Positions 1 through 63,959 of a DNA stretch of 63,959 nucleotides are shown here, piece by piece (the stretch's first letter is position 1; each line of letters opens with the position of its first letter). The DNA lies in the NCBI GenBank assembly GCA_944326315.1, contig CALVDP010000007.1:1-63959 (forward strand), read 5' to 3'. The notes beneath the pieces are model-generated. The model was not told the DNA's origin. It saw nothing but the letters and a program-made list of their open reading frames with translations, and ran no database searches. This DNA is from an uncultured Bacteroidales bacterium. Lineage in GTDB: Bacteria > Bacteroidota > Bacteroidia > Bacteroidales > UBA932. The position numbers and the translations under genes were made by a program.

Positions 1-46
1 TCTTTCCGGACTCTGTTCCGTCAATTTTGTAAACTGACAATTCCAT
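1..46 (-). CDS. rplD: 50S ribosomal protein L4, N-terminal fragment
   Basis: Only the first 15 codons are in the window; the gene runs off the left edge. The minus strand reads MELSVYKIDGTESGK from an ATG at 44-46, which is the usual start of Bacteroidota L4. L4 binds 23S rRNA and lines the peptide exit tunnel. The start lies four bases after the rplC stop, so the two genes are certainly co-transcribed. The identification rests on a short stretch and on the invariant rplC-rplD order. Confidence 0.85.
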   Translation of the reverse strand, partial: MELSVYKIDGTESGK

Positions 47-50
47 AACC

Positions 51-674
51 TTAATCCTCCAAAATTACATATGAACCCTTTGCTCCAGGTACAGAGCCTT
101 TCAGAACAAGAAGATTGTTCTCAGGGATGATCTTGATCACCTCAAGGTTGAACACCTTTACCCTTTCGTTGCCCATGTGGCCGGCCATGCGCATACCCTT
201 GAACACGCGTGAAGGCCATGATGATGCTCCGAGGGAACCGGGATGACGGAGTCTGTTGTGCTGACCGTGGGTCTGCCCGCCGACACCGCCGAAGCCGTGG
301 CGTTTAACTACACCCTGAAAACCTTTACCTTTGGAAGTACCGACAACGTCGATATAGACTGTGTTGGCGAATACATCGGCTACAGTCAGGACGTCGCCTA
401 ATTTGAGATCCTGAGCGAAATCCGCCTTGAATTCGACGAGTTTGCGCTTAGGGGTGGTTCCTGCCTTTTCGAAGTGCCCCAACAGAGGCTTGCTGGCGTG
501 CTTTTCTGAGATTTCGTCATAGGCAAGCTGTACAGCGGCATAACCATCTTTTTCTACTGTACGAATCTGCGTAACAACACACGGACCAGCCTCAACTACG
601 GTGCATGGGATATTTTTCCCATCAGCACCGAAAACGGAAGTCATTCCGATTTTCTTTCCAATTAATCCAGGCAT
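51..674 (-). CDS. rplC: 50S ribosomal protein L3
   Basis: Complete 207-residue L3, one of the first proteins to bind 23S rRNA near the peptidyl transferase centre. It begins [15 protein letters not shown] and carries the L3 signature around residues 125-165 ([16 protein letters not shown], then [15 protein letters not shown]). The E. coli glutamine methylated by PrmB is not present; the local sequence is GASSWPS, as in many non-proteobacterial L3 proteins. It is followed by rplD after four bases. rpsJ (S10), which normally precedes rplC, is not upstream: there is a promoter and a gene-poor stretch instead, so the operon seems to begin here. Confidence 0.98.
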
Positions 675-711
675 TGGTTTGTTTAATTAATTGTTTATTA
701 ATAACTTACTT

Positions 712-766
712 CCCGCAATGCATTTTTGCGGGCTGCAAATATACAATTATTATTTTAATTTTCAAT
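712..766 (-). promoter_or_regulatory. Promoter and leader hairpin of the rplC operon
   Basis: On the minus strand a -7 box TATATTTG (736-743) is preceded by a weak ATTG at 763-766, spacing 19. The transcript would start near 730 and open with a hairpin, CCCGCA (712-717 on the plus strand) pairing with TGCGGG (727-732), then an AT-rich leader to the rplC ATG at 674. The hairpin might serve ribosomal-protein feedback, but that is inference. Confidence 0.55.
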
Positions 767-790
767 AAATTAAACAAACTTAGTTTAAAA

Positions 791-1280
791 TTATTTCATG
801 AATGCCTTCACTACCATTATGCTGTGCCCGGATGTGTTGCATATCCTGTATGACTTCGCCGCGGCCCCGAGGTTCTTTATACTTCCGGCCCTCGCCCTGA
901 ACTGTATCTCGTTCTTGGGTATGTCGACGTAGACCAGCAGTCCGTCCCAATGTGCCAGGGCAGCTCCGATACCATATATAATATTAACGTGAATTCGATG
1001 AAATGAATGGAATGAATTTCATCGAATTACCTCTATAGAGGACGAAGTCCGGCGTAAGTTCTCCCCTACGCAGGGGAGAATTTAAGAGGGGTGACACGAA
1101 AAAGGAAAGGGATTTCGAAGAAATCGTAACGTCAGTTCGACGGAATCTCTGATATTGAACAGAATAATTCGTCGAACTGACGTTAATATTAAGGCGGGCG
1201 AACGAAATATCGGGGCTGATATCCTTTTCTTCCATTGTCAGCAATATGTGATGGCCGGACAAAGATACCAACATTGTCAT
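791..1280 (-). pseudogene. Small gene of unknown function split by a mobile repeat
   Basis: Two minus-strand coding pieces flank the repeat at 987-1183. The 5' piece (1280 to 1184) reads MTMLVSLSGHHIL to ISFARLNI; the 3' piece (986 to 791) reads [17 protein letters not shown] to VVKAFMK and a TAA stop. Removing the repeat and one copy of its 8-bp target duplication TAATATTA joins them exactly in frame (FARL-NIIYGIG), giving about 94 residues from the ATG at 1280 (97 if a TTG at 1289 is used). I do not recognise the protein. As it stands, the 5' piece runs into repeat-derived codons and the 3' piece has no start, so it is probably inactive. Confidence 0.6.
987..1183 (+). mobile_element. MITE-like repeat, copy 1 (197 bp)
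   Basis: Non-coding element beginning ACGTGAATTCGATGAA and ending TTCGTCGAACTGACGT. It is flanked by a perfect 8-bp duplication TAATATTA (979-986 and 1184-1191). Contents in order: the left end, a CCTCTATAGAGG palindrome, a hairpin TTCTCCCC-tacgca-GGGGAGAA, the constant block GGGGTGACACGAAAAAGG, then an inverted repeat with 16-bp arms TAACGTCAGTTCGACG (1127-1142) and its complement (1170-1185). No transposase is encoded. Copies at 14854, 19570, 30798, 46030 and 55028 share its parts; the copy at 30798 has the same length and nearly the same sequence. Confidence 0.85.
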
Positions 1281-1363
1281 GAATTTCAATTTTTCCCGAT
1301 TATTATTTCCCTCCGTTCAGTAGAAATTCCGCTGCATCCGGTACAATGTATTGCTTTTATTTA

Positions 1364-1400
1364 TACTTTTGTCATTGTTTAACAGATGTGTTAAACAATG
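1364..1400 (+). promoter_or_regulatory. Promoter and TetR-type operator of the efflux operon
   Basis: A -7 box TACTTTTG (1364-1371) is followed immediately by a perfect inverted repeat: CATTGTTTAACA (1373-1384), spacer GATG, TGTTAAACAATG (1389-1400). The palindrome covers the likely transcription start and lies 20 bases ahead of the tetR start codon, the usual place for an autoregulatory TetR operator. Binding there would block transcription of tetR and the exporter genes behind it. Confidence 0.8.
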
Positions 1401-1420
1401 TTGTTGATAAAATTACCGAG

Positions 1421-2086
1421 ATGAACGGACATACAGGTACAGAACAGCAGATTCTTGAGGCGGCGGAGTCTGTCTTCCTTGAAAAAGGATACAAGCTCGC
1501 CACGACCACGGCGATTGCCGCGAAAGCGGGGGTGACACACGCCATGCTGCATTATTACTTCAGGACCAAGGAACAGATTTTCCTTAAGGTCCTCGACAAG
1601 AACATGAGCGAATTGTTCTCCATGCTCCAGACCGTGATGTCCCCTGAGCTTACATTCAGGGAAATCCTTACGGAGGTCGTGAACCTTCACTACACGTTTC
1701 TCTCCAGGCATCGGAAGCTTCCTGCCCTGTTACTGGAGATTGCCGGGAGCTACCCGGATATGCTTCTAAGATACAAGGCGCCGCTGCAGGAAACCTTGGA
1801 TACCGAACTGACGAGGCACAAGACACGGTTCGGGAAGGCTGTGGAGTCGGGGAAGGTCAACAGGATAGACCCTGCCCAGCTGGCGTTCCAGATATTGTCG
1901 ATGAACCTGTCCACGTTCCTTGCCCTGCCTGTCTTGAAAAACATTTTCGCGATGGATGACGCGAGTGTGGCCGAGTTCCTGGAGAACCGGAGGCAGGAGA
2001 TAATAAGGACGCTTGACACAAGGCTTTTCGGCAAGGAGGATTCGGATGGCGGATCCGCAGGGACAGGGAACACTGATACCAAGTGA
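1421..2086 (+). CDS. TetR-family transcriptional repressor
   Basis: 221 residues from the ATG at 1421. Upstream in-frame codons exist, but they lie inside the operator and promoter, so the later start is chosen. The N-terminus is a TetR DNA-binding domain: EQQILEAAESVFLEKGY, then the helix-turn-helix TTTAIAAKAGVTHAMLHYYF around residues 28-47 and the KEQIF helix. The ligand domain (about 60-200) is divergent, as usual. It is the first gene of an exporter operon, comparable to CecR ahead of ybhGFSR in E. coli, and probably represses itself and the exporter through the 28-bp palindrome at 1373-1400. The inducer cannot be predicted. Confidence 0.92.
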   Translation: MNGHTGTEQQILEAAESVFLEKGYKLATTTAIAAKAGVTHAMLHYYFRTKEQIFLKVLDKNMSELFSMLQTVMSPELTFREILTEVVNLHYTFLSRHRKLPALLLEIAGSYPDMLLRYKAPLQETLDTELTRHKTRFGKAVESGKVNRIDPAQLAFQILSMNLSTFLALPVLKNIFAMDDASVAEFLENRRQEIIRTLDTRLFGKEDSDGGSAGTGNTDTK

Positions 2087-2089
2087 AAC

Positions 2090-2109
2090 AATTCGTCGGA
2101 CTGACGTTA
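2090..2109 (+). repeat. Isolated right end of the MITE family
   Basis: AATTCGTCGGACTGACGTTA matches the right terminal arm of the mobile repeat with one change. No left end and no target duplication are visible. It lies between tetR and the TolC gene, 13 bases ahead of the latter's start codon, in the same orientation as the full copies. It may be a decayed insertion. Confidence 0.6.
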
Positions 2110-2121
2110 TAAAATATCGGA

Positions 2122-3408
2122 ATGATGCGTTATTCAGTATTGTTTGCATTGCTGGCGCTCTTGTCTACAGGAGCCTATGCACAGTACAGGGAGGGTGCGG
2201 AGACGCCTTCTACCTGCGTGACCATGGAAGAGTGTCTGGAGATGGCCAGGAACAATTATCCCCAGATCAGGCAGCTCGGGCTCATAGATGCCACCGAGAA
2301 ATATGACTTGTCAATAGCGTCATCGACATGGATACCGCAGTTCTCGGTCTCAGGCAAGGCTACATGGCAGTCTGATGTGGTGGAAATGCCGTTTGATATC
2401 CCGGGATTCGAACTGGACATGCCGCATGACCAGTATTCGCTGTCCGCCAATGTCACCCAGCATATCTGGGACGGCGGGGCCAGTTCAAGCCAGCGCGAGG
2501 CTGTGAAGACATCTGCGGAGGTGCAGAGGAAACAGACCGAAGTGTCTTTGTACTCCGTAAGGTCCAGAGTCCAGAATGTCTACCTCGGAATTCTGCTTCT
2601 GGACGAGCAGATAAGCCAGAACCGTCTCCTGATGGAAAGCCTGCAGAGAAACGCCGATGAAGTGCAGGCGATGATAGACAATGGCATGGCATACCGCTCC
2701 GACCTGGATATGGTCAATGTCAACATCCTTGACTGCATGCAGCAGACGGATGCCCTCTGTGCCGACCGGGAGGCGTATGTGAAGATGCTTGGTCTCCTGA
2801 CTGGCCGGGACATGTCCGGCGTGGAGCTGGAGATGCCTTCGGATGATGAGGCGGTGGATACGCGTGCGGTATGCAGGCCGGAACTGGCTTTGTATGCTGC
2901 AAGACTCCGGCAGAACGAGGCGCAGATGAAGCAGCTGAATGCCAGGATATCCCCTCAGTTTGACCTGACCCTGCAGGGAGGCCTCGGACGTCCGGGACTC
3001 AATATGCTCAAGAACGACTTTGCCCCCATGTTCATTGCCGGTATCAAGATGCAGTGGAACATCGCATCGCTTTATACCAGGAAGAATGACAAGAGAAAGA
3101 TAGAATCCGCGAAGCATGACATAGAGCTGGAACAGGAGACATTCCTGTTCAACACGGGTCTGGATGCGACGCAACAGGAGACAGAGGTGGACAAGGCCCG
3201 CATGATGCTCGAAAAGGATGACGAGATAATAAGGCTGAGGTCTTCGATAAGGCTTGCCGGGGAAGAGCAGTACAGGAACGGTACCATCAAGATGACGGAT
3301 CTTATGGGCATGATAGACGACGAACACAATGCCAGACTTGCAAGGTCTGTCCATCATATACAGCTGCTGATGGCCATTTATGACCTGAAAAATACAGTGG
3401 GGCAGTAG
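2122..3408 (+). CDS. TolC-family outer membrane efflux protein
   Basis: 428 residues with a cleavable signal peptide (MMRYSVLFALLALLSTGAYA-Q). The body has two outer-membrane efflux repeats rich in long helices, for example VEECLEMARNNYPQI-like heptads near residues 35-60, YSVRSRVQNVYLGILLLDEQ around 145, and a second set from about 300. This is the TolC pattern: a trimer forms an outer membrane barrel and a periplasmic tunnel. It would form the exit duct for the ABC pump encoded by the next five genes. In E. coli the comparable YbhGFSR system borrows TolC from elsewhere; here the channel gene is inside the operon. Confidence 0.9.
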   Translation: MMRYSVLFALLALLSTGAYAQYREGAETPSTCVTMEECLEMARNNYPQIRQLGLIDATEKYDLSIASSTWIPQFSVSGKATWQSDVVEMPFDIPGFELDMPHDQYSLSANVTQHIWDGGASSSQREAVKTSAEVQRKQTEVSLYSVRSRVQNVYLGILLLDEQISQNRLLMESLQRNADEVQAMIDNGMAYRSDLDMVNVNILDCMQQTDALCADREAYVKMLGLLTGRDMSGVELEMPSDDEAVDTRAVCRPELALYAARLRQNEAQMKQLNARISPQFDLTLQGGLGRPGLNMLKNDFAPMFIAGIKMQWNIASLYTRKNDKRKIESAKHDIELEQETFLFNTGLDATQQETEVDKARMMLEKDDEIIRLRSSIRLAGEEQYRNGTIKMTDLMGMIDDEHNARLARSVHHIQLLMAIYDLKNTVGQ

Positions 3409-3480
3409 CGTGGCGCAGGGCGGCAAGCCTTCATCGGAAATATGTGATATTGTGAATATTGTATTGAAAAATATTGAGAT

Positions 3481-4377
3481 ATGGATCTGAAAAGAATTTT
3501 GGCGGCTGCGGCTTTGCCGCTTGTTGCCGCAGGATGCGGCAGCCGGGACATAGAGTTCGATGCCTGTGGCCAGATTGACGCCACGGATGTGACTGTGTCT
3601 GCCGAAAGCAGCGGCAGGATATTGTCTCTCGATCTGGAGGAAGGGGACAGAATCGTCGAAGGGCAGTTCCTTGGAGCTATAGACTCCTTGCAGATATGGC
3701 TGCAGAAGCAGGAGCTGCAGGAGAGGAAGGCCGGAGCCCGCGCCAGGATTGTCGATATCGACAGACAGGTAGCACCGTCCCTGTCCCAGCTTGAGAATCT
3801 CCGCAAGGACCATGAGAGGTACGCATCGTTGCTTTCCAAGGATGCCGGGACGCGCAAGCAGTTGGAAGACAATGAATCGCAGATCGCTGTCCTGGAAGGG
3901 CAGATAGATGCGCAGAAACAGACCTACGGGCAGAACAATGATGCCACAAAAGCTGAAATCGGCATGTATGATGTCCAGATAGCCCAGCGTGAGGACCAGC
4001 TCAGAAAGTGCCGTATCGTCTCACCCGTGAGCGGGACAGTCCTTGCAAAGTATGCCGAGGCCGGCGAGACCGTGTCTTCCGGCAAACCGCTTTTCAAGGT
4101 GGCTGATATGGACAGGGTGTATGTCAGGGCGTATTTCTCCACAGCCCAGCTCTCTTCCCTTGCCGTAGGGGACAAGGTCACTGTTATCCCTGACGACGGC
4201 ACGCCGTCCCCAAAGGAATATGAAGGCACTGTAACGTGGATTTCCGATGAGGCAGAATTCACCCCGAAGAATATCCAGACCAGGGATGAGCGTGCGGATA
4301 TGGTGTATGCCGTGAAAGTGGCGCTTGAGAATGACGGGAACCTGCGCCTCGGCATGTATGCTTATATAAGGAAATGA
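3481..4377 (+). CDS. HlyD-family periplasmic adaptor, lipoprotein (YbhG-like)
   Basis: 298 residues. The N-terminus is a lipoprotein signal with lipobox VAAGC (Cys19), so the adaptor is probably anchored in the inner membrane by lipid. A split biotinyl-lipoyl domain (SAESSGRILSLDLEEGDRI near 40-58 and VSPVSGTVLAKYAEAGETV near 180-198) brackets a coiled-coil hairpin (about 75-165), followed by a beta-barrel domain. This order is typical of membrane fusion proteins that bridge an ABC transporter and TolC. The last four bases overlap the start of the first ATPase gene, which indicates translational coupling. Confidence 0.92.
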   Translation: MDLKRILAAAALPLVAAGCGSRDIEFDACGQIDATDVTVSAESSGRILSLDLEEGDRIVEGQFLGAIDSLQIWLQKQELQERKAGARARIVDIDRQVAPSLSQLENLRKDHERYASLLSKDAGTRKQLEDNESQIAVLEGQIDAQKQTYGQNNDATKAEIGMYDVQIAQREDQLRKCRIVSPVSGTVLAKYAEAGETVSSGKPLFKVADMDRVYVRAYFSTAQLSSLAVGDKVTVIPDDGTPSPKEYEGTVTWISDEAEFTPKNIQTRDERADMVYAVKVALENDGNLRLGMYAYIRK

Positions 4378-5327
4378 ACGCCATAGAAATACGCAATGTA
4401 GGCAAAAGCTACGGGAAGATCCGTGCATTGTCGGGCATCTCGCTTGATGTGGAAGAAGGCGAGATCTTCGGGCTGATAGGCCCGGACGGTGCAGGGAAGA
4501 CTACCCTTTTCCGGATATTGACCACACTTCTGCTTGCCGACGAAGGTGAAGCTTCCGTGATGGGGTTTGACGTGAAGAAGGACTATGAGTCCATAAGGAA
4601 GATTATCGGCTACATGCCGGGAAGGTTCTCCCTCTACCAGGATTTGAGCGTGGAAGAGAATCTGGAATTCTTCGCCACGGTGTTCGGTACCACGGTGAAG
4701 GAGAATTACGGGGTCATAAAGGATATCTATTCCCAGATAGAACCGTTCAAGGACCGCAGGGCAGGGGCATTGTCAGGTGGCATGAAGCAGAAGCTTGCCC
4801 TCAGTTGCGCCCTTGTTCACAAGCCTTCCGTACTTTTCCTGGACGAGCCTACTACGGGAGTGGATGCCGTAAGCCGCAAGGATTTCTGGAACATGCTATC
4901 CAGGATCAAGGCGTCAGGAGTGACGGTGTTCGTCTCCACCCCTTATATGGACGAGGCGTCATTGTGCGACAGGGTGGCGCTGATGATGCATGGCCGCACG
5001 ATCGATGAAGGGACGCCGGCGCAGATAGTTGCCAAGTATCCTTACCGGCTCCTTTCCGTGAAGGGGAAGCCGATGTATCCTCTTCTCAAATATCTGCGCG
5101 GCAGCGAAGGCGTATTGAACTGCTTCTCTTTCGGCTCCGTGCACCATCTTGCGATAGACGGCTCAAGGACGGATGCCGGGAAGATATTGTCCGGCATCTC
5201 TGAAGCAGGCTTTACCGACTGTGAAGTCCATGAGATAGATCCGGGTATAGAAGACTGTTTCATGAATCTGGCGGGGCAATCCGCGGACAACGGCAAATTC
5301 ATGTCTGATGATGGAAAACGCGATTGA
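4374..5327 (+). CDS. ABC transporter ATPase, degenerate half (YbhF N-half-like)
   Basis: 317 residues. It has Walker A GPDGAGKT (36-43), signature LSGGMKQKL (133-141) and Walker B VLFLDEP (153-159). Two catalytic-loop residues differ from canonical ABC ATPases: the Q-loop glutamine is replaced (GYMPGRFSLY, Gly83), and the H-loop histidine is a proline (VSTPYMDEA, Pro190). It therefore contributes a good signature motif but a poor hydrolysis site of its own. About 90 residues follow the nucleotide-binding domain. Its gene overlaps the adaptor gene by four bases and the second ATPase by 20. It corresponds to the first half of E. coli YbhF, which is a single fused protein. Confidence 0.92.
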   Translation: MNAIEIRNVGKSYGKIRALSGISLDVEEGEIFGLIGPDGAGKTTLFRILTTLLLADEGEASVMGFDVKKDYESIRKIIGYMPGRFSLYQDLSVEENLEFFATVFGTTVKENYGVIKDIYSQIEPFKDRRAGALSGGMKQKLALSCALVHKPSVLFLDEPTTGVDAVSRKDFWNMLSRIKASGVTVFVSTPYMDEASLCDRVALMMHGRTIDEGTPAQIVAKYPYRLLSVKGKPMYPLLKYLRGSEGVLNCFSFGSVHHLAIDGSRTDAGKILSGISEAGFTDCEVHEIDPGIEDCFMNLAGQSADNGKFMSDDGKRD

Positions 5328-6048
5328 AATACATGGCTTGACCAAGAAATTCGGGAATTTCACTGCGGTGGACAATATAAGTTTCACTGTCCGCACCGGA
5401 GAGATATTCGGTTTCCTCGGGGCCAACGGCGCCGGGAAGACTACGGCGATGAGGATATTGTGCGGGCTCAGCATTCCTACTGCAGGAGGTGGGACTGTTG
5501 CCGGTTTTGATATTGTGCGGGAGCCGGAGAAGATCAAGAAGCATATCGGCTACATGAGCCAGAAATTTTCCCTGTATCCCGATCTTAAAGTATGGGAGAA
5601 CATACGGCTCTTCGGGGGCATATATGGTCTTTCCGGGAAGGAAATATCCGACAAGACGGCGGCCATCCTGTCCAGGCTCGGGATGGAGGATGTGAGGGAT
5701 GCTTTCGTCGCTTCTCTTCCTCTGGGATGGAAGCAGAAGCTGTCATTCAGTATCGCAATGATACATGATCCGCGCATTGTCTTTCTGGACGAGCCTACCG
5801 GTGGTGTCGACCCGGAGACAAGACGGCGCTTCTGGGAACTCATATACGAAGCAACATCCGGAGGCGTCACCGTATTCGTGACTACGCATTACATGGATGA
5901 GGCGGAATACTGCGACAGGGTGTCTGTCATGGTGGACGGAAGGATCGAGGCACTGGATTCCCCTGATGCGCTCAAACGCAGGTACGGGGTGAACGACATG
6001 GATGCGGTCTTCCGGGTATTGGCAGGACGGGCTGTCAGGGAAGAATAG
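5308..6048 (+). CDS. ABC transporter ATPase, catalytic half (YbhF C-half-like)
   Basis: 246 residues. Walker A is GANGAGKT (38-45), the Q-loop has Gln85 (GYMSQKFSLY), Walker B is IVFLDEP (157-163) and the H-loop histidine is present (TTHYMDEA, His194). The signature motif is aberrant: LPLGWKQKL (137-145) instead of LSGGQ. It thus complements the preceding ATPase, which has a normal signature but lacks the H-loop His. A heterodimer of the two would have one complete hydrolysis site and one degenerate site. It overlaps the previous gene by 20 bases and is 12 bases from the first permease. A second ATG lies one codon downstream of the one used. Confidence 0.93.
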   Translation: MMENAIEIHGLTKKFGNFTAVDNISFTVRTGEIFGFLGANGAGKTTAMRILCGLSIPTAGGGTVAGFDIVREPEKIKKHIGYMSQKFSLYPDLKVWENIRLFGGIYGLSGKEISDKTAAILSRLGMEDVRDAFVASLPLGWKQKLSFSIAMIHDPRIVFLDEPTGGVDPETRRRFWELIYEATSGGVTVFVTTHYMDEAEYCDRVSVMVDGRIEALDSPDALKRRYGVNDMDAVFRVLAGRAVREE

Positions 6049-6060
6049 GAGGCAAGTGAA

Positions 6061-7170
6061 ATGAAAGAGTTTCTGGCATTTGTAAGAAAAGAGTTCCAGC
6101 ATATCCTCAGGGACAAGAGGACGATGCTGATCGTGCTCATACTTCCCGTGGTGCAGATGATATTGTTCGGCTTTGCGGTGAGGACCGAGATCGAGAATGC
6201 CCGTGTGGACATTGTGGGCGACCTTTCTGATCCGGAAGTGCGGAAGATTGTGGACAGGATAGACAACAACCGCTATCTTGAAGTGGCGGAAGTGCTGCCT
6301 TCTCCGAACTGCATCACATCCCGCTTTGAAAAGAACAAGGCGGATGTGGCCGTGTGCTTCGGCATGGATTTCGGCACGCATCTGCGCAAGGAGGGCCGCG
6401 GCAGCGTCAAAATCATCGGAGACGGGTCTGACCCGAATTCGGCGCAGATGATAGTCAACTATGTCATGGGGGTGCTCAGGAGCGAGCAGACGGAGATATC
6501 TTCTTCTCTGTCAGGACAGGATGCCGTGCAGACGGCCCCTTCCGTGCAGCTGATGTACAATCCTGCCATGAAATCCGCGTATAATTTCGTCCCCGGTGTC
6601 ATGGGGCTTATCATGATGGTCATCTGCTCCATGATGACATCCGTCTCCATCGTGAGGGAAAAGGAGTCCGGAACGATGGAGCTGCTGCTTGTATCCCCCG
6701 TGAAGCCGTTGTGGATAATTGTGAGCAAGGTGCTTCCGTACCTTTTCGTGTCTACTGTCAATTTCGCCACAATCCTGCTGCTTTCCCGATACGTGATGGG
6801 AGTGCCGATGCGCGGAAGCCTGCTCCTTCTGTCGGTGGTGGCCGTCCTGTTCGTGTTCACTTCACTTTCACTCGGGCTGCTGATATCGGTGGTGGCTTCG
6901 ACCCAGAAATCCGCGCTTCTGCTGTCCGGGATGGGCCTCATGATGCCTACTGTCCTCCTGTCAGGCATAATCTTCCCTTGCGAGAACATGCCTGGCATAC
7001 TACAGTGCCTGTCTCACCTTATACCTGCAAAATGGTTTATAATCATGGTGAAGAAAATCATGATACAGGGGGCCGGCTTTCCTTATATCATCAAGGAATT
7101 CTGCATTTTGGCAGGAATGACGGCATTCCTTCTGACCCTGAGTGTGAAGAAGTTCCGTATAAGACTCTGA
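6061..7170 (+). CDS. ABC-2 type permease, first subunit (YbhS/YbhR-like)
   Basis: 369 residues with the ABC-2 exporter layout: a cytoplasmic start (KEFLAFVRKEFQHILRDKRT), a first membrane helix (MLIVLILPVVQMILFGFAV, about 21-39), a large extracytoplasmic domain (about 40-175) and five further helices from about 178 to the end. The SIVREKESGTMELLLVSPV motif near 198-216 is the ABC-2 coupling segment. It forms the membrane channel with the next gene product and is driven by the two upstream ATPases. Substrate unknown; relatives export drugs and other amphiphiles. Confidence 0.92.
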   Translation: MKEFLAFVRKEFQHILRDKRTMLIVLILPVVQMILFGFAVRTEIENARVDIVGDLSDPEVRKIVDRIDNNRYLEVAEVLPSPNCITSRFEKNKADVAVCFGMDFGTHLRKEGRGSVKIIGDGSDPNSAQMIVNYVMGVLRSEQTEISSSLSGQDAVQTAPSVQLMYNPAMKSAYNFVPGVMGLIMMVICSMMTSVSIVREKESGTMELLLVSPVKPLWIIVSKVLPYLFVSTVNFATILLLSRYVMGVPMRGSLLLLSVVAVLFVFTSLSLGLLISVVASTQKSALLLSGMGLMMPTVLLSGIIFPCENMPGILQCLSHLIPAKWFIIMVKKIMIQGAGFPYIIKEFCILAGMTAFLLTLSVKKFRIRL

Positions 7171-7199
7171 CCTGAAGAGGTCCGAAAAATATTTGAGAC

Positions 7200-8312
7200 A
7201 TGTGGAAATATCTGATAGAAAAAGAGTTCAAGCAGTTTTTCAGGGACCCTATGCTGCCAAGGATAGTGATAGTGTTCCCGATTATCATGATGCTTGTCTT
7301 CCCGTTCGCCGCCAACATGGAGGTGAGGAACATCAATCTGGTGGTAGTGGACAATGACAGGACAGACATGTCGTCCGAGCTTATAGAGAAATGTACAGAA
7401 TCCGGCTATTTCAGGCTGAAGAAAATCTGCAGTGATCCACGGGAGGCGCAGAGAATGATGGACAGGAACACCGTGGACGCGATACTGACTATCGGACAGG
7501 GTTTCGGCAAGAGTGCAGTCACGGGAGACGGATTCCCCGTAGGGATCAAGGTCAATACGGTGAACGGCACGAAGGGCAGCATCGGCTCCCAGTACCTTTC
7601 CAATTGCGTCATGCTCTTCATGCAGTCCAGAGCCGGTGCGGACGTGGCTTCGGCCGCCGGTGCTTCAGGGGCAGTGATCGATGCGGCCCCGAAATATTAC
7701 TACAATCCATACATGGACTATAAGGTCTTCATGGTCCCGGCCCTGATAGTGATAGCCGTGACAATGGTGACAGGCTTTTTCCCCGCATTGAACATCGTGG
7801 GCGAGAAAGAAGCGGGTACGATAGAGCAGCTGAACGTGTCTCCGGTAAGCAAGACAGCATTCATCGTCTGCAAGATGATACCGTACTGGGTCATCACTTT
7901 CTTCATGGTGGGGATGTGTCTGCTGATTGCCTGGCTGGCATTCGGCTATGTCTGCAAGGGAAGCCTTTGGGGAGTGTTCCTTTTCACCGTCCTGCACATC
8001 ATGGTGACAGCAGGCCTGGGGCTCCTGATTTCCAATTACAGCGACAATGCACAGCAGGCCATGTTCATAATGATGTTTTTCGTCCTTATATTCATGCTTA
8101 TGAGCGGGGTGTTCACACCGGTGTCGTCAATGCCGGAATGGGCCAGGGTCATCACCTATGCCAATCCGCTGCGCTACTATGCCGATGCCATGAGGTCCAT
8201 TTTCCTCAAGGGCAGTTCCATAGCAGATGTCTGGTATGACGCTGCAGGGCTTCTGGCCATAGGCGGGCTGGCCCTTACGTGGGCCATAACAAGCTACCGC
8301 AAGACGTCCTGA
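7200..8312 (+). CDS. ABC-2 type permease, second subunit (YbhR-like)
   Basis: 370 residues, homologous in layout to the preceding permease: IEKEFKQFFRDPMLPRI, a first membrane helix near 19-37, an external domain, then the coupling segment NIVGEKEAGTIEQLNVSPV near 198-216 and five helices. It is the last gene of the exporter operon; 115 bases separate it from dacA, which has its own promoter. The pair of non-identical permeases matches the pair of non-identical ATPases. Confidence 0.92.
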   Translation: MWKYLIEKEFKQFFRDPMLPRIVIVFPIIMMLVFPFAANMEVRNINLVVVDNDRTDMSSELIEKCTESGYFRLKKICSDPREAQRMMDRNTVDAILTIGQGFGKSAVTGDGFPVGIKVNTVNGTKGSIGSQYLSNCVMLFMQSRAGADVASAAGASGAVIDAAPKYYYNPYMDYKVFMVPALIVIAVTMVTGFFPALNIVGEKEAGTIEQLNVSPVSKTAFIVCKMIPYWVITFFMVGMCLLIAWLAFGYVCKGSLWGVFLFTVLHIMVTAGLGLLISNYSDNAQQAMFIMMFFVLIFMLMSGVFTPVSSMPEWARVITYANPLRYYADAMRSIFLKGSSIADVWYDAAGLLAIGGLALTWAITSYRKTS

Positions 8313-8373
8313 CCTTTCCCTTGCCTTTGTATGCCGAAAAATCATCATACAGGACATTTTCCATTTTTATCGT

Positions 8374-8405
8374 TTTGAAATATTGGCTGATGTTGGCTAT
8401 CTTTG
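8374..8405 (+). promoter_or_regulatory. Promoter of the diadenylate cyclase operon
   Basis: A -33 box TTTG (8374-8377) and a -7 box TATCTTTG (8398-8405) are separated by 20 bases, a good match to the Bacteroidota housekeeping promoter. Transcription would start near 8412, giving a very short leader before the ATG at 8428. It separates dacA from the exporter operon. Confidence 0.75.
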
Positions 8406-8427
8406 TGCAGTAATTTAAACAAGAAAC

Positions 8428-9237
8428 ATGCTGCTGGCAATATTCGGCTTCCTGAGCCTGTCGCTGATAGACATACTTGACATCATTCTGGTGGCCCTTA
8501 TCATATTCGTGGTATTCCGCTGGATAAGGGGGACGTCAGCCATGAGCATATTCATGGCCATACTTTCGCTGTATGTGCTCAGGGTCATTGTCGGCGCGTT
8601 CAACATGAGGCTCATGTCGGCCATCCTGGGGCAGGTGCTGGATGTCGGAGTGCTGGCTCTCATCGTGATTTTCCAGCCGGAAATCAGGAAATTCCTGATA
8701 CGTTTCGGCAGCAGGTACCTCATGGAGGCCGGACAGAACGGATTCCTGGGAAAGCTATTCGGGAACAAGACGCGCTCTATGGGAAGTACTGCGGTGAAGG
8801 AGGTGACAGAGGCATGCCGTACCATGTCCGAGCAGAAAACCGGGGCACTTATTGTCATCCCGCACAAGTCTCCGGTGGACTTCGTGATAGAGACAGGTGA
8901 CAGGATCGACGGCATCATAAGCAAGCGTCTGATCATGAATATATTCTTCAAGAATTCCCCTCTTCACGACGGAGCCATGGTGATGAGCAACGACCATATC
9001 ATTGCCGCAAGGTGCACCCTGCCTATCACCGAGAAGACGGATATTCCGGCGCAGTACGGCATGAGGCACAAGGCTGCAATCGGGATTTCGGAGGTGACGG
9101 ATGCCGATGTGATTGTGGTATCGGAGGAAACGGGGCAGATATCCTTCGTCAAGGGTGGTACGATCACACCTCTCAGCAATGCGAACGAGCTGCAGCTGCT
9201 GTTGAATAATTCTTTCTCTAAAGGACAGGAGGGATAG
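8428..9237 (+). CDS. dacA: Diadenylate cyclase (CdaA/DacA family)
   Basis: 269 residues. Three N-terminal membrane helices (about 1-80) precede a DisA_N catalytic domain that joins two ATP molecules into cyclic di-AMP, a second messenger for osmotic and cell-wall control. Catalytic motifs are visible: SPLHDGAMV near residue 181 (DGA) and GMRHKAAIG near 213, where most family members have RHR. The RHK form is a conservative change. The membrane arrangement is that of CdaA. It is followed by mutS2 after three bases. Confidence 0.93.
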   Translation: MLLAIFGFLSLSLIDILDIILVALIIFVVFRWIRGTSAMSIFMAILSLYVLRVIVGAFNMRLMSAILGQVLDVGVLALIVIFQPEIRKFLIRFGSRYLMEAGQNGFLGKLFGNKTRSMGSTAVKEVTEACRTMSEQKTGALIVIPHKSPVDFVIETGDRIDGIISKRLIMNIFFKNSPLHDGAMVMSNDHIIAARCTLPITEKTDIPAQYGMRHKAAIGISEVTDADVIVVSEETGQISFVKGGTITPLSNANELQLLLNNSFSKGQEG

Positions 9238-9240
9238 GTT

Positions 9241-11796
9241 TTGGACGAGATACAGGACAACAATATAGACATGAGGCTTGAGCAGAAGCTCGGCTTCGAC
9301 AGGATAAGGAAGGCTGTGGCTGACCGCTGTTCTACGGAATATGCCGCGAACAAGTCGATGGAGGAGACGTTCCTGACAGATGCGAAACAGATAAGGGAAA
9401 GGCTTCTGCCGACAGACGAGATGAGGCTTATACTGATGTTTGAGGAAAGTTTCCCGACAAACGGCTACATAGACTGTCTCGGATTCCTCAAACTGCTTGA
9501 GACGCCGTCTTCCTACATCAATCTCATGTCGCTGGGCAAGCTAAGGACCATGCTGGAGACTGTCAGGAAGGTGACGTCATTTTTCACTTCCATCAAGGAC
9601 GGTATTTACCCGTCGTTGAAGAAAATGGCGGCACAGGTCATGTATTTCCCGGAAATCATGAGGCAGATAGACCTCATACTCGACCGTTTCGGGGAGGTCC
9701 GGGACAACGCGTCTCCCGAGCTCGCATCCATCCGCAAGTCGCTTAAGGAGACGGAGGGTACGATCTCGCGCCGTGTCAGCTCCATCCTGAAACGTATCCA
9801 GGAGGAGGGGATTGCAGACAAGGATGCGTCCGTCTCTGTCCGGGACGGCAAGTTGCTGATTCCTGTGCCGGCGGTGAACAAGAAGAAGGTGGCCGGCTTC
9901 ATTTACGACGAGTCGGCATCAGGCAAGACCGCATTCATCGAGCCGGCCGAGATCGTGGAACTGGACAACAGGATCAAGGAGCTGAAGTTTGCGGAGAACC
10001 GGGAGATCCTGCGGATTCTTGCCGTATTCTCGGATTTTCTAAGGCCATATGTGCCGGATCTGGTCAATACCGCCGCCTTTCTCGGCGAGATCGACTTTAT
10101 CATGGCCAAGGCCAATGTCGCCCTCGATATAATAGCCGGCATGCCGGTGTTGTCTTCCGACGGTGACATGAGCATCAGGAAGGCGCGTCATCCGCTGCTT
10201 GAGAAGGCGCTGAAACGCGAGAAGAAGGAGATTGTCCCGGTGACCGTGACACTGACGGACAAGAAGAGGATACTCATGATATCCGGTCCTAATGCCGGAG
10301 GCAAATCCGTATGCCTCAAGACTGTGGGACTCCTTCAATATATGTTCCAGTGGGGAATGCTTGTCCCTGTCTCGGAGACTTCCGAGATGCTGGTCTTCGA
10401 CAGGATAATGGTGAATATAGGGGATGACCAGTCGATAGACAACGACCTCAGTACATACAGCTCTTTCCTGTCCGACATGAGAGAAATGCTTCAGACGGCG
10501 GACGACAGGACTCTTGTGCTCATAGATGAGTTCGGCTCCGGTACGGAACCGGCGGCCGGAGGGGCGATAGCAGAGGCCATACTTGCCGAGCTTGACAGAA
10601 GGGGCACATACGGGGTCATCACGACACACTATACGAACCTCAAGCTGTATGCATCTCGCGAGGATACCCATGTGGCAAACGGAGCCATGATGTTCGACGT
10701 CCGGAACATAGCGCCTCTGTTCAAGCTGGAGATGGGCCTTCCGGGCAATTCCTTCGCATTCGAGCTGGCCAGGAAAATGGGGCTTCCGGAAGATATTGTC
10801 AAGGATGCGGAAGCCAGGGCCGGAGATGAATTTGTCGGCATAGAGCGGAATCTCAGGAAGATTGCCAGGAACAGGAAGGCCCTTGACGAGAAGCTTGAAA
10901 GGATAAGGAACACGGACAGGACTCTGGAGAGCATTGCGGACAAGTACCAGAAGGAGCTGCTTGAGATCAAGAAGAAGAAAAAGGAGATAATCGACGAGGC
11001 TACCAGAGAGGCGCAGGAGATTGTGGCGGGAGCGAACCGTCAGGTGGAAAATACCATCAAGGTCATTAAGGAAGCCCAGGCCGAGAAGGAGATTACGAAG
11101 GAGGCGAGGAAGGAACTTCAGGACTTCGTGTCTGCACTGACCCGGAAGAAGGAACAGGAGCAGAAGGACAAGGATGACTACATCGAGAAGAAGATAAGGC
11201 AGATAGATGCGCGCAGGGAGAGGGAAAGACAGAGGAAGATGCAGCGTGCGGACGAGAAGACCCGCAGGGAGATGGAGGCCCAGGCCGAGGAGCAGAGGAA
11301 GCTGGAGGCGTTCAGGAACGCGCCGCTGAAGGTCGGAGAGAAGGTGAGGATAAGGTCCACAGGTATGGTAGGAGAGATCTCCAGGGTCTCGTCCAAAGCC
11401 ATCACCGTGACTATCGGGAATATAAGTTCCAAGCTTTCCCCGGACAAGGTGGAGCGTATCACGTCCAACGAATACCGTGACGCGGTCAAGGAGACTATGC
11501 CGAAAACCTCTTCCGTGAAGATAGATGCCTCCATCTCGGAGCGCAAGCTGAATTTCAGTCCGGAACTGGACGTGCGTGGAGAGAGGCTCAATGACGCGAT
11601 AGACAAGGTGACCAGGTATATCGATGATGCCATAATGCTCGGTATTTCCAGCGTGAGGATCATACACGGCAAGGGGACAGGCGTGCTGCGGGATGAGATA
11701 CAGAAGCTTCTCCGTGCGACTCCGGGAGTCCGGTCTGTCGCGGACGAGCATATACAGTTCGGCGGTACGGGTGTGACAGTCGTGACATTCTTCTGA
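9241..11796 (+). CDS. mutS2: Endonuclease MutS2 / ribosome-rescue ATPase
   Basis: 851 residues. It has a MutS core and clamp (about 1-320), an ATPase domain with Walker A GPNAGGKS near 349 and the STYSSFLSDM and LIDEFGSGTEP motifs after it, a long charged coiled coil (about 520-690), a KOW-like segment (GEKVRIRSTGMVGEI) and a C-terminal Smr domain with LDVRGERLNDA and HGKGTG. MutS2 is known to suppress recombination and, in some bacteria, to act on collided ribosomes. The start used is TTG, eight bases after AGGAGGG; an ATG 30 bases further in (9271) is a possible alternative. Co-transcribed with dacA. Confidence 0.95.
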   Translation: MDEIQDNNIDMRLEQKLGFDRIRKAVADRCSTEYAANKSMEETFLTDAKQIRERLLPTDEMRLILMFEESFPTNGYIDCLGFLKLLETPSSYINLMSLGKLRTMLETVRKVTSFFTSIKDGIYPSLKKMAAQVMYFPEIMRQIDLILDRFGEVRDNASPELASIRKSLKETEGTISRRVSSILKRIQEEGIADKDASVSVRDGKLLIPVPAVNKKKVAGFIYDESASGKTAFIEPAEIVELDNRIKELKFAENREILRILAVFSDFLRPYVPDLVNTAAFLGEIDFIMAKANVALDIIAGMPVLSSDGDMSIRKARHPLLEKALKREKKEIVPVTVTLTDKKRILMISGPNAGGKSVCLKTVGLLQYMFQWGMLVPVSETSEMLVFDRIMVNIGDDQSIDNDLSTYSSFLSDMREMLQTADDRTLVLIDEFGSGTEPAAGGAIAEAILAELDRRGTYGVITTHYTNLKLYASREDTHVANGAMMFDVRNIAPLFKLEMGLPGNSFAFELARKMGLPEDIVKDAEARAGDEFVGIERNLRKIARNRKALDEKLERIRNTDRTLESIADKYQKELLEIKKKKKEIIDEATREAQEIVAGANRQVENTIKVIKEAQAEKEITKEARKELQDFVSALTRKKEQEQKDKDDYIEKKIRQIDARRERERQRKMQRADEKTRREMEAQAEEQRKLEAFRNAPLKVGEKVRIRSTGMVGEISRVSSKAITVTIGNISSKLSPDKVERITSNEYRDAVKETMPKTSSVKIDASISERKLNFSPELDVRGERLNDAIDKVTRYIDDAIMLGISSVRIIHGKGTGVLRDEIQKLLRATPGVRSVADEHIQFGGTGVTVVTFF

Positions 11797-11851
11797 TTTG
11801 CGAGTCCGGCGCCGGATGGGATGCCCCGGACATTTAGAGGATATTGACGTT

Positions 11852-12304
11852 ATGAGGAAATTTATATTGAACATATTGCTGCTGGTCGGGATAGCCGGTG
11901 CAGGCGTCCTGGCAGCATGGCTTGTGAAATCCGGGGACAGGACGGAAGATACGGCATTGTCTCCGGAGGACACCGTGAAGGCGTTCTATTCCGCATTGCT
12001 TGCCGGAGACTGGGAGAAGGCCGGGGACTTCTGTGTGGAGAACCGTGAGATGGAAGCTTACTGCAGGAGTTTCATGGATTTCTGGAACAGGTCCGAGGCG
12101 GAAGATTCTCTGATGCTTGCCACGGCATCCGGAATATTGTCCGAGGCCGAGATGACGGTCTCTGGAGGCGGGTATGACGGCAGGAAGACGTACAGCGCGG
12201 ATTTCCGTATCACGACAGACGGAGGTGCGGGCAGGACAAGGTTTGTGGAGTTGAGGAAAGTGAGGGGAGTATGGCTTCTGGACAGGATTGCCGCGGAGCG
12301 GTAG
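11852..12304 (+). CDS. Small secreted or membrane-anchored protein, NTF2/DUF4878-like
   Basis: 150 residues from the ATG at 11852 (an upstream in-frame start at 11798 would add a charged tail before the membrane helix and is less likely). Residues 1-22 form a hydrophobic anchor or signal (MRKFILNILLLVGIAGAGVL). The rest, DTVKAFYSALLAGDWEKAGDF to FVELRKVRGVWLLD, resembles the cystatin/NTF2-like fold of DUF4878 lipoproteins: a helical start, then beta strands ending in a W-x-L-D strand. There is no lipobox cysteine. Function unknown. Its end overlaps yraN by 34 bases. Confidence 0.7.
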   Translation: MRKFILNILLLVGIAGAGVLAAWLVKSGDRTEDTALSPEDTVKAFYSALLAGDWEKAGDFCVENREMEAYCRSFMDFWNRSEAEDSLMLATASGILSEAEMTVSGGGYDGRKTYSADFRITTDGGAGRTRFVELRKVRGVWLLDRIAAER

Positions 12305-12651
12305 GCAGGAGGGGAGAGGACATTGCCGCAAGATATCTTGTGGAATCCGGGCACACGGTACTTGCCCGCAACTGGAGGATCGGACACCTGGAGATAGACA
12401 TAATAACCATGGCGGCAGACGGAATACATTTTGTAGAAGTCAAGAGCCGGGTTTTCCCCATGACCGCCGATCCTGAGGACAATGTGGGCCCGGTGAAACG
12501 ACGCAGGCTGGTGCGGGCGGCAGGTGAATGGCTCAGGCTGAACGGCCTGGAGGACATGGAGTGTCATTTCGATGTGGCAGGCGTGGTATTCCGGGGAGAT
12601 GCCTACAGCGTGAGATACATTCCGGAAGCTTTCATTCCTGTCATGCTGTAG
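12271..12651 (+). CDS. yraN: YraN/UPF0102 endonuclease-like protein
   Basis: 126 residues. The motifs of the UPF0102 family are present: GRRGEDIAARYLVESGH, then NWRIGHLEIDIITMAADGI and HFVEVKSR, which are the E-D-ExK residues of a restriction-endonuclease-like fold. It lacks any recognition domain, and its function in the family is poorly known. The start overlaps the preceding gene by 34 bases in another frame, and the order next to mutS2 suggests one transcript. Confidence 0.9.
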   Translation: MASGQDCRGAVGRRGEDIAARYLVESGHTVLARNWRIGHLEIDIITMAADGIHFVEVKSRVFPMTADPEDNVGPVKRRRLVRAAGEWLRLNGLEDMECHFDVAGVVFRGDAYSVRYIPEAFIPVML

Positions 12652-12683
12652 CCCGGGGATGAATATGTAGAACTTGATATTAA

Positions 12684-13790
12684 ATGAAAGACGATATGAG
12701 TTCCAATTTCTATTGTGTGATAATGGCCGGAGGAATAGGGACACGTTTCTGGCCCATGAGCAGGGCATCCCGTCCCAAGCAGTTCCTTGATATCGCCGAT
12801 ACAGGGAAATCCTTTCTCCGCCACACTTACGAGCGGTTCACTCAAATTGTGCCTGAAGACAATGTGCTTGTCGTCACTACGGACAGGCTCGGAAATCTCG
12901 TGAGAGAGCAGATACCGGAGCTCAGGGAGGAAAACCTTCTTCTTGAGCCGTATGGAAGGGATACCGCTCCGTGTATCGCGTATGCTACATATACGCTTCT
13001 CAAAAGAGATCCCGAAGCTACGATGGTGGTGACTCCGGCAGACCATATCATCTGGGACAATGACGCATTCAAGGAGGATCTTATGGCTGCCCTCGAGTAT
13101 TCTTCCGGGAAGGATGTGTTGATGACCCTTGGAATGGTCCCGACAAGGCCTGACCCTAACTACGGCTATATTCAGGTGAGCGGCGGACGATGCAATGTCG
13201 AGGACCGCAAAGTCATGAAAGTGAAGACATTCACGGAGAAGCCGGATGTAGAGCTTGCCAAGGTCTTCATCAGTTCCGGAGAATTTCTGTGGAATTCAGG
13301 TATATTCGTGTGGCGTGCGGACAGCATCAGGGCGGAGATGGAAAGGTATATACCCGAGGTGACGCGCCTGTTCCGCGGATGGGAGAATGCCATCGGAAGC
13401 CCTGTCGAGGACATGTTCATAGAGAAGGTCTATTCCGACTGCATCAAGATATCCATAGACTACGGCGTAATGGAGAAGACTGCCAAGGCATGGCTTTATC
13501 CTGCGCGTTTCAGATGGGCTGACGTAGGGACATGGGAGTCCTTGTACAATATTGTGAAAGAGAAAGACGGGGAGGGCAATGTATTCAATTCGAAGAACAT
13601 ATTGTCCAAGGACACTGAAGGCTCGCTGGTGATATCCGCTGACAGGGACAAGCTGATGGCTGTGTCCGGACTTAAGGATTTCGTCGTGATAGACACTCCT
13701 GACGCCCTCCTGATATGCCCGAGAAGTGACAAGAGGGTGAAAGATTTCATCTCGGGCCTTGCGATGCCGGGATATGAGCAGTTCAAGTAG
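12684..13790 (+). CDS. manC: Mannose-1-phosphate guanylyltransferase
   Basis: 368 residues, a single nucleotidyltransferase domain without the phosphomannose isomerase domain found in long ManC proteins. It begins with the GTP-binding loop IMAGGIGTRFWPMSR (about 13-27) and includes the substrate loop FTEKPD near 177, WNSGIFVW near 195 and the C-terminal ADVGTWESLY motif. It makes GDP-mannose, the donor for mannose, fucose and rhamnose units in surface glycans. A second ATG four codons in (12696) is an alternative start. Confidence 0.93.
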   Translation: MKDDMSSNFYCVIMAGGIGTRFWPMSRASRPKQFLDIADTGKSFLRHTYERFTQIVPEDNVLVVTTDRLGNLVREQIPELREENLLLEPYGRDTAPCIAYATYTLLKRDPEATMVVTPADHIIWDNDAFKEDLMAALEYSSGKDVLMTLGMVPTRPDPNYGYIQVSGGRCNVEDRKVMKVKTFTEKPDVELAKVFISSGEFLWNSGIFVWRADSIRAEMERYIPEVTRLFRGWENAIGSPVEDMFIEKVYSDCIKISIDYGVMEKTAKAWLYPARFRWADVGTWESLYNIVKEKDGEGNVFNSKNILSKDTEGSLVISADRDKLMAVSGLKDFVVIDTPDALLICPRSDKRVKDFISGLAMPGYEQFK

Positions 13791-13837
13791 CTGCAGCCCG
13801 GCTCCGCCATTAACCGGATATGTTTAAAAATCAAGAT

Positions 13838-14287
13838 ATGGAACTGGAAAAACAGATACAGGCAGACATAATGGCTGCCATGAAAGCGAAAGACACGGTG
13901 CGCCTTGCCGCACTCAGGGGCATAAAGGCCGCTATCCTTCTGGCGAAGACATCCGAAGGGACCTCATCCGAGATTACGGATGCGGACATAGTGAAAATTA
14001 TAGGCAAGCTGGTGAAGCAGCGCAAGGAAAGTGCTGAAATATACAGCAGTCAGAACCGTTCCGAGCTTGCGGCGAACGAACTTGCAGAGGCTGCGGCAAT
14101 GGAAGTCTATCTTCCGAAGCAGCTCTCCGAGGCAGAGGTGGAGGCCGAATTGAAACAGATCATAGCCGAGACTGGAGTTTCGGACATGTCTGGCATGGGC
14201 AAGGTGATGGGCGCAGCTACCAGGCGCCTTGCAGGCAGGGCTGACGGCAAGATGATCTCCACTCTGGTGAAGAAGCTTCTCAGCTGA
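13838..14287 (+). CDS. yqeY: GatB/YqeY domain protein
   Basis: 149 residues from the ATG at 13838; an ATG six codons upstream is possible. It matches the YqeY family: MELEKQIQADIMAAMKAKDT, LRGIKAAILLAK, then IGKLVKQRKESAEIY and a C-terminal GMGKVMGAATRRLAGRADG repeat region related to the tail of GatB. The GatB tail binds tRNA; free YqeY has no settled role. A hairpin terminator follows at 14317. Confidence 0.93.
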   Translation: MELEKQIQADIMAAMKAKDTVRLAALRGIKAAILLAKTSEGTSSEITDADIVKIIGKLVKQRKESAEIYSSQNRSELAANELAEAAAMEVYLPKQLSEAEVEAELKQIIAETGVSDMSGMGKVMGAATRRLAGRADGKMISTLVKKLLS

Positions 14288-14316
14288 TTTTCTGCCCCGA
14301 TACCGGGAAAACAATG

Positions 14317-14358
14317 AAAGACGGGGATGACTTGAAATTGAACGTCATCCCCGTCTTT
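14317..14358. terminator. Bidirectional hairpin between yqeY and tRNA-Leu
   Basis: AAAGACGGGGATGAC (14317-14331) pairs perfectly with GTCATCCCCGTCTTT (14344-14358) around a 12-base loop. It is three bases past the 3' end of the minus-strand tRNA gene and 29 bases past the yqeY stop. The T tract is short on both sides, but the A/T ends of the stem suit a terminator serving both convergent transcripts. Confidence 0.75.
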
Positions 14359-14361
14359 GCG

Positions 14362-14736
14362 TGCTCCGGACGGGAATCGAACCCGTACGGACATTGCTGC
14401 CCACAGGATTTTCTTGCTACTCTTGCTTTTACACAAGCCGGCTTCATCACTGCGCTGCTAAGCCGTTGTAGTCTGGACTATTTCATGACCATGCACATTC
14501 TGTGTTTAGGTCCTCCCCGTATAGTCTCTACGCCATTGGCCGGTCCCGGACCGGCTTTAGAGAGCCATCGCCAAAGCGGGCATTTCTGTCCGCGAGGTTT
14601 CTGTTTGTTAGAGGAGTTCTACTTACAAGGTTTCCCTTGTAGCACTCTTTTTGTCCTTCTTCCGTCATTCCGGATGCCCGTTTACGGAAGGAAGGGCCTT
14701 CAAGTCCTGCGTGTCTACCTATTCCACCACCAGAGC
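14362..14736 (-). tRNA. tRNA-Leu(UAA), interrupted by a group I intron
   Basis: The minus strand reads GCTCTGGTGGTGGAATAGGT at the 5' end (14736 downwards), a Leu-type D arm. The 5' exon is 14702-14736 and the 3' exon 14362-14412; together they make an 86-nt tRNA. The acceptor GCTCTGG/CCGGAGC pairs throughout with one U-G. The anticodon arm forms CAGGA-CUUAAAA-UCCUG, anticodon UAA. A long variable arm (GGGC...GTCC) and a T arm ACGGG-TTCGATT-CCCGT complete a class II tRNA. CCA is not encoded. The break lies directly after U34, the classical position in cyanobacterial tRNA-Leu(UAA). Confidence 0.93.
14413..14701 (-). ncRNA. Group I self-splicing intron in tRNA-Leu
   Basis: 289 nt between U34 and A35 of the tRNA. 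The last exon base is U and the last intron base is G, as the group I mechanism requires. The core P7 pairing is visible as GACTAT in TAGAGACTATACGG (R element) with ATAGTC in GAAATAGTCCAG (S element). A long P2-like hairpin (CTTCCTTCCGT with ACGGAAGAAGG), a CAAGGGAAACCTTG hairpin and a strong GCCGGTCCGGGACCGGC stem fit peripheral helices. There is no open reading frame, so no homing endonuclease. I could not draw P1 with certainty. Confidence 0.85.
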
Positions 14737-14853
14737 TTCAGGGCACAAAGGTAATAAAAAATCCCGGACAGTCGGGACGGGCAATGAAAGAAATTCGTAT
14801 ATTAGCAGGGATAGTACTGAAAACTTTTTTGTAAACAGGTGAAAACTAAAATA

Positions 14854-15059
14854 ACGTGAATTCGATGAAATGAATGGAATGAATTTAAGATAGGTGACAC
14901 GAAAACTTCGTACCGGCAGATTTGCAATCTGCCGGAATAAAAACAAACAACCGGATTACAAATCCGGTTGAACGATACCGGAAAGGGATTTCGAAGAAAT
15001 CGTAACGTCAGTTCGACGGAATCTCTGATATTGAACAAAATAATTCGTTGAACTGACGT
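14854..15059 (+). mobile_element. MITE-like repeat, copy 2 (206 bp, alternative cassette)
   Basis: Ends ACGTGAATTCGATGAA and CGTTGAACTGACGT; flanked by a perfect 7-bp duplication TAAAATA (14847-14853 and 15060-15066). Internally it lacks the CCTCTATAGAGG and CCCCTACGCAGGGG hairpins of copy 1 and carries instead two hairpins, CCGGCAGATT-tgc-AATCTGCCGG and CCGGATT-aca-AATCCGG, between GACACGAAAA and AAAGGGATTTCG. Its end is 16 bases ahead of the YhcH start codon, so it must supply much of that gene's leader. Confidence 0.85.
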
Positions 15060-15075
15060 TAAAATACAGATAGTT

Positions 15076-15501
15076 ATGGAAGACAGACTGAAGAACAACC
15101 CGTATTATGCGAAGGCCATCGAATACATCCAGACGCATGACCTGAACGCACTTGAGAACGGAAAACACATCCTCGACGGGGACAATCTCTATGTGAACAT
15201 CGTGGACAGCGACATGAAGACTCCTCAGCAGGCGAGACTTGAGGTACATGACAAGTATATCGACATCCAGGTACCTCTTTCCAAGGAGGAGACATTCGGG
15301 GTCAAGCCACGCAGCGAATGCAGGTTCCCGGACGGCGAGATGAATACGGAGAAGGACATCCTGTTCTACAAGGACCCGGTGGAAGAGACAAGGACCATAG
15401 CTCCAGGTGAAGCTGTGACCTTCGCTCCGGATACGGCACATGCCCCGCTTATCGGAGAAGGGAAGATCCACAAGGCCATTTTCAAGGTCAGGGTGATCTG
15501 A
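15076..15501 (+). CDS. YhcH/YjgK/YiaL family protein
   Basis: 141 residues, matching DUF386 cupin-fold proteins (E. coli YhcH, EbgC, YiaL). The family signature is seen in HDKYIDIQVPLSKEETFG (about 58-75), then FYKDPVEET, APGEAVTFAPDTAHAPLIG and a final KAIFKVRV strand; the His and Glu residues are likely metal ligands. Relatives act in sialic acid or other sugar catabolism, perhaps as anomerases, but the substrate here is unknown. It has no sugar genes beside it. A mobile repeat ends 16 bases upstream. Confidence 0.88.
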   Translation: MEDRLKNNPYYAKAIEYIQTHDLNALENGKHILDGDNLYVNIVDSDMKTPQQARLEVHDKYIDIQVPLSKEETFGVKPRSECRFPDGEMNTEKDILFYKDPVEETRTIAPGEAVTFAPDTAHAPLIGEGKIHKAIFKVRVI

Positions 15502-15522
15502 GACCAATGCCCGGCGGCCGCG

Positions 15523-16644
15523 CTACCAGAAGAAGAGGGCTGATCCGCCAAGGACAATAGACTGTGACATGGGCTTTTGCACTGTGAAGCGGGATGCTTC
15601 GTACTCTGCGAAAGCCTTTATCTTGAAATTCTCTCCGGTCGTGACGGCAAGGCTGCAGCCTGCGGACAAGGCAATTCCGTCCAGTATTCCGGCAGGACCT
15701 GATATCTCCCTGTTCCCGGCCATGGAATAGCCGGCAAGGATACGTGTCCCCGCTTCAAGCACCCGGGCAAAAGACATGCTCCAGTAGCCGCCGGCCATGA
15801 AATCATACCTGTTGAAGGACAGGTTCCCGTCCGTACAGTATGAGCCGGCACCGGCACGCAGGGATACACCGGCGGTACCCTTCGCTCCAGGTATGGCATA
15901 TACCGGAATCGAGGCTTCCACACCGGAGACGGCTCCTCCGGCAAGCGATGCCGTACCTCCGGGCATCCTGTTGTCCCCGAGGAAGACCCTGTAGCCGAAA
16001 TACAGCCCGATATCATAATACTTCCGCCCTGCCTCAAAACCGAAATCCGGGGCGGACCATCTGCTGTCCAGGTATCTGTCCTTGAATATCAGGTCGGCAA
16101 GGAAATATCCGAGTCTGACAGACGCCATGCCGATGACGGCCCCCGCCACCACATCGGAAGCCCAGTGCCTGTTGTTTATGATACGTGATATGCCTGTGAA
16201 GGAAGCTACGGCATAACCTCCGAAGCTGATCCACGGGCTGCGCCATCCGTATTCCTCGTGAAGCATGGCTGCCACCATGAAACTTGTGGCAGTATGGCCT
16301 GACGGGAATGAATTTCTGGAACTTCCGTCAGGACGCGGACGTGCGACCGTGTATTTGAGCCCGTTGACAGCTGCAGTCATCACAGCCACAGAGAATGCGT
16401 CCGACACTACCATCCTGCCCCACGAGCTGCGGCTGTCGTATCCTGCAGCCTTCATGCCGAGCATCACCACGGCAGGTGAGTATTGGAGCCAGTCATCGAC
16501 ACTGTAGTGCATATCTCCTACCGCATTGTATCTGAGGACGTTCATGCTGCGGTCAAATGTCGGCGCGGCATTCTGTCCCGATACTGTCAGCATCCGGCAC
16601 GGATTCCAGACAGCAAGCAGGACAATGCAGGCTATGTATTTCAT
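15523..16644 (-). CDS. PAP2-family phosphatase with C-terminal beta-barrel-like region
   Basis: 373 residues from the ATG at 16644 (an ATG four codons earlier is possible), with a signal peptide (MKYIACIVLLAVWNPC). The acid phosphatase motifs of the PAP2 superfamily are complete: KYTVARPRP near 98, FPSGHTATS near 113 and SRIINNRHWASDVVAG near 152. From about 195 on, alternating beta strands rich in Gly and aromatic residues end in Phe-Phe-Trp, as in outer membrane barrel proteins. It may dephosphorylate lipid A or undecaprenyl pyrophosphate in the outer membrane, by analogy with barrel-fused PAP2 proteins of Bacteroidota. It converges on yhcH with only 21 bases between. Confidence 0.85.
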   Translation of the reverse strand: MKYIACIVLLAVWNPCRMLTVSGQNAAPTFDRSMNVLRYNAVGDMHYSVDDWLQYSPAVVMLGMKAAGYDSRSSWGRMVVSDAFSVAVMTAAVNGLKYTVARPRPDGSSRNSFPSGHTATSFMVAAMLHEEYGWRSPWISFGGYAVASFTGISRIINNRHWASDVVAGAVIGMASVRLGYFLADLIFKDRYLDSRWSAPDFGFEAGRKYYDIGLYFGYRVFLGDNRMPGGTASLAGGAVSGVEASIPVYAIPGAKGTAGVSLRAGAGSYCTDGNLSFNRYDFMAGGYWSMSFARVLEAGTRILAGYSMAGNREISGPAGILDGIALSAGCSLAVTTGENFKIKAFAEYEASRFTVQKPMSQSIVLGGSALFFW

Positions 16645-16693
16645 GCAAGTCGACATTCGTCAGGTATGATGTGAATTTCTTGTAAAAATAAAG

Positions 16694-16701
16694 TAAATTT
16701 G
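16694..16701 (+). promoter_or_regulatory. -7 box ahead of the glycosyltransferase gene
   Basis: TAAATTTG matches TAnnTTTG and lies 22 bases before the ATG at 16724. No clear TTTG was found at the expected -33 distance, so the call rests on the -7 box and position. Confidence 0.45.
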
Positions 16702-16723
16702 TGAAATCGCAGAAGAAAAAGAT

Positions 16724-17857
16724 ATGAGAGTAGCTTTCGATGGGAAAAAAGCCGCGAGAAACAGGGCCGGACTCGGGAATTACAGCAGATTTGTGATAGG
16801 GGCGCTTGCAAGGCGTTTTCCTGATGTCAGCTTTGACATATATGTCAGCAGGAAAGGGGATAACGCTCTTCTCGCCCCTCTTCTGGAGTTGCCGAATGTG
16901 ACGGTGTGCTATCCGACTCATCCGGTGCTCAGGCATTTCCCCAAGCTATGGGAGCTCTTCGGCATTACGTACGAGCTTGGAAAACGCGGTGCCGACATAT
17001 ATCACGGGCTTGGCAACGAGCTGCCTGTCAATATCAGAAAAGCCAGGGCGACGAAGACTGTGGTGACAATACATGACCTGATATTCCTGTTCTTCCCGCA
17101 CACGTATTCCTGGATAGACAGACATGTTTTCAATGTCAAGTTCCGTTCTGCATGTCACAGGGCAGACAGGATCATAGCAGTAAGCCGCTGCACTGCAAGG
17201 GATATCACCAAATATTATTTCATTCCGAAGCAGAAGATCAGTGTAGTGTATCAGGGATGCGACAGTCGATTCGGCACAAAGTGCGGCAAGGACGCCATGG
17301 AGGAGACCAGGAAGCGTCTGTCCCTGCCTGCCAGATACATACTTAGTGTCGGCACTGTTGAGGAGAGGAAGAATACCGGCCTCATAGTCCGTGCCCTTCA
17401 GTATGTCCCGGATGTCAGTCTTGTGATAGTAGGCAGGAGGACACCGTATGCTGACCAGGTGGAAAGCATGGCGAGAGAGTGTGGCGTGTCGCGGAGGGTG
17501 AAGATACTGTCAGGCATAGCTTCAGAGGATCTCCCTGCAATATATCAGATGGCCGAAGTCTTCGTCTATCCTTCTCGCTATGAGGGATTCGGCATTCCGA
17601 TGCTTGAGGCCCTGTCCGGCGGAGTGCCGGCTATCGGGGCTACCGGCTCGTGCCTGGAGGAGGCCGGGGGTGACGCTGCCTTGTATGTGGATCCGGACGA
17701 TGCAGAAGATCTCGCGGACAAGATAGTCAAGGTCATGACAGACGACAAGCTCCGCAGCAGGATGGTCAGCAGGGGATACCACTATGCCAGCGGCTTCGCC
17801 GAGGAACTGCTTGCAGACCGCCTGATGGAGACATATCGCGACGTGGCGGGTCTGTGA
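16724..17857 (+). CDS. GT4-family glycosyltransferase
   Basis: 377 residues with the GT-B fold of family 4. The N-terminal domain begins MRVAFDGKKAARNRAGLGNY, where the Gly-rich loop meets the acceptor. The C-terminal domain has the nucleotide-sugar signature: ILSVGTVEERKNTG near 203, then EGFGIPMLEALSGG near 285, which holds the E-x7-E motif. It probably transfers a sugar from a nucleotide donor, perhaps mannose, to a surface glycan or lipid; donor and acceptor cannot be read from the sequence. It stands alone, converging with comF. Confidence 0.9.
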   Translation: MRVAFDGKKAARNRAGLGNYSRFVIGALARRFPDVSFDIYVSRKGDNALLAPLLELPNVTVCYPTHPVLRHFPKLWELFGITYELGKRGADIYHGLGNELPVNIRKARATKTVVTIHDLIFLFFPHTYSWIDRHVFNVKFRSACHRADRIIAVSRCTARDITKYYFIPKQKISVVYQGCDSRFGTKCGKDAMEETRKRLSLPARYILSVGTVEERKNTGLIVRALQYVPDVSLVIVGRRTPYADQVESMARECGVSRRVKILSGIASEDLPAIYQMAEVFVYPSRYEGFGIPMLEALSGGVPAIGATGSCLEEAGGDAALYVDPDDAEDLADKIVKVMTDDKLRSRMVSRGYHYASGFAEELLADRLMETYRDVAGL

Positions 17858-17866
17858 CATATATTG

Positions 17867-18625
17867 TCATCCACTGTCCACGAAGCCGAGCGTGGCGGCG
17901 CTGATCCTTGTCCCTGTCCCGTAATATCCCCTCAACGCATGATGGCAGGCCGCCATTGTAGCCCCTGTGGTGAATACGTCGTCTGCCAGAAGGATATGTG
18001 ATGGGTAATATCTTGACGCTACCTCCGGGACTATCCCGAATGCACCGGAGACATTCTTCCTCTTTTCCTCAATCCCCAACCTCGTCTGAGAGACCGTGTA
18101 TTTCCCGCGTCTCAGAAGTCCTGTCTGGAGGGTACAGCCTTTCACACGTGCAAGTTCAGCGGCTATGACTTCCGCCTGGTTGTACCCCCGCTCCCATCTC
18201 CGTTTCCAGTGCAGAGGCACAGGGACCACAATGTCTACGTCCGAAAACCACGATGCAGAGAAAAGCTTCACGGCAAGAAGCCGGGCAAAGTACCTTCCCG
18301 CCCCGACCTGCTTCCTGTACTTGAGCCCCTGGGGGATTTTCTTGTAGCCGGCATCGCCATGATAGAAGAAAAGTGCGGCTGCAGACGAATATCGCTCATA
18401 CGCGCTCCCGACTGTCCCCTCTGTCATGTCCCTGCTTATGATGGCGTTCAGCCTGTCCGCCATGGCATTCTGCCTCGATGTCCAGAAACGTGTAAAGGGA
18501 AAATCAGCCGAGCAGTATATGCACAGGTGATTTTCCCTTGTACCGAGCTGTCGTCCGCAGACCATGCAGCACCGTGGCATGGCAAGGTCTGCCAGACTTG
18601 ACAGATAATACTTCAGCGCATCCAT
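17867..18625 (-). CDS. comF: ComF-family phosphoribosyltransferase-like protein
   Basis: 252 residues from the ATG at 18625, chosen because the longer reading frame starts with an unlikely Phe-rich stretch. The N-terminus has a double CxxC zinc knuckle (PRCCMVCGRQ and HLCIYCSADF). The C-terminal half is a type I phosphoribosyltransferase domain with VDIVVPVPLHWKRRWERGYN and the PRPP loop ILLADDVFTTGATM near 215. ComF acts in DNA uptake in competent bacteria; in Bacteroidota its role is not established. It follows fabG on the same strand after 77 bases. Confidence 0.92.
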   Translation of the reverse strand: MDALKYYLSSLADLAMPRCCMVCGRQLGTRENHLCIYCSADFPFTRFWTSRQNAMADRLNAIISRDMTEGTVGSAYERYSSAAALFFYHGDAGYKKIPQGLKYRKQVGAGRYFARLLAVKLFSASWFSDVDIVVPVPLHWKRRWERGYNQAEVIAAELARVKGCTLQTGLLRRGKYTVSQTRLGIEEKRKNVSGAFGIVPEVASRYYPSHILLADDVFTTGATMAACHHALRGYYGTGTRISAATLGFVDSG

Positions 18626-18702
18626 TTTTCTTTCAAAGATACTGACACTCTCTGTGCCCGATATACGGAAAAAGAAAAAAAGATGCAATAAAAAGAAAAA
18701 TA

Positions 18703-19449
18703 TCAGCAGTTCATTGCGCCGCAGCAGTGGATGACCTGTCCGCTGACATAAGAAGAAAGTTCTGAGGCGAGGAAGAGAGCCACGTTGGCCACGTCTTCAG
18801 GTGTGCCGCCCCTGCGGAGAGGTATCTGCTTCTCCCATTCCTCACGTACCTTTTCAGGAAGAGCGTTGGTCATGTCAGTGATGATGAAGCCCGGAGCTAT
18901 GCAGTTGGCCCTGATGCCGCGTGGTCCCATCTCCTTGGCAATGGATTTGGCAAGTCCTATGAGTCCGGCCTTGGAGGCGGAATAGTTGCACTGCCCGGCA
19001 TTGCCTGATACTCCCACTACAGAAGACATGTTGATGATGCTTCCGTTCCTCTGCTTTGCCATTACAGGTGTGACTGCATGGATGAAGTTGAATGCAGACT
19101 TGAGGTTCACGTTGATGACAGCGTCCCACTGAGATTCTGTCATTCTCATCATGAGTCCGTCCTTGGTGATGCCGGCATTGTTGACAAGAATGTCGATATG
19201 CCCGAATTCATTGAGGATTTCAGCCACGACCTTGTGTGTCTCCTCGAAGTCTGCCGCATTGGATGCGTATGCCTTGACTTTCACTCCGTATGCTGCAATC
19301 TCTTTTGCCGTAGCTTCTGCCGCTTCGTTGATGACGAGGTCAGTGAATGCTATATCCGCACCCTCAGAGGCGTATTTCATGGCTATAGCCTTGCCTATAC
19401 CTCTGGCCGCACCGGTGATGACGGCCACTTTTCCGTTTAGAAGTCCCAT
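18703..19449 (-). CDS. fabG: 3-oxoacyl-ACP reductase
   Basis: 248 residues, a classical short-chain dehydrogenase. It has the NADPH loop TGAARGIGKA (about 12-21), NNAGIT near 90, the catalytic Ser in MSSVVGVSGNAGQ near 141 and the YSASKAG tyrosine-lysine pair near 157-161. It reduces 3-oxoacyl-ACP in fatty-acid elongation. The C-terminus SSYVSGQVIHCCGAMNC is typical except for the unusual Cys-Cys end. It has its own promoter at 19484-19515, divergent from ahcY. Confidence 0.95.
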   Translation of the reverse strand: MGLLNGKVAVITGAARGIGKAIAMKYASEGADIAFTDLVINEAAEATAKEIAAYGVKVKAYASNAADFEETHKVVAEILNEFGHIDILVNNAGITKDGLMMRMTESQWDAVINVNLKSAFNFIHAVTPVMAKQRNGSIINMSSVVGVSGNAGQCNYSASKAGLIGLAKSIAKEMGPRGIRANCIAPGFIITDMTNALPEKVREEWEKQIPLRRGGTPEDVANVALFLASELSSYVSGQVIHCCGAMNC

Positions 19450-19483
19450 TTTACTTTGTTTTTATTGGTTTCCAAATATCCTG

Positions 19484-19528
19484 CAAAATTATTGCACTTC
19501 TTTCTTTTAAGCAAATTTTTTATTTTTG
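19484..19528. promoter_or_regulatory. Divergent promoters of fabG and ahcY
   Basis: For fabG (minus): -33 TTTG at 19512-19515 and -7 TAATTTTG at 19484-19491, spacing 20. For ahcY (plus): -7 TATTTTTG at 19521-19528, without a clear -33 box. The ahcY transcript would start near 19535, so the tandem GACTATAAAA repeats and the mobile repeat behind them would lie in its leader. Confidence 0.6.
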
Positions 19529-19537
19529 CATCCGCAA

Positions 19538-19569
19538 GACTATAAAAGAGACTATAAAAGACTATAAAA
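19538..19569 (+). repeat. Short tandem repeats GACTATAAAA before MITE copy 3
   Basis: GACTATAAAA occurs at 19538-19547, 19550-19559 and 19560-19569, and once more at 19654-19663 beyond the mobile repeat. The last two copies flank the element, so at least one pair may be a target duplication; the others could be slippage products or traces of earlier insertions. Confidence 0.7.
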
Positions 19570-19647
19570 ACGTGAATCCGATGAAATGAATGGAATTAAT
19601 TTCAGAAGGGTGGCACGAAAAAGGAAAAGAGATTTCGAAGAAATCGT
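19570..19647 (+). mobile_element. MITE-like repeat, copy 3 (short form)
   Basis: Starts ACGTGAATCCGATGAAATGA, keeps the GTGGCACGAAAAAGGAAA and GATTTCGAAGAAATCGT blocks, and lacks both the internal cassette and the right-hand 16-bp inverted repeat. The right boundary is uncertain: six bases (AACAAG) separate AAATCGT from the flanking GACTATAAAA. It lies 26 bases ahead of the ahcY start codon and probably within its transcript. Confidence 0.7.
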
Positions 19648-19673
19648 AACAAGGACTATAAAAGGAAGAATAC

Positions 19674-20927
19674 ATGGACTGCGAAATAAGAAACAAGGAA
19701 TTGTGGCCTGACGGCCGTATGAAGATAGACTGGGTGAGGCAGCACATGCCTCTGCTGAACGGTCTGGAAGAGGAATTCGGACGTACCCAGCCGTTCAAAG
19801 GCCTGAAGATCGCGCTCTCCGTGCACCTTGAGGCCAAGACTGCCTATCTGTGCGAGGTCCTGTCTGCAGGAGGGGCCGAGATGTATGTGACCGGAAGCAA
19901 TCCGCTGTCCACACAGGACGACGTGGCGGCAGCGCTTGTGAAAGAGGGGCTGAACGTATTCGCGTGGTACGGTGCCACTCCGGATGACTACAAGAGGCAT
20001 ATCCGCAAGGTACTTGAGGCCGGCCCTAATATTATAATAGATGACGGAGGGGACCTTGTCTCGCTCATGCATTCCGAATTCCGAAGCCTTGTCCCGAATG
20101 TCATAGGCGGCTGCGAGGAGACTACCACCGGTATCCTGCGCCTGCAGTCGATGAACCGTGCCGGCACTCTTCTCTTCCCGATGATGCTTGTGAACAATGC
20201 CGGCTGCAAGCATCTTTTCGACAACCGCTACGGTACCGGGCAGTCAGTATGGACAGGTATCAACCGCGCCACCAACCTTATTGTCGCCGGCAAGACTGTC
20301 GTGGTGGCTGGGTACGGATGGTGCGGCAAGGGTGTTGCGATGCGTGCCAAAGGCCTCGGCGCCAAGGTGATAGTTACGGAAGTGGATCCTATCAAGGCCA
20401 TGGAGGCCGTGATGGACGGTTTCCGTGTGATGAAGATGTCCCAGGCTGCCGGAGAGGGCGACGTGTTCGTCACTGTCACGGGGTGCAAGGGCGTGATTAC
20501 AGGCCCGGATTTCCTGAAGATGAAGGACGGGGCGATATGCTGCAATGCCGGTCATTTCGATGTAGAGGTGGATGTGGCGGCACTTGCGGAGATGTCTTCC
20601 GAATCATGGCAGGCGCGCAAGGACATCACCGGATACAGGCTGGATAACGGACATGCAATATATATCCTTGCCGAAGGCCGGCTTGTGAATCTTGCTGCAG
20701 GTGACGGCCATCCTGCAGAGATTATGGACATGTCTTTCGCCATACAGGCCCTCAGCGCGAAATATCTGGTGGAGAACCGGGATTCCCTTTCTGTCTCGTC
20801 AGGCAACATGGTGCTTGACGTGCCGGAGTCCATTGACATGGAAGTGGCGCGGAGAGAGCTTGCATCCTGGGGATGCGAGATCGATACCCTTACTGACGAG
20901 CAGCGGATTTATCTGTATGGTGAATGA
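19674..20927 (+). CDS. ahcY: Adenosylhomocysteinase, short form
   Basis: 417 residues. It splits S-adenosylhomocysteine into adenosine and homocysteine with bound NAD, clearing the by-product of SAM-dependent methylation. Motifs: LSVHLEAKTAYLCEVL, VTGSNPLSTQDDVAAAL, GCEETTTGILRLQSM, NNAGCKHLFDNRYGTGQS and the NAD loop VVAGYGWCGKGVA near 205. It ends DEQRIYLYGE and lacks the Lys/Tyr-containing C-terminal tail of the common bacterial enzymes. It is also short, like the thermophile and archaeal type. A mobile repeat sits in its leader. MetK, which makes SAM, is encoded 38 kb away. Confidence 0.93.
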   Translation: MDCEIRNKELWPDGRMKIDWVRQHMPLLNGLEEEFGRTQPFKGLKIALSVHLEAKTAYLCEVLSAGGAEMYVTGSNPLSTQDDVAAALVKEGLNVFAWYGATPDDYKRHIRKVLEAGPNIIIDDGGDLVSLMHSEFRSLVPNVIGGCEETTTGILRLQSMNRAGTLLFPMMLVNNAGCKHLFDNRYGTGQSVWTGINRATNLIVAGKTVVVAGYGWCGKGVAMRAKGLGAKVIVTEVDPIKAMEAVMDGFRVMKMSQAAGEGDVFVTVTGCKGVITGPDFLKMKDGAICCNAGHFDVEVDVAALAEMSSESWQARKDITGYRLDNGHAIYILAEGRLVNLAAGDGHPAEIMDMSFAIQALSAKYLVENRDSLSVSSGNMVLDVPESIDMEVARRELASWGCEIDTLTDEQRIYLYGE

Positions 20928-20950
20928 TCAGGATTCTGCCCGGTGATCAT
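20924..20950. terminator. Hairpin between convergent ahcY and rodA
   Basis: ATGATCA (20924-20930) pairs perfectly with TGATCAT (20944-20950) across 13 bases. It overlaps the ahcY stop codon and lies 27 bases before the rodA end. There is no T tract on either side, so termination function is a guess based on position. Confidence 0.35.
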
Positions 20951-20976
20951 GACATGCGGCTTGTCGCGGATGTCTG

Positions 20977-22443
20977 TCATCCGAAGTAGCGCCGCTCGTG
21001 CCGGACAAGGGCTATGAATATGAACAGCATCACGGTGAACGCCCACAGGGACGATCCCCCGTAGCTCACGAACGGAAGCGGTATGCCTATTACCGGCATT
21101 ATACCTATCGTCATGCCGATATTGATGAAGAGATGCATGAAAATGCAGCTCGCCACGCAGTATCCGTATATCCTCGTGAAGTTCTCCCGGCTTTTCTCCG
21201 CATCGTGCATTATTCTCCAAATCAGGAAGGCATAGAGCAGAATGACGAAGGCACTGCCGGCAAAGCCCCATTCCTCTCCGATGGTGCAGAATATGAAGTC
21301 AGTGCTCTGTTCAGGGACAAACCCGTATGTGGTCTGCGTTCCCTTGAGGAATCCTTTGCCGAGAAATCCTCCGGACCCGATGGCTATCATGGACTGATTC
21401 ACATTGTATCCTACGCCCGAAGGGTCGTCCTTAAGACCCAGAAGCACTTCTATACGTTTTCTCTGATGGTCCTGCAGTACATCGTGGAAGATGAAATCCA
21501 CCGAGAATACCAGCAGGATCCCGGCCAGGAACGCTGCAATTGACAGCCACAGGAACCGGCTTCTCTCCCGGAAAGCCTTGACCGCCATGTACGGTATGGC
21601 GCACAGGCACATCCCGGCAAGGATGTATTCGAGTTTCAGTTCCGCCAGGAATGAGTCTCCGGGCGCATGCGTTATGGCGACCAGCCGTTCCTGACCCCAT
21701 GGCAGAGCCGCCAGCACGGCAAGCGCGGGCAGTACGCCCAGGAACCATTTTTTCATCTTTCCCGGAAAGGCGCTGTCACACAAAGTCACTATTGCGGCAA
21801 GTACAAGTATCGAATAATAGGGCGAGAGCGTAAGTGTCAGGATGAAAAGAAGGATAGCCACCCCTATCATAAACAGGAGCCATCCCGAAAGCCCCTCCCT
21901 GTAGAGCATGAATATGAAGCCGACATATACCAGGGCGGATCCTGTCTCGCTCTGAGCCACGATAATGGCCATCGGCAAAAGGATGATGGCCGCGGTGAGA
22001 ATGAAATTCCGTGCATTGCCTATCTTGTAGCCGTACTGGCTCATGACGGTAGCCAGCATTAGAGACGTGGATATCTTGGATATTTCAGCCGGCTGGAATC
22101 TTACCGGTCCGAACTCGAACCACGACCGCGAGCCCTTGACTTCGACTCCGAGGAATATGACGGCGACAAGCAGCACTATCGTGGCAAGGTATATCGGAAG
22201 CGAGAAGCTCTCGTAGACCTGCGGGCTTATGACGAACAGTATGACGACGGCCAGGGCGAAGGCGGTAGCCATCCATACGAACTGCTTGCCGCTTCTTGTG
22301 GCGAAATCGAATATGGACGCCGGCTCTGCAGACTGCACGGATGCGTATATGTTGATCCAGCCGATGAATACCAGCAGCAGGTAGCAGATAATCAGCGGCC
22401 AGTCCAGTGTCTCTTTCAATCCTCGTCCCCTGAAACTTTCCAT
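20977..22443 (-). CDS. rodA: Rod-shape peptidoglycan polymerase RodA
   Basis: 488 residues of the SEDS family, about ten membrane helices. RodA polymerises lipid II into glycan strands for lateral wall growth, paired with a class B PBP. Family motifs are seen: RSWFEFGPVRFQPAEISKIS near 105-125, QSETGSALVY near 163 and, near the end, GIPLPFVSYGGSSLWAF. A long insertion between helices (about 285-350) makes it longer than E. coli RodA; this is common in Bacteroidota. It is the last gene of the mre-mrd operon, 30 bases after its partner mrdA. Confidence 0.95.
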   Translation of the reverse strand: MESFRGRGLKETLDWPLIICYLLLVFIGWINIYASVQSAEPASIFDFATRSGKQFVWMATAFALAVVILFVISPQVYESFSLPIYLATIVLLVAVIFLGVEVKGSRSWFEFGPVRFQPAEISKISTSLMLATVMSQYGYKIGNARNFILTAAIILLPMAIIVAQSETGSALVYVGFIFMLYREGLSGWLLFMIGVAILLFILTLTLSPYYSILVLAAIVTLCDSAFPGKMKKWFLGVLPALAVLAALPWGQERLVAITHAPGDSFLAELKLEYILAGMCLCAIPYMAVKAFRERSRFLWLSIAAFLAGILLVFSVDFIFHDVLQDHQRKRIEVLLGLKDDPSGVGYNVNQSMIAIGSGGFLGKGFLKGTQTTYGFVPEQSTDFIFCTIGEEWGFAGSAFVILLYAFLIWRIMHDAEKSRENFTRIYGYCVASCIFMHLFINIGMTIGIMPVIGIPLPFVSYGGSSLWAFTVMLFIFIALVRHERRYFG

Positions 22444-22473
22444 ATTTACAATTTTTAAGGCAGTGTGCAGGCG

Positions 22474-24312
22474 TCAGTCAGTCTTGACCTTGTCCATGAG
22501 ATTCCCTTCAAGAATCCTTTTTTCCAGGGCTTTTCTGTTTTCCCCTATCTCTCCGGTCAGGTATTTTTCGACCAAGAGCGAGGCGAGAGGCGCCGCCCAT
22601 CTTGCCCCGAATGAACCGTTCTCGATGTATGCGGCCACGGCTATCTGCGGATTGTCCTTCGGGGCGAAGCAGATGAAGACGGAGTTGTCATCTCCTCTCG
22701 GATTCTGTGCCGTCCCTGTCTTTCCGCATATTTCCAGTCCTTCCACGGCTGCAATCGTAGCTGTGCCTCCGGACCCGTATCCGCTGTTCACTGCCCGGTA
22801 CATCCCCTCGATTACTTCAGGGAAATAGGCAGTGTCCACCATCGTATATTGTTTTTCCTTGTATTTGCTGTCTATTGTCACCTCAGGGGAATCCTTGATG
22901 AGGTGGGGTATGTAGTAATATCCCCTGTTGGCCACTGTCGCGCACAGATTGGCAAGGTGGAGCGGCGTGCACCCTATTTCGCCCTGGCCGATGGACAGGG
23001 AAATGACATTGGTGGCCTTCCACCGGCCTTTCCCGTACACCTTGTCATAATATTCCGAATCCGGTATGAAGCCTCCGAGCTCGGACGGGAAGTCGCTGCC
23101 GAGCTTCCTGCCGAATCCGAAACTCTTCACATACTCGTTCCAGACATCCAGGGCCTCGGCCACAGAACCGTATTTCTCGTTTTCAAGTATTCCACGCAGG
23201 ACATAGCAGAAATATGCATTGCAGGACATCATGATAGATTCCTCGAAATCAATAGGGGAGCGGTGGGCATGGCATCCCAGCTTGTTCTTCCCGAAGCGGT
23301 AGCCTTCATGGCAGGGATATTCCGTATCCGGTGTGAACACGCCTTCCTGCAGCCCGATCAGCCCGTTCACAAGCTTGAATACCGAGCCGGGAGGGTAGGC
23401 TGACTGGACGGCCCTGTTGAACATCGGCTTGTACGGGTTTGCAAGTATCTCGTTATAGTGGGATCCGATGTCTGCAAGCATGTCCACGTCTATTCCGGGA
23501 CTTGACACGAGGGTCAGTATTTCCCCTGTGGAAGGCTCGATCGCCACGAGGCTTCCCACCTTGTTCTGCATGAGCATCTGTCCGTAGTGCTGTAGCTCCG
23601 CATCTATGGTCGTGGTGATGTTCCTGCCCGGTATGGCTTCCTTGTCCATTTCACCGTCCTTGTACCGGCTTTCTATCTTGTTGTGGGAGTTCCTCAGGTA
23701 AATATTGTACCCTTTCTCGCCCTTAAGGTATTCTTCGCATGTCGCCTCTATCCCTGTCTTGCCCGCGTAGTCTCCGGCACTGTAGCCTTCATGGGTCTTG
23801 AGAAAGTTCGCATCCACTTCCGACACGTAGCCGAGCAGGTTGCCCCCGGCGTTGTACGGATACTCCCTTATGCTTCTGGCCTGCCCTCTGAATCCCGGAA
23901 ACTTGTAGGCTATTTCAGCGAAGCGCATGTATTGTTCCGGGGTCATTTGCTTGAGCATCACTACGGACTGGTATCCAATCCTTCTCCTGTTCCTGTGATA
24001 TTCGTCCATCTTGTCCCTGATGAAATCCTCCGGCACCTGCAGCGCGTTGCACAGGGCGAGCGTGTCGAAGGCCTCCACTTCCTTTGGCGTGACAAGCAGG
24101 TCATAGGCTATCTTGTTCCCTACAAGTATCTTCCCGTTCCTGTCGTCGATGATGCCTCTCGGCGGGTAGATGATGGAATAGACCATCGAGTTGTTGCTGG
24201 CGTCTATCTTGTATCTCTCGTCTATTATCTGGATGACAAAGAGCCTGACCAGGATAATGGCTACAGCCACGGCCAGTCCGATTTTCAGTTTGTTCGGCTT
24301 GTCCAGATTCAT
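22474..24312 (-). CDS. mrdA: Penicillin-binding protein 2 (class B transpeptidase)
   Basis: 612 residues. A single N-terminal membrane anchor (about 10-28) is followed by the PBP dimer domain (with LGYVSEV near 157) and a transpeptidase domain. The active-site motifs are complete: the nucleophile in AYPPGSVFKLVN near 310, the SCN triad in IMMSCNAYF near 362 and KTGTAQNP near 537. It cross-links peptidoglycan in elongation together with RodA, encoded next. It follows mreD after 11 bases. Confidence 0.96.
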   Translation of the reverse strand: MNLDKPNKLKIGLAVAVAIILVRLFVIQIIDERYKIDASNNSMVYSIIYPPRGIIDDRNGKILVGNKIAYDLLVTPKEVEAFDTLALCNALQVPEDFIRDKMDEYHRNRRRIGYQSVVMLKQMTPEQYMRFAEIAYKFPGFRGQARSIREYPYNAGGNLLGYVSEVDANFLKTHEGYSAGDYAGKTGIEATCEEYLKGEKGYNIYLRNSHNKIESRYKDGEMDKEAIPGRNITTTIDAELQHYGQMLMQNKVGSLVAIEPSTGEILTLVSSPGIDVDMLADIGSHYNEILANPYKPMFNRAVQSAYPPGSVFKLVNGLIGLQEGVFTPDTEYPCHEGYRFGKNKLGCHAHRSPIDFEESIMMSCNAYFCYVLRGILENEKYGSVAEALDVWNEYVKSFGFGRKLGSDFPSELGGFIPDSEYYDKVYGKGRWKATNVISLSIGQGEIGCTPLHLANLCATVANRGYYYIPHLIKDSPEVTIDSKYKEKQYTMVDTAYFPEVIEGMYRAVNSGYGSGGTATIAAVEGLEICGKTGTAQNPRGDDNSVFICFAPKDNPQIAVAAYIENGSFGARWAAPLASLLVEKYLTGEIGENRKALEKRILEGNLMDKVKTD

Positions 24313-24323
24313 GGCATGCCCTC

Positions 24324-24839
24324 CTATTTCTTTTCTCCTGAAGTGAGGAGGTTGATGACAGGTATCGCGAGAATATATCCGCAGGAGAGGGATATGGCGA
24401 ATCTGAGTAAATTGAACAGGAACGTCCTTGTGCCGGCGCTGTCAAGGAAGATATATATGGCCAGGAACACGCTTGTGCATATCAGGATGGCGGCGGATAT
24501 TTTCAGAATCCCGTTCTTCCTGAAGGAGAATCCTTCCCCGCGCTCCATCTGGTCTTCCCCGAACAGGGCCCTTGCCACAGGGTTCCGTATGAATGCCACA
24601 GGTACCGCTGCAGCCATATTGAGACCCGTGACGCCTTCCGCCAGCCAGTCTACCGCCAGTCCTGACACTGCCGCGATGAGCATCAGAGGAATCGAAGGTA
24701 TGGACAGGGGCAGGCAGAGTATGAGTACGGGCAGAAGCGTCAGGAACACATAAGGGCCGGTGTTGATGAAATTACAGATGAGAATCTGTGCTAACACCAG
24801 CAGGATATATGTCAGTATGGAATTCTGGCTACTCTTCAT
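24324..24839 (-). CDS. mreD: Rod-shape-determining protein MreD
   Basis: 171 residues, a hydrophobic protein with five or six membrane helices and few other features, as usual for MreD. The identification rests mainly on topology, on segments such as LPLSIPSIPLMLIAAVSGL, and on position between mreC and mrdA. It overlaps mreC by 11 bases. MreD is part of the MreBCD-PBP2-RodA elongasome in the inner membrane. Confidence 0.88.
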   Translation of the reverse strand: MKSSQNSILTYILLVLAQILICNFINTGPYVFLTLLPVLILCLPLSIPSIPLMLIAAVSGLAVDWLAEGVTGLNMAAAVPVAFIRNPVARALFGEDQMERGEGFSFRKNGILKISAAILICTSVFLAIYIFLDSAGTRTFLFNLLRFAISLSCGYILAIPVINLLTSGEKK

Positions 24840-25653
24840 TTTCTCCCTCCAGTTCCGCTATTTCTTCATCATAGGTATTGCTGACGATGGTGACGTACCT
24901 TATTGCGCTGAAATCCTCGAAAAGTGTGACGTCAATATCGTAAGTGGAGCCGTTGACCACTGTGGCCTCTCCTGTGACACCAAGCGGTATGTCTGCCGGA
25001 AAGATGGCCGAAAAACCGCTTGTATAGACCGTGTCTCCCTGGTGCAGCACGATATGGTGGGGTATTTCTTTCAGTACGGCACCGTTGGACGACACTCCGT
25101 CCCACATCAGTTCTCCGACCGGGCCTTCCTTGCCGAGCCGCGCGCTTACGGACATCCCCGTATTCTTGAAAGACCTGGCGTAGGAGAAATTCTGCCCGAC
25201 GGCATCTATTATCCCGATCACGCCCCTGTCTGTCATCACTCCGGACAGCTCTTCGATGCCGTCTTTCGCCCCCTTGTCAAGAATAATGTAATTGTGCTGC
25301 TTGTTGTTGCTGACCTTCACTGCATCGGCATGGACGAAGCGGTAGCCTCCCAGGATATCCGGCACAGTATCCGGACGTATGTCTGTCCCGGTGAGCATCC
25401 TGTATTCCCGGATGACCTTGTTCAGCCTGAAGTTCTCTTCAGCGAGCATGTCGTTCTGTTTCCGTAGGGAGAAATAGTCCTTGACAGTCTCGGCTCCTCC
25501 CCAGAAAAACGCATATACCCCGTGCATGCCTTTGGCGATCCAGGTCTTCTGCATCTCGCCGTTGTGGCTCAGCATAACTAATGCAGCCACCTCCAGAAGA
25601 ATGAAGACAGCTGCATTAATGACAATTCTGAATATATTTCCGCCCCCAGACAT
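24829..25653 (-). CDS. mreC: Rod-shape-determining protein MreC
   Basis: 274 residues. One N-terminal membrane helix (about 10-27), a coiled coil (about 60-85: YFSLRKQNDMLAEENFRLN) and a periplasmic beta-rich domain with DKGAKDGIEELSGVMTDRG and GEVTVVNG-like segments typical of MreC. It contacts PBP2 and activates RodA-PBP2 synthesis. One base separates it from mreB upstream, and it overlaps mreD downstream. Confidence 0.94.
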   Translation of the reverse strand: MSGGGNIFRIVINAAVFILLEVAALVMLSHNGEMQKTWIAKGMHGVYAFFWGGAETVKDYFSLRKQNDMLAEENFRLNKVIREYRMLTGTDIRPDTVPDILGGYRFVHADAVKVSNNKQHNYIILDKGAKDGIEELSGVMTDRGVIGIIDAVGQNFSYARSFKNTGMSVSARLGKEGPVGELMWDGVSSNGAVLKEIPHHIVLHQGDTVYTSGFSAIFPADIPLGVTGEATVVNGSTYDIDVTLFEDFSAIRYVTIVSNTYDEEIAELEGENEE

Positions 25654-25654
25654 C

Positions 25655-26677
25655 CTATCTCATGAGGAAAGGATAGTGGTCGGTGTGTTTCAGGGCCATG
25701 CATGTCCCTCTTGCAACGGCACGGAGAGGGTCGTCGGCCACGTGGAACGGAATGTTGACCTTCTCCGAAAGCCTTTTGTCCAGGCCCCTGAGAAGTGCTC
25801 CGCCACCCGAGAGGTATATTCCCGTCTCCACGATATCGGCGTAAAGTTCCGGCGGAGTCTGCTCCAGAACATGGAGGACAGCCGCTTCTATCCTTGCTAT
25901 TGACTTGTCAAGGCAGTGAGCAATCTCCTGGTAGGTGATAGTGGCGTCTACCGGATGGGCTGTCATGAGGTTCGGACCTCTTACGAGGAAAGGCTCCGGC
26001 TCCACATCCAGGTCTGTCACTACTGAACCTACGGCTATCTTTATCTTTTCTGCGGTGATTTCTCCCACCTTGATGTTGTGCTGCTGCTTCAGATAATACT
26101 GTATGTCGCTTGTGAACACGTCTCCGGCCACCTTGATGCTGTTCTGCTGCACTATTCCGCCGAGAGAGATGACCGCGATCTCCGTGGTGCCGCCTCCGAT
26201 GTCCACCACCATGTTGCCTTTCGGCGCTTCCACGTCCATGCCGATACCGAGGGCAGCAGCCATCGGCTCGAATATAAGATACACGTCACGTCCGCCTGCG
26301 TGTTCGGCAGAATCGCGGACTGCCCTTATCTCCACTTCCGTACTTCCGGAAGGTATGCCTACCACAATCTTGAGGTTCGGGGCGAACAATGACCTTCTGC
26401 GGCTGTTCACTTCCTTTATGAAGCCCCTGATCATCATTTCCGCAGCATTGAAATCGGCTATCACGCCATCTTTCAGCGGCCTTATGGTCTTGATGCTCGG
26501 ATTCACCTTCTCATGCATCAGCTTGGCTTTCTGTCCGAGCGCTATCGGCTTTCCTGTATTGTTGTCTATGGCTATGATACTCGGCTCGTCCAGGACAATC
26601 TCGTCGTTCTGGAAAATCACTGTGTTGGCAGTGCCCAGGTCCATGGCAAGCTCTTGTGTCAAGAAAGAAAAACCCAT
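25655..26677 (-). CDS. mreB: Actin-like cell-shape protein MreB
   Basis: 340 residues with the actin fold. Motifs: AMDLGTANTVIF (phosphate 1, about 11-22), GNMVVDIGGGTTEIAVISLGG (phosphate 2, here in two parts near 155-174) and ETGIYLSGGGALLRGL (adenosine, near 285). It forms membrane-bound filaments that steer the elongasome. First gene of the operon mreB-mreC-mreD-mrdA-rodA. Confidence 0.97.
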   Translation of the reverse strand: MGFSFLTQELAMDLGTANTVIFQNDEIVLDEPSIIAIDNNTGKPIALGQKAKLMHEKVNPSIKTIRPLKDGVIADFNAAEMMIRGFIKEVNSRRRSLFAPNLKIVVGIPSGSTEVEIRAVRDSAEHAGGRDVYLIFEPMAAALGIGMDVEAPKGNMVVDIGGGTTEIAVISLGGIVQQNSIKVAGDVFTSDIQYYLKQQHNIKVGEITAEKIKIAVGSVVTDLDVEPEPFLVRGPNLMTAHPVDATITYQEIAHCLDKSIARIEAAVLHVLEQTPPELYADIVETGIYLSGGGALLRGLDKRLSEKVNIPFHVADDPLRAVARGTCMALKHTDHYPFLMR

Positions 26678-26714
26678 TTTCGATTTTCGAATTTATTGAT
26701 TTATAAATAACCTC

Positions 26715-26722
26715 CAAATTTA
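26715..26722 (-). promoter_or_regulatory. -7 box of the mreB operon
   Basis: TAAATTTG on the minus strand matches TAnnTTTG, 38 bases ahead of the mreB start. The expected -33 region contains no clear TTTG. The 102 bases between mreB and ispD must hold the start signals of both divergent units. Confidence 0.45.
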
Positions 26723-26779
26723 TGAAAAAAACTCGTAAATTGGATTTTATTTTAGTATTTTTAGAAAAATATTAGAAGT

Positions 26780-27481
26780 ATGACCAGAGACAAGTATCTG
26801 ATAATAGTGGCAGGCGGGAGCGGTACCAGGATGGGGGGCGGGCTGCCGAAGCAGTTCATGGAGATCAAAGGGAAATCCGTACTCCACCATTCCCTCTTGA
26901 AATTCGTTTCCGCGTTCCCGGACATAAAGGTCCTTACCGTCCTTCCTGACAACTGGAGAAAATACTGGACAGACTATTGCTACAGCCACAATGTGGGTGT
27001 AACCCAGAAATTGGTCAGCGGCGGCATCACCCGGTTCCACTCCGTGAAGAATGCTCTCGGGCATGTGCCTGACGGAGCCCTGGCAGCCGTCCATGACAGT
27101 GTCCGTCCGCTCTTTTCCGCGGATCTGGCAAGGCGGCTTTTCGTCGAAGCGGAGAGAAGTCCCGCCGTTGTTCCGGTCATACCTGTGACAGATACATTGA
27201 AAGTGCTGGAAAACAAGGTGGAAGGCGACGGATGCAGCCACCTTGTGCCGATACGGGGACGTGCTGCGGACAGAAGTGTCCTGTATGCTGCGCAGACCCC
27301 GCAGATATTCTGGTCAGAAGTCCTGAAAGAAGCTTACACTCAGCCGTATTCCACCTCTTTCACCGATGATGCGTCTGTAGTGGAAAGCATGGGGACACAG
27401 GCCGTATATCCGGAAGGAGAGAAATACAATATCAAGATTACTGTTCCGGATGACCTGGTGATAGCCAGGGCCTTGCTGTGA
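26780..27481 (+). CDS. ispD: 2-C-methyl-D-erythritol 4-phosphate cytidylyltransferase
   Basis: 233 residues. It couples CTP to methylerythritol phosphate in the non-mevalonate isoprenoid pathway, which supplies undecaprenyl carriers and quinones. Visible motifs: the CTP loop AGGSGTRMGGGLPKQF (about 11-26), VHDSVRPLFS near 105 and IPVTDTLK near 135, followed by AAQTPQIF. Length is normal for the family. It converges on the Lrp gene with a hairpin between. Confidence 0.95.
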   Translation: MTRDKYLIIVAGGSGTRMGGGLPKQFMEIKGKSVLHHSLLKFVSAFPDIKVLTVLPDNWRKYWTDYCYSHNVGVTQKLVSGGITRFHSVKNALGHVPDGALAAVHDSVRPLFSADLARRLFVEAERSPAVVPVIPVTDTLKVLENKVEGDGCSHLVPIRGRAADRSVLYAAQTPQIFWSEVLKEAYTQPYSTSFTDDASVVESMGTQAVYPEGEKYNIKITVPDDLVIARALL

Positions 27482-27482
27482 A

Positions 27483-27505
27483 CATGCCGGCGGATGCCCG
27501 GCATG
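27483..27505. terminator. Hairpin between convergent ispD and lrp
   Basis: CATGCCGG (27483-27490) pairs perfectly with CCGGCATG (27498-27505) over a seven-base loop, two bases after the ispD stop and five bases before the lrp end. No clear T tract follows, so it may be a weak shared terminator. Confidence 0.5.
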
Positions 27506-27509
27506 GGCG

Positions 27510-28034
27510 TCACTTCTGTGCCTGACCTTCCTTGTTCTTCCTGACGTTGGCGGAGAAGCTTGTATTCTGGTACTCCTTGACCCATACCTGGCGCTCGATA
27601 GCCTGGTCCAGGGAGATCTGGGTCTCTGTGGACTGGACGTACGGAATCTTCTGTATGGTGTTCACCAGTATCTCCATCAGGTGGTCATGGTTGAAACAGT
27701 ATATTTTCAGAAGCAGGGCATATTTGCCTGTCACGAAATGGCATTCCACTATTTCCGAGATTTTCTTGAACGCCTCGATGACTTCGGGATACTTGTTGGA
27801 TTCCGACAGGGACACGCTTACATACGCGCATACGTTCAGTCCGAGGGCCTGCGGCTTGACAAGAAGTCTGGACCCGGTGATGACACCGTTGGCTTCCAGT
27901 CGCTTAACCCTCTGGTGGATGGCTGCTCCCGACACGCCGCATTCGCGTGCTATCTCCAGGAACGGCATCCTTGCATTTTTCACAAGGAATGAAAGGATCT
28001 TCTGGTCGATCTGGTCAATGTGATAACTGTGCAT
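27510..28034 (-). CDS. Lrp/AsnC-family transcriptional regulator
   Basis: 174 residues. An N-terminal AsnC helix-turn-helix (IDQKILSFLVKNARMPFLEI, then CGVSGAAIHQRVKRLEANGVI, about 7-50) precedes a RAM/ACT-like effector domain (about 70-145). Lrp proteins form octamers and sense amino acids, often leucine or other branched-chain residues. A charged tail (NVRKNKEGQAQK) follows the RAM domain. It stands alone, so its targets are not indicated by context. Confidence 0.93.
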   Translation of the reverse strand: MHSYHIDQIDQKILSFLVKNARMPFLEIARECGVSGAAIHQRVKRLEANGVITGSRLLVKPQALGLNVCAYVSVSLSESNKYPEVIEAFKKISEIVECHFVTGKYALLLKIYCFNHDHLMEILVNTIQKIPYVQSTETQISLDQAIERQVWVKEYQNTSFSANVRKNKEGQAQK

Positions 28035-28154
28035 TTCCTATAACCTCTATAAATACCAGCCGCGAAGTTACAATAAAATTTTAAAAATGGCGCTGGAATT
28101 TGGAAAATGATTACAGTTTATAACATAATCGAGACCAAAAAGATTTTTTATATA

Positions 28155-30467
28155 TCATTTCCTGCGGTTTCGCTTACTCCTGGCCGTAGGCGTGCCTTCC
28201 TCTATGATCTTTTTGCAGTCCTCTTCCGTCAAGGCCTCCGCGTCAGTGCCTTTCGGTATCTTGTAATTGCTTCCTGAATACTTGATGTAAGGTCCGTAGT
28301 TGCCTGCAATCACCTGTATGCCGCTGTCTGTGAAGTCAGAGATGATCTGTTTCTCCGGTTTCCCGTCTTTCATGATCAGCTCCACGCACTGTTCCAGTGT
28401 CACGGAAGAAGGGTCTGTCCCGCGAGGAAGGGATATGTTCCTGTCCCCGTATTTGATGTACGGGCCGAATCGTCCTTTGGTGGCAAGGATGTCAATGCCT
28501 TCATATTGCCCGACGGTGCGCGGCAGCCTGAACAGTTTGAGCGCGTCTTCCAGCGTGATGCTTTCGATGAGCTGTCCAGGGGCGAGGCTGGCGTACTGCC
28601 TGTGTTCTCCTTCCCCTTTCTGTATGTAAGGCCCGTATTGTCCGTATCTTGCCACAAGCGGCTGTCCGTCTGAAGGATCGACGCCAAGATCCCTGCTCAC
28701 ATGGCTGTATTCCTTGTTGTTGAGGGTCTCTTCCACTTTCTCGTGGAACGGCGTGTAGAAAGCCCTGATGAGGTCTTCCCACTTCATGTCTCCCGCGGCT
28801 ATCTGGTCAAACTCCTTCTCGACGTTGGCCGTGAATTCGTAGTCGAGGATAGTCTTGAACTTGTCTACAAGGAAATCCGTCACTATCATGCCTATTTCCT
28901 GCGGGAAAAGACGCCCTTTCTCTGCCCCGACGGTCTCGATACGCTCCACCGGTACTATGGTCTTGTCCTTCAGTACATAGTCAGTGACCTTGACCTTTTC
29001 ACCCTCCTTGTTGCCTTCGACAAGGTAACCACGGCCTTTTGTGAGTGTGGCGATGGTCGGGCCGTAAGTGGACGGCCTTCCGATGCCGAGCTCTTCCATT
29101 TTCCTTACCAATGTGCCCTGGGAGTATCTGGAAGGGGGAGCGGTGAACTTGCAGATGGCCGATATGCCGCGCTCCTCCATCACTTCTCCCGTCTTGAGTA
29201 CCGGGAGGATGACTTCTTCGGTATCCGTCCCGTCTTCGGCGCTGTCCATCGTGTTGTACAGCTTCATGAAGCCGTCGAAAAGTATTTCCGTGGACTGTGC
29301 GGAGAAATTCTCTTTAATATTGTCTCCCCCTATATTGATGTCGGTCTTCAGTATCCGTGCGTCGGACATCTGTGACGCGACAGTCCTCTTCCAGATCAAG
29401 TCATACAGCTTCTTTTCCTGCGGGGTTCCGGGTATGGAAGTGTTGCTGATGAATGTCGGCCTGATGGCTTCATGTGCTTCCTGAGCCCCCTTGCTTCTGG
29501 TCTTGTACTGCCTCGGCCTTGAATATTCTTCTCCGAAATTCTCAATGATATATTCCTTGGACGTGTTTATGGCAAGGGATGAGAGGTTGGTGGAGTCGGT
29601 ACGCATGTAGGTGATGTATCCCGATTCGTACAGAGCCTGTGCTACGCTCATGGTCTGGCTGACGGAGAAGCGGAGCCTTCTCGCGGCTTCCTGCTGCAGG
29701 GTGGATGTCGTGAACGGGGCTGCAGGCGACCTTGTCCCCTCCTTCTTGTCGATGCCTGTTATCGAGAATATCGTGGAAGTGCATCCCGAAAGGAATTCCC
29801 TGGCTTCTTCCGCAGTCTTGAACCTCTTGTCCAGAGATGCCTTGACCGTCACGTTTGCCGGAAGGCTTGCCGGATGGAACATGGCTTCTGTCCTGAAGTA
29901 CTGTTCTTTCCTGAAGCCGATAATCTCTTTCTCCCTGTCCACCACGAGCCTCAATGCCACTGATTGCACACGGCCGGCAGACAGCTTCGGCTGAATCTTC
30001 CTCCACAGGATAGGAGAGAGCTCGAAGCCCACAAGCCTGTCGAGTACACGCCTGGCCTGCTGGGCGTCCACGAGGTCCATGTCGATATCCCTCGGATTCT
30101 TGATGGCGTTCTGTATCGCGTCCTTGGTTATCTCGTGGAATACTATCCTGCGGGTATTTTCCTTGTTCAGTCCGAGTGTCTCGAACAGATGCCATGATAT
30201 GGCTTCCCCTTCACGGTCCTCATCGGATGCAAGCCAGACTATGGATGCATCTTTTGCCGCTTTCCTGAGTTCCGCCACCAGCGCCTTCTTGTCGGCAGGT
30301 ATTTCGTACTCCGGCCTGAAGCCGTTCTCTATGTCTATGCTCAGCTTGCTCTTGCTCAGGTCGCGTATGTGTCCCTTGCTTGACTTGACATTGAAATCAT
30401 CTCCCAGGAATTTCTGTATTGTCTTTGCCTTTTCAGGGGACTCGACGATGACTAGATTATCTTTCAT
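28155..30467 (-). CDS. topA: DNA topoisomerase I
   Basis: 770 residues, type IA. The Toprim domain opens the protein (LVIVESPEKAKTIQKFLG, then SDEDREGEAISWH near 80). The catalytic tyrosine is in GYITYMRTDST near 289, and SAGRVQSVALRLVVDRE lies near 167. The C-terminus has no zinc fingers; instead there are short repeats (GRFGPYIKYGDRNISLPRG and YGPYIKYSGSNYKIPKG) typical of Bacteroidota TopA. It relaxes negative supercoils. The tail is Arg/Lys rich. Confidence 0.96.
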   Translation of the reverse strand: MKDNLVIVESPEKAKTIQKFLGDDFNVKSSKGHIRDLSKSKLSIDIENGFRPEYEIPADKKALVAELRKAAKDASIVWLASDEDREGEAISWHLFETLGLNKENTRRIVFHEITKDAIQNAIKNPRDIDMDLVDAQQARRVLDRLVGFELSPILWRKIQPKLSAGRVQSVALRLVVDREKEIIGFRKEQYFRTEAMFHPASLPANVTVKASLDKRFKTAEEAREFLSGCTSTIFSITGIDKKEGTRSPAAPFTTSTLQQEAARRLRFSVSQTMSVAQALYESGYITYMRTDSTNLSSLAINTSKEYIIENFGEEYSRPRQYKTRSKGAQEAHEAIRPTFISNTSIPGTPQEKKLYDLIWKRTVASQMSDARILKTDINIGGDNIKENFSAQSTEILFDGFMKLYNTMDSAEDGTDTEEVILPVLKTGEVMEERGISAICKFTAPPSRYSQGTLVRKMEELGIGRPSTYGPTIATLTKGRGYLVEGNKEGEKVKVTDYVLKDKTIVPVERIETVGAEKGRLFPQEIGMIVTDFLVDKFKTILDYEFTANVEKEFDQIAAGDMKWEDLIRAFYTPFHEKVEETLNNKEYSHVSRDLGVDPSDGQPLVARYGQYGPYIQKGEGEHRQYASLAPGQLIESITLEDALKLFRLPRTVGQYEGIDILATKGRFGPYIKYGDRNISLPRGTDPSSVTLEQCVELIMKDGKPEKQIISDFTDSGIQVIAGNYGPYIKYSGSNYKIPKGTDAEALTEEDCKKIIEEGTPTARSKRNRRK

Positions 30468-30797
30468 ATTGTTCTCTTTTTCAGCAACGGGACTGCAAAG
30501 TAAGTCAGAAACGGAATAAATTTCAAATTTTTGTTTATAGTTTGACGGAATTTCCGTTTTTCATGTATTAACATGTTGAAAAAATGTGTTTTTTGCACAA
30601 AACCCGTTGGAAAAATGTGATAGCACGACGAAAATATAAAGAATATGGTAGTAGAAATCAATTGAGACATCATGTCCGCCCTGCTTGAATGGAAGTCCGG
30701 AAATATAATTTGCAAAAAGTTCACAAGTTTGTGGTCCACAACTTTGTGAACTTTTGTTTTTATTGGTATCCTCGCATTGACAAGGAATTGATAGATA

Positions 30798-30994
30798 ACG
30801 TGAATTCGATGAAATGAAAGGAATGAATTTCAGAGAATTACCTCTATAGAGGACGAAGTCCGGCGTAAGTTCTCCCCTACGCAGGGGAGAATTTAAGAGG
30901 GGTGACACGAAAAAGGAAAGGGATTTCGAAGAAATCGTAACGTCAGTTCGACGGAATCTCTGATACTGAACAGAATAATTCGTCGAACTGACGT
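30798..30994 (+). mobile_element. MITE-like repeat, copy 4 (197 bp)
   Basis: Same length as copy 1 and differing at only a few bases. It is flanked by a perfect 6-bp duplication TAGATA (30792-30797 and 30995-31000). It contains the CCTCTATAGAGG palindrome, the TTCTCCCC/GGGGAGAA hairpin and the right-hand 16-bp inverted repeat. It sits in the 718-base gap between divergent topA and the PBP1A gene. The rest of that gap holds an A/T-rich stretch next to topA and the PBP1A promoter; I see no gene in it. Confidence 0.85.
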
Positions 30995-31099
30995 TAGATA
31001 AGACAGGAGACGGGATATTTCTTGCGGATCCCGTATTCAGACTATGGCTCCGGTCCGAATACCCTTTATAGAAAAAGCCTGTGAAGGTATTTCAGGATA

Positions 31100-31133
31100 A
31101 TTGCAATATCTTGGAAATTGTTTGCTATTTTTG
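31100..31133 (+). promoter_or_regulatory. Promoter of the PBP1A-ddl-prmC operon
   Basis: -7 box TATTTTTG (31126-31133) with ATTG at 31100-31103, spacing 22. Transcription would start near 31140, 46 bases before the ATG. The promoter lies downstream of MITE copy 4, so that copy is outside the transcript. Confidence 0.6.
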
Positions 31134-31185
31134 CAGTTTTCCGACAGGTTAGGTCGGGGATTTTATCTCCAAAACAAGGACAGGA

Positions 31186-33531
31186 ATGAAGGAAATTACA
31201 AAGAAAAGGATAATCAGATGGTTCTGGATATTGCTTCTGGTGCCGATAGCATGTTTCATATTGCTTGTTCTGGCTGTATGGGCCTTCGCCGACATACCGT
31301 CGTTCGAAGAACTGGAAAATCCGGAGAGCAAGCTTGCGACGCAGGTCATAGCCGAGGACGGCGAGATCCTGACCACCTTCCATATCGAGAACAGGTCGTA
31401 TGTCAGCTTCGAGGAGCTGTCGCCTTATCTTATAGAGGCGGCTGTGGCTACCGAGGACGCCAGGTTTTATTCGCATTCCGGAATAGATTTCCAGAGTCTT
31501 GCCAGGGTGTTGGTCAAGACATTGCTGCTGAATGATTCCAGCCAGGGAGGAGGCAGCACCATCACGCAGCAGCTGGCCAAGACCCTTTATCCGAGAGATA
31601 ACATCAGGGGAAGTTTCCCTGGGGCAAGGCAGATGAAGATGGTGTGGATCAAGCTGAAGGAATGGATTACCGCAGTCAAGCTTGAACGCAACTACACCAA
31701 GAACGAGATCCTGACGATGTACATGAACGCTGTCTTCTTCGGCAGCAACGCCTACGGCATCAAGACGGCATCCCAGACGTTCTTCTCCAAAAATCCGTCA
31801 GAACTTACGGCGGAGGAAAGCGCGATGCTGGTCGGGATGGTGAACAAGCCTACCCGCTACAACCCTGTACTCAATCCAGACAAGGCTCTCGGACGCCGCA
31901 ACTTCGTCTTAGGGCAGATGTCCAAGGCCGGATACCTTACCCGGGAGGAGGCTGATTCCCTTTGCGCCCTGCCTGTGACCCTCGCATATCATGTGCTGGA
32001 CCACAATACAGGACTCGCGCCGTATTTCAGGGACATGCTCCGGAGGACCATGAATGCCACGCAGCCGAAGCGCTCGTCATACAGTATATACGAGGACTAT
32101 AAGGTCGATTCCCTCCAGTGGGCGGACAATGACCTTTACGGGTGGCTGAACAAGAACAAGAAGGCGGACGGCACGTCTTACAGTCTGGACAAGGACGGGC
32201 TGAGGATCTATACGACCATCAACTACAAGATGCAGAAATATGCGGAGGAAGCCGTGGCCGAACATCTCGGACTTGACCTGCAGAAAAGCTTCTGGAGGGA
32301 TCTGAGGAACAAGCGCCGCAAGCCTTTCTCCAATGATGTGGACCAGGCTACGATAGACAGGGTGATGTCACAGGCGAGGCGGTGGAGCGACAGATACAGG
32401 ATGATGAAGGCCAGGGGTGCGTCGGCTCAGGAGATTGCGGCCAGCTTCAGCGAGCCTGTGGAAATGAGGGTGTTTTCATGGGACGGGAAAGGCTATGTGG
32501 ACACTCTGATGACTCCGGATGATTCAATAAGGTATTACAAGTCATACCTTCGTGCCGGATTCATGGCAATCGAGCCGGAAACGGGCCATGTCAAGGCATA
32601 TGTCGGCGGTCCGGACTACCGCTATTTCAAGTATGACAATGTCCGTCAGGGAAAAAGACAGGTCGGCTCCACGATCAAGCCGTTCCTTTATACTCTTGCG
32701 ATGCAGGAAGGCATGACACCTTGCGACCAGGTGGTGAATGTGCCGCAGACATTCCTTGTCGGAGACGGATCCTGGACTCCGCAGAGTACTGACAGTGACG
32801 AGTGGATCGGGCAGACAGTCACACTGAAGTGGGGTCTGACCAAGAGCAGCAACAATATATCCGCCTATCTGATGAAGCAGTTCGGCCCTCATGCCATGGC
32901 CGAGATGATGCGCAAAATGGGAATAGGAAGCCATATCGAGGAAGTGCCGTCCCTTTGCGTAGGCCCGGCGGATCTCTCTCTATATGAAATGGTTTCGGCA
33001 TACAATACCTTCCCGTCACGGGGCGTATATGTGGAGCCGTTGTTCGTGACGCGGATAGAGGACAATATGGGAAATCTCCTTGCCGAGTTCAGCAACGACA
33101 AGCGTGAAGCCATCAGCGAACAGACGGCATTCCTTATGGCAAACCTGATGCAGGGCGTGGTCACAGGCGGCACGGCTGTAAGGCTGAGGTACAAATATCA
33201 TCTCATGGGCGAGATTGCCGGCAAGACCGGAACGACCAACGACCAGGCCGATGGTTGGTTTATCGGCTACACACCTGCGTTGACGGCGGGTGTATGGGTC
33301 GGAGCAGAGGACCGGCAGGTGCATTTTGAATCGCTTGCGCTGGGACAGGGGTCCAATATGGCGCTTCCAATATGGGGCATTTTCATGAACAAGGTCATAG
33401 AGGACGGTACTTTGGGCATTACCGGGGACGAAAAATTCATGGCTCCCGCAGGTATGCACCTGAACCTGGATTGTGACGGCAGCGACGCCGATATTGTCTC
33501 TTCTGGCGGGAAAGACGATTTTTTTGATTGA
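31186..33531 (+). CDS. mrcA: Bifunctional penicillin-binding protein 1A
   Basis: 781 residues. A short cytoplasmic tail and one membrane helix (about 10-30) lead to a GT51 glycosyltransferase domain (ATEDARFYSHSGIDFQSLAR near 88, with the catalytic Glu; QGGSTITQQLAKTLYP near 121) and a transpeptidase domain with the nucleophile in VGSTIKPFLYTLAM near 492, the KSSNNISAYL motif near 550 and KTGTTNDQADGWF near 680. It polymerises and cross-links peptidoglycan. Ddl follows after one base. Confidence 0.95.
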   Translation: MKEITKKRIIRWFWILLLVPIACFILLVLAVWAFADIPSFEELENPESKLATQVIAEDGEILTTFHIENRSYVSFEELSPYLIEAAVATEDARFYSHSGIDFQSLARVLVKTLLLNDSSQGGGSTITQQLAKTLYPRDNIRGSFPGARQMKMVWIKLKEWITAVKLERNYTKNEILTMYMNAVFFGSNAYGIKTASQTFFSKNPSELTAEESAMLVGMVNKPTRYNPVLNPDKALGRRNFVLGQMSKAGYLTREEADSLCALPVTLAYHVLDHNTGLAPYFRDMLRRTMNATQPKRSSYSIYEDYKVDSLQWADNDLYGWLNKNKKADGTSYSLDKDGLRIYTTINYKMQKYAEEAVAEHLGLDLQKSFWRDLRNKRRKPFSNDVDQATIDRVMSQARRWSDRYRMMKARGASAQEIAASFSEPVEMRVFSWDGKGYVDTLMTPDDSIRYYKSYLRAGFMAIEPETGHVKAYVGGPDYRYFKYDNVRQGKRQVGSTIKPFLYTLAMQEGMTPCDQVVNVPQTFLVGDGSWTPQSTDSDEWIGQTVTLKWGLTKSSNNISAYLMKQFGPHAMAEMMRKMGIGSHIEEVPSLCVGPADLSLYEMVSAYNTFPSRGVYVEPLFVTRIEDNMGNLLAEFSNDKREAISEQTAFLMANLMQGVVTGGTAVRLRYKYHLMGEIAGKTGTTNDQADGWFIGYTPALTAGVWVGAEDRQVHFESLALGQGSNMALPIWGIFMNKVIEDGTLGITGDEKFMAPAGMHLNLDCDGSDADIVSSGGKDDFFD

Positions 33532-33532
33532 T

Positions 33533-34549
33533 ATGGACAAGTACAGTACAATTGCAGTGATTTATGGCAGTGATTCTTCCGAATGGGAGATATCCTGCCG
33601 CAGCGGGGAATTCACTTCTTCACGCATTGACGGGACTAGATACGGGGTATATGAGATTTTTGCCCGTTTCGGGCACTGGTCCCTTGTAGCGTACAGGAAA
33701 AAGAACTCAGTCAGGACAATATTGCCGGAAGGAAGCCGTCCGGAAATAGACAAGACAGATTTTTCCGTGACAGTGGACGGAGAGAAGATCAAGTTTGACT
33801 TCGCATATATAATGCAGCACGGCACTCCCGGAGAAAACGGCCTGATGCAAGGCTATCTTGAAATGCTCGGCGTGCCTTTCAGCAGCTGCAGCGCCTTCGT
33901 GTCCACCATCACGTTCGACAAGTTCACATGCAAGAATTATCTCAGGGATGTGGATTTCGTGAAATGTGCGGATGATGTGTTCATCAGGCAGGGCGAGTTG
34001 ACTCCGGACCTGCGTGACAAGGTGATCGGCCGGCTGGGCCTGCCGCTTTTCGTGAAGCCGACGGACGGAGGGTCAAGCTTCGGGGTGGTGAAGGTCAAGA
34101 AAGCGGAAGATTTTGACGATGCAGTCAAATTCGCCTTTTCCGAAGGGAAGATGATAATAGCCGAACGCTATATTCCGGGAAGAGAGCTTACCGATGCCGT
34201 GTATTTCAACGGCAAGGAGGTAGTGGCCCTTCCGGTCATCGAGATAGTGACTGACCATGAATTTTTCGACTACGATGCCAAATACAACGGCTGCAGCGAA
34301 GAGATTTGTCCGGCACGTATTCCTGACAGCCTGACCGCAAGCATCCAGGAGGCGTCGGTGAAGATTTACCGCAGACTGGGATGTTCCGGTCTTGTGAGAG
34401 TGGACTACATCCTTTCCGGAGAAGATCTTTATTTCCTGGAGATCAATACTATACCTGGCATGACAAGCGCATCTCTCGTGCCCAAGATGGTCAGGGCGGC
34501 CGGTCTTGACATCACGGATTTCCTGACAGAAATAATAGAGAACAGCTGA
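33533..34549 (+). CDS. ddl: D-alanine--D-alanine ligase
   Basis: 338 residues from the ATG at 33533, one base after the PBP1A stop; an upstream in-frame start would lie inside that gene. An ATP-grasp ligase: QHGTPGENGLMQGYLEMLG near 90, FVKPTDGGSSFGVVKV near 165, ERYIPGRELTDAV near 205 and the metal-binding EINTIPGMTSASLVPKM near 302. It makes the D-Ala-D-Ala end of the peptidoglycan stem. Its place directly behind a PBP gene fits wall synthesis. prmC overlaps its end by one base. Confidence 0.95.
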   Translation: MDKYSTIAVIYGSDSSEWEISCRSGEFTSSRIDGTRYGVYEIFARFGHWSLVAYRKKNSVRTILPEGSRPEIDKTDFSVTVDGEKIKFDFAYIMQHGTPGENGLMQGYLEMLGVPFSSCSAFVSTITFDKFTCKNYLRDVDFVKCADDVFIRQGELTPDLRDKVIGRLGLPLFVKPTDGGSSFGVVKVKKAEDFDDAVKFAFSEGKMIIAERYIPGRELTDAVYFNGKEVVALPVIEIVTDHEFFDYDAKYNGCSEEICPARIPDSLTASIQEASVKIYRRLGCSGLVRVDYILSGEDLYFLEINTIPGMTSASLVPKMVRAAGLDITDFLTEIIENS

Positions 34550-35418
34550 TGCTTTTGCGTGAGTTTGCCGCAGAGGCGACAGAAAGGCTTGCTGTGCTGT
34601 ATGGGGAACGTGAGGCCAGATCAATTGCACTTTTCCTGTGCGAATCTGTCCTCGGAATACCCGGGTACACCTGTGTTATAGAGCCTGATACGGAGATTGA
34701 TCCGGAAAAACAGAAAAGTTTGATGGAATGTCTGGCAAGGCTTTGCGCTTATGAGCCTCTTCAGTACATCCTTGGCCGGACTGAGTTTTGCGGACTGGAG
34801 TTCAATGTGTCTCCGGCTGTGCTCATACCACGCCCGGAAACGGAGTTGCTGTGTCGTCTTGTTATTGACAAGGCCAGGCATTCATGTCCTGCGTCCCCGG
34901 CGATCCTGGACCTGTGTACCGGATCCGGCTGCATAGCATGGACCCTGGCGCACTATATACCCGGCTCTTCTGTCACCGCTGCGGACTTTTCGCATGAGGC
35001 TCTCGAAGTGGCTTCCTCCCAGGATATTGAAGGCAGCCGTCCGGAGTTCATGGAAATGGATGTGCTCGGCCCGGCTTCCAGAATCAGGGAATGTCTCGGA
35101 GAGAGGAAATTCGATATAGTGGTGAGCAATCCTCCGTATGTTACCGAGTCAGAGAAGAGCCTCATGTGTCGCAATGTGCTTGACTATGAGCCTGGAACGG
35201 CTCTTTTTGTCCCTGACTGTGACCCGCTTCTTTTCTACAGGGCAGTCGCGGATATTTCCTGGTCATATCTTGTTCCAGGCGGCCTCGGAGCTGTGGAGAT
35301 AAATGAAAGATACGGTGAAGCGACAAAAGCCGTTTTTTCAGAGCGGGGGTTTTCCAATGTGACTGTGATTCAGGATCTTTCCGGCCGAGACAGGTTTGTC
35401 TTTTTCAACATGCCGTGA
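34549..35418 (+). CDS. prmC: Release factor glutamine methyltransferase PrmC
   Basis: 289 residues. It methylates the GGQ glutamine of RF1 and RF2 using SAM. An N-terminal helical domain (about 1-75) binds the release factor; PLQYILGRTEFCGLEF near 67 is family-specific. The Rossmann part has the SAM loop ILDLCTGSGCIAWTLA near 119 and the catalytic VSNPPYVTESE near 192. The gene for RF1 is not adjacent. It overlaps ddl by one base and so belongs to the same operon. Confidence 0.94.
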   Translation: MLLREFAAEATERLAVLYGEREARSIALFLCESVLGIPGYTCVIEPDTEIDPEKQKSLMECLARLCAYEPLQYILGRTEFCGLEFNVSPAVLIPRPETELLCRLVIDKARHSCPASPAILDLCTGSGCIAWTLAHYIPGSSVTAADFSHEALEVASSQDIEGSRPEFMEMDVLGPASRIRECLGERKFDIVVSNPPYVTESEKSLMCRNVLDYEPGTALFVPDCDPLLFYRAVADISWSYLVPGGLGAVEINERYGEATKAVFSERGFSNVTVIQDLSGRDRFVFFNMP

Positions 35419-35559
35419 CTTGTGCGCACGGGTATTCCCGTCATTCCCCTTCAGAGACCGTTCCTGCATGCGTACAGCCGTTTTTTCCTGATTAAACGCT
35501 TATTCTTTGCCAAAACGGATAGCATTTGCTCTCTTTGTCGGAAAAAAAGGAGAGCAGCC

Positions 35560-36834
35560 ATGAAAAATATCATTGTTCCGGGCTTGATCCCGATGTGCCT
35601 TGCCGTAATTTTGCTCGGCGGATGTATTGACCCTATACCTCTTGATGACGGGTCAGGAAGCGAGGTGGATATCCATGTCGGACCTGCTTTGTCTGAAATA
35701 GCCTCACTTCTGGCAGAACTGCCCCTGGATGAAGGCCATGTCGGAGAGGTTCATGATGCAGTGTCTTCTTCCTCGGACAACGGCTATGACGAGGAATATA
35801 CGATGTCGGACCTCTTCTCCGTTCCCGGATCGGGGGTGGGGGACAGCAGGCTTTCTACCAAATCAGCCCGTCAGTACGGGCATCCGGTGTCCGAACTTAT
35901 CCGTGAACATCTCATGTCCAAGATGCAGACCAAGTCTGCGGTAGGAAACACGGTATTTTCGGGCGAAGAGGATGTCGACAGCTATCTTGAGACTCTTGCC
36001 TCGTCTGATATCCAGATATACTGGCCGTTTTCCGAGAAATGGGATGCAGACTCCGGCCTTCCTGTGATAACATTCGACCCTGAGGATGAATCCACGTCCA
36101 ATATCGGCTACCGGATAACAAGGCTGGAGGACGGGACTCATGATGTGGACACAGTCATTGTCACGGAAGAAATGGCGGAAACATGTCCGGTATGGGTAGT
36201 AAACCGCAACACCGATGACGGATATCTTACACTTGACATTATACGGGAACTTTATCCTGACAGAATTGACGGCGGAGGAGTCATCATCCGCCCTGCATAC
36301 GCAAAGTCAGAGACGAAAGCCGGGATAAAGTCAGAGACTGAGACCGGGGAAGAGCCTGTCAAGACACTTATACTCAAGGATTTCGTCATGAACAGGAATT
36401 ACGATCCATGGTTTGCCGGAGCTTCTGAGTTCTTTGTCAAATGCGGTTCCGTCGAGAATTTCACGGCAAGTACGGAAGCTGAACTGCAGCTCTATTCTCC
36501 GTCGATCACTGACTTCATGATAGTCGTGAAAAGAAGCCAGGTAGGCAAGCCTCAGCCGTTCAATGCCGTGCTTATATCGGACTGGACCCAGCAGGTTGAC
36601 AACTGCGCCTTCATGATCATAGAGGATGACGGAGGCAGGCAGACGTCGTGGGAGTGTACGGCTCTTGTCAGAATTGCTTCCAAAAGCTATGGCATAGAGA
36701 TCGATCTTCCGTTCAGGACAAGGGATGATATCGTGTGGAGAGGATCGTTGAGCAGCCGGTATCTTGACGCGCACAGCAATGTACCCGAGAATTTCGGCGA
36801 TGTCACGGTCACTTTCGAGATAGAGGAGTCCTGA
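35560..36834 (+). CDS. Lipoprotein of unknown function
   Basis: 424 residues from the ATG at 35560, chosen because a typical lipoprotein signal follows (MKNIIVPGLIPMCLAVILLGGC, lipobox LGGC). The mature part starts with an acidic stretch (IDPIPLDDGSGSEVDI), has a Ser/Asp-rich segment near 60-90, a Lys/Glu-rich linker (ETKAGIKSETETGEEPVK) near 250, and beta-rich segments after it. I recognise no domain. It lies 141 bases after prmC and may be co-transcribed. Its end overlaps the end of the convergent U32 gene by 26 bases. Confidence 0.7.
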   Translation: MKNIIVPGLIPMCLAVILLGGCIDPIPLDDGSGSEVDIHVGPALSEIASLLAELPLDEGHVGEVHDAVSSSSDNGYDEEYTMSDLFSVPGSGVGDSRLSTKSARQYGHPVSELIREHLMSKMQTKSAVGNTVFSGEEDVDSYLETLASSDIQIYWPFSEKWDADSGLPVITFDPEDESTSNIGYRITRLEDGTHDVDTVIVTEEMAETCPVWVVNRNTDDGYLTLDIIRELYPDRIDGGGVIIRPAYAKSETKAGIKSETETGEEPVKTLILKDFVMNRNYDPWFAGASEFFVKCGSVENFTASTEAELQLYSPSITDFMIVVKRSQVGKPQPFNAVLISDWTQQVDNCAFMIIEDDGGRQTSWECTALVRIASKSYGIEIDLPFRTRDDIVWRGSLSSRYLDAHSNVPENFGDVTVTFEIEES

Positions 36835-38692
36835 CAGTCATTTCGCAGTTGCTGCAGTCGAAGTCCAGAGGGAAAAGCCTGCCGTTGTTTTCCAGGTACA
36901 GTTCCCGGGGCCATGTCTGTCCGTGATATCTGGGACATCTTCCGAATTCATACCTTATGCAGTAACGTGTACGCATCAGCTCTGCATCTGGGGTTTGGGC
37001 AAGTTCATAAGCAGCATCGGTTCCGGTGCACCCGAGGAGTCTTGCAAGTTTTTCCGAGACAGGATTGGATATGTTGTCCTTGTATGTTGCATGCCGTCCT
37101 GACAGCGGTCTCGCTGCGGCAAGGCCGGGATCTGCCGCTGCCTTATGCAATGGTCGTGGATTGCAGGGAAGTCCGTCGATTTTTCCTGCAATTTCGCGCC
37201 TTGCGGCATTTACCGCGGACACCGGCAGGAACGGGAGGCGGCCTGCGGTGACTGGCCCTGCATTGAATCTGTAGTGCCCGCTTGTCTTGGACAGTTGTAC
37301 GGCAAGCGTCCTGGCCATGCCTTCCTGGTCCCTGGCAGGCTCCGAACCTTCTCCCGTCGTGATGCAGCATTTCCTGCCGTCCTCGCTTTCTGCTGACAAG
37401 TCAAGGACATATCCGTGTCCGGTGTCCCGGACAGCCACCGATATGTCTACTGCAATCTGCCGTGCAGGCATATCTGTCTCAAGAGTCTTTTCAAACGCCG
37501 TGTCAATGTTCCTGTACAGCTGTATTCCGTTTTCCAGTTCCGGCACCGGCTTGCATTTTACCGAAAGCCCGTCGCAGATGTCCGCCCTGAAGCCTGTGAC
37601 TTCATTGCGGGCATTGACAAGGCAGAAGCCGTCGCCGTTGTTGAATACAAGTCCTTCCCGGTCCGGTCGGATTCTGAACGAGGTCTTGTCCCTGGACAGC
37701 CCGCACACTTTTCCTGCCGGTTCACCCATGGATTTGGCTGCGTCCCTGCATGCCCATTGTCCGCGCTTCCCGTCGATATACAGCTCTGTATATCCCCGGT
37801 TGAATGTCTTTCCGGGATCAGGCGTGAAACCTCCCGAAGCCTTTCCGTATGAGGCTCTTCCGTATTTGTCGGGGTATTTTCCGACAAGACTGTCGAGGGC
37901 AAGGGAATAGTCACGCACGATGTTCTTGACATAGGAGATGTTCTTCAGACGTCCTTCTATCTTGAATGATGTGATGCCTGCTTCCGCAAGGTCTTCAAGC
38001 CTGGATTTCAGGTTATAGTCTTTCAGCGAAAGCAGCGGCTTGCCTTTGACGAGTCTTTTCCCCGTACCGTCTACAAGGTCGTACAGAGACCTGCATGCCT
38101 GAACGCATGCGCCCCTGTTGGCACTTCTTCCGGCAATGTTCTCGGAGATATAGCATTGCCCGCTGTAGCATACGCACAGGGCTCCGTGCACGAAAAATTC
38201 AAGCTCGCAGCTTGTGGCCCGGCGTATTTCCCTGATCCGGGCGAGGGAGAGTTCCCGTTCCAGAATTAGTCTTGAGAAGCCGAGCTTTTCCAGCATTGCA
38301 GCCTTTTCCGGCGTCCGGATGGCACATTGGGTCGAGGCGTGGAGCGGTATGCCGATTGCGTCTGCAGCCCCTCCCAGGGCCAGACCGGCCGGACTCAGCC
38401 CGAGATCCTGGATAATGATGGCATCTGCACCGGCTTCCTGCAGCTGTTTCATCAGCCTGCGGGCGTGTTCCATCTCATGTCCGTAGATGATGGTGTTGAG
38501 TGCGGCGAAAATCCTTGCCCCGAACCGGTGGGCGTAGCTGCACAGCCTCTCGATGTCCTCTATGGAATTTCCGGCCGCCTGCCTGGCCCCGAATTCGGGC
38601 CCGGCGATATACACGGCATCGGCACCGCAGTCTATTGCCGCGATGCCGATGTCAGCTGTCCTGGCGGGAGCCAGGAGTTCAAGATATCTCAT
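36809..38692 (-). CDS. Peptidase U32 family protein (RlhA-like)
   Basis: 627 residues from the ATG at 38692, which overlaps the stop of the TPR gene in the form TGATG. The start MRYLELLAPARTADIGIAAI, GADAVYIAGP and the signature ELEFFVHGALCVCYSGQCY (about 160-180) followed by GACVQACRSLYDL identify the U32 family. The cluster of Cys residues fits an iron-sulfur site as in RlhA and TrhP, which hydroxylate rRNA or tRNA. A second Cys group near the end (CIRYEFGRCPRYHG, DFDCSNCEM) may complete it. RNA hydroxylation is more likely than proteolysis, but the exact target is unknown. Confidence 0.85.
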   Translation of the reverse strand: MRYLELLAPARTADIGIAAIDCGADAVYIAGPEFGARQAAGNSIEDIERLCSYAHRFGARIFAALNTIIYGHEMEHARRLMKQLQEAGADAIIIQDLGLSPAGLALGGAADAIGIPLHASTQCAIRTPEKAAMLEKLGFSRLILERELSLARIREIRRATSCELEFFVHGALCVCYSGQCYISENIAGRSANRGACVQACRSLYDLVDGTGKRLVKGKPLLSLKDYNLKSRLEDLAEAGITSFKIEGRLKNISYVKNIVRDYSLALDSLVGKYPDKYGRASYGKASGGFTPDPGKTFNRGYTELYIDGKRGQWACRDAAKSMGEPAGKVCGLSRDKTSFRIRPDREGLVFNNGDGFCLVNARNEVTGFRADICDGLSVKCKPVPELENGIQLYRNIDTAFEKTLETDMPARQIAVDISVAVRDTGHGYVLDLSAESEDGRKCCITTGEGSEPARDQEGMARTLAVQLSKTSGHYRFNAGPVTAGRLPFLPVSAVNAARREIAGKIDGLPCNPRPLHKAAADPGLAAARPLSGRHATYKDNISNPVSEKLARLLGCTGTDAAYELAQTPDAELMRTRYCIRYEFGRCPRYHGQTWPRELYLENNGRLFPLDFDCSNCEMTVRTPLSRK

Positions 38693-39630
38693 CAGTTGCA
38701 CTTGAGGGCAGTGATCTGCTGTTTGGCAGTGGCCCCGTATTTCGGATCCGAAGAGATCTTCTGATAGTATCCGCAAGCTTTTGCATTGTCTCCGCCCTGC
38801 TGTGCGAGAACGGCTATTGAATAATAGATGTCGTTCACGTTCCTTGCCTTAGGGGCGAGGGCCACATATTTCTCGAAGTAGCTGATGGCGTCATTTGTAT
38901 TGCCGAGCTGGAGTGATGCCTGTCCGGCAACCTGCATTGCAGTGGCATTCTCGCTGTACTCGTTGGATTTGAGGGAATAATTGACTGCATCTTCATATTT
39001 CTTGGCCTTCAGAGCAGATGCGGCAAGCTTGATGTAAGTATTGGAAAGCTGCTTTACGGCATTGTTCTGCTGTCCGTGCCTCATGGCCATTGTGTAGGCA
39101 TCGACTGCTCCCTGGATATTTCCTGAAGAAGCGAGCGCCTGTCCGAGCCTCAGGCATGCCATGCCGTTGGTAGAGTCTATCTCCACTGATTTCTTGTAGC
39201 TTTCGGCAGCGCCGGCAAAGTCTTTTGCGTTGAGGAGGGTGTTGCCTTTCTGGATGTATACCTGAGGGATAAGCTCCGTCGCCTCGTCAGCGACATCTTT
39301 GTTGCTGTATTCGCCGGCGATCTTAATGGCTTCCTGGAGCTTTATGACAGCTTCGTCGTAGTTTTCGCTCTTGATCTGGTCCTTGGCGATGGAGAGGGCT
39401 ATCATCGGGATGTAGTTCTTGCAGTTGGCTACAATCTCAGCACCTTCTTCACCGCAGGCTTCTGCCATGGTGAGCGCATCGCGGAAATACTGGAGCGCCC
39501 CTTCGTTGTCACCCATGTTCAAGGCTGTGGCTCCGTTGTTGTAGGTTTCGGTCGCTGTGGCCATGTCCTGTGCGGAAAGTGACACTGCAGTGACGGCCAA
39601 TGATAAGGCAATGAGAATGATTTTCTTCAT
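38692..39630 (-). CDS. Secreted tetratricopeptide-repeat protein
   Basis: 312 residues with a signal peptide (MKKIILIALSLAVTAVSLSA-Q). At least five TPR units are visible, for example ATETYNNGATALNMGDNEGA (from about 26), GNTLLNAKDFAGAAESYKKS near 130, and AGQASLQLGNTNDAISYFEK near 235. TPR proteins scaffold protein complexes; this one is probably periplasmic. It ends in KCN. It is coupled to the U32 gene through a one-base overlap, which may be simple operon packing. Confidence 0.88.
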   Translation of the reverse strand: MKKIILIALSLAVTAVSLSAQDMATATETYNNGATALNMGDNEGALQYFRDALTMAEACGEEGAEIVANCKNYIPMIALSIAKDQIKSENYDEAVIKLQEAIKIAGEYSNKDVADEATELIPQVYIQKGNTLLNAKDFAGAAESYKKSVEIDSTNGMACLRLGQALASSGNIQGAVDAYTMAMRHGQQNNAVKQLSNTYIKLAASALKAKKYEDAVNYSLKSNEYSENATAMQVAGQASLQLGNTNDAISYFEKYVALAPKARNVNDIYYSIAVLAQQGGDNAKACGYYQKISSDPKYGATAKQQITALKCN

Positions 39631-39700
39631 GATGATTATTTTTTTAGTCTATTGTTCAAGCTTTGGCAAGCGTATGACATGTTAAAATCGCACATCATTG

Positions 39701-39730
39701 CAAAAATAGCAAAATTTTGTTTTACTTTTG
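39701..39730. promoter_or_regulatory. Back-to-back promoters of the TPR and M16-like genes
   Basis: On the minus strand TATTTTTG (39701-39708) is a -7 box for the TPR gene. On the plus strand TACTTTTG (39723-39730) is one for the M16-like gene, with its start codon at 39761. The two face away from each other only 14 bases apart, so RNA polymerase could occupy only one at a time. Confidence 0.55.
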
Positions 39731-39760
39731 TCCAGTTTTACAAGAAATATTGAGGAGACG

Positions 39761-42322
39761 ATGGGAAAATCAGTGATAAAGGTATTGTGCGCGGCACTTT
39801 TCATCATTGTAGGATACAGGGCAGAGGCGGCCATGGCGTTGAAGACGGATCCTTCCGTTTCGTCCGGCATCCTTGACTGCGGCCTGTCGTACTACCTGGT
39901 GACGAATGATTCCAGGATAGGGACCGCGGACTTCGCCCTTGTCCGGAAAACATCTTCCCCGACCTCAAGGGACAGGGCTGCCGAGCTGGAATTTTCAAGG
40001 GCATGCCTGGATTCTCTGCCGCACTTCACAGGCAGACGGCCGCTTGAATTCCTGGCTGACAACGGGGTGTCCTACACAAGGAACGGCTACATTACGATGG
40101 AGAAGGGTGCCGTCATATATCATTTCAGGGATATTTCCCTGGTCAGAAACGACAAGATCACCGATTCCACGCTGCTGATGCTTTTTGACCTTGTCCTGAA
40201 GTCTTCTTCCGCTCCTTCGGCGGATTCCTTGCGCGAAAATGTCGGAAACCAGGCCCTGATCATAGCGGGAGATATTGACAAGGATCTGATGCTCAGAAAA
40301 ATGAACATGCTGTCTCTTATGGTGGACCGGAATCAGGCGGCAATGCGGCAGACACCGGATACATCAGAAGTCCCCGGAGTGCGGCAGCCGGATACATTGT
40401 CTGTCCGTATTGTTGCGGACGATGCTGCCGGCATGGCTTCCGTGAATGCGACATTTTATGGTCCGGAAATACCGCGGCAGCTGCGTGGCACCGCCGTATC
40501 CCTTCTTTCATCCCAGTTCTGGAACGAGTTCAGGAATGCGGCCCGCTCACGTATTTCCGACAGGCTGATGGAGGAGGGGATACCGTTCTCGCAGGTCAAT
40601 TTGTACAGATACAATACCGCAGAGTCCAGCGAGCAGGAGAAGTATATGGCAAGTGTAGGCGTGTCATCGGGGGACACGACCCGTGCAGCAGCCGTACTGC
40701 AGTCCGTGATGGCGGATTTCAGGGAAAACGGCCTGACTCCGGAGGAATACGGCTATGCCAGGGATGCCGCTTCTTCCGACCTGTATTCCAGATCTGTCGC
40801 CCGTTCAAGGGAGAACGGAAACTATGTCAGGAAATGTGCGGATGCATTCATTTACGGCTCGGCGATTGTGTCCCCACATGATGAGGCTGAGTTCTTCCTG
40901 ACTTCAGGCTTGCCGGATTCTGCCGGAAGAAGATATCTTAATGCCTACATTGCTTCACTGATACCGGAATGCGGCCCGTCTCAGGAGTACGAATCCAATC
41001 CGTCTTTCAGCATGTCGGACACATTGCGGCTCTTGTCTGCCCGTCAGGCCGTGAAGGTGAAGAAGACCAGGCACAACAAGGTCTATGACGCCGACGTGTG
41101 GTATTTCGCCAACGGCATGACAGTCATGTACAAGAAAATGCCGTCGGACGGTATCATGCACTATTCCTGGGTGCTCAGGGGCGGATTCGGCACTGTGGAT
41201 GACATGAAGACGGGAGAGGGCGCGTTCTATCCGGACATGCTCTTCAACGGGACCGTATGCGGCATGAAAGGTACAAGTCTGAAAAGGATGCTTGCGACAG
41301 AAGGCATATCCATGGACGTGGAGACGGGTATTTCAGGCACCAGGATTTACGGGTCGGCGCCGTTCGGCAGGATGACGCTCCTCATGAAGGCGCTTCTTTC
41401 CATATCACGCACCTATGCCGCCGACGATTCCCTCGGACGGTATTATATCGGCTGCGAACGACTCCGGCTCTCGTCGGCAAAGGGAGAGTACCAGTCCCGC
41501 CTTGCAGCTATAGACAGCATTATGAATCCAGGTTTCAGGTATTCGGCCAACAAGTCGCTGTCAGGGCTTTATCCGGACTTGCCGGAAAGGGCTGCATTGT
41601 TCTACAATGATCTGTTCTCCAGATCAAACGACGGGATGCTTGTCATCGTAGGGGATATGGACGCGTATGACGTCCGCAAGATAATGGAAGATTTCCTCGG
41701 AGGTTTCATGACGAGCGATGCGATAGCCAGACGCCCGTGGATAAGCAGCCAGCCGGTGTCCGGGTGGTCTACGTATGTATCTGACGGACGGGCCAATTCC
41801 ATGGATGTGGTATTGTCTGCAAGGATGCCTCTCTCTTCCGTCAACTATATGTCCGCACGTATCGCCACCATGGCTGTCAGGGATGCAGTGTCGAAGTCGC
41901 TTGCGGACTACGGCATGACGGCGCGGGTCTCAGGCTCGTTTTCCTTCTTTCCTCACGAAGGCTACAGTGTGTCAATTTCCGTTGTTCCGGTGAAGCTTTC
42001 ATCCCTTCCGTCATCGGTGGAGCATGAGAGTTATTTCACCTGCCTCTATTCGGCCAGGGCGGCATTGTCATCGCTAAGAAAGGATGGCCTGACTGCCGGG
42101 AGTGTGGATATGTACCGGAAAATCCTTCAGAACAACTACAAGTCCATGCAGTCGGACCCGGAATTCTGGCTTTGGGCAATGTCCCGCAGGGTCTCGACGG
42201 GAAAAAATCTGGATACGGAATACGAAAAGAAGATAGCCGACGTGACAGCTGACAGTGTCAATGATGCCATCCGGACATTATGCGGCGGAAGTATTGTGGA
42301 ATATATAATCAAGAAAGACTGA
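39761..42322 (+). CDS. M16-like (insulinase fold) protein without catalytic motif
   Basis: 853 residues from the ATG at 39761, with a signal peptide (MGKSVIKVLCAALFIIVGYRAEA). Several stretches look like M16 peptidase repeats: GILDCGLSYYLVTNDS at the start, ALIIAGDIDKDLMLRKM near 170, YFANGMTVMYKKMPSDG and GGFGTVDDMKTGEGAFYPD near 455-485, then VIVGDMDAYDVRKIMEDFL near 625. The HxxEH zinc motif is missing in both places where it is expected: PLEFLADNG in the first domain and GAFYPDMLFNG in the other. It is therefore probably a non-catalytic partner or binding protein in the periplasm. The DUF3109 gene follows after one base. Confidence 0.75.
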   Translation: MGKSVIKVLCAALFIIVGYRAEAAMALKTDPSVSSGILDCGLSYYLVTNDSRIGTADFALVRKTSSPTSRDRAAELEFSRACLDSLPHFTGRRPLEFLADNGVSYTRNGYITMEKGAVIYHFRDISLVRNDKITDSTLLMLFDLVLKSSSAPSADSLRENVGNQALIIAGDIDKDLMLRKMNMLSLMVDRNQAAMRQTPDTSEVPGVRQPDTLSVRIVADDAAGMASVNATFYGPEIPRQLRGTAVSLLSSQFWNEFRNAARSRISDRLMEEGIPFSQVNLYRYNTAESSEQEKYMASVGVSSGDTTRAAAVLQSVMADFRENGLTPEEYGYARDAASSDLYSRSVARSRENGNYVRKCADAFIYGSAIVSPHDEAEFFLTSGLPDSAGRRYLNAYIASLIPECGPSQEYESNPSFSMSDTLRLLSARQAVKVKKTRHNKVYDADVWYFANGMTVMYKKMPSDGIMHYSWVLRGGFGTVDDMKTGEGAFYPDMLFNGTVCGMKGTSLKRMLATEGISMDVETGISGTRIYGSAPFGRMTLLMKALLSISRTYAADDSLGRYYIGCERLRLSSAKGEYQSRLAAIDSIMNPGFRYSANKSLSGLYPDLPERAALFYNDLFSRSNDGMLVIVGDMDAYDVRKIMEDFLGGFMTSDAIARRPWISSQPVSGWSTYVSDGRANSMDVVLSARMPLSSVNYMSARIATMAVRDAVSKSLADYGMTARVSGSFSFFPHEGYSVSISVVPVKLSSLPSSVEHESYFTCLYSARAALSSLRKDGLTAGSVDMYRKILQNNYKSMQSDPEFWLWAMSRRVSTGKNLDTEYEKKIADVTADSVNDAIRTLCGGSIVEYIIKKD

Positions 42323-42323
42323 T

Positions 42324-42932
42324 ATGGATGTGCCGTCAATTATCCAGATCGGGGACTGTCTGGTCTCCTCTGATATCCTGACAGAGTATTTCGCATGCGA
42401 TTACAAGGTATGCAAGGGAGCCTGCTGTGTAATAGGTGACAGCGGGGCACCTCTCGATGAAGGTGAGGAGAAGTCTCTTCGGGACAATTACGGGTCTTAT
42501 TCCTGCCTTATGGGCGAGAAAGGCCGGGAAATAGTCAGGACATCCGGATTCGCTGTGACAGATTCGGACGGAGACCTGGTCACCCCGCTTGTGCCGGGAT
42601 CCGAAGAGTGTGTGTACAGCAGCTTTGACAGTGACGGAAACTGTTTCTGCACAGTCGAGAGATGCTGGTTTGCCGGGCACGGCACATTCAGAAAGCCTGT
42701 ATCATGCTGGCTTTATCCTGTACGGGTGTCCAGGCTCGGGAACGGTCTTGCTGCACTGAATCTTCACCGCTGGGAAATATGCGGCTGTGCATTCAGAAAG
42801 GGCCGGAATGAGAAAATCCGGGTCTATGAATTCCTGAAAGAGCCGCTTATAGCATGTTTCGGCGAGGATTTTTATCAGGAACTGTCGGAAGTGGCTGAAG
42901 CCGTCAACCGCCGTCCCGGCAACGGAAAATGA
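42324..42932 (+). CDS. DUF3109 family protein
   Basis: 202 residues. The Cys-rich pattern of DUF3109 is clear: CDYKVCKGACCVIGDSGAPL (about 25-44), EECVYSSFDSDGNCFCTVE near 95, then KPVSCWLYPVRV near 124 and WEICGCAF near 150. The cysteines probably bind iron-sulfur or zinc. The family is conserved in Bacteroidota; function is unknown. It starts one base after the M16-like gene. Confidence 0.9.
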   Translation: MDVPSIIQIGDCLVSSDILTEYFACDYKVCKGACCVIGDSGAPLDEGEEKSLRDNYGSYSCLMGEKGREIVRTSGFAVTDSDGDLVTPLVPGSEECVYSSFDSDGNCFCTVERCWFAGHGTFRKPVSCWLYPVRVSRLGNGLAALNLHRWEICGCAFRKGRNEKIRVYEFLKEPLIACFGEDFYQELSEVAEAVNRRPGNGK

Positions 42933-42956
42933 CTTTCGCCTTATCCGGGGCAAGGT

Positions 42957-43418
42957 CTAATTGTCGCCCATTCTGTATTCCATTCTGGAGATGATGCGGA
43001 CAATATCCTTGCGGAGACCTTCGACGGAAAGTCCCTCGCCGCTCTGCTCTATCGTGACCCGGTCCTCATATCTTCGGGAGAACCGTGCAGCCTTGCTTTT
43101 CAGCCTGAAGGTCATCTGTCCGACGGACTCCTTTTCCACTTCGTATCCGAACTCCTGCATAGTGGAGATTATCTGCACCCTCAGCCCGCTCAGGTTCCCG
43201 TTCACCTTGGGGTACAGCCGGGCATAACTCACTTTCGGATACACGGCGGCAATGGCGAACAGCAGTGCCAGTATCTGCCACAGAGACTTGTATCCGTTCC
43301 TGAACAGGGATTCGATATTGAATTCGGACATGCCGCTTATGACTACAATCGCGACGATAATCGCGAAAATCAGGAGGAAATAGACGAATGTCTTCAACGA
43401 ACGGATCAGATATCTCAT
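42957..43418 (-). CDS. Small membrane protein of unknown function
   Basis: 153 residues from the ATG at 43418; the longer reading frame would start inside the promoter region. There are two membrane helices (FVYFLLIFAIIVAIVVISG, about 12-30; WQILALLFAIAAVY, about 48-61), then a soluble alpha/beta region (VQIISTMQEFGYEVEKES to IVRIISRMEYRM). I do not recognise a family. It is a single gene with a good promoter at 43441-43472 and converges on the DUF3109 gene. Confidence 0.7.
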   Translation of the reverse strand: MRYLIRSLKTFVYFLLIFAIIVAIVVISGMSEFNIESLFRNGYKSLWQILALLFAIAAVYPKVSYARLYPKVNGNLSGLRVQIISTMQEFGYEVEKESVGQMTFRLKSKAARFSRRYEDRVTIEQSGEGLSVEGLRKDIVRIISRMEYRMGDN

Positions 43419-43440
43419 AATTCCACTAACTTTTGATGGG

Positions 43441-43472
43441 CAAATATACTCAGAAGCCGAGAGCAATGCAAA
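43441..43472 (-). promoter_or_regulatory. Promoter of the small membrane protein gene
   Basis: Minus strand: -33 TTTG at 43469-43472 and -7 TATATTTG at 43441-43448, spacing 20. Transcription would start near 43434, 16 bases before the ATG. The -33 box lies inside the AATGCAAAT hairpin of the repeat block, so the repeats and this promoter overlap. Confidence 0.7.
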
Positions 43473-43599
43473 TGAACTTGTTCAATTTGCATTGCCGAGG
43501 CGCCACAGGATATGTGGCGAAGCCAAATATCTCAGAAGCCGAGAGCATTTTGAATGCGCCACCGGATATGTGGCGAAGCCAAATATCACAGTATCATGG
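43449..43599. repeat. Hairpin repeat array, units 1 and 2
   Basis: Two units share CAGAAGCCGAGAGCA and GGATATGTGGCGAAGCCAAA. Unit 1 also holds a long hairpin AATGCAAAT...ATTTGCATT (43465-43493). Each unit can form two competing hairpins: GCCAC-aggatat-GTGGC, or GATAT-g-TGGC-gaa-GCCA-a-ATATC (43509-43531 and 43565-43587). No open reading frame of note is present. A diverged third unit lies at 43732-43780. Confidence 0.7.
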
Positions 43600-43624
43600 A
43601 ATAGAAGCATGAAGGACATGGAGG

Positions 43625-43715
43625 AAAAGTCCCAAAGGGACCGCGACTGGGAGTCGCGCAATCCCCCTATAGGGGGTGCAGGGGGTTAGACCGGGACAGT
43701 CTTTCGCAGAAAGAC
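43625..43715. repeat. Three-hairpin repeat, copy 1
   Basis: Three short hairpins in a row: GTCCC-aaa-GGGAC, CCCCCTATAGGGGG and GTCTTTC-gca-GAAAGAC, joined by ACCGCGAC and GGGGGTTAGA. The same order recurs at 55111-55203 inside a mobile repeat, with changes mostly in linkers and loops. Non-coding. Confidence 0.75.
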
Positions 43716-43731
43716 ATTCGGGGGCACCCCG

Positions 43732-43780
43732 GATATGTGGCCGCAGGCCAAATACCGAAGAAACCGAGAGCTTGCAAGCC
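43732..43780. repeat. Hairpin repeat array, unit 3 (diverged)
   Basis: GATATGTGGCCGCAGGCCAA, then ATACCGAAGAAACCGAGAGC. Relative to units 1 and 2, the stem TGGC-gaa-GCCA has become TGGCC-gca-GGCCA, so pairing is kept and lengthened by a base pair. The rest of the gap to 43860 shows nothing I can identify. Confidence 0.6.
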
Positions 43781-43860
43781 CATTTCCCGTAAGACCAGGA
43801 CACTCCCGGCTTCATTCTCGATGGCGGCAGCCGTCGCGGCAGTCGTCTGACATGAGCCCT

Positions 43861-43890
43861 TTTGCGGATATATATTTTTTATTATCTTTG
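43861..43890 (+). promoter_or_regulatory. Promoter of the coiled-coil gene and hemW
   Basis: -33 TTTG (43861-43864) and -7 TATCTTTG (43883-43890), spacing 18. Transcription would begin near 43897, leaving a leader of about 88 bases before the ATG at 43985. Confidence 0.75.
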
Positions 43891-43984
43891 TACAATTACG
43901 CCGGATATGCCGCCAGACACCGGAAGCTGCCACGCTGTCCTCAATGTCGGGAATTCCGGCCCGAAAACTTAAAAATTTCAAACA

Positions 43985-44869
43985 ATGGAAGAAAAAATCG
44001 GAACATCCCAGGAGCAGTCACTGAAGAAAGTTATGTATATCCTTATAGCCGTGGCTGTCGTATTGGCCCTCGTGCTGGCTTACGTCTGGTATCAGAAAAG
44101 CTCGCTTGTCAGTGAACTGAACATCGAGAAAGAGGCTTTGACCGAACAGATGATCTCACTCCAGAACGACTATGCCACATTGTCATCCGACAATGACAAG
44201 ATAAACGCACAACTCGATTCCTCCAGGGAGGAGGTGTCCCAGCTTATAGAACGCATCAAGAAGACAGAAGCCACGAACAGGGCCATGATCCGCAAGTACG
44301 AGAAGGAACTCGGCACTCTCAGGAGCATTATGCGCAACTATATTGTCCAGATAGACTCTCTCAATACTCTCAACCACAAGCTCACTGCAGACGCTGCAGC
44401 AGCCAGGAAAGAGGCTGCCGAGACGAGGCGCCAGTCCGAGGAGCTGAGCAAGGCTGTCGAGAGCCTTTCAGGCCAGGTGGCTGCAGGTTCCGTCCTCAAG
44501 GGTCGTGCAATCCGCATGGATGCATACAATGCTTCAGACAAGATCACGGACAGAAGCAGCAGGGTAGTGCGCCTGATGACCACGCTGAGCCTTGTAGAGA
44601 ACGAACTTGCCCCGAAAGGACCTGTCAGGGTTTATATCAGGGTGAAAGGACCTGACGGAATACTGCTTACGGGCCCGGATCAGAGGACCTTCGATTTCAA
44701 TGGCGAGCCTATGATGTGTTCTGCCTCCAGAGAGGTGGACTACCAGGGAGAAGAAGTGGAGCTGAGCATCTATCTCAATGGGGTGGAAGATTATGTGAAA
44801 GGTATTTACACTGTTGAAGCCTATACTGAAAACAATCTTCTCGGCTCGGCTGAACTCATGCTCAGATAG
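43985..44869 (+). CDS. Membrane-anchored coiled-coil protein of unknown function
   Basis: 294 residues. A short cytoplasmic start, one membrane helix (VMYILIAVAVVLALVLAYVW, about 16-35), a long coiled coil (about 38-165, heptads such as TEQMISLQNDYATLSSDNDK) and a C-terminal beta-rich domain (about 175-294: GPVRVYIRVKGPDGILL to LLGSAELMLR). No family recognised; similar layouts are common in Bacteroidota. The C-terminal domain probably lies in the periplasm. hemW starts three bases after its stop. Confidence 0.75.
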   Translation: MEEKIGTSQEQSLKKVMYILIAVAVVLALVLAYVWYQKSSLVSELNIEKEALTEQMISLQNDYATLSSDNDKINAQLDSSREEVSQLIERIKKTEATNRAMIRKYEKELGTLRSIMRNYIVQIDSLNTLNHKLTADAAAARKEAAETRRQSEELSKAVESLSGQVAAGSVLKGRAIRMDAYNASDKITDRSSRVVRLMTTLSLVENELAPKGPVRVYIRVKGPDGILLTGPDQRTFDFNGEPMMCSASREVDYQGEEVELSIYLNGVEDYVKGIYTVEAYTENNLLGSAELMLR

Positions 44870-44872
44870 GCC

Positions 44873-46027
44873 GTGATCTATATCCACATCCCTTTCTGCA
44901 GGACCTTCTGCACGTACTGCGGGTTCTATTCTGAATTGGCAGGAAAGGATGGGGTATCCCTGGAAATGTTTGCCGGGGCATTGGCCAATGAATATGCCTT
45001 AAGGAAAGAAGACGCGGCGGGTGGAACCGCCACATTATACATAGGGGGCGGCACTCCATCGGTGCTGCCTCTTTCTGTACTGTCCCGGATAATCCGTTCC
45101 GTGACGGACGATGCCGGTACTGACGGTCTCAGGGAATTTACGGTGGAGGTGAATCCTGACGACATTCTGCGCGGCGGCCCGGAATATGCCGGAGCCCTGT
45201 TGTCCGCAGGGGTGGACAGGATAAGCATGGGGGTCCAGTCCTTTGATGACGGACTTTTGAAATGGATGAACCGCAGACATACTTCTGGAGACGCGGAACG
45301 GGCATACGGCATCCTCCGTCAGGCAGGTTTCAGGAACATCAGTCTTGACCTGATATTCGGGATTTCTCAGATGAGTGATGCGATATGGAACGAGACACTG
45401 GACAGGATACTGTCGTTGCCGGGAGGCTTGCCTGAGCATATATCGGCATATCAGCTGTCAGTGGAGCCTGGTTCGGCACTCGACAGGATGGTGGCCCGGG
45501 GCCGGTACACTGAGGCGGATGAAGGACAGTGCGGCAGGCAGTATGAGATGTTGTGCGACAGGATGGGAAGGGCCGGCTACCGTCATTATGAGGTGTCCAA
45601 TTTCGCCATTCCCGGACATGAAGCCGTGCATAATTCCGCCTATTGGTCAGGGAGCCCGTATCTTGGACTCGGCCCCGGAGCACATTCGTATCTTACTGAC
45701 GGCAAGAGGCATGTCAGGTGTTGGAACAGGCAGTCTGTGAAGAAATATGTTGATGTCTACTCTTCCATTGAGAATGGCCGTGCAAGGCAGGATGAGATCC
45801 TTGAAGCGGAAGAGTTGTCGGCCGGGCAGACGGCTATGGAGCGGATAATGCTCTCTCTCAGGACTGACAGCGGGATTCCAGAGGCCGAGCTGAGGAATAT
45901 CGGCAATCCGCATGGCGTGGACAGGATGTTATTGTCCGGCAATCTCGTCAGGATTCCTGGAGGGAGGGTAAGGATACCCGAGAATCGCTTTTTCATCTCG
46001 GATGCGGTTATTTCAGATCTGGTATGA
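44873..46027 (+). CDS. hemW: Radical SAM protein HemW (coproporphyrinogen III oxidase-like)
   Basis: 384 residues, GTG start three bases after the previous stop. The radical SAM cysteines are CRTFCTYC (9, 13, 16), followed by YIGGGTPSVLP near 56, and GVQSFDDGLLKWMNRRHTSG near 120 is typical of HemN/HemW. HemW proteins lack the extra Cys of true HemN (here CTYCGF, not CxxCxC with a further cysteine), so a heme-trafficking role is more likely than oxidase activity. The stop codon TGA lies inside the target duplication of MITE copy 5. Confidence 0.9.
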   Translation: MIYIHIPFCRTFCTYCGFYSELAGKDGVSLEMFAGALANEYALRKEDAAGGTATLYIGGGTPSVLPLSVLSRIIRSVTDDAGTDGLREFTVEVNPDDILRGGPEYAGALLSAGVDRISMGVQSFDDGLLKWMNRRHTSGDAERAYGILRQAGFRNISLDLIFGISQMSDAIWNETLDRILSLPGGLPEHISAYQLSVEPGSALDRMVARGRYTEADEGQCGRQYEMLCDRMGRAGYRHYEVSNFAIPGHEAVHNSAYWSGSPYLGLGPGAHSYLTDGKRHVRCWNRQSVKKYVDVYSSIENGRARQDEILEAEELSAGQTAMERIMLSLRTDSGIPEAELRNIGNPHGVDRMLLSGNLVRIPGGRVRIPENRFFISDAVISDLV

Positions 46028-46029
46028 TA

Positions 46030-46104
46030 ACGTGTTCGATTAAATGAATGGAATGAATTAAAGAGGGGTGACACGAAAAAGGAAAGGGATTTCGAAGAAA
46101 TCGT
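46030..46104 (+). mobile_element. MITE-like repeat, copy 5 (75 bp minimal form)
   Basis: The shortest copy with clean borders: starts ACGTGTTCGATTAAATGAAT, ends GATTTCGAAGAAATCGT, and is flanked by a perfect 7-bp duplication TATGATA (46023-46029 and 46105-46111). It has no internal cassette and no right-hand 16-bp inverted repeat, so its right end is the AAATCGT block. The two ends are imperfect inverted repeats: ACGTGTTCGA against ACGATTTCTTCGA. It is 26 bases ahead of the pepP start. Confidence 0.85.
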
Positions 46105-46130
46105 TATGATATGTAAATTGGATTATAGTC

Positions 46131-47924
46131 ATGAATATTTATTCGGAGAGAATCGGGATGCTGCGTGCGCAGATGGCCGAAAACGGATGGGATGCAGTCA
46201 TCATTACGGGCTCGGACCCGCATGCCAGCGAATATGTCGCGTCCAGATGGAGGCAGGTGGAATGGCTTTCCGGCTTCACGGGGGAAGCCGGGGACATGGT
46301 AGTCACTCCTGACCATGCTGGACTGTGGACGGATTCCAGGTTTTTCATCCAGGCTGTCCGCCAGCTTGAAGGGACCGGGATTGAACTGCACAAGACCAGG
46401 GTGCCTGGAGCAGAGAGCATTCCGTCATGGCTGGAGAGCAGAGCCTCTGTCGTGGCCGTGGACGGATTGTGCCAGACGACGGATGCCGTCATGGAGCTGG
46501 AACGTGCAGGTCTCAAGGTAGCTGATGTCCCGGACCTCTTGTCATCAATATGGCCGGAACGTCCGCAGGTGCCGGGAACTCCTGTAATCACCCTTTCAGA
46601 AGAGACTGTGGGCAGATCCCGTTATGACAAGCTGACAGACCTTCGCAAATTCCTTATCATGAATGACTGTGACTGTATTTTCATCACCGCTCTGGACCAG
46701 ATCGCATGGCTTCTGAACATAAGGGGTGAAGATATAGACTACAATCCTTATGTCATATCATATCTTTTGGTCACTCAGTCGGATGCCATCTGGTTTGCCG
46801 GGAAGGAAGACGGACCGTCGGATCCTGATACGCAAGACAGTTTCCAGGAGCTGGAATCAGATGAAGTCACCGTGATGCGGTATGACGAGGTGCATGAGAT
46901 GATAGGGGAAATGTCTTCGGAAGGACAGCAGAAGGTGTTCCTTGACTTGTCCACTATTTGCTATTCGCTCTACCGGGAGGTGCAGGATGCCGTAGGAGAA
47001 GACAACATAGTGCCGGGAGTGTCACCTGTGGTGCTTTGGAAGGCAGTCAAAAATCCGGTGGAGATAGAAGGCCTTCGTGAAGCCTCCCTCGAGGACGGTG
47101 CGGCGATGGAGAAATTCCTCTTCTGGCTTGACCGCGAAGTGCATTCCGGCAGACCTGTTACGGAATATGAGGCTTCAGAGAAACTGACCGCCTTCCGCTC
47201 CGCGATATCAGGCTACCGGGGCGACAGTTTTGCCAATATCTCGGCCTACGGACCCAACGCCGCGCTTCCGCATTATTCCACCCCGGCGGAAGGGTCATCC
47301 GTGATAGAGCCCCGCGGCTTATATCTGGTGGATTCCGGCGGCCAGTACCTGTTCGGTACTACCGATATCACCAGGACTGTTCCGATGGGGGAATGCACAT
47401 ACCTGGAGAGGGAAGATTATACTCTTGTCCTGCGTGGTATGATAGCACTTGCGACGGCTGTATTCCCTGAAGGTACGGCTGGATGCCAGCTGGATGTGCT
47501 TGCACGAAATCCTCTCTGGCAGAAACACCGGAACTTCGGCCATGGCACCGGCCATGGAGTAGGCTTCTATTCCGGAGTCCATGAAGGACCTCAGGATATA
47601 AGGCAGAATTTCAATCCGCAGCCGCTTCTTCCCGGCATGGTCACATCTGACGAGCCGGGCATGTACCGTGAGGGACAGCACGGGGTGCGGCATGAGAACA
47701 TACTGCTTTGCCGCAGGCTGGACGAGAACATGTTCGGTTCATGGCTTGGTTTCGAGACATTGACATTGTGCCATATAGAAACATCCGCCATCATCAGGGA
47801 TCTGATGACAGCGGATGAGATCGAGTGGCTGAATACCTACAACCGGACCGTGTTCGAGCGGCTTTCGCCCCTGCTTGACGAGGAGACATCCGCCTGGCTC
47901 GGCTCCAGGACCCGCCCCGTATGA
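46131..47924 (+). CDS. pepP: Xaa-Pro aminopeptidase (M24B)
   Basis: 597 residues, the long three-domain form. Two creatinase-like N-terminal domains (about 1-310) precede the metallopeptidase. The five metal ligands are present: Asp in LVDSGGQYLFGTTDITRT (two), His in GHGTGHGVGFYSGVHEGP, Glu in TSDEPGMYREG and Glu in GVRHENILL. It removes N-terminal residues that precede proline, in the cytoplasm. It abuts the convergent trpB gene without a gap. Confidence 0.94.
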   Translation: MNIYSERIGMLRAQMAENGWDAVIITGSDPHASEYVASRWRQVEWLSGFTGEAGDMVVTPDHAGLWTDSRFFIQAVRQLEGTGIELHKTRVPGAESIPSWLESRASVVAVDGLCQTTDAVMELERAGLKVADVPDLLSSIWPERPQVPGTPVITLSEETVGRSRYDKLTDLRKFLIMNDCDCIFITALDQIAWLLNIRGEDIDYNPYVISYLLVTQSDAIWFAGKEDGPSDPDTQDSFQELESDEVTVMRYDEVHEMIGEMSSEGQQKVFLDLSTICYSLYREVQDAVGEDNIVPGVSPVVLWKAVKNPVEIEGLREASLEDGAAMEKFLFWLDREVHSGRPVTEYEASEKLTAFRSAISGYRGDSFANISAYGPNAALPHYSTPAEGSSVIEPRGLYLVDSGGQYLFGTTDITRTVPMGECTYLEREDYTLVLRGMIALATAVFPEGTAGCQLDVLARNPLWQKHRNFGHGTGHGVGFYSGVHEGPQDIRQNFNPQPLLPGMVTSDEPGMYREGQHGVRHENILLCRRLDENMFGSWLGFETLTLCHIETSAIIRDLMTADEIEWLNTYNRTVFERLSPLLDEETSAWLGSRTRPV

Positions 47925-49271
47925 TCATTCGGTAAGGTTCCGTGCAATTTCTTCATCGGAGAGGCTGTAGTTCACAAGGTTGCCGGCAAGATACTGGTCG
48001 TATGACGTCATATCCACAAGCCCGTGGCCGGAAAGGTTGAACAGGATGACCTTGCTTTCCCCGGCCTCTTTGCATTTGACAGCTTCGCGTATGGTGGCTG
48101 CTATCGCATGGCATGATTCCGGTGCCGGGATTATCCCTTCTGCCTTGGCGAACAGGCATCCGGCCTTGAACGATTCAAGCTGGTTGATATCCACGGCTTC
48201 CATCAGACCGTCTTTCAAAAGCTGCGAGACAATCACTCCTGCACCGTGATATCTCAGTCCTCCGGCATGGATATTCGCCGGTCTGAACTTATGTCCCAGA
48301 GTGAACATCGGGAGAAGCGGGGTATATCCGGTCTCGTCTCCGAAATCATACTCGAACTTGCCTTTGGTAAGCTTCGGACATGACGCCGGTTCAGCAGCTA
48401 TGAATCTGGTCTTTTTCCCTTCAAGGATCTTGTGTCTCATGAAAGGGAAGGATATCCCGCCGAAATTCGACCCTCCACCGAAGCAGGCTATGACCATGTC
48501 CGGGTATTCTCCGGCCATTTCCATCTGTTTCTCAGCTTCCAGTCCTATTACGGTTTGGTGCAGGCTTACATGGCTCAGGACCGAACCGAGGGTGTACTTG
48601 CAGTTCGGAGTCATCTGTGCCAGCTCCACGGCTTCGGAAATGGCTGTCCCGAGCGAGCCCTGGTGATTCGGATCCCGGGTCAGGATATCTTTTCCCGCCC
48701 TGGTGGTCATTGACGGGGACGGAATCACCTGGGCACCGAATACCTGCATGATACTGCGCCTGTACGGCTTCTGTTCGTAGCTTATCTTCACCTGGAACAC
48801 GGCGGCCTCCAGACCGAACAGCCTGGCTGCGTATGCCAGTGCCGTTCCCCATTGGCCGGCCCCAGTCTCTGTGGTGACATTGGTCACTCCTTCCTGCTTG
48901 CAGTAATATGCCTGCGCCAGGGCGGAATTCAGCTTGTGGGAGCCGACCGGGCTTACACTTTCGTTCTTGAAATATATATGGGCAGGTGTCCCTATCGCCT
49001 TTTCAAGTCCGTATGCACGGACAAGCGGGGTAGAGCGATAGTAGGTGTACATCTCACGCACTTTCTCAGGTATGTCGATCCACCGGTCAGTCTGGTTGAG
49101 CTCTTGTCTGCTGAGTTCTTCAGCGAACAGGGGATAGAGGTCTTCCGGCTTGATCGGCTGCCTTGTGGCCGGATTCAGAAGCGGCATCGGCTTGTTGACC
49201 ATGTCTGCCTGGATGTTGTACCATTGTGTCGGCAGCTCCGCTTCACTCAAGAAAAATCTTTTCTGTTTCAT
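47925..49271 (-). CDS. trpB: Tryptophan synthase beta-like enzyme TrpB2
   Basis: 448 residues from the ATG at 49271; an in-frame ATG 12 codons upstream is less likely. Longer than ordinary TrpB and starting with an N-terminal extension (FFLSEAELPTQWYNIQADM) that marks the TrpB2 group. The PLP lysine is in SPVGSHKLNSALAQA near 108, and TETGAGQWGTALAYAARLFG near 132 is typical. Pyridoxal phosphate is held by CFGGGSNFGGISFPFM near 268. No trpA is nearby. TrpB2 enzymes can join indole and serine alone. Confidence 0.92.
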   Translation of the reverse strand: MKQKRFFLSEAELPTQWYNIQADMVNKPMPLLNPATRQPIKPEDLYPLFAEELSRQELNQTDRWIDIPEKVREMYTYYRSTPLVRAYGLEKAIGTPAHIYFKNESVSPVGSHKLNSALAQAYYCKQEGVTNVTTETGAGQWGTALAYAARLFGLEAAVFQVKISYEQKPYRRSIMQVFGAQVIPSPSMTTRAGKDILTRDPNHQGSLGTAISEAVELAQMTPNCKYTLGSVLSHVSLHQTVIGLEAEKQMEMAGEYPDMVIACFGGGSNFGGISFPFMRHKILEGKKTRFIAAEPASCPKLTKGKFEYDFGDETGYTPLLPMFTLGHKFRPANIHAGGLRYHGAGVIVSQLLKDGLMEAVDINQLESFKAGCLFAKAEGIIPAPESCHAIAATIREAVKCKEAGESKVILFNLSGHGLVDMTSYDQYLAGNLVNYSLSDEEIARNLTE

Positions 49272-49402
49272 GACGCTTTGATTTAAGTTTGTTTTATATA
49301 AAGGCATGTTGTCCGCATGTGCTCCGTTTGATTTTCCGGTGTCCGTTTCCTTCAGCCGGCCTGTGCCTTCCGGAGGGGGAATGTCCGGATCTGCTGCAGG
49401 AT

Positions 49403-49439
49403 AAAAAAAGAGCCGGTCGCGAAGTTGTTCGGCCGGCTC
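49403..49439 (-). terminator. Rho-independent terminator directly after sdhC
   Basis: On the minus strand GAGCCGG (49433-49439) pairs with CCGGCTC (49410-49416), followed by seven Ts (49403-49409). It begins 25 bases after the sdhC stop, so the sdhC transcript should end here without reaching any flavoprotein or iron-sulfur subunit gene. Confidence 0.88.
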
Positions 49440-49463
49440 CTCAAGTTCTTTCTGAATTTATCT

Positions 49464-50144
49464 TTATGCCTCTATCCAGGCGTTGACTGCAACTGCTGCA
49501 AATCCGATAAATATCAGTGTCGCGAATATATATGCGATGACTTTAAGTCGCTTCAGCCAGATCATGTTGTTCCAGCCAAGGGTCTGGAATGCGCTCCAGA
49601 AGCCATGAGTAAGGTGGAACCACAAGGCACCGAACCAGATGATATAAAGGACCAGCACCCACCAGTGCCCGAAAGTGGTGGTAAGGAGGATATACGGGTC
49701 AACGGCTTCTGCGCCCATGAATTCCTTGAGCTGCATGTCTGCCCAGAAGTGTGTGAGGTGGAATGCAAGGAAACCGAGTACGATGATGCCCAGGACAATC
49801 ATGTTCTTGGATGCCCATGAATCGGTCTTGGCCTTGCTGCCGACCTTGTAACGGAAATATCCTCCGCGGGTGTTGAGATTGTGCAGAGTAAGTATTATGG
49901 CATAGATGATATGGATGATGAAGCCGAAAGCCAATATCGGCACCATGACGGTGACTATGGGCAGAGACATGAATTCGCAACCCATGGCGAACAGTCCGTC
50001 TTTGTCTCCGAAATTACCGGACAGGGAATCTATTATGGAAAAAGAGTTGATGGTAAGATGGAGCAAGAGAAAAATGATGAGGAACAGTCCGCTGATACTC
50101 ATTATGAGTTTCTTGCCGATAGATGATGTAAAAATGTTTGCCAT
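49464..50144 (-). CDS. sdhC: Succinate dehydrogenase/fumarate reductase cytochrome b subunit
   Basis: 226 residues from the ATG at 50144; the longer frame would begin upstream of the likely transcript start. Five membrane helices with conserved heme-ligand histidines (LLLHLTINS near 30, HIIYAIILTLHN near 80, LAFHLTHFWAD near 125, FHLTHGFWSAF near 177), as in the B-type diheme cytochrome b of Bacteroidota and epsilonproteobacteria. It anchors the dehydrogenase and passes electrons between quinone and the flavoprotein. The sdhA and sdhB genes that normally follow are absent; a terminator follows instead. Confidence 0.93.
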   Translation of the reverse strand: MANIFTSSIGKKLIMSISGLFLIIFLLLHLTINSFSIIDSLSGNFGDKDGLFAMGCEFMSLPIVTVMVPILAFGFIIHIIYAIILTLHNLNTRGGYFRYKVGSKAKTDSWASKNMIVLGIIVLGFLAFHLTHFWADMQLKEFMGAEAVDPYILLTTTFGHWWVLVLYIIWFGALWFHLTHGFWSAFQTLGWNNMIWLKRLKVIAYIFATLIFIGFAAVAVNAWIEA

Positions 50145-50181
50145 ATCAGTATCCAAAAATTCGTTTCTGTCTTCAGTTGTG

Positions 50182-50229
50182 CAAAGATATATTCTTTCTT
50201 GCAAGTTTCATAATAAAATGATATTTTTG
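50182..50229. promoter_or_regulatory. Divergent promoters of sdhC and pyrH
   Basis: Minus strand: -7 TATCTTTG (50182-50189) for sdhC, start codon at 50144. Plus strand: -7 TATTTTTG (50222-50229) with TTGC at 50199-50202, spacing 19, for pyrH at 50260. The two -7 boxes are 32 bases apart. Confidence 0.6.
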
Positions 50230-50259
50230 TTTGCGTAAAATTTCAACACATTTATATAT

Positions 50260-50964
50260 ATGTACAGACGTGTTCTGCTGAAGCTTAGCGGCGAAAGTCT
50301 CGGGGGTCCGTCCGGGAAAGGGATAAGTGAGGACATGCTTTCCGCGTATGCGAAAGAGATCGCTTCAGCCGTGAAGGCCGGACTTCAGGTGTCCATTGTT
50401 ATCGGCGGCGGGAATATATTCAGGGGCCTTTCCGGAGTCGGAAAAGGCTTTGACCGTGTAAACGGAGACAAGATGGGTATGCTGGCTACGGTCATCAACT
50501 CACTGGGGCTTGCCATGGCCATCCGCTCGGAAGGTGTGGCGGCTGAAGTGTTCACGGCCACGCCCATGATGCCGGTGGCGAGGTATTACATGCGCGATGA
50601 TGCCGTGGCCTTCATGGAAGGTGGCGGTGTGTCGCTTATTGCGGGCGGTACCGGCAATCCGTTCTTCACTACGGATTCCGGAGCGGCGCTGCGGGCATTG
50701 GAGATAGGTGCTGACGCTCTCCTGAAAGGGACGCGTGTCGACGGTGTCTATACTGCAGATCCGGAGAAGGATCCTTCTGCGGTGAAATATGACGAGCTGA
50801 CATTCGACATGGCCATGGAGAAGCACCTGAAAGTGATGGACCAGACAGCTTTCGCCCTGTGCCGGGAAGGCAACATGCCGATAATCGTATTCGACATGAA
50901 TGCCGGCGGGAATCTGCTGCGCCTTATAAAAGGAGAGAAGGTAGGTACCCTTGTCCACGTATAG
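50260..50964 (+). CDS. pyrH: UMP kinase
   Basis: 234 residues of the amino acid kinase fold. It makes UDP from UMP with ATP, feeding CTP and UDP-sugar synthesis. Motifs: RRVLLKLSGESLGG at the start (phosphate loop), VIGGGNIFRG near 47, and FFTTDSGAALRALEIGADALL near 137. The C-terminal LRLIKGEKVGTLV is typical. frr follows after 67 bases, the common order in bacteria (pyrH-frr). Confidence 0.96.
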   Translation: MYRRVLLKLSGESLGGPSGKGISEDMLSAYAKEIASAVKAGLQVSIVIGGGNIFRGLSGVGKGFDRVNGDKMGMLATVINSLGLAMAIRSEGVAAEVFTATPMMPVARYYMRDDAVAFMEGGGVSLIAGGTGNPFFTTDSGAALRALEIGADALLKGTRVDGVYTADPEKDPSAVKYDELTFDMAMEKHLKVMDQTAFALCREGNMPIIVFDMNAGGNLLRLIKGEKVGTLVHV

Positions 50965-51031
50965 CATTGTGGGGACGAAGGTTTCCTGACACCTCTGACT
51001 GACGTATTGACAACAAACTGACAATAATATT

Positions 51032-51595
51032 ATGATAGACAAAGCAAACGAAATCGTTTCCGCAGCGAAAGCCAAGATGGCAGATGCGGTGAAGTTCCTG
51101 GAAGAAGATGTCAAGACATACAGGGTAGGCAAGGCCAATCCGCTTATATTCAACAATGTCGTTGTCGACTACTACGGTACGCCGACTCCTGTCCCTCAGG
51201 TAGCTTCAGTGACGACTCCTGACGCGAGGACTCTTGTCATACAGCCGTGGGAGAAGAAGATGATACCTGTTATCGAGAAGGCTATCATGGATGCCAACAT
51301 AGGACTCACTCCGCAGAACAACGGCGAGACTATCCGCTGCACCGTGCCGCCTCTTACCGAGGACAGGAGGAAGGAGCTTATCAAGAAGGTGAAGTCTGCC
51401 GGAGAAAATGCGAAGGTGGTGGTAAGGAATTCCCGCCGCGACGCTATCGAAGCCTTGAAGAAGGCCCAGAAAGAGGGGCTTCCTGAGGATGTGGAGAAAG
51501 ATCTTGAGCAGAATGTCCAGAAGGAGACCGACAGTTTCGTCAAGAAGATAGACGAGATAGTCGCCGCCAAGGAGAAGGAAATCCTGACTGTCTGA
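51032..51595 (+). CDS. frr: Ribosome recycling factor
   Basis: 187 residues, a tRNA-shaped protein that with EF-G splits the 70S ribosome after termination. Family features: VKTYRVGKANPLIFNNVVVDYYG (in two parts near 31-53), TPVPQVASVTTPDARTLVI, NDGETIR-like LTPQNNGETIRCTVPPLTEDRRKEL near 90-115, and a helical tail. Normal length. The next promoter and attenuator begin 53 bases downstream of its stop. Confidence 0.97.
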   Translation: MIDKANEIVSAAKAKMADAVKFLEEDVKTYRVGKANPLIFNNVVVDYYGTPTPVPQVASVTTPDARTLVIQPWEKKMIPVIEKAIMDANIGLTPQNNGETIRCTVPPLTEDRRKELIKKVKSAGENAKVVVRNSRRDAIEALKKAQKEGLPEDVEKDLEQNVQKETDSFVKKIDEIVAAKEKEILTV

Positions 51596-51623
51596 CAGTC
51601 TTGTACAGAAAAATCGCGGCCAA

Positions 51624-51808
51624 GTTGTCGCGGATATGAATTTTTCTTTATATTTGCATTTGAAATCAGGATATTTCATGTACAGACGATTTAGCGCATA
51701 CGGTTATTTTTATTTCTATTTCCAGAAAGGGGAATAGCCGGGTGGCGCGCGTACTGTATGAACAGGTTGATACAATGGGGCTGTCCGGATGCGGGCGGCC
51801 CCTTTTCT
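51624..51808 (+). promoter_or_regulatory. Promoter and transcription attenuator of the pheA operon
   Basis: A -7 box TATATTTG (51649-51656) with GTTG at 51624-51627 (spacing 21) starts a leader of about 200 bases. It encodes the aromatic-rich peptide at 51678-51737. A terminator hairpin follows: GGGGCTG (51777-51783) pairs with CGGCCCC (51796-51802), then TTTTCTT. A competing pairing is possible between GGAATAGCC (51731-51739, at the peptide stop) and GGCTGTCC (51779-51786), which would break the terminator. Ribosomes stalling at Tyr/Phe codons would leave that segment free. This is the classical attenuation layout. Confidence 0.85.
51678..51737 (+). CDS. Phe/Tyr-rich leader peptide
   Basis: 19 residues, MYRRFSAYGYFYFYFQKGE, then TAG. 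Nine residues are aromatic (five Tyr, four Phe), and seven of these fall within eight codons at 51699-51722. It lies between a good promoter and a terminator hairpin, ahead of prephenate dehydratase. This is what is expected of a leader peptide whose translation speed reports charged tRNA-Tyr and tRNA-Phe. The peptide itself probably has no further role. Confidence 0.85.
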   Translation: MYRRFSAYGYFYFYFQKGE

Positions 51809-51868
51809 TGTCTTGCTGTCTCCTGCGGCAGGGTGATGGAGACAGGCAGGAGAGACATTTGATTGGAT

Positions 51869-52720
51869 ATGGATCATAAGGAAAATCTTTCAAGACGGGT
51901 AGCGATACAGGGCTATCATGGCTGCTTTCATGAACAGGCGGCGCGGATATTTTACGGAAAATATGACGGGAGCACACCGGAGATAGTCGAATGCCCTACC
52001 TTCGATGACTTGTACAAGTCGATGGATGGCGGGAAGTCTGATGCTGCCGTGATGGCGATCGAGAATACTGTTTCAGGCGGACTTCTTCCCAATTTCGAAC
52101 TTCTCCGCAAGTACAATGTGAAGATCAAGGGAGAGGTCTTTCTCCGCATACAGCAGAATCTCATGGCTCTTCCGGGGCAGAAGATCGAGGATATCAAGGA
52201 GGTGAGGACGCATTACATGGCGATAAACCAGACACGTCCGTTCTTCCAGTCTTATCCCTGGATAAGGCTTGTCGAATCCGAGGATACGGCCAAGAGTGCG
52301 GCGGATGTGGCCCGGCAGAAGCTCATGGGAGTGGGGGCTGTCGCGTCTCTGCTTGCCGCAGACCTGTACGGGCTTGAGGTCCTGAAGGAGAGCATCGAGA
52401 CGTACAAGCAGAATTTCACAAGGTTCCTCATCCTTGACGACAGGATAACGATACCGAAGGAGAAGGTGAACAAGGTGTCGATGTGTTTCACTCTCCCTCA
52501 CAAGGCCGGCTCTCTTGCGCAGGTGCTTACTATCCTGTCATTCTACGACATGAATCTCACCAGGATCCAGTCCCTGCCGATACCTGGCAGGTCCTGGCAA
52601 TACTTCTTCTATGCTGACATAAAGTTCGACAGCTATCTTAGATACAGCCAGGCTGTATCGGCCGTACGTCCGCTGATGGAAGACCTGAATATCCTCGGAG
52701 AGTATGAGGCTGCGTTCTGA
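51869..52720 (+). CDS. pheA: Prephenate dehydratase
   Basis: 283 residues from the ATG at 51869 (a TTG two codons upstream is unlikely). The catalytic domain (about 10-185) has IQGYHGCFHEQAARIF, VMAIENTVSGGLL near 70 and the NFTRFLIL segment near 190 that includes the catalytic Thr-Arg-Phe. A C-terminal ACT domain (about 205-280) carries IQSLPIPGRSWQYFFYADI in place of the usual ESRP motif and probably binds phenylalanine for feedback control. There is no chorismate mutase domain; that activity is fused to AroG four genes later. Controlled by the attenuator upstream. Confidence 0.95.
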   Translation: MDHKENLSRRVAIQGYHGCFHEQAARIFYGKYDGSTPEIVECPTFDDLYKSMDGGKSDAAVMAIENTVSGGLLPNFELLRKYNVKIKGEVFLRIQQNLMALPGQKIEDIKEVRTHYMAINQTRPFFQSYPWIRLVESEDTAKSAADVARQKLMGVGAVASLLAADLYGLEVLKESIETYKQNFTRFLILDDRITIPKEKVNKVSMCFTLPHKAGSLAQVLTILSFYDMNLTRIQSLPIPGRSWQYFFYADIKFDSYLRYSQAVSAVRPLMEDLNILGEYEAAF

Positions 52721-52788
52721 TGCGGCGAGGCTGCAGTGAAGACACGGATTATCGGAAGTTCATTTTTAATGTTAATGTATACAGGATT

Positions 52789-53994
52789 ATGATTATAACA
52801 CCGGCTAAAAGGACAGGATCGGTCCAGGAATATTATTTTTCACGCAAACTGAAAGAGATAGACAGGATGAACGCCGAAAGAGATGCGGCAGGAACGGACA
52901 GAGTGATCAATCTTGGGATAGGCGCTCCGGACGGGATGCCGCCTGCGGAAGCCATAGAGGCTCTGAAGCGTTCTGCATCCTTGCCGGGGAACCACGCATA
53001 TCAGAGCTATGTGGGAATCCCGCAGCTCCGCGAGGCTTTTGCCGGATGGTATGCAAGATATTATGGGGTCAGCCTGGATCCTGCCAGGGAAATACAGCCC
53101 CTTGTAGGTTCGAAGGAGGGGATATTGCTGATATCGCTGGCCTTTCTGGACAAGGGTGACAAGGTGCTTGTACCGGATCCGGGGTATCCTACATACTCAT
53201 CGGCTACCGCCCTTGCAGAGGCGGAACTTGTCCCGTATGACCTGAGGGCGGACAATGGCTGGCAGCCGGATTTCGAGGCATTGGAGGAGTCAGACCTGAC
53301 AGGGGTGAAGATAATGTGGACAAATTATCCCAATATGCCGACAGGTGCCCCGGCTACCATGGAACTTTACAGGAAGCTGGCAGACTTCGGCCGCAGGCAC
53401 GGTATACTGATATGCAATGACAATCCGTACAGCTTCATCCTGAATGACAATCCTCTGTCGATCTTGGCGGTGCCGGGGGCGAAGGAATGCTGCCTGGAAC
53501 TGAACTCGCTGAGCAAGGCCCACAACATGTCCGGATGGAGGATAGGCATGGTCGCCGCTGAAGCCGAGACAATAGCGCAGATACTCAAAGTCAAGAGCCA
53601 GATGGACTCGGGCATGTTCCGTCCGCTTCAGGAAGCTGCAGTGGCAGCCTTGGAGCAGGGGCCGGAATGGTTCAGGGCATTGAACGCCGAATACAGAAGA
53701 CGCCGCGTACTTGCAGGGCGCATTTTCGATATGATAGGTGCGGAGTACGACCACGACAGCAGCGGGATGTTCCTCTGGGGCAGGATTTCTCATGACAACA
53801 GATTCCTGTCACCGGATTCGTCTGCATCTGCAGGGGAGCAGGTCTCCGACAGGATATTGTATGATGCCGGAGTATTTGTCACGCCAGGTTTCATTTTCGG
53901 TAAAAACGGGAGGGATTATATACGTATTTCCTTGTGTGCCAAGCCGGAAGTGTTGGAAAGGTCGGCGGCAAAAATATCCGATATCATGAAATGA
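52789..53994 (+). CDS. Class I/II aminotransferase of the aromatic operon
   Basis: 401 residues from the ATG at 52789. An in-frame ATG at 52720 overlaps the pheA stop (TGATG) and would add 23 residues; the alignment-like start MIITPAKRTGSVQEYYF looks more natural. PLP-fold type I: INLGIGAPDGMPP near 40, PGYPTYSSATALAEAE near 130, NYPNMPTGAPAT near 178, the PLP lysine in LELNSLSKAHNMSGWRIGM near 240. It probably converts prephenate or arylpyruvates to Phe/Tyr or arogenate. The stop overlaps the next small reading frame as ATGA. Confidence 0.9.
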   Translation: MIITPAKRTGSVQEYYFSRKLKEIDRMNAERDAAGTDRVINLGIGAPDGMPPAEAIEALKRSASLPGNHAYQSYVGIPQLREAFAGWYARYYGVSLDPAREIQPLVGSKEGILLISLAFLDKGDKVLVPDPGYPTYSSATALAEAELVPYDLRADNGWQPDFEALEESDLTGVKIMWTNYPNMPTGAPATMELYRKLADFGRRHGILICNDNPYSFILNDNPLSILAVPGAKECCLELNSLSKAHNMSGWRIGMVAAEAETIAQILKVKSQMDSGMFRPLQEAAVAALEQGPEWFRALNAEYRRRRVLAGRIFDMIGAEYDHDSSGMFLWGRISHDNRFLSPDSSASAGEQVSDRILYDAGVFVTPGFIFGKNGRDYIRISLCAKPEVLERSAAKISDIMK

Positions 53995-54037
53995 GGATGG
54001 AAGGAGAGAAGCCTGACACAGTCATCACGGAAAAGAA
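53989..54037 (+). repeat. 49-bp direct repeat, copy 1
   Basis: A perfect 49-bp match with 54107-54155, 118 bases downstream. It begins AAATGAGGATGGAAGGAGAG and ends TCATCACGGAAAAGAA. It includes the stop codon of the aminotransferase and an ATGA start for a small reading frame. Confidence 0.95.
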
Positions 54038-54134
54038 TACGGATTTTGGAGTTATTTTATGGGAGGACAAGAAAGGCGAGATCCGGACACCGGAGTTTAC
54101 TGGTGTAAATGAGGATGGAAGGAGAGAAGCCTGA
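53991..54134 (+). CDS. Possible small coupled reading frame (47 aa)
   Basis: An ATG overlaps the aminotransferase stop as ATGA. It encodes MRMEGEKPDTVITEKNTDFG, then VILWEDKKGEIRTPEFTGVN and EDGRREA. It is charged, without a membrane segment, and I recognise no family. The end is made from the second copy of the 49-bp repeat in another frame. It may be a real small protein or only a coupling device that carries ribosomes on to tyrA. Confidence 0.4.
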   Translation: MRMEGEKPDTVITEKNTDFGVILWEDKKGEIRTPEFTGVNEDGRREA

Positions 54135-54155
54135 CACAGTCATCACGGAAAAGAA
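54107..54155 (+). repeat. 49-bp direct repeat, copy 2
   Basis: Identical to 53989-54037. It again begins with an ATGAGG start, here at 54109. Confidence 0.95.
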
Positions 54156-54165
54156 AACAAAATGA
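54109..54165 (+). CDS. Possible 18-aa reading frame coupled to tyrA
   Basis: Starts in the second copy of the 49-bp repeat and reads MRMEGEKPDTVITEKKTK, then TGA, which overlaps the tyrA start as ATGA. Its first 15 residues equal those of the 47-aa frame upstream. This suggests that the original arrangement was aminotransferase, 18-codon frame, tyrA, each coupled by ATGA, and that a 118-bp unit was later inserted or duplicated. Confidence 0.35.
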   Translation: MRMEGEKPDTVITEKKTK

Positions 54166-55028
54166 AGCTTGGAATTATAGGATTGGGACTTATAGGAGGC
54201 TCCATGGCCATCGACCTGAAACGCCGTGGCTTTGCCGATGAAGTGACCGGGGTGGAGGCTGACAGCGTGAATGCGGCAGCCGCTGAGAAAATCGGTCTGG
54301 TGGACAGAATATTGCCTCTGGAGGAATGTGTCGCCACAAGTGACCTGTTGGTGCTGGCCGTGCCTGTCGGGGCTGCGGTGAAAATGCTGCCGGGAATCCT
54401 TGACATGTTCAGGAAGGAAGAAGAAGACACCGGCGCATGCAGAAGAACAGTCATCGATGTCTGCTCCACGAAGGAGCAGCTATCCAGGACAGTACACTAC
54501 CATCCGATGCGCACGCACTATGTGGCCACTCATCCTATGGCTGGTACGGAATATTCAGGCCCGTGGGCAGCCATGCCAGGCCTTTTCGACGGGCGCGCCG
54601 GCATCATCTGCAACCAGGAAGAATCTTCGCCTGCAGCCGTGCATCTTGTGGAGAAAATGTATGACTGCCTGAACATGAGGCTGATATACATGAATGCGTC
54701 AAGCCACGACGTGCATACGGCCTATGTGTCGCACATCTCGCACATAACATCATTCGCCCTTGCCCTCACTGTCCTTGACAAGGAAAGAAACGAGAAACAT
54801 ATCTTCGACCTGGCATCCGGAGGCTTTTCCTCTACTGTCAGGCTGGCCAAGAGCAGCGCGGACATGTGGGTGCCGATATTCTCGCAGAACAGGGACAACC
54901 TCCTGAAGGTGATCGACACCTATCTTGAAAAGATAAATGATTTCAGAAAAGCCATAGACAGCTTCGACGAAGACGGCATACGCACCCTTATCGAAGACGC
55001 CAACAGGATAAAGAGAATCATAAGATAA
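54162..55028 (+). CDS. tyrA: Prephenate dehydrogenase
   Basis: 288 residues. It oxidises prephenate to 4-hydroxyphenylpyruvate with NAD. The NAD loop is IGLGLIGGSMAIDLKRRGFA (about 5-24); VIDVCSTKEQL near 101, HPMAGTEYSGPWAAMPGLFD near 125, and HDVHTAYVSHISH near 185 (substrate-binding His) follow. No ACT domain. The stop TAA exists because MITE copy 6 was inserted here: without the element and one duplication the codon would read TAG. Confidence 0.94.
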   Translation: MKLGIIGLGLIGGSMAIDLKRRGFADEVTGVEADSVNAAAAEKIGLVDRILPLEECVATSDLLVLAVPVGAAVKMLPGILDMFRKEEEDTGACRRTVIDVCSTKEQLSRTVHYHPMRTHYVATHPMAGTEYSGPWAAMPGLFDGRAGIICNQEESSPAAVHLVEKMYDCLNMRLIYMNASSHDVHTAYVSHISHITSFALALTVLDKERNEKHIFDLASGGFSSTVRLAKSSADMWVPIFSQNRDNLLKVIDTYLEKINDFRKAIDSFDEDGIRTLIEDANRIKRIIR

Positions 55029-55344
55029 CGTGAATTCGATGAAATGAATGGAATGAATTTCATAGAATTACCTCTATAGAGGACGAAGTCCGGCGTAAGG
55101 AGGCTGGGTCAAAAGTCCCGAAGGGACCGCGACCGGAGGAAGCGATATCCCCCTAATAGGGGGTACAGGGGGTTAGGATGGGTCCAGTCTTTCGAAGAAA
55201 GACGTTTGAGGGTGACCAAAAGTCACTTTTGAGTCACCCTCTTTAAGAGGGGTGACACGAAAAAGGAAAGGGATTTCGAAGAAATCGTAACGTCAGTTCG
55301 ACGGAATCTCTGATATTGAACAGAATAATTCGTCGAACTGACGT
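55028..55344 (+). mobile_element. MITE-like repeat, copy 6 (317 bp, enlarged cassette)
   Basis: Ends as in copies 1 and 4; flanked by a perfect 7-bp duplication TAAGATA (55021-55027 and 55345-55351). Instead of the TTCTCCCC/GGGGAGAA hairpin it carries about 140 bases: the three-hairpin repeat (55111-55203) and a long hairpin GAGGGTGAC...GTCACCCTC (55209-55242). Its first base completes the tyrA stop codon. It separates tyrA from aroG within what should be one operon. Confidence 0.88.
55111..55203. repeat. Three-hairpin repeat, copy 2, nested in MITE copy 6
   Basis: GTCCC-gaa-GGGAC, CCCCCTAATAGGGGG and GTCTTTC-gaa-GAAAGAC in the same order and spacing as 43625-43715. Stems are conserved, while linkers and loops differ. 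Confidence 0.75.
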
Positions 55345-55394
55345 TAAGATAGTCACTGACTACAGGTTTGGAACAATTATAAAACGGACATATT

Positions 55395-56516
55395 ATGGAA
55401 AAAAGATTAGAGATCATTCCTCTGAAGGAATGGAACATTTTCAATCTGTTCAATGACAGACGCCCGCTGCTCATAGCCGGGCCATGCAGCGCAGAATCTG
55501 AAATACAGATAATGGAAACGGCACGTGGCCTGAAGTCCATGGGCGTGTGCGTGTTCCGTGCTGGAATCTGGAAGCCGCGCACACATCCCAACACGTTTGA
55601 GGGAGTCGGTACCCCTGGACTGAAATGGATGCAGAGGGTGAAAAACGAGCTCGGCATGAAAATATGCACTGAAGTGGCCAGCGAGAAGCACATTTTCGAC
55701 TGCATGAAATTCGGTGTGGACATGGTGTGGATCGGAGCCAGGACTACGGCCAACCCTTTCCTTGTGCAGGAAATAGCGGATGCGCTCAAGGATACCGACA
55801 TTCCTGTCCTTGTGAAGAATCCCGTGAATCCGGACCTGGACCTGTGGATAGGGGCGCTCGAACGTCTGAACCAGGCCGGAGTGAAGAAGCTCGGGGTGAT
55901 ACACAGGGGCTTTTCCACATCGGAGAAAATCCCGTACAGGAACAGACCGGACTGGCAGATAGCCATAGAGTTGAGGACCCGTTATCCGGAGCTTCCGTTC
56001 TTCTGTGACCCGAGCCATCTCGGAGGTGCCAAGCAATATCTGCAGGAGATATCCCAGACTGCGCTTGACCTTGGTCTTGACGGCCTGATGATAGAGAGCC
56101 ACTGCGACCCTACATGCGCATTGAGCGATGCCAAGCAACAGCTTACTCCCAATGAACTGAAGGAGCTTATGGACAAGCTTGTCGTAAGGGAGAGTGATTC
56201 CGACAGTCCCGAATATAAGGAGAACATCCACCAGCTCAGGGCCAAGATAGATGTCATAGACGACAGCCTGCTCTACATGCTGGGATCAAGGATGAATGTC
56301 AGCCGTCAGATAGGAGAGTACAAGAAACACAACAACATCGCCATCCTTCAGACGGGAAGATGGGACGAGCTTCTGGAAAAGGCCATAGCCAAAGGCGCGG
56401 AACTCGGGCTGTCAGCCAAGTTTGTCTCAGCTGTATTCAACGCAATCCACGAAGCTTCCGTACAGGTCCAGAATGAGATACTTACAGAAGATTCTTCAAA
56501 AGATTCCGGAAAATGA
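55395..56516 (+). CDS. aroG: Bifunctional DAHP synthase / chorismate mutase
   Basis: 373 residues. The N-terminal domain (about 1-260) is a type I-beta (KDOP-like) DAHP synthase: IAGPCSAESEIQI near 29, FRAGIWKPRTHPNTFEG near 53, GARTTANPF near 118, and DPSHLGGAKQY near 205. The C-terminal domain (about 275-360) is an AroQ chorismate mutase: LRAKIDVIDDSLLYMLGSRM, then SRQIGEYKK. It thus supplies the first step of the shikimate pathway and the branch step to prephenate, which the upstream genes use. The last 35 bases overlap the convergent lpxK. Confidence 0.95.
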   Translation: MEKRLEIIPLKEWNIFNLFNDRRPLLIAGPCSAESEIQIMETARGLKSMGVCVFRAGIWKPRTHPNTFEGVGTPGLKWMQRVKNELGMKICTEVASEKHIFDCMKFGVDMVWIGARTTANPFLVQEIADALKDTDIPVLVKNPVNPDLDLWIGALERLNQAGVKKLGVIHRGFSTSEKIPYRNRPDWQIAIELRTRYPELPFFCDPSHLGGAKQYLQEISQTALDLGLDGLMIESHCDPTCALSDAKQQLTPNELKELMDKLVVRESDSDSPEYKENIHQLRAKIDVIDDSLLYMLGSRMNVSRQIGEYKKHNNIAILQTGRWDELLEKAIAKGAELGLSAKFVSAVFNAIHEASVQVQNEILTEDSSKDSGK

Positions 56517-57609
56517 CATTCTCCTCATCGGTGAGGAATACGGCCTCTATGGGTACCTGGAACATTCTTTTCCTGAGTGTTTCAGGTATTTTTCCAATGT
56601 CCCGGAGTCTCTGGCTGTCTTTTTCTGTGGTGGCAAGCATGGCTGTGGGTTCGTTCCTTGCGGCGGATTCAAGCGTTCTGATGTCTGAAGCCGTGAATTT
56701 GTGGTGATCTCCAAACCTGATGTGCCTCACTACGGTATACAGACCGGCAAGGTAGGACCTGAGCGGAGTGTCATTCGCTATGCCGGAGAACAGTATTGCC
56801 CTTTTGGCATACAGGTATCTGGAGTCCACATCCGGAAATACAGGGATGCTCTCGCAGTATCTAATTGTGGAGAACAGTACTGTCTGTGTCTTGCCGTTGC
56901 TGTTCTTCCCTGTCCTTGTCCTGGTGTCGAAATCCCTGATCCCGAGCGAGCGTATCCATCCGGACTTTTCTTTCTCGTCCATGAAGGAGGGGCATTTGGT
57001 GATGATGACGACATCTGCGGCGGACGTGCGGCTGCGAAGGTCGCGAAGCCTGCCGAGCGGTATCAGGTGATCCTGCGATACTGGTCTGCCGCAGTCAATG
57101 AGAAGGATGTTGATGTCCGGCTTCAACGCCCTGTGCTGGAAGGCGTCATCCAGGATAATGATGTCTGCAGCAGGAAAATTCCTATTCTTGCATTTCCTGT
57201 GCTTTCTGGATGCCTTCAGCCTGTCCGGATGGCAGAGGAAAGAACATCCTTCCACCCGTCTGGCATCGACGGCTACTGTCACCTGCGGGTATTTCCGCTT
57301 TATCTGCAGCGGCTCGTCCCCGGCAAATGCCGCGGTGCTGTCCTCCATTACCTGCTGGAAGCCCTTGCTTTCCCTCCTGTATCCTCTCGAAAGCACGGCC
57401 ACGTTTTTCCCTTCTGCTTCCTTCATGGACAGCAGTGTCCTGATGGCCAGCTCCGTGTGCGGGGTCTTGCCTGTGCCTCCCACGGTGATGTTTCCGATGC
57501 ATACCGTCGGGACATCCGCCTTCACGGATTTCCGTATTCCGTGGTCATACATGAAGTGCCTTAATTTCAGGATAAGATAGTAAGGCGCCAATAGAATATT
57601 GTCTATCAT
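56482..57609 (-). CDS. lpxK: Tetraacyldisaccharide 4'-kinase
   Basis: 375 residues. It phosphorylates the lipid A precursor at the 4' position on the inner face of the inner membrane. An N-terminal membrane-associated helix, then the P-loop CIGNITVGGTGKTPH near 40, SRGYRRESKGF near 75, GDEPLQIKRKYP near 95 and IILDDAFQHRALKPDINILL near 150 (Asp-Asp-x-Phe-Gln-His motif) identify LpxK. It overlaps aroG at the 3' ends. Confidence 0.94.
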   Translation of the reverse strand: MIDNILLAPYYLILKLRHFMYDHGIRKSVKADVPTVCIGNITVGGTGKTPHTELAIRTLLSMKEAEGKNVAVLSRGYRRESKGFQQVMEDSTAAFAGDEPLQIKRKYPQVTVAVDARRVEGCSFLCHPDRLKASRKHRKCKNRNFPAADIIILDDAFQHRALKPDINILLIDCGRPVSQDHLIPLGRLRDLRSRTSAADVVIITKCPSFMDEKEKSGWIRSLGIRDFDTRTRTGKNSNGKTQTVLFSTIRYCESIPVFPDVDSRYLYAKRAILFSGIANDTPLRSYLAGLYTVVRHIRFGDHHKFTASDIRTLESAARNEPTAMLATTEKDSQRLRDIGKIPETLRKRMFQVPIEAVFLTDEENVIFRNLLKNLL

Positions 57610-57649
57610 CTTTTTTCTTTTGTTCTGTCAGTGAACGTTGGCGGGCCAC

Positions 57650-58660
57650 TTATGCCTGGTCCGTCTGTCCCCACCTCCCGCCTATATAGTCCAGCGTGCC
57701 GTACAGTTCATCGGGATCTGTCAGTGTCACAAGCCTGAGCCTTGTCTCCTTGAAGTCCGGGAGTCCCTTGAAATAAGCGGACAGATGCCGCCTCATCTCC
57801 AGTATCCCCACTTTGTCCCCCTTTACTTCGATGGATTTTGCAAGGTGTCTTTTGGCCAGGGACACCCTTTCCTCCACGGACATGGGCGGAAGCAACTCTC
57901 CGGTATCGAGGTAATGCCTGATCTCTCTGAATATCCATGGATGCCCGTATGTCGCCCTCCCGATCATGATACCGTCTACTCCGTAGCGGTCGAAGTATTC
58001 CTTCGCCTTTTCAGGTGAGTCGATGTCCCCGTTTCCGATGACTGGTATGGTCATTCTCGGATTTTCCTTGACCTTCCCTATCAGGGTCCAGTCGGCTTCT
58101 CCCTTGTACATCTGGCTTCTTGTCCGCCCGTGTATCGTGATGGCCTTGATGCCGGTGTCCTGCAGCCTCTCCGCCAGGTCCACTATTATCTTCGAGTCTT
58201 CATCCCATCCGAGCCTTGTCTTGACGGTGACGGGAAGCTTGACGGCATCCACCACCATTTTCGTGATCATGACCATCTTGTCGGGCTCCCTCATCATCCC
58301 CGACCCGGCCCCGCGTCTTGCTATCTTGTTGACGGGGCATCCGAAGTTGATGTCTATCAGGTCCGCTCCGTGCCCTCCTACCAGCTCCGCGGCATTCTCG
58401 GCCATCTTCGCCGCATCGACCATGGCTTCCGGGATATTCCCGTAGATCTGTATCCCGATCGGGGCCTCGTAGCTGTATGTCAGCAGCTTGTCCAGGGACT
58501 TCCTGGCGTCTCTTATAAGCCCGTCGGAAGACACGAATTCCGTATACATCATGTCCGCCCCGAATTCCTTGCATACGAAGCGGAAAGATGCGTCCGTGAC
58601 ATCTTCCATCGGGGCAAGGAACAGCGGTCTGTCCCGGAGTTCTATTTCACCTATCTTCAT
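57650..58660 (-). CDS. dusB: tRNA-dihydrouridine synthase
   Basis: 336 residues, an FMN TIM barrel. It reduces uridines in the D loop of tRNAs. LFLAPMEDVTDASFR near 14, QIYGNIPEAM near 75, and DINFGCPVNKIARRGAGSGM near 100 (catalytic Cys) are characteristic, as is VIGNGDIDSPEKAKEYFD near 200. DusB is the usual single Dus of Bacteroidota. Same strand as lpxK and metK, 40 and 50 bases from them. Confidence 0.94.
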   Translation of the reverse strand: MKIGEIELRDRPLFLAPMEDVTDASFRFVCKEFGADMMYTEFVSSDGLIRDARKSLDKLLTYSYEAPIGIQIYGNIPEAMVDAAKMAENAAELVGGHGADLIDINFGCPVNKIARRGAGSGMMREPDKMVMITKMVVDAVKLPVTVKTRLGWDEDSKIIVDLAERLQDTGIKAITIHGRTRSQMYKGEADWTLIGKVKENPRMTIPVIGNGDIDSPEKAKEYFDRYGVDGIMIGRATYGHPWIFREIRHYLDTGELLPPMSVEERVSLAKRHLAKSIEVKGDKVGILEMRRHLSAYFKGLPDFKETRLRLVTLTDPDELYGTLDYIGGRWGQTDQA

Positions 58661-58710
58661 GCCGGCAATGTCGTGGTCTGTCGTCCAGGTGCTGCGTGAA
58701 CCTTAATGTA

Positions 58711-60045
58711 CTACAGGTTGAATTCCTTTCTGATCATGTCTGTGGCATCAAGAAGCTCCCATCCGAAGAACTGTACGAACTCCTGGCTTCTTGTACCTCC
58801 GCGCCGGATCTCCACAAAATCCTTGTACGGCTTCCTTCCTACATGCCCGTAGGCGGCAGTCGGCTCGTATATAGGCTTTTTGAGCTGGAATTTCTCTATG
58901 ATCTTCGCCGGTCTGAGGTCGAAAAGCTCGCCTATCTTTCTTGCGATGAGGGAGTCGCTTATCTGCCTGCCTGATGCATCCTTGGCGGCGGTGCCGAAAG
59001 TATTCACGTATATGCTTACCGGCCTTGCCACGCCTATGGCGTATGCCAGCTGTACGAGCATTTCCTCGGCAAGTCCTGCCGCCACCATGTTCTTGGCTAT
59101 GTAGCGTGCGGCGTATGCGGCAGACCTGTCTACCTTGGACGGGTCCTTCCCGGAGAATGCTCCGCCCCCATGTGCCCCCTTGCCTCCGTAGGTGTCCACT
59201 ATGATTTTCCTTCCTGTCAGTCCGGTATCGCCGTGAGGCCCGCCTATCACGAATTTGCCGGTAGGATTGACGTGCAGGATATATCCGTGGCGGAACAGGG
59301 AGGCCGTCTCTTCCGGCAGCTCCTCAATCAGCTCCGGTATGAGGATTTCCTGTACGTCCTTCCTTATTTTGGCCTGCATGGCCTCGTCCACACGTTTCTG
59401 CCCGTATTGCGCACAAGCTTCGGCATAGCTCATTTTCCCGAGCTCCTCAGGCACGAATTCGTCGTGCTGTGTGGATATCACGATAGTGTGTACCTTGACC
59501 GGCTTGTGTGTGGCATCGTCATATTCTATTGTGAACTGTGACTTGGCGTCAGGCCTCAGGTACGGCATCCTGTCCGGTGTGTCTTTCCTTATGGAGGACA
59601 GAATCATGAGTGCCTTGTGGGCCAGTGCAAGAGGGAGCGGCATGTATTCGGCTGTGTCATTGCATGCATAGCCGAACATCATACCCTGGTCTCCGGCACC
59701 CTGCTCGTCTGCGTTTTCCGTGACCACCCCGCGGTTTATGTCCTGTGACTGTTCGTGCAGGGCCGATATCACGCCGCAGGAGTTTCCGTCGAACATGTAT
59801 TCCGCCTTGTTGTAGCCTATCCTGTTGATCACACGACGTGCGATGCTCTGGATGTCCACATATGCGTCTTCCGACCTTACTTCCCCGCCCACAACGACGA
59901 GTCCGGTGCTGCAGAAAGTCTCGCATGCGACCTTCGCTTCCGGATCCTGACGGAGAAATTCATCAAGTATTGCGTCTGAAATCTGGTCCGCCACCTTGTC
60001 AGGATGGCCTTCCGATACTGATTCTGAAGTAAATAGATATGCCAT
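58711..60045 (-). CDS. metK: S-adenosylmethionine synthetase
   Basis: 444 residues, somewhat longer than the 384-residue E. coli enzyme, as is common in Bacteroidota. It makes SAM from methionine and [23 protein letters not shown] near 7-26 binds ATP and Mg, [12 protein letters not shown] near 116 is the family signature, and [19 protein letters not shown] near 291 is the phosphate loop. A structured leader lies upstream. Confidence 0.97.
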
Positions 60046-60198
60046 ATTTCAAAAAAATAAATGCCCCTTCAGAAATGAGGAGCACAAACCATATCTAAAA
60101 ATTGAATACAATGCACAGAGGTGCAGAAATCCCATTTTAGCATTTTTTTGTGTGGTTGCAAGCAGCCAAATCTCTCCACATTTCTGGCTGCAAAGGTA
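60046..60198 (-). promoter_or_regulatory. metK promoter and structured leader
   Basis: -7 box TACCTTTG (60191-60198, minus strand). The transcript would then show a hairpin GCAGCCA/TGGCTGC with a 16-base loop, a short hairpin TGCAC-ctct-GTGCA, and finally TGCTCCT...AGGGGCA (one mismatch) followed by a T-rich stretch (TTTATTTTTTT) directly before the metK ATG. The last hairpin looks like a terminator or start-codon mask. The arrangement suggests control in the leader. It does not fit the SAM-II consensus, and I assign no known riboswitch class. Confidence 0.45.
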
Positions 60199-60283
60199 TA
60201 TATAAATTTCAAATAATAAAATTTTAATGACAAAAAGCACCAAAAGCTGCCCCGGCACAAGAAAAAAGGCACGAGAAAAAGGC

Positions 60284-60335
60284 AAAAGAAAAACCGGACT
60301 GCAGTCTGCGGCATTGCTGCCCGGCTGCAGTCCGG
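60284..60335 (-). terminator. Terminator of the TonB-dependent receptor gene
   Basis: On the minus strand CCGGACTGCAG (60325-60335 complement) pairs perfectly with CTGCAGTCCGG (60294-60304 complement), followed by TTTTTCTTTT (60284-60293). It lies about 54 bases after the receptor stop. A further perfect hairpin, GTGTCAGAT-tgcct-ATCTGACAC, sits between them at 60354-60376. Confidence 0.88.
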
Positions 60336-60353
60336 CTGTTATTTCGGGGCGGT

Positions 60354-60376
60354 GTGTCAGATAGGCAATCTGACAC
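60354..60376 (-). other. Hairpin in the 3' region of the receptor transcript
   Basis: GTGTCAGAT and ATCTGACAC pair perfectly over a five-base loop, 13 bases after the receptor stop codon. No T tract follows, so it is more likely a transcript-end stabiliser than a terminator. Confidence 0.55.
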
Positions 60377-60388
60377 AGCCCTGCGATT

Positions 60389-63300
60389 TTAGAAGAAGTA
60401 ACGTACGCTCAGAAGCATGTTCCAAGTGTTGTATGAGTTGGCATACTTGCTCCACTCGCGAGGAGTGTAAGTGTACGTCTGGGTGCCAGCATCGTAAGTG
60501 AGGACCCTGTCTGAGTTCACCCTGTCGGTCAGACCCCAGTTCTTGTTCAGGAGATTGGCCACATTGTTGATGTCCAGACCTACCTGGATAGTGTGGATCT
60601 GATCCGCTACCGGGAAGTGGAAATCCTGGGTGAACTTGAAGTTGAAGCGGCTCTGCCAAGGTGCGGCTACAGAACCTCTCTTCATGTATTCGCCTCTGTG
60701 CTTGCTAAGGTATTTGTCGCTTGCCACGAATTCTGCGAAAGCTTCCTTGTTGGCGGCATCGGCAAACGTCATCTGTGCAAGGTCTGCCTCTGTAGGGATG
60801 TATATCATCTGCTGTGCACCATAGTCATCAGCCAGGGCATATCCTTTAGGATTTGAAATCGTATAGGACAGGCGTGAATAAGAGTAGTTTCCTACGTAAC
60901 AGAGGTTATAGCCTTCATAGAAGAGGCCGAATGTGGATGTTCCCCATCTGCCCTCGTTCACGCTGTAGCTGATGTTGGCGATGAACCTGTGAGGAGGTAC
61001 GAAGCCTGAGTGTCCGAGTTCGGCTACGTTTGAACCGTCCTTGCTGTAGTTCATGGCGCTGTATGCGGAAGATACCTGGTCACCCCATCCTTCACCGAGA
61101 GTCTGTGAATCGCTGAATGTATATGCAGCCATGAGGGAGAGACCGAAATGGAAGTCCTTCTGCAGCTGTGCGGTCACTGAAGCGTAGTAACCGTTCACAT
61201 CGCTGTTGGTGAGGTAGTAAGGGTACATTGTACCATTTTCGCTGTTCTTGATATTTTCGCTTGTCCAGTGTGCCCTTGTTGTAGGTTCACCAGGAAGCTG
61301 CATGCCGTTCTCATCCCTGGTATAGCCGAGACGGTAGGTCTTCACGGACGTCAGGTCCTTGCTGTAGATGCCTTCGATGGAGGCCTTGATGTCCCCTGGA
61401 AGCCTTGCATCGAGGGCAAGGGAAGATTTCCATGATGAAGGCATCTTCAGGTTCTTGTCCATGATGGTAGGAGAAGTAGGTGCATAGAGATCCTGCTGTG
61501 TGAAGCTGCCGCCATACAGGTCGTCAAGTATCTCGTCGATGTTCGTATGGAACGATGGCATATCCATTTCTGAGCCGGCGTCAGCTATATACTGGGCCTG
61601 GATGCAGTTGCTGTTTCCGATGGCGGAAACTATCCATACGAACGGAATACGTCCGGTGAAGATACCCGAACCTCCGCGGAGGACGAGTTTCCTGTTGTTG
61701 AGAATATCCCAGTTGAAGCCGATACGCGGCGAGAAGTTCACCGTTGCCTTAGGCATGTCATCGGTTGCCAGACCGTTGAATGACTGGGAAGTCGCTGCCA
61801 GCTCGGAGAATTCCTTGTTGTAATTGTTCTTCAGAGCCGGATATACAGGGATTTCCAGACGGAGACCGGCGGTAAGCTTGAAGTTGTCGGCTATGTTCAG
61901 CTCGTCCTGAAGGTAGAGCGATGTCTGGTTGTAGGCAAAGCTCGGATATTCCTGTGTGAGTGAATTGTTGTTCGGATGGGTGATGGCGAAAGCGGCTGGT
62001 GTCGCGTTCTTTACGAAATCCTCCCATGAATTGTATACATAGTAGCCGGCGCCGCCCTGCATATAACCGTTCTTGGTGAGGTCATACTCGAACTGTACGC
62101 CTGCTGTGATGTTGTTGATGCCTTTAACGATATTCACCTCATCTGTAAGAGTGATGGTATGCACGTCACGGAGGTTGCCGTATGTGAACGGATCAAGACC
62201 GAATGAAGTCATGACCGTAGGTGTTTCGGCACCGTTTTCGGCGTTGTTGTCAGCGTCGATATATTCGAGGATATCCACTGTCGGGAAAAGATCCCCGTCC
62301 CATGAACGAGGCTCGTACTGGTGAGACCATGTGGCGCGGAACATGTTGTTTACCATTCCGTCGAGGAAGGATGAATTCAACTCTGCTGCCAGGGAGATGA
62401 AGTTCTGCTCCTGATAGTAGTTTGAGTTCTTGAATGTCATCGAGTAGTCAGAGGTACGGCTGTAGTCGTTCCTGTTATATACATTTTTCAATGGGCTGAT
62501 GGAAGTGGACGGGTCAGACGAATATTTGTTCATCGTCTGGCTGTAACGGATGTTCAGCCTGTGGTTGTCGTTGATGTTCCAGTCCACGCGGGCCATCAGT
62601 TTCCAGTCGGGAGTACTGAGGTTATAGTTCTGGTAAGGACCTGTCTCGTATCCGTATGTGTCCCTCAAATAGTTGGAAACCTGGTTCAGGAAGGCTTCCG
62701 TAGGCCTGTGATATTGTGTGTCGCCGCCCCATTCTGCCTGGTCGTTCGGCCTTGCAAGCGCATTTGAACCCGGGTCCTGGTCGAGCTGATACTCGAAGTT
62801 GAGGAAGAAGAAGAGCTTGTCCTTGATGATAGGACCTCCGACTGTTGCACCGATTGTGTTGTCGAGAGACTTGTTGAGAGTAAGTTCAGTGTCTCCCACT
62901 CTTCTACCTGTCACGACATCGCTTGTATAGTAGTTGTATACGGAAGCGTGCCACTCGTTGGTACCTCTCTTGGTCACTGCGTTCACTGCACCTCCCGTGA
63001 AGCCGGACTGGCGGACATCGAACGGAGTGATGTTGATGGAGAGTTGCTCAAGGGCGTCCATTGAGATAGGCGCACCGCCTGCAGGAAGGTTCTGTCCGAT
63101 ACCGAATGCATTGTTGAATGCGGCACCGTCGACAGTCACGAATGATGACCTGTAGTTTCCGCCTCCGATGGCCAGACCGTTGGACGTGGTCGAAGACTGC
63201 GGAGTGAGTTTCAATACGTCATTCAGCGCACGTGAAGTCGTAGGAAGGGCGTTCATGGTCTTCTGGCTTATAGCCGTGCCGGCACCGGCTCCCATGGCGC

Positions 63301-63688
63301 TCATATCCTCATCTACGTTCGCGGTGAAAACCACGGCATCAAGCCCCAGAGCCTCCACCTCAAGTGTGTTGTTGATTGAAATCGTCTCGCCGAGTGGTGC
63401 ATATACCTCAGTATTTTCGACAGTCCTGTACCCGAGGACTTCTACTTTCACTGTGTAAGGGCCACCAGGGGTGATGTTGTTGATACGGTAGTTTCCGTTC
63501 TTGTCGGAGACAGCCGTGTACTGAGAGCCTGAAGGCGTGTGTACGGCGATGATTGCGGCGCCCTGTACAGGACCTTCGCTGTCAACAACTTTTCCGCTGA
63601 TGGCGGAAGTTGTGACCTGAGCGTTGACGGAAATGGCGGCAAATACCCCCAAAATCGTCAGCACTAATAGCTTAATTGAGTGATTCAT
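60389..63688 (-). CDS. TonB-dependent receptor with carboxypeptidase-like N-terminal domain
   Basis: 1099 residues from the ATG at 63688; the longer frame would start within the promoter. Signal peptide MNHSIKLLVLTILGVFAAISVNA-Q. A carboxypeptidase regulatory-like domain follows (SGKVVDSEGPVQGAAIIAVH to VKVEVLGYRTVENTEV, about 24-110). The plug (about 125-240) has TTSRALNDVLKLTPQSST, and the 22-strand barrel ends in the outer membrane signature NMLLSVRYFF. It resembles the Oar-like receptors of Bacteroidota. No SusD partner gene is adjacent, so glycan uptake is not indicated; the ligand is unknown. Confidence 0.93.
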   Translation of the reverse strand: MNHSIKLLVLTILGVFAAISVNAQVTTSAISGKVVDSEGPVQGAAIIAVHTPSGSQYTAVSDKNGNYRINNITPGGPYTVKVEVLGYRTVENTEVYAPLGETISINNTLEVEALGLDAVVFTANVDEDMSAMGAGAGTAISQKTMNALPTTSRALNDVLKLTPQSSTTSNGLAIGGGNYRSSFVTVDGAAFNNAFGIGQNLPAGGAPISMDALEQLSINITPFDVRQSGFTGGAVNAVTKRGTNEWHASVYNYYTSDVVTGRRVGDTELTLNKSLDNTIGATVGGPIIKDKLFFFLNFEYQLDQDPGSNALARPNDQAEWGGDTQYHRPTEAFLNQVSNYLRDTYGYETGPYQNYNLSTPDWKLMARVDWNINDNHRLNIRYSQTMNKYSSDPSTSISPLKNVYNRNDYSRTSDYSMTFKNSNYYQEQNFISLAAELNSSFLDGMVNNMFRATWSHQYEPRSWDGDLFPTVDILEYIDADNNAENGAETPTVMTSFGLDPFTYGNLRDVHTITLTDEVNIVKGINNITAGVQFEYDLTKNGYMQGGAGYYVYNSWEDFVKNATPAAFAITHPNNNSLTQEYPSFAYNQTSLYLQDELNIADNFKLTAGLRLEIPVYPALKNNYNKEFSELAATSQSFNGLATDDMPKATVNFSPRIGFNWDILNNRKLVLRGGSGIFTGRIPFVWIVSAIGNSNCIQAQYIADAGSEMDMPSFHTNIDEILDDLYGGSFTQQDLYAPTSPTIMDKNLKMPSSWKSSLALDARLPGDIKASIEGIYSKDLTSVKTYRLGYTRDENGMQLPGEPTTRAHWTSENIKNSENGTMYPYYLTNSDVNGYYASVTAQLQKDFHFGLSLMAAYTFSDSQTLGEGWGDQVSSAYSAMNYSKDGSNVAELGHSGFVPPHRFIANISYSVNEGRWGTSTFGLFYEGYNLCYVGNYSYSRLSYTISNPKGYALADDYGAQQMIYIPTEADLAQMTFADAANKEAFAEFVASDKYLSKHRGEYMKRGSVAAPWQSRFNFKFTQDFHFPVADQIHTIQVGLDINNVANLLNKNWGLTDRVNSDRVLTYDAGTQTYTYTPREWSKYANSYNTWNMLLSVRYFF

Positions 63689-63724
63689 AATAAAATAGCT
63701 ATAAATAGGTTTATTTTGACGGTG

Positions 63725-63753
63725 CAAAGATAGTATATTTTACAAAATTCAAA
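63725..63753 (-). promoter_or_regulatory. Promoter of the TonB-dependent receptor gene
   Basis: Minus strand: -33 TTTG at 63750-63753 and -7 TATCTTTG at 63725-63732, spacing 17. Transcription would start near 63718, which supports the start codon at 63688 over the one at 63727. Confidence 0.75.
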
Positions 63754-63851
63754 AGTTGAAGGGAAAAATTAACATTTAATTATGTTTCAGCGATAACAAT
63801 TCGTAACTGACATTCCTTTTCCGGAAGTCTTGACTCTATGAAAATAAAGTT

Positions 63852-63886
63852 AACGTCAGTTCGACGAATTTTTATGTTCAGTATCA
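63852..63886 (-). mobile_element. Right end of the MITE family, inverted; probable edge of a larger element
   Basis: AACGTCAGTTCGACGAATTT, then TTATGTTCAGTATCA, matches the reverse complement of the right-hand part of copies 1, 4 and 6 with a few changes. Beyond it the sequence leaves the short repeat and reads CACTAGTGTCCCGTTAAGGG, including a GTCCC-gttaa-GGGAC hairpin, to the edge of the window. No open reading frame is visible in the last 70 bases. It may be the terminus of a full-length parent element extending past 63959. Confidence 0.55.
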
Positions 63887-63959
63887 CTAGTGTCCCGTTA
63901 AGGGACTGTTAAGAGTTTACAATTGATTTATTTTTAATTAATTACAAAGGTTTTTTCTT

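Follow-up and report, generated by a model that had tools for sequence, protein, structure and literature searches.

A probable homing group I intron without its endonuclease in the tRNA-Leu(UAA) gene of a Bacteroidales genome

In discussions of how old group I introns are and how they are passed on, the tRNA-Leu(UAA) intron serves as a standard case, and its cyanobacterial and plastid form belongs to subgroup IC3. The stretch of DNA analyzed here (63,959 nucleotides from an uncultured Bacteroidales bacterium, referred to as the window) carries a tRNA-Leu(UAA) gene interrupted between positions 34 and 35, which we take to be the site of the cyanobacterial and plastid intron. A first, sequence-only reading of the locus called it a group I intron and left open whether it was an old inherited trait or a lateral gain. 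The locus raises the question of what kind of element this is and how it came to sit in a Bacteroidales chromosome. From the comparisons described below, we consider it highly probable that the element is a homing group I intron that lacks the endonuclease and still splices.

First, the gene itself lies at 14362..14736 on the minus strand, as do all of its parts given below. ARAGORN in its default mode calls zero tRNAs within the window; once introns are allowed, it calls a tRNA-Leu(taa) with a 289-nt intron. The 5' exon (35 nt, 14702..14736) ends in C32 U33 U34, the intron (289 nt, 14413..14701) follows U34 and closes with a terminal omega-G at 14413, and the 3' exon (51 nt, 14362..14412) begins with A35 A36. 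Rechecking of the coordinates bore out both the U said to precede the intron and the G said to end it. After splicing, the tRNA would be an 86-nt, class II molecule with discriminator A, the CCA not being encoded. The claimed insertion of 289 nt after U34 is also confirmed by the genome G162, which belongs to the same genus and whose uninterrupted tRNA-Leu(UAA) gene is identical to the window exons at 86 of 86 bases; the interrupted tRNA is therefore more than a chance reading. G162 is the nearest genome by topA among the 92 compared (79.0% protein identity, followed by G041 at 78.9%). An endonuclease gene is absent from the window copy, as had been claimed: the longest ATG open reading frames in the intron have 46 aa (sense) and 72 aa (antisense), with no HNH motif found by eye. 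A search of the window's genome with the HNH protein of a relative, run without a positive control, gave no match. On the 3' side of the tRNA, a symmetrical hairpin (14316..14359, no strand assigned), which drew only chance-level hairpin matches in the Rfam scan at E<=10, is perhaps a terminator common to the tRNA and a convergent yqeY-like gene. Elsewhere in the window, a SAM-II riboswitch lies at 60127-60185, upstream of a gene on the minus strand (58711-60045) that is metK-like as judged by eye.

The intron can be arranged into the helices of a group I ribozyme. An internal guide, GAGUGC (14642..14647), can pair by eye with the exon end GGACUU through a U34.G wobble and one mismatch, and is identical in all 20 introns listed from the two families described below. 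An extension hairpin in the P1 loop (14655..14695; from the fold and from comparison with loci L002 and L036) stands at the place where genomes G052 and G165 have an HNH gene. P2 is a hairpin at 14619..14642 (folds and intron comparison). P3 is made of CUCCUC (14611..14616), with both-side changes in 4 of its 6 pairs, and GGGGAG (14513..14518, from the alignment of family A). P5 with its terminal hairpin (14570..14598) has both-side changes in 4 of 7 hairpin pairs, and the P6 terminal hairpin (14539..14555) in 5 of 5 tested pairs. P8 (14487..14512) is supported by alignment and fold, and the P9-region hairpins (14422..14465) come from folds only. The GACTAT/ATAGTC pair proposed earlier as P7 is present, as GACUAU at 14521..14526 and, from the same alignment, AUAGUC at 14476..14481; by analogy this would be the guanosine-binding helix. 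Its five tested pairs are invariant in 6 of 6 sequences, so covariation is silent on P7 either way. The P3 and P7 core helices, together with P4-P6 and P8, follow in the order that characterizes group I, the weak point being P4 of family A, where no regular helix was found by eye and only 2 pairs are present. Two more group I characters are found here: the pairing, by inspection, of a guide G with the U that precedes the 5' splice site, and a G as the last base of the intron.

The window intron belongs to family A, one of two families that share this site. In the alignment of family A (A1, six genus homologues), 97.2% of the cells of 36 pairs are paired and 16 of the 36 pairs changed on both sides, such pairs lying in P3, P5, P6 and P8. 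None of 500 shuffles was as good on cells paired, double changes or covariation, and 91 of 500 equalled the count of further pair types. For family B (14 sequences), 99.8% of cells are paired and both-side changes occur in 10 of 35 pairs, with the further pair types equalled by 484 of 500 shuffles. Because both structures were read off the same alignments used for scoring, the comparison with slid controls favours them. The free fold of the window intron recovers P2, P3, the P5 and P6 hairpins, P8 and P9 (z -2.5, equalled by 5 of 200 shuffles). In the P7 region it forms other pairs, the method being one that forbids pseudoknots. At the base of P5, both families have introns with A opposite C and introns with G opposite U, besides a single case of U opposite U (A1 columns 25/53, A2 columns 25/48), which is seemingly a conserved wobble.

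The covariance-model search by which the sequence-only reading was to be checked, run with the models of Rfam, gave no group I or tRNA match in the window. Rfam found neither intron nor tRNA there, at the gathering threshold or at E<=10, and a scan of the window's own genome with RF00028 had no match. At E<=1, RF00028 matched none of six family A loci (the window, L002, L006, L036 and the phage loci L136 and L138). Three family B loci scored 51.7 (L009), 49.5 (L025) and 40.2 bits (L026) against a threshold of 50, so that one passes; this cut-off is a library threshold and not a defining trait of group I. We then have the two families' own models, which find each other: the A model matches 39 B introns with a worst E value of 6.9e-11, and the B model matches 7 of 7 A introns. 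Since B in turn reaches RF00028, family A is counted as group I through B. By this sequence comparison, family A is a group I intron too divergent for the Rfam library, and the group I assignment made for this Bacteroidota genome is supported by the conserved core and by the cross-detection with family B.

If the element works as other introns of its kind, the end of the 5' exon would pair with the guide in the precursor to form P1, with U.G at the splice site, and a guanosine held in P7 would attack after U34. The freed exon would then attack after the terminal G, joining an 86-nt tRNA the same as that of the relative's intronless gene. Mobility would come from the HNH protein that relatives encode in the P1 loop: by cutting a tRNA-Leu(UAA) gene that has no intron, it would allow the intron to be copied in. 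The window copy would be an endonuclease-less allele of such a homing intron, and we infer that it lost the gene rather than merely lacks one.

In relatives, this gene can be seen. Introns of 607-756 nt have an HNH-motif ORF in the P1 loop, where it lies after the 5' splice site and before the guide, and Pfam assigns these ORFs to HNH and HNH_3. The ORF is intact in 2 of 7 family A and 12 of 38 family B introns, and broken in 2 of family B. Of the marks of a homing intron, an endonuclease gene within the intron is found in two A introns and not in the window copy, and the scatter of occupied and empty alleles on the host tree is observed (for example, G000 occupied and G162 empty).

We then considered how widely the introns are distributed. 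Among 121 genomes of the sampled genus, presumably Candidatus Cryptobacteroides, 7 carry family A, 42 family B (three of them partial matches; one further gene is cut by a contig end) and 44 an empty gene, and 28 are unreadable. All 45 introns readable at both ends follow U34 of tRNA-Leu(UAA). The earlier description of introns at this site outside cyanobacteria as sporadic understates their frequency, with 49 of the 121 genomes having one, and the look among related Bacteroidales that it had proposed did find similar introns. Of 45 genomes with an intron, two that were assigned to B, G047 and G082, have an uninterrupted UAA gene as well, located on 4-kb contigs. Genomes with an intron also gave full-length matches of 74-83% identity to the probe for the empty gene; the two that were checked, in G058 and G156, are Leu(CAA). 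In the order, the A model matched 2 of 392 other genomes, in tRNA-Leu(UAA) and tRNA-Ile(UAU), and in the phylum the B model matched 30 of 394 others, in tRNA-Leu(UAA), tRNA-Arg(UCU) and further tRNAs, with anticodons as given by ARAGORN and some doubtful; both scans used strict filters and few candidates per genome, so these counts are lower bounds. The tRNA-Ile(UAU) group I intron is at L071, in the same order, and tRNA-Arg(UCU) group I introns occur in one Bacteroidota family (L078-L080, L088), where a single genome can have as many as three intron matches. A pattern scan of 84,980 named genomes gave 33 family A contigs, all titled as Bacteroidales or its families and several of them contigs of the genus sample. 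By script, 28 of the 33 hold both tRNA-Leu(UAA) exons; the remaining five are cut or masked, four having the 3' exon and L124 the 5' exon. The intron had no match in plasmids.

Phages also carry the intron. The A pattern matches four viral contigs and the B pattern three. L138, a 245-kb contig with several tRNAs, has a tRNA-Leu(UAA) whose A intron contains an intact HNH ORF of 156 aa. In L139 and L140, which do not differ over the tRNA-Leu(UAA) gene, a B intron with an HNH ORF interrupts it; L141 seems to be a cut copy of these, and L135 is probably the crAss-like phage cr115_1. Relatives of the L138 HNH protein are encoded in 234 phage records, and a scan of viral contigs for the HNH protein gave 9 loci. 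In the intron tree (138 columns; poorly resolved, with 7 of 79 inner branches starred), five phage introns fall within the A and B clades. Phages may be carriers of the intron. A family A intron follows U34 of a phage tRNA-Lys(UUU) at L136:728-1046 (minus strand), and family A can thus change tRNA. As separate observations, L135 (about 3221-3521) and L137 (about 8891-9173), both on the minus strand, have a family A intron and by eye a spliced anticodon CUA, that of an amber suppressor, and the L137 intron would end in A instead of G. At L139:4816-5865 (minus strand), a 277-aa HNH ORF stays in frame across the ribozyme core and extends into a further stretch in the P8 loop.

A looser core pattern found at least 120 stretches on viral contigs, and of 80 among the matches listed, 78 were new (L399-L476). 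ARAGORN sets the intron within a tRNA in 74 of these 78 and names Leu(taa) in 47, and by exon motifs 72 are tRNA-Leu(UAA)-like; the pattern was built from tRNA-Leu introns, which biases these shares upward. One or two proteins were compared for each of eight such phage loci: L402 and L440 have tail proteins, L135, L139 and L407 match other phage families, L416 matches families whose function is unknown, and neither L472 nor L453 had a match. The tRNA-Leu of L402 is 96.5% identical to an intronless one in cyanophages such as S-TIM5. Some of the L399-L476 loci are cyanophage-like, and their named relatives have the empty gene.

In order to weigh inheritance against movement, the introns were compared with the host phylogeny. 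The main alternative is that the intron is old, was inherited vertically within Cryptobacteroides or the Bacteroidales and was lost many times, the HNH genes being late hitchhikers. On a topA tree of 92 genomes (22 of the 114 genomes with topA were dropped as having no readable tRNA-Leu(UAA)), intron presence requires 28 changes against a shuffled mean of 30.1, and 125 of 500 shuffles are as low; well-supported branches force 21 of the 28. Presence is thus nearly as shuffled, which speaks against simple descent. Family identity behaves differently and speaks in favour of descent: the label B requires 23 changes against 29.5 on the 92-row tree (2 of 500 shuffles as low), and 12 against 18.4 (0 of 500) in the 55 genomes that have topA and tRNA-Leu on the same contig. 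The presence of an intron per species looks near random on the host tree, and its family identity does not.

Distances give a similarly mixed result. B intron and topA distances show no correlation over all rows (r 0.10, p 0.17, 36 rows) and correlate in the same-contig genomes at r 0.265 (p 0.013, 25 rows, with G016) or r 0.318 (24 rows), the latter set being again what vertical descent would predict. For A introns, r is 0.245 (p 0.23, 7 rows). First tests of intron against host distance had given r 0.095 (38 rows) and 0.004 (27 rows), and intron against L2 distance gives r 0.22 (p 0.004, 26 rows). We also measured how much likelihood the host topology costs in comparison with 50 random trees (0 for random, 1 for best; G047 and G082 left out of the all-rows test). 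The introns recover 0.29 (36 rows), 0.41 (24), 0.38 (25) and 0.26 (12) of it, and on the rows shared with ribosomal L2 (26, 17 and 18) they recover 0.21, 0.20 and 0.16, compared to 0.79, 0.87 and 0.83 for L2. With 24, 25 and 36 introns the host topology does better than every one of the 50 random trees, in favour of descent; with 12, 17 and 18 rows it does not. The introns track their hosts far less than the host gene L2 does, yet not randomly. An AU test was rejected as proof of transfer, as L2 also fails the host tree.

Single pairs with topA on the same contig argue against descent more directly: G076 and G031 have like introns in unlike hosts (cores 96.1%, topA 69.1%), and G164 and G023 unlike introns in like hosts (cores 87.7%, topA 86.3%). 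Introns at the same site elsewhere in the phylum would fit an old origin, whereas the sharing of one site by two families, the phage copies within both clades and the matching of only two order-sample genomes by the A model would not. Overall we consider vertical descent with repeated loss improbable, while conceding that the same-contig correlations and the clustering of families on the host tree weaken any claim that host signal is absent and shift a little weight toward it. The scatter might instead be an artefact of misbinned metagenome contigs, given that the named hosts are metagenome bins and that two of them (G047 and G082) hold both alleles; we think this very unlikely, as the 55 same-contig genomes (6 A, 26 B and 23 empty) still need 17 changes for presence against a shuffled mean of 17.9 (190 of 500 as low). 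Repeated movement is favoured by the two families at one site, the endonuclease-bearing relatives, the phage copies and the near-random presence on the host tree. On the question first left open, this evidence points to repeated, lateral movement with a residual host signal, and suggests that the intron, besides being inherited, passes from one species to another.

A direct cyanobacterial source would explain the shared site, and the motifs do resemble those of plastid trnL introns, above all in family B; relatives in other Bacteroidota and in phages would suffice as sources, however, and we give this origin very little credence. Unlike the cyanobacterial and plastid intron, family A lies below Rfam detection, has relatives with an HNH gene in the P1 loop, is scattered within one genus and is partly phage-borne. 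The two agree in tRNA and site, in a small endonuclease-less form, and in the U before and the G at the end (PMC3984707). The Beggiatoaceae, in turn, are Gammaproteobacteria, unlike the Bacteroidales host here. Their tRNA-Leu(UAA) is likewise interrupted outside cyanobacteria, putative group I introns being described for both tRNA-Leu-TAA and tRNA-Arg-TCT (PMC4853749). Group I introns in the T-loop of tmRNA are also small, sit in a tRNA-like gene and are mostly without an endonuclease (36 of 883 with a homing endonuclease gene; class Bacteroidia included), in another gene and at another site (PMC11915505). The HNH proteins found here are also of like kind to those of other phages. According to the review PMC3984707, all phage introns observed up to then were in protein-coding genes. 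Among the matches listed in a search of the open-access literature, none describes a group I intron in the tRNA-Leu of a Bacteroidales member or of a phage. This kind of intron is already known from cyanobacteria, plastids and Beggiatoaceae, and it is the Bacteroidales and phage lineages that are unreported in the literature searched. Phage group I introns with HNH endonucleases have reportedly been described in protein genes.

Finally, the supply of this tRNA in the window's own genome was considered. There are 34 tRNA-like places, taken as 31 stretches, with the leucine anticodons GAG, CAG and UAG besides UAA, and the sole UAA gene among them is the interrupted one. The intron-free tRNA-Leu(UAA) that was to be looked for was not found in this assembly (103 contigs, 95.6% complete), and a second UAA gene is unlikely; as Leu(CAA) is missing too and the assembly is incomplete, this absence is no proof. 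That the intron is a decayed, non-splicing relic with its tRNA supplied by another gene, as the missing Rfam match, the absent endonuclease and the incomplete assembly might be taken to mean, is most unlikely in view of core motifs kept with compensatory changes, intact exons identical to those of G162 and the lack of another UAA tRNA in the own-genome search.

This probable homing group I intron, which is without its endonuclease and probably still splices, matters in two respects. A tRNA gene that is seemingly essential is overlooked by both ARAGORN in its default mode and Rfam. In addition, one genus holds two intron families at one site, copies with and without the endonuclease, empty alleles and phage relatives, which makes it a place to trace the homing cycle and put it to the test.
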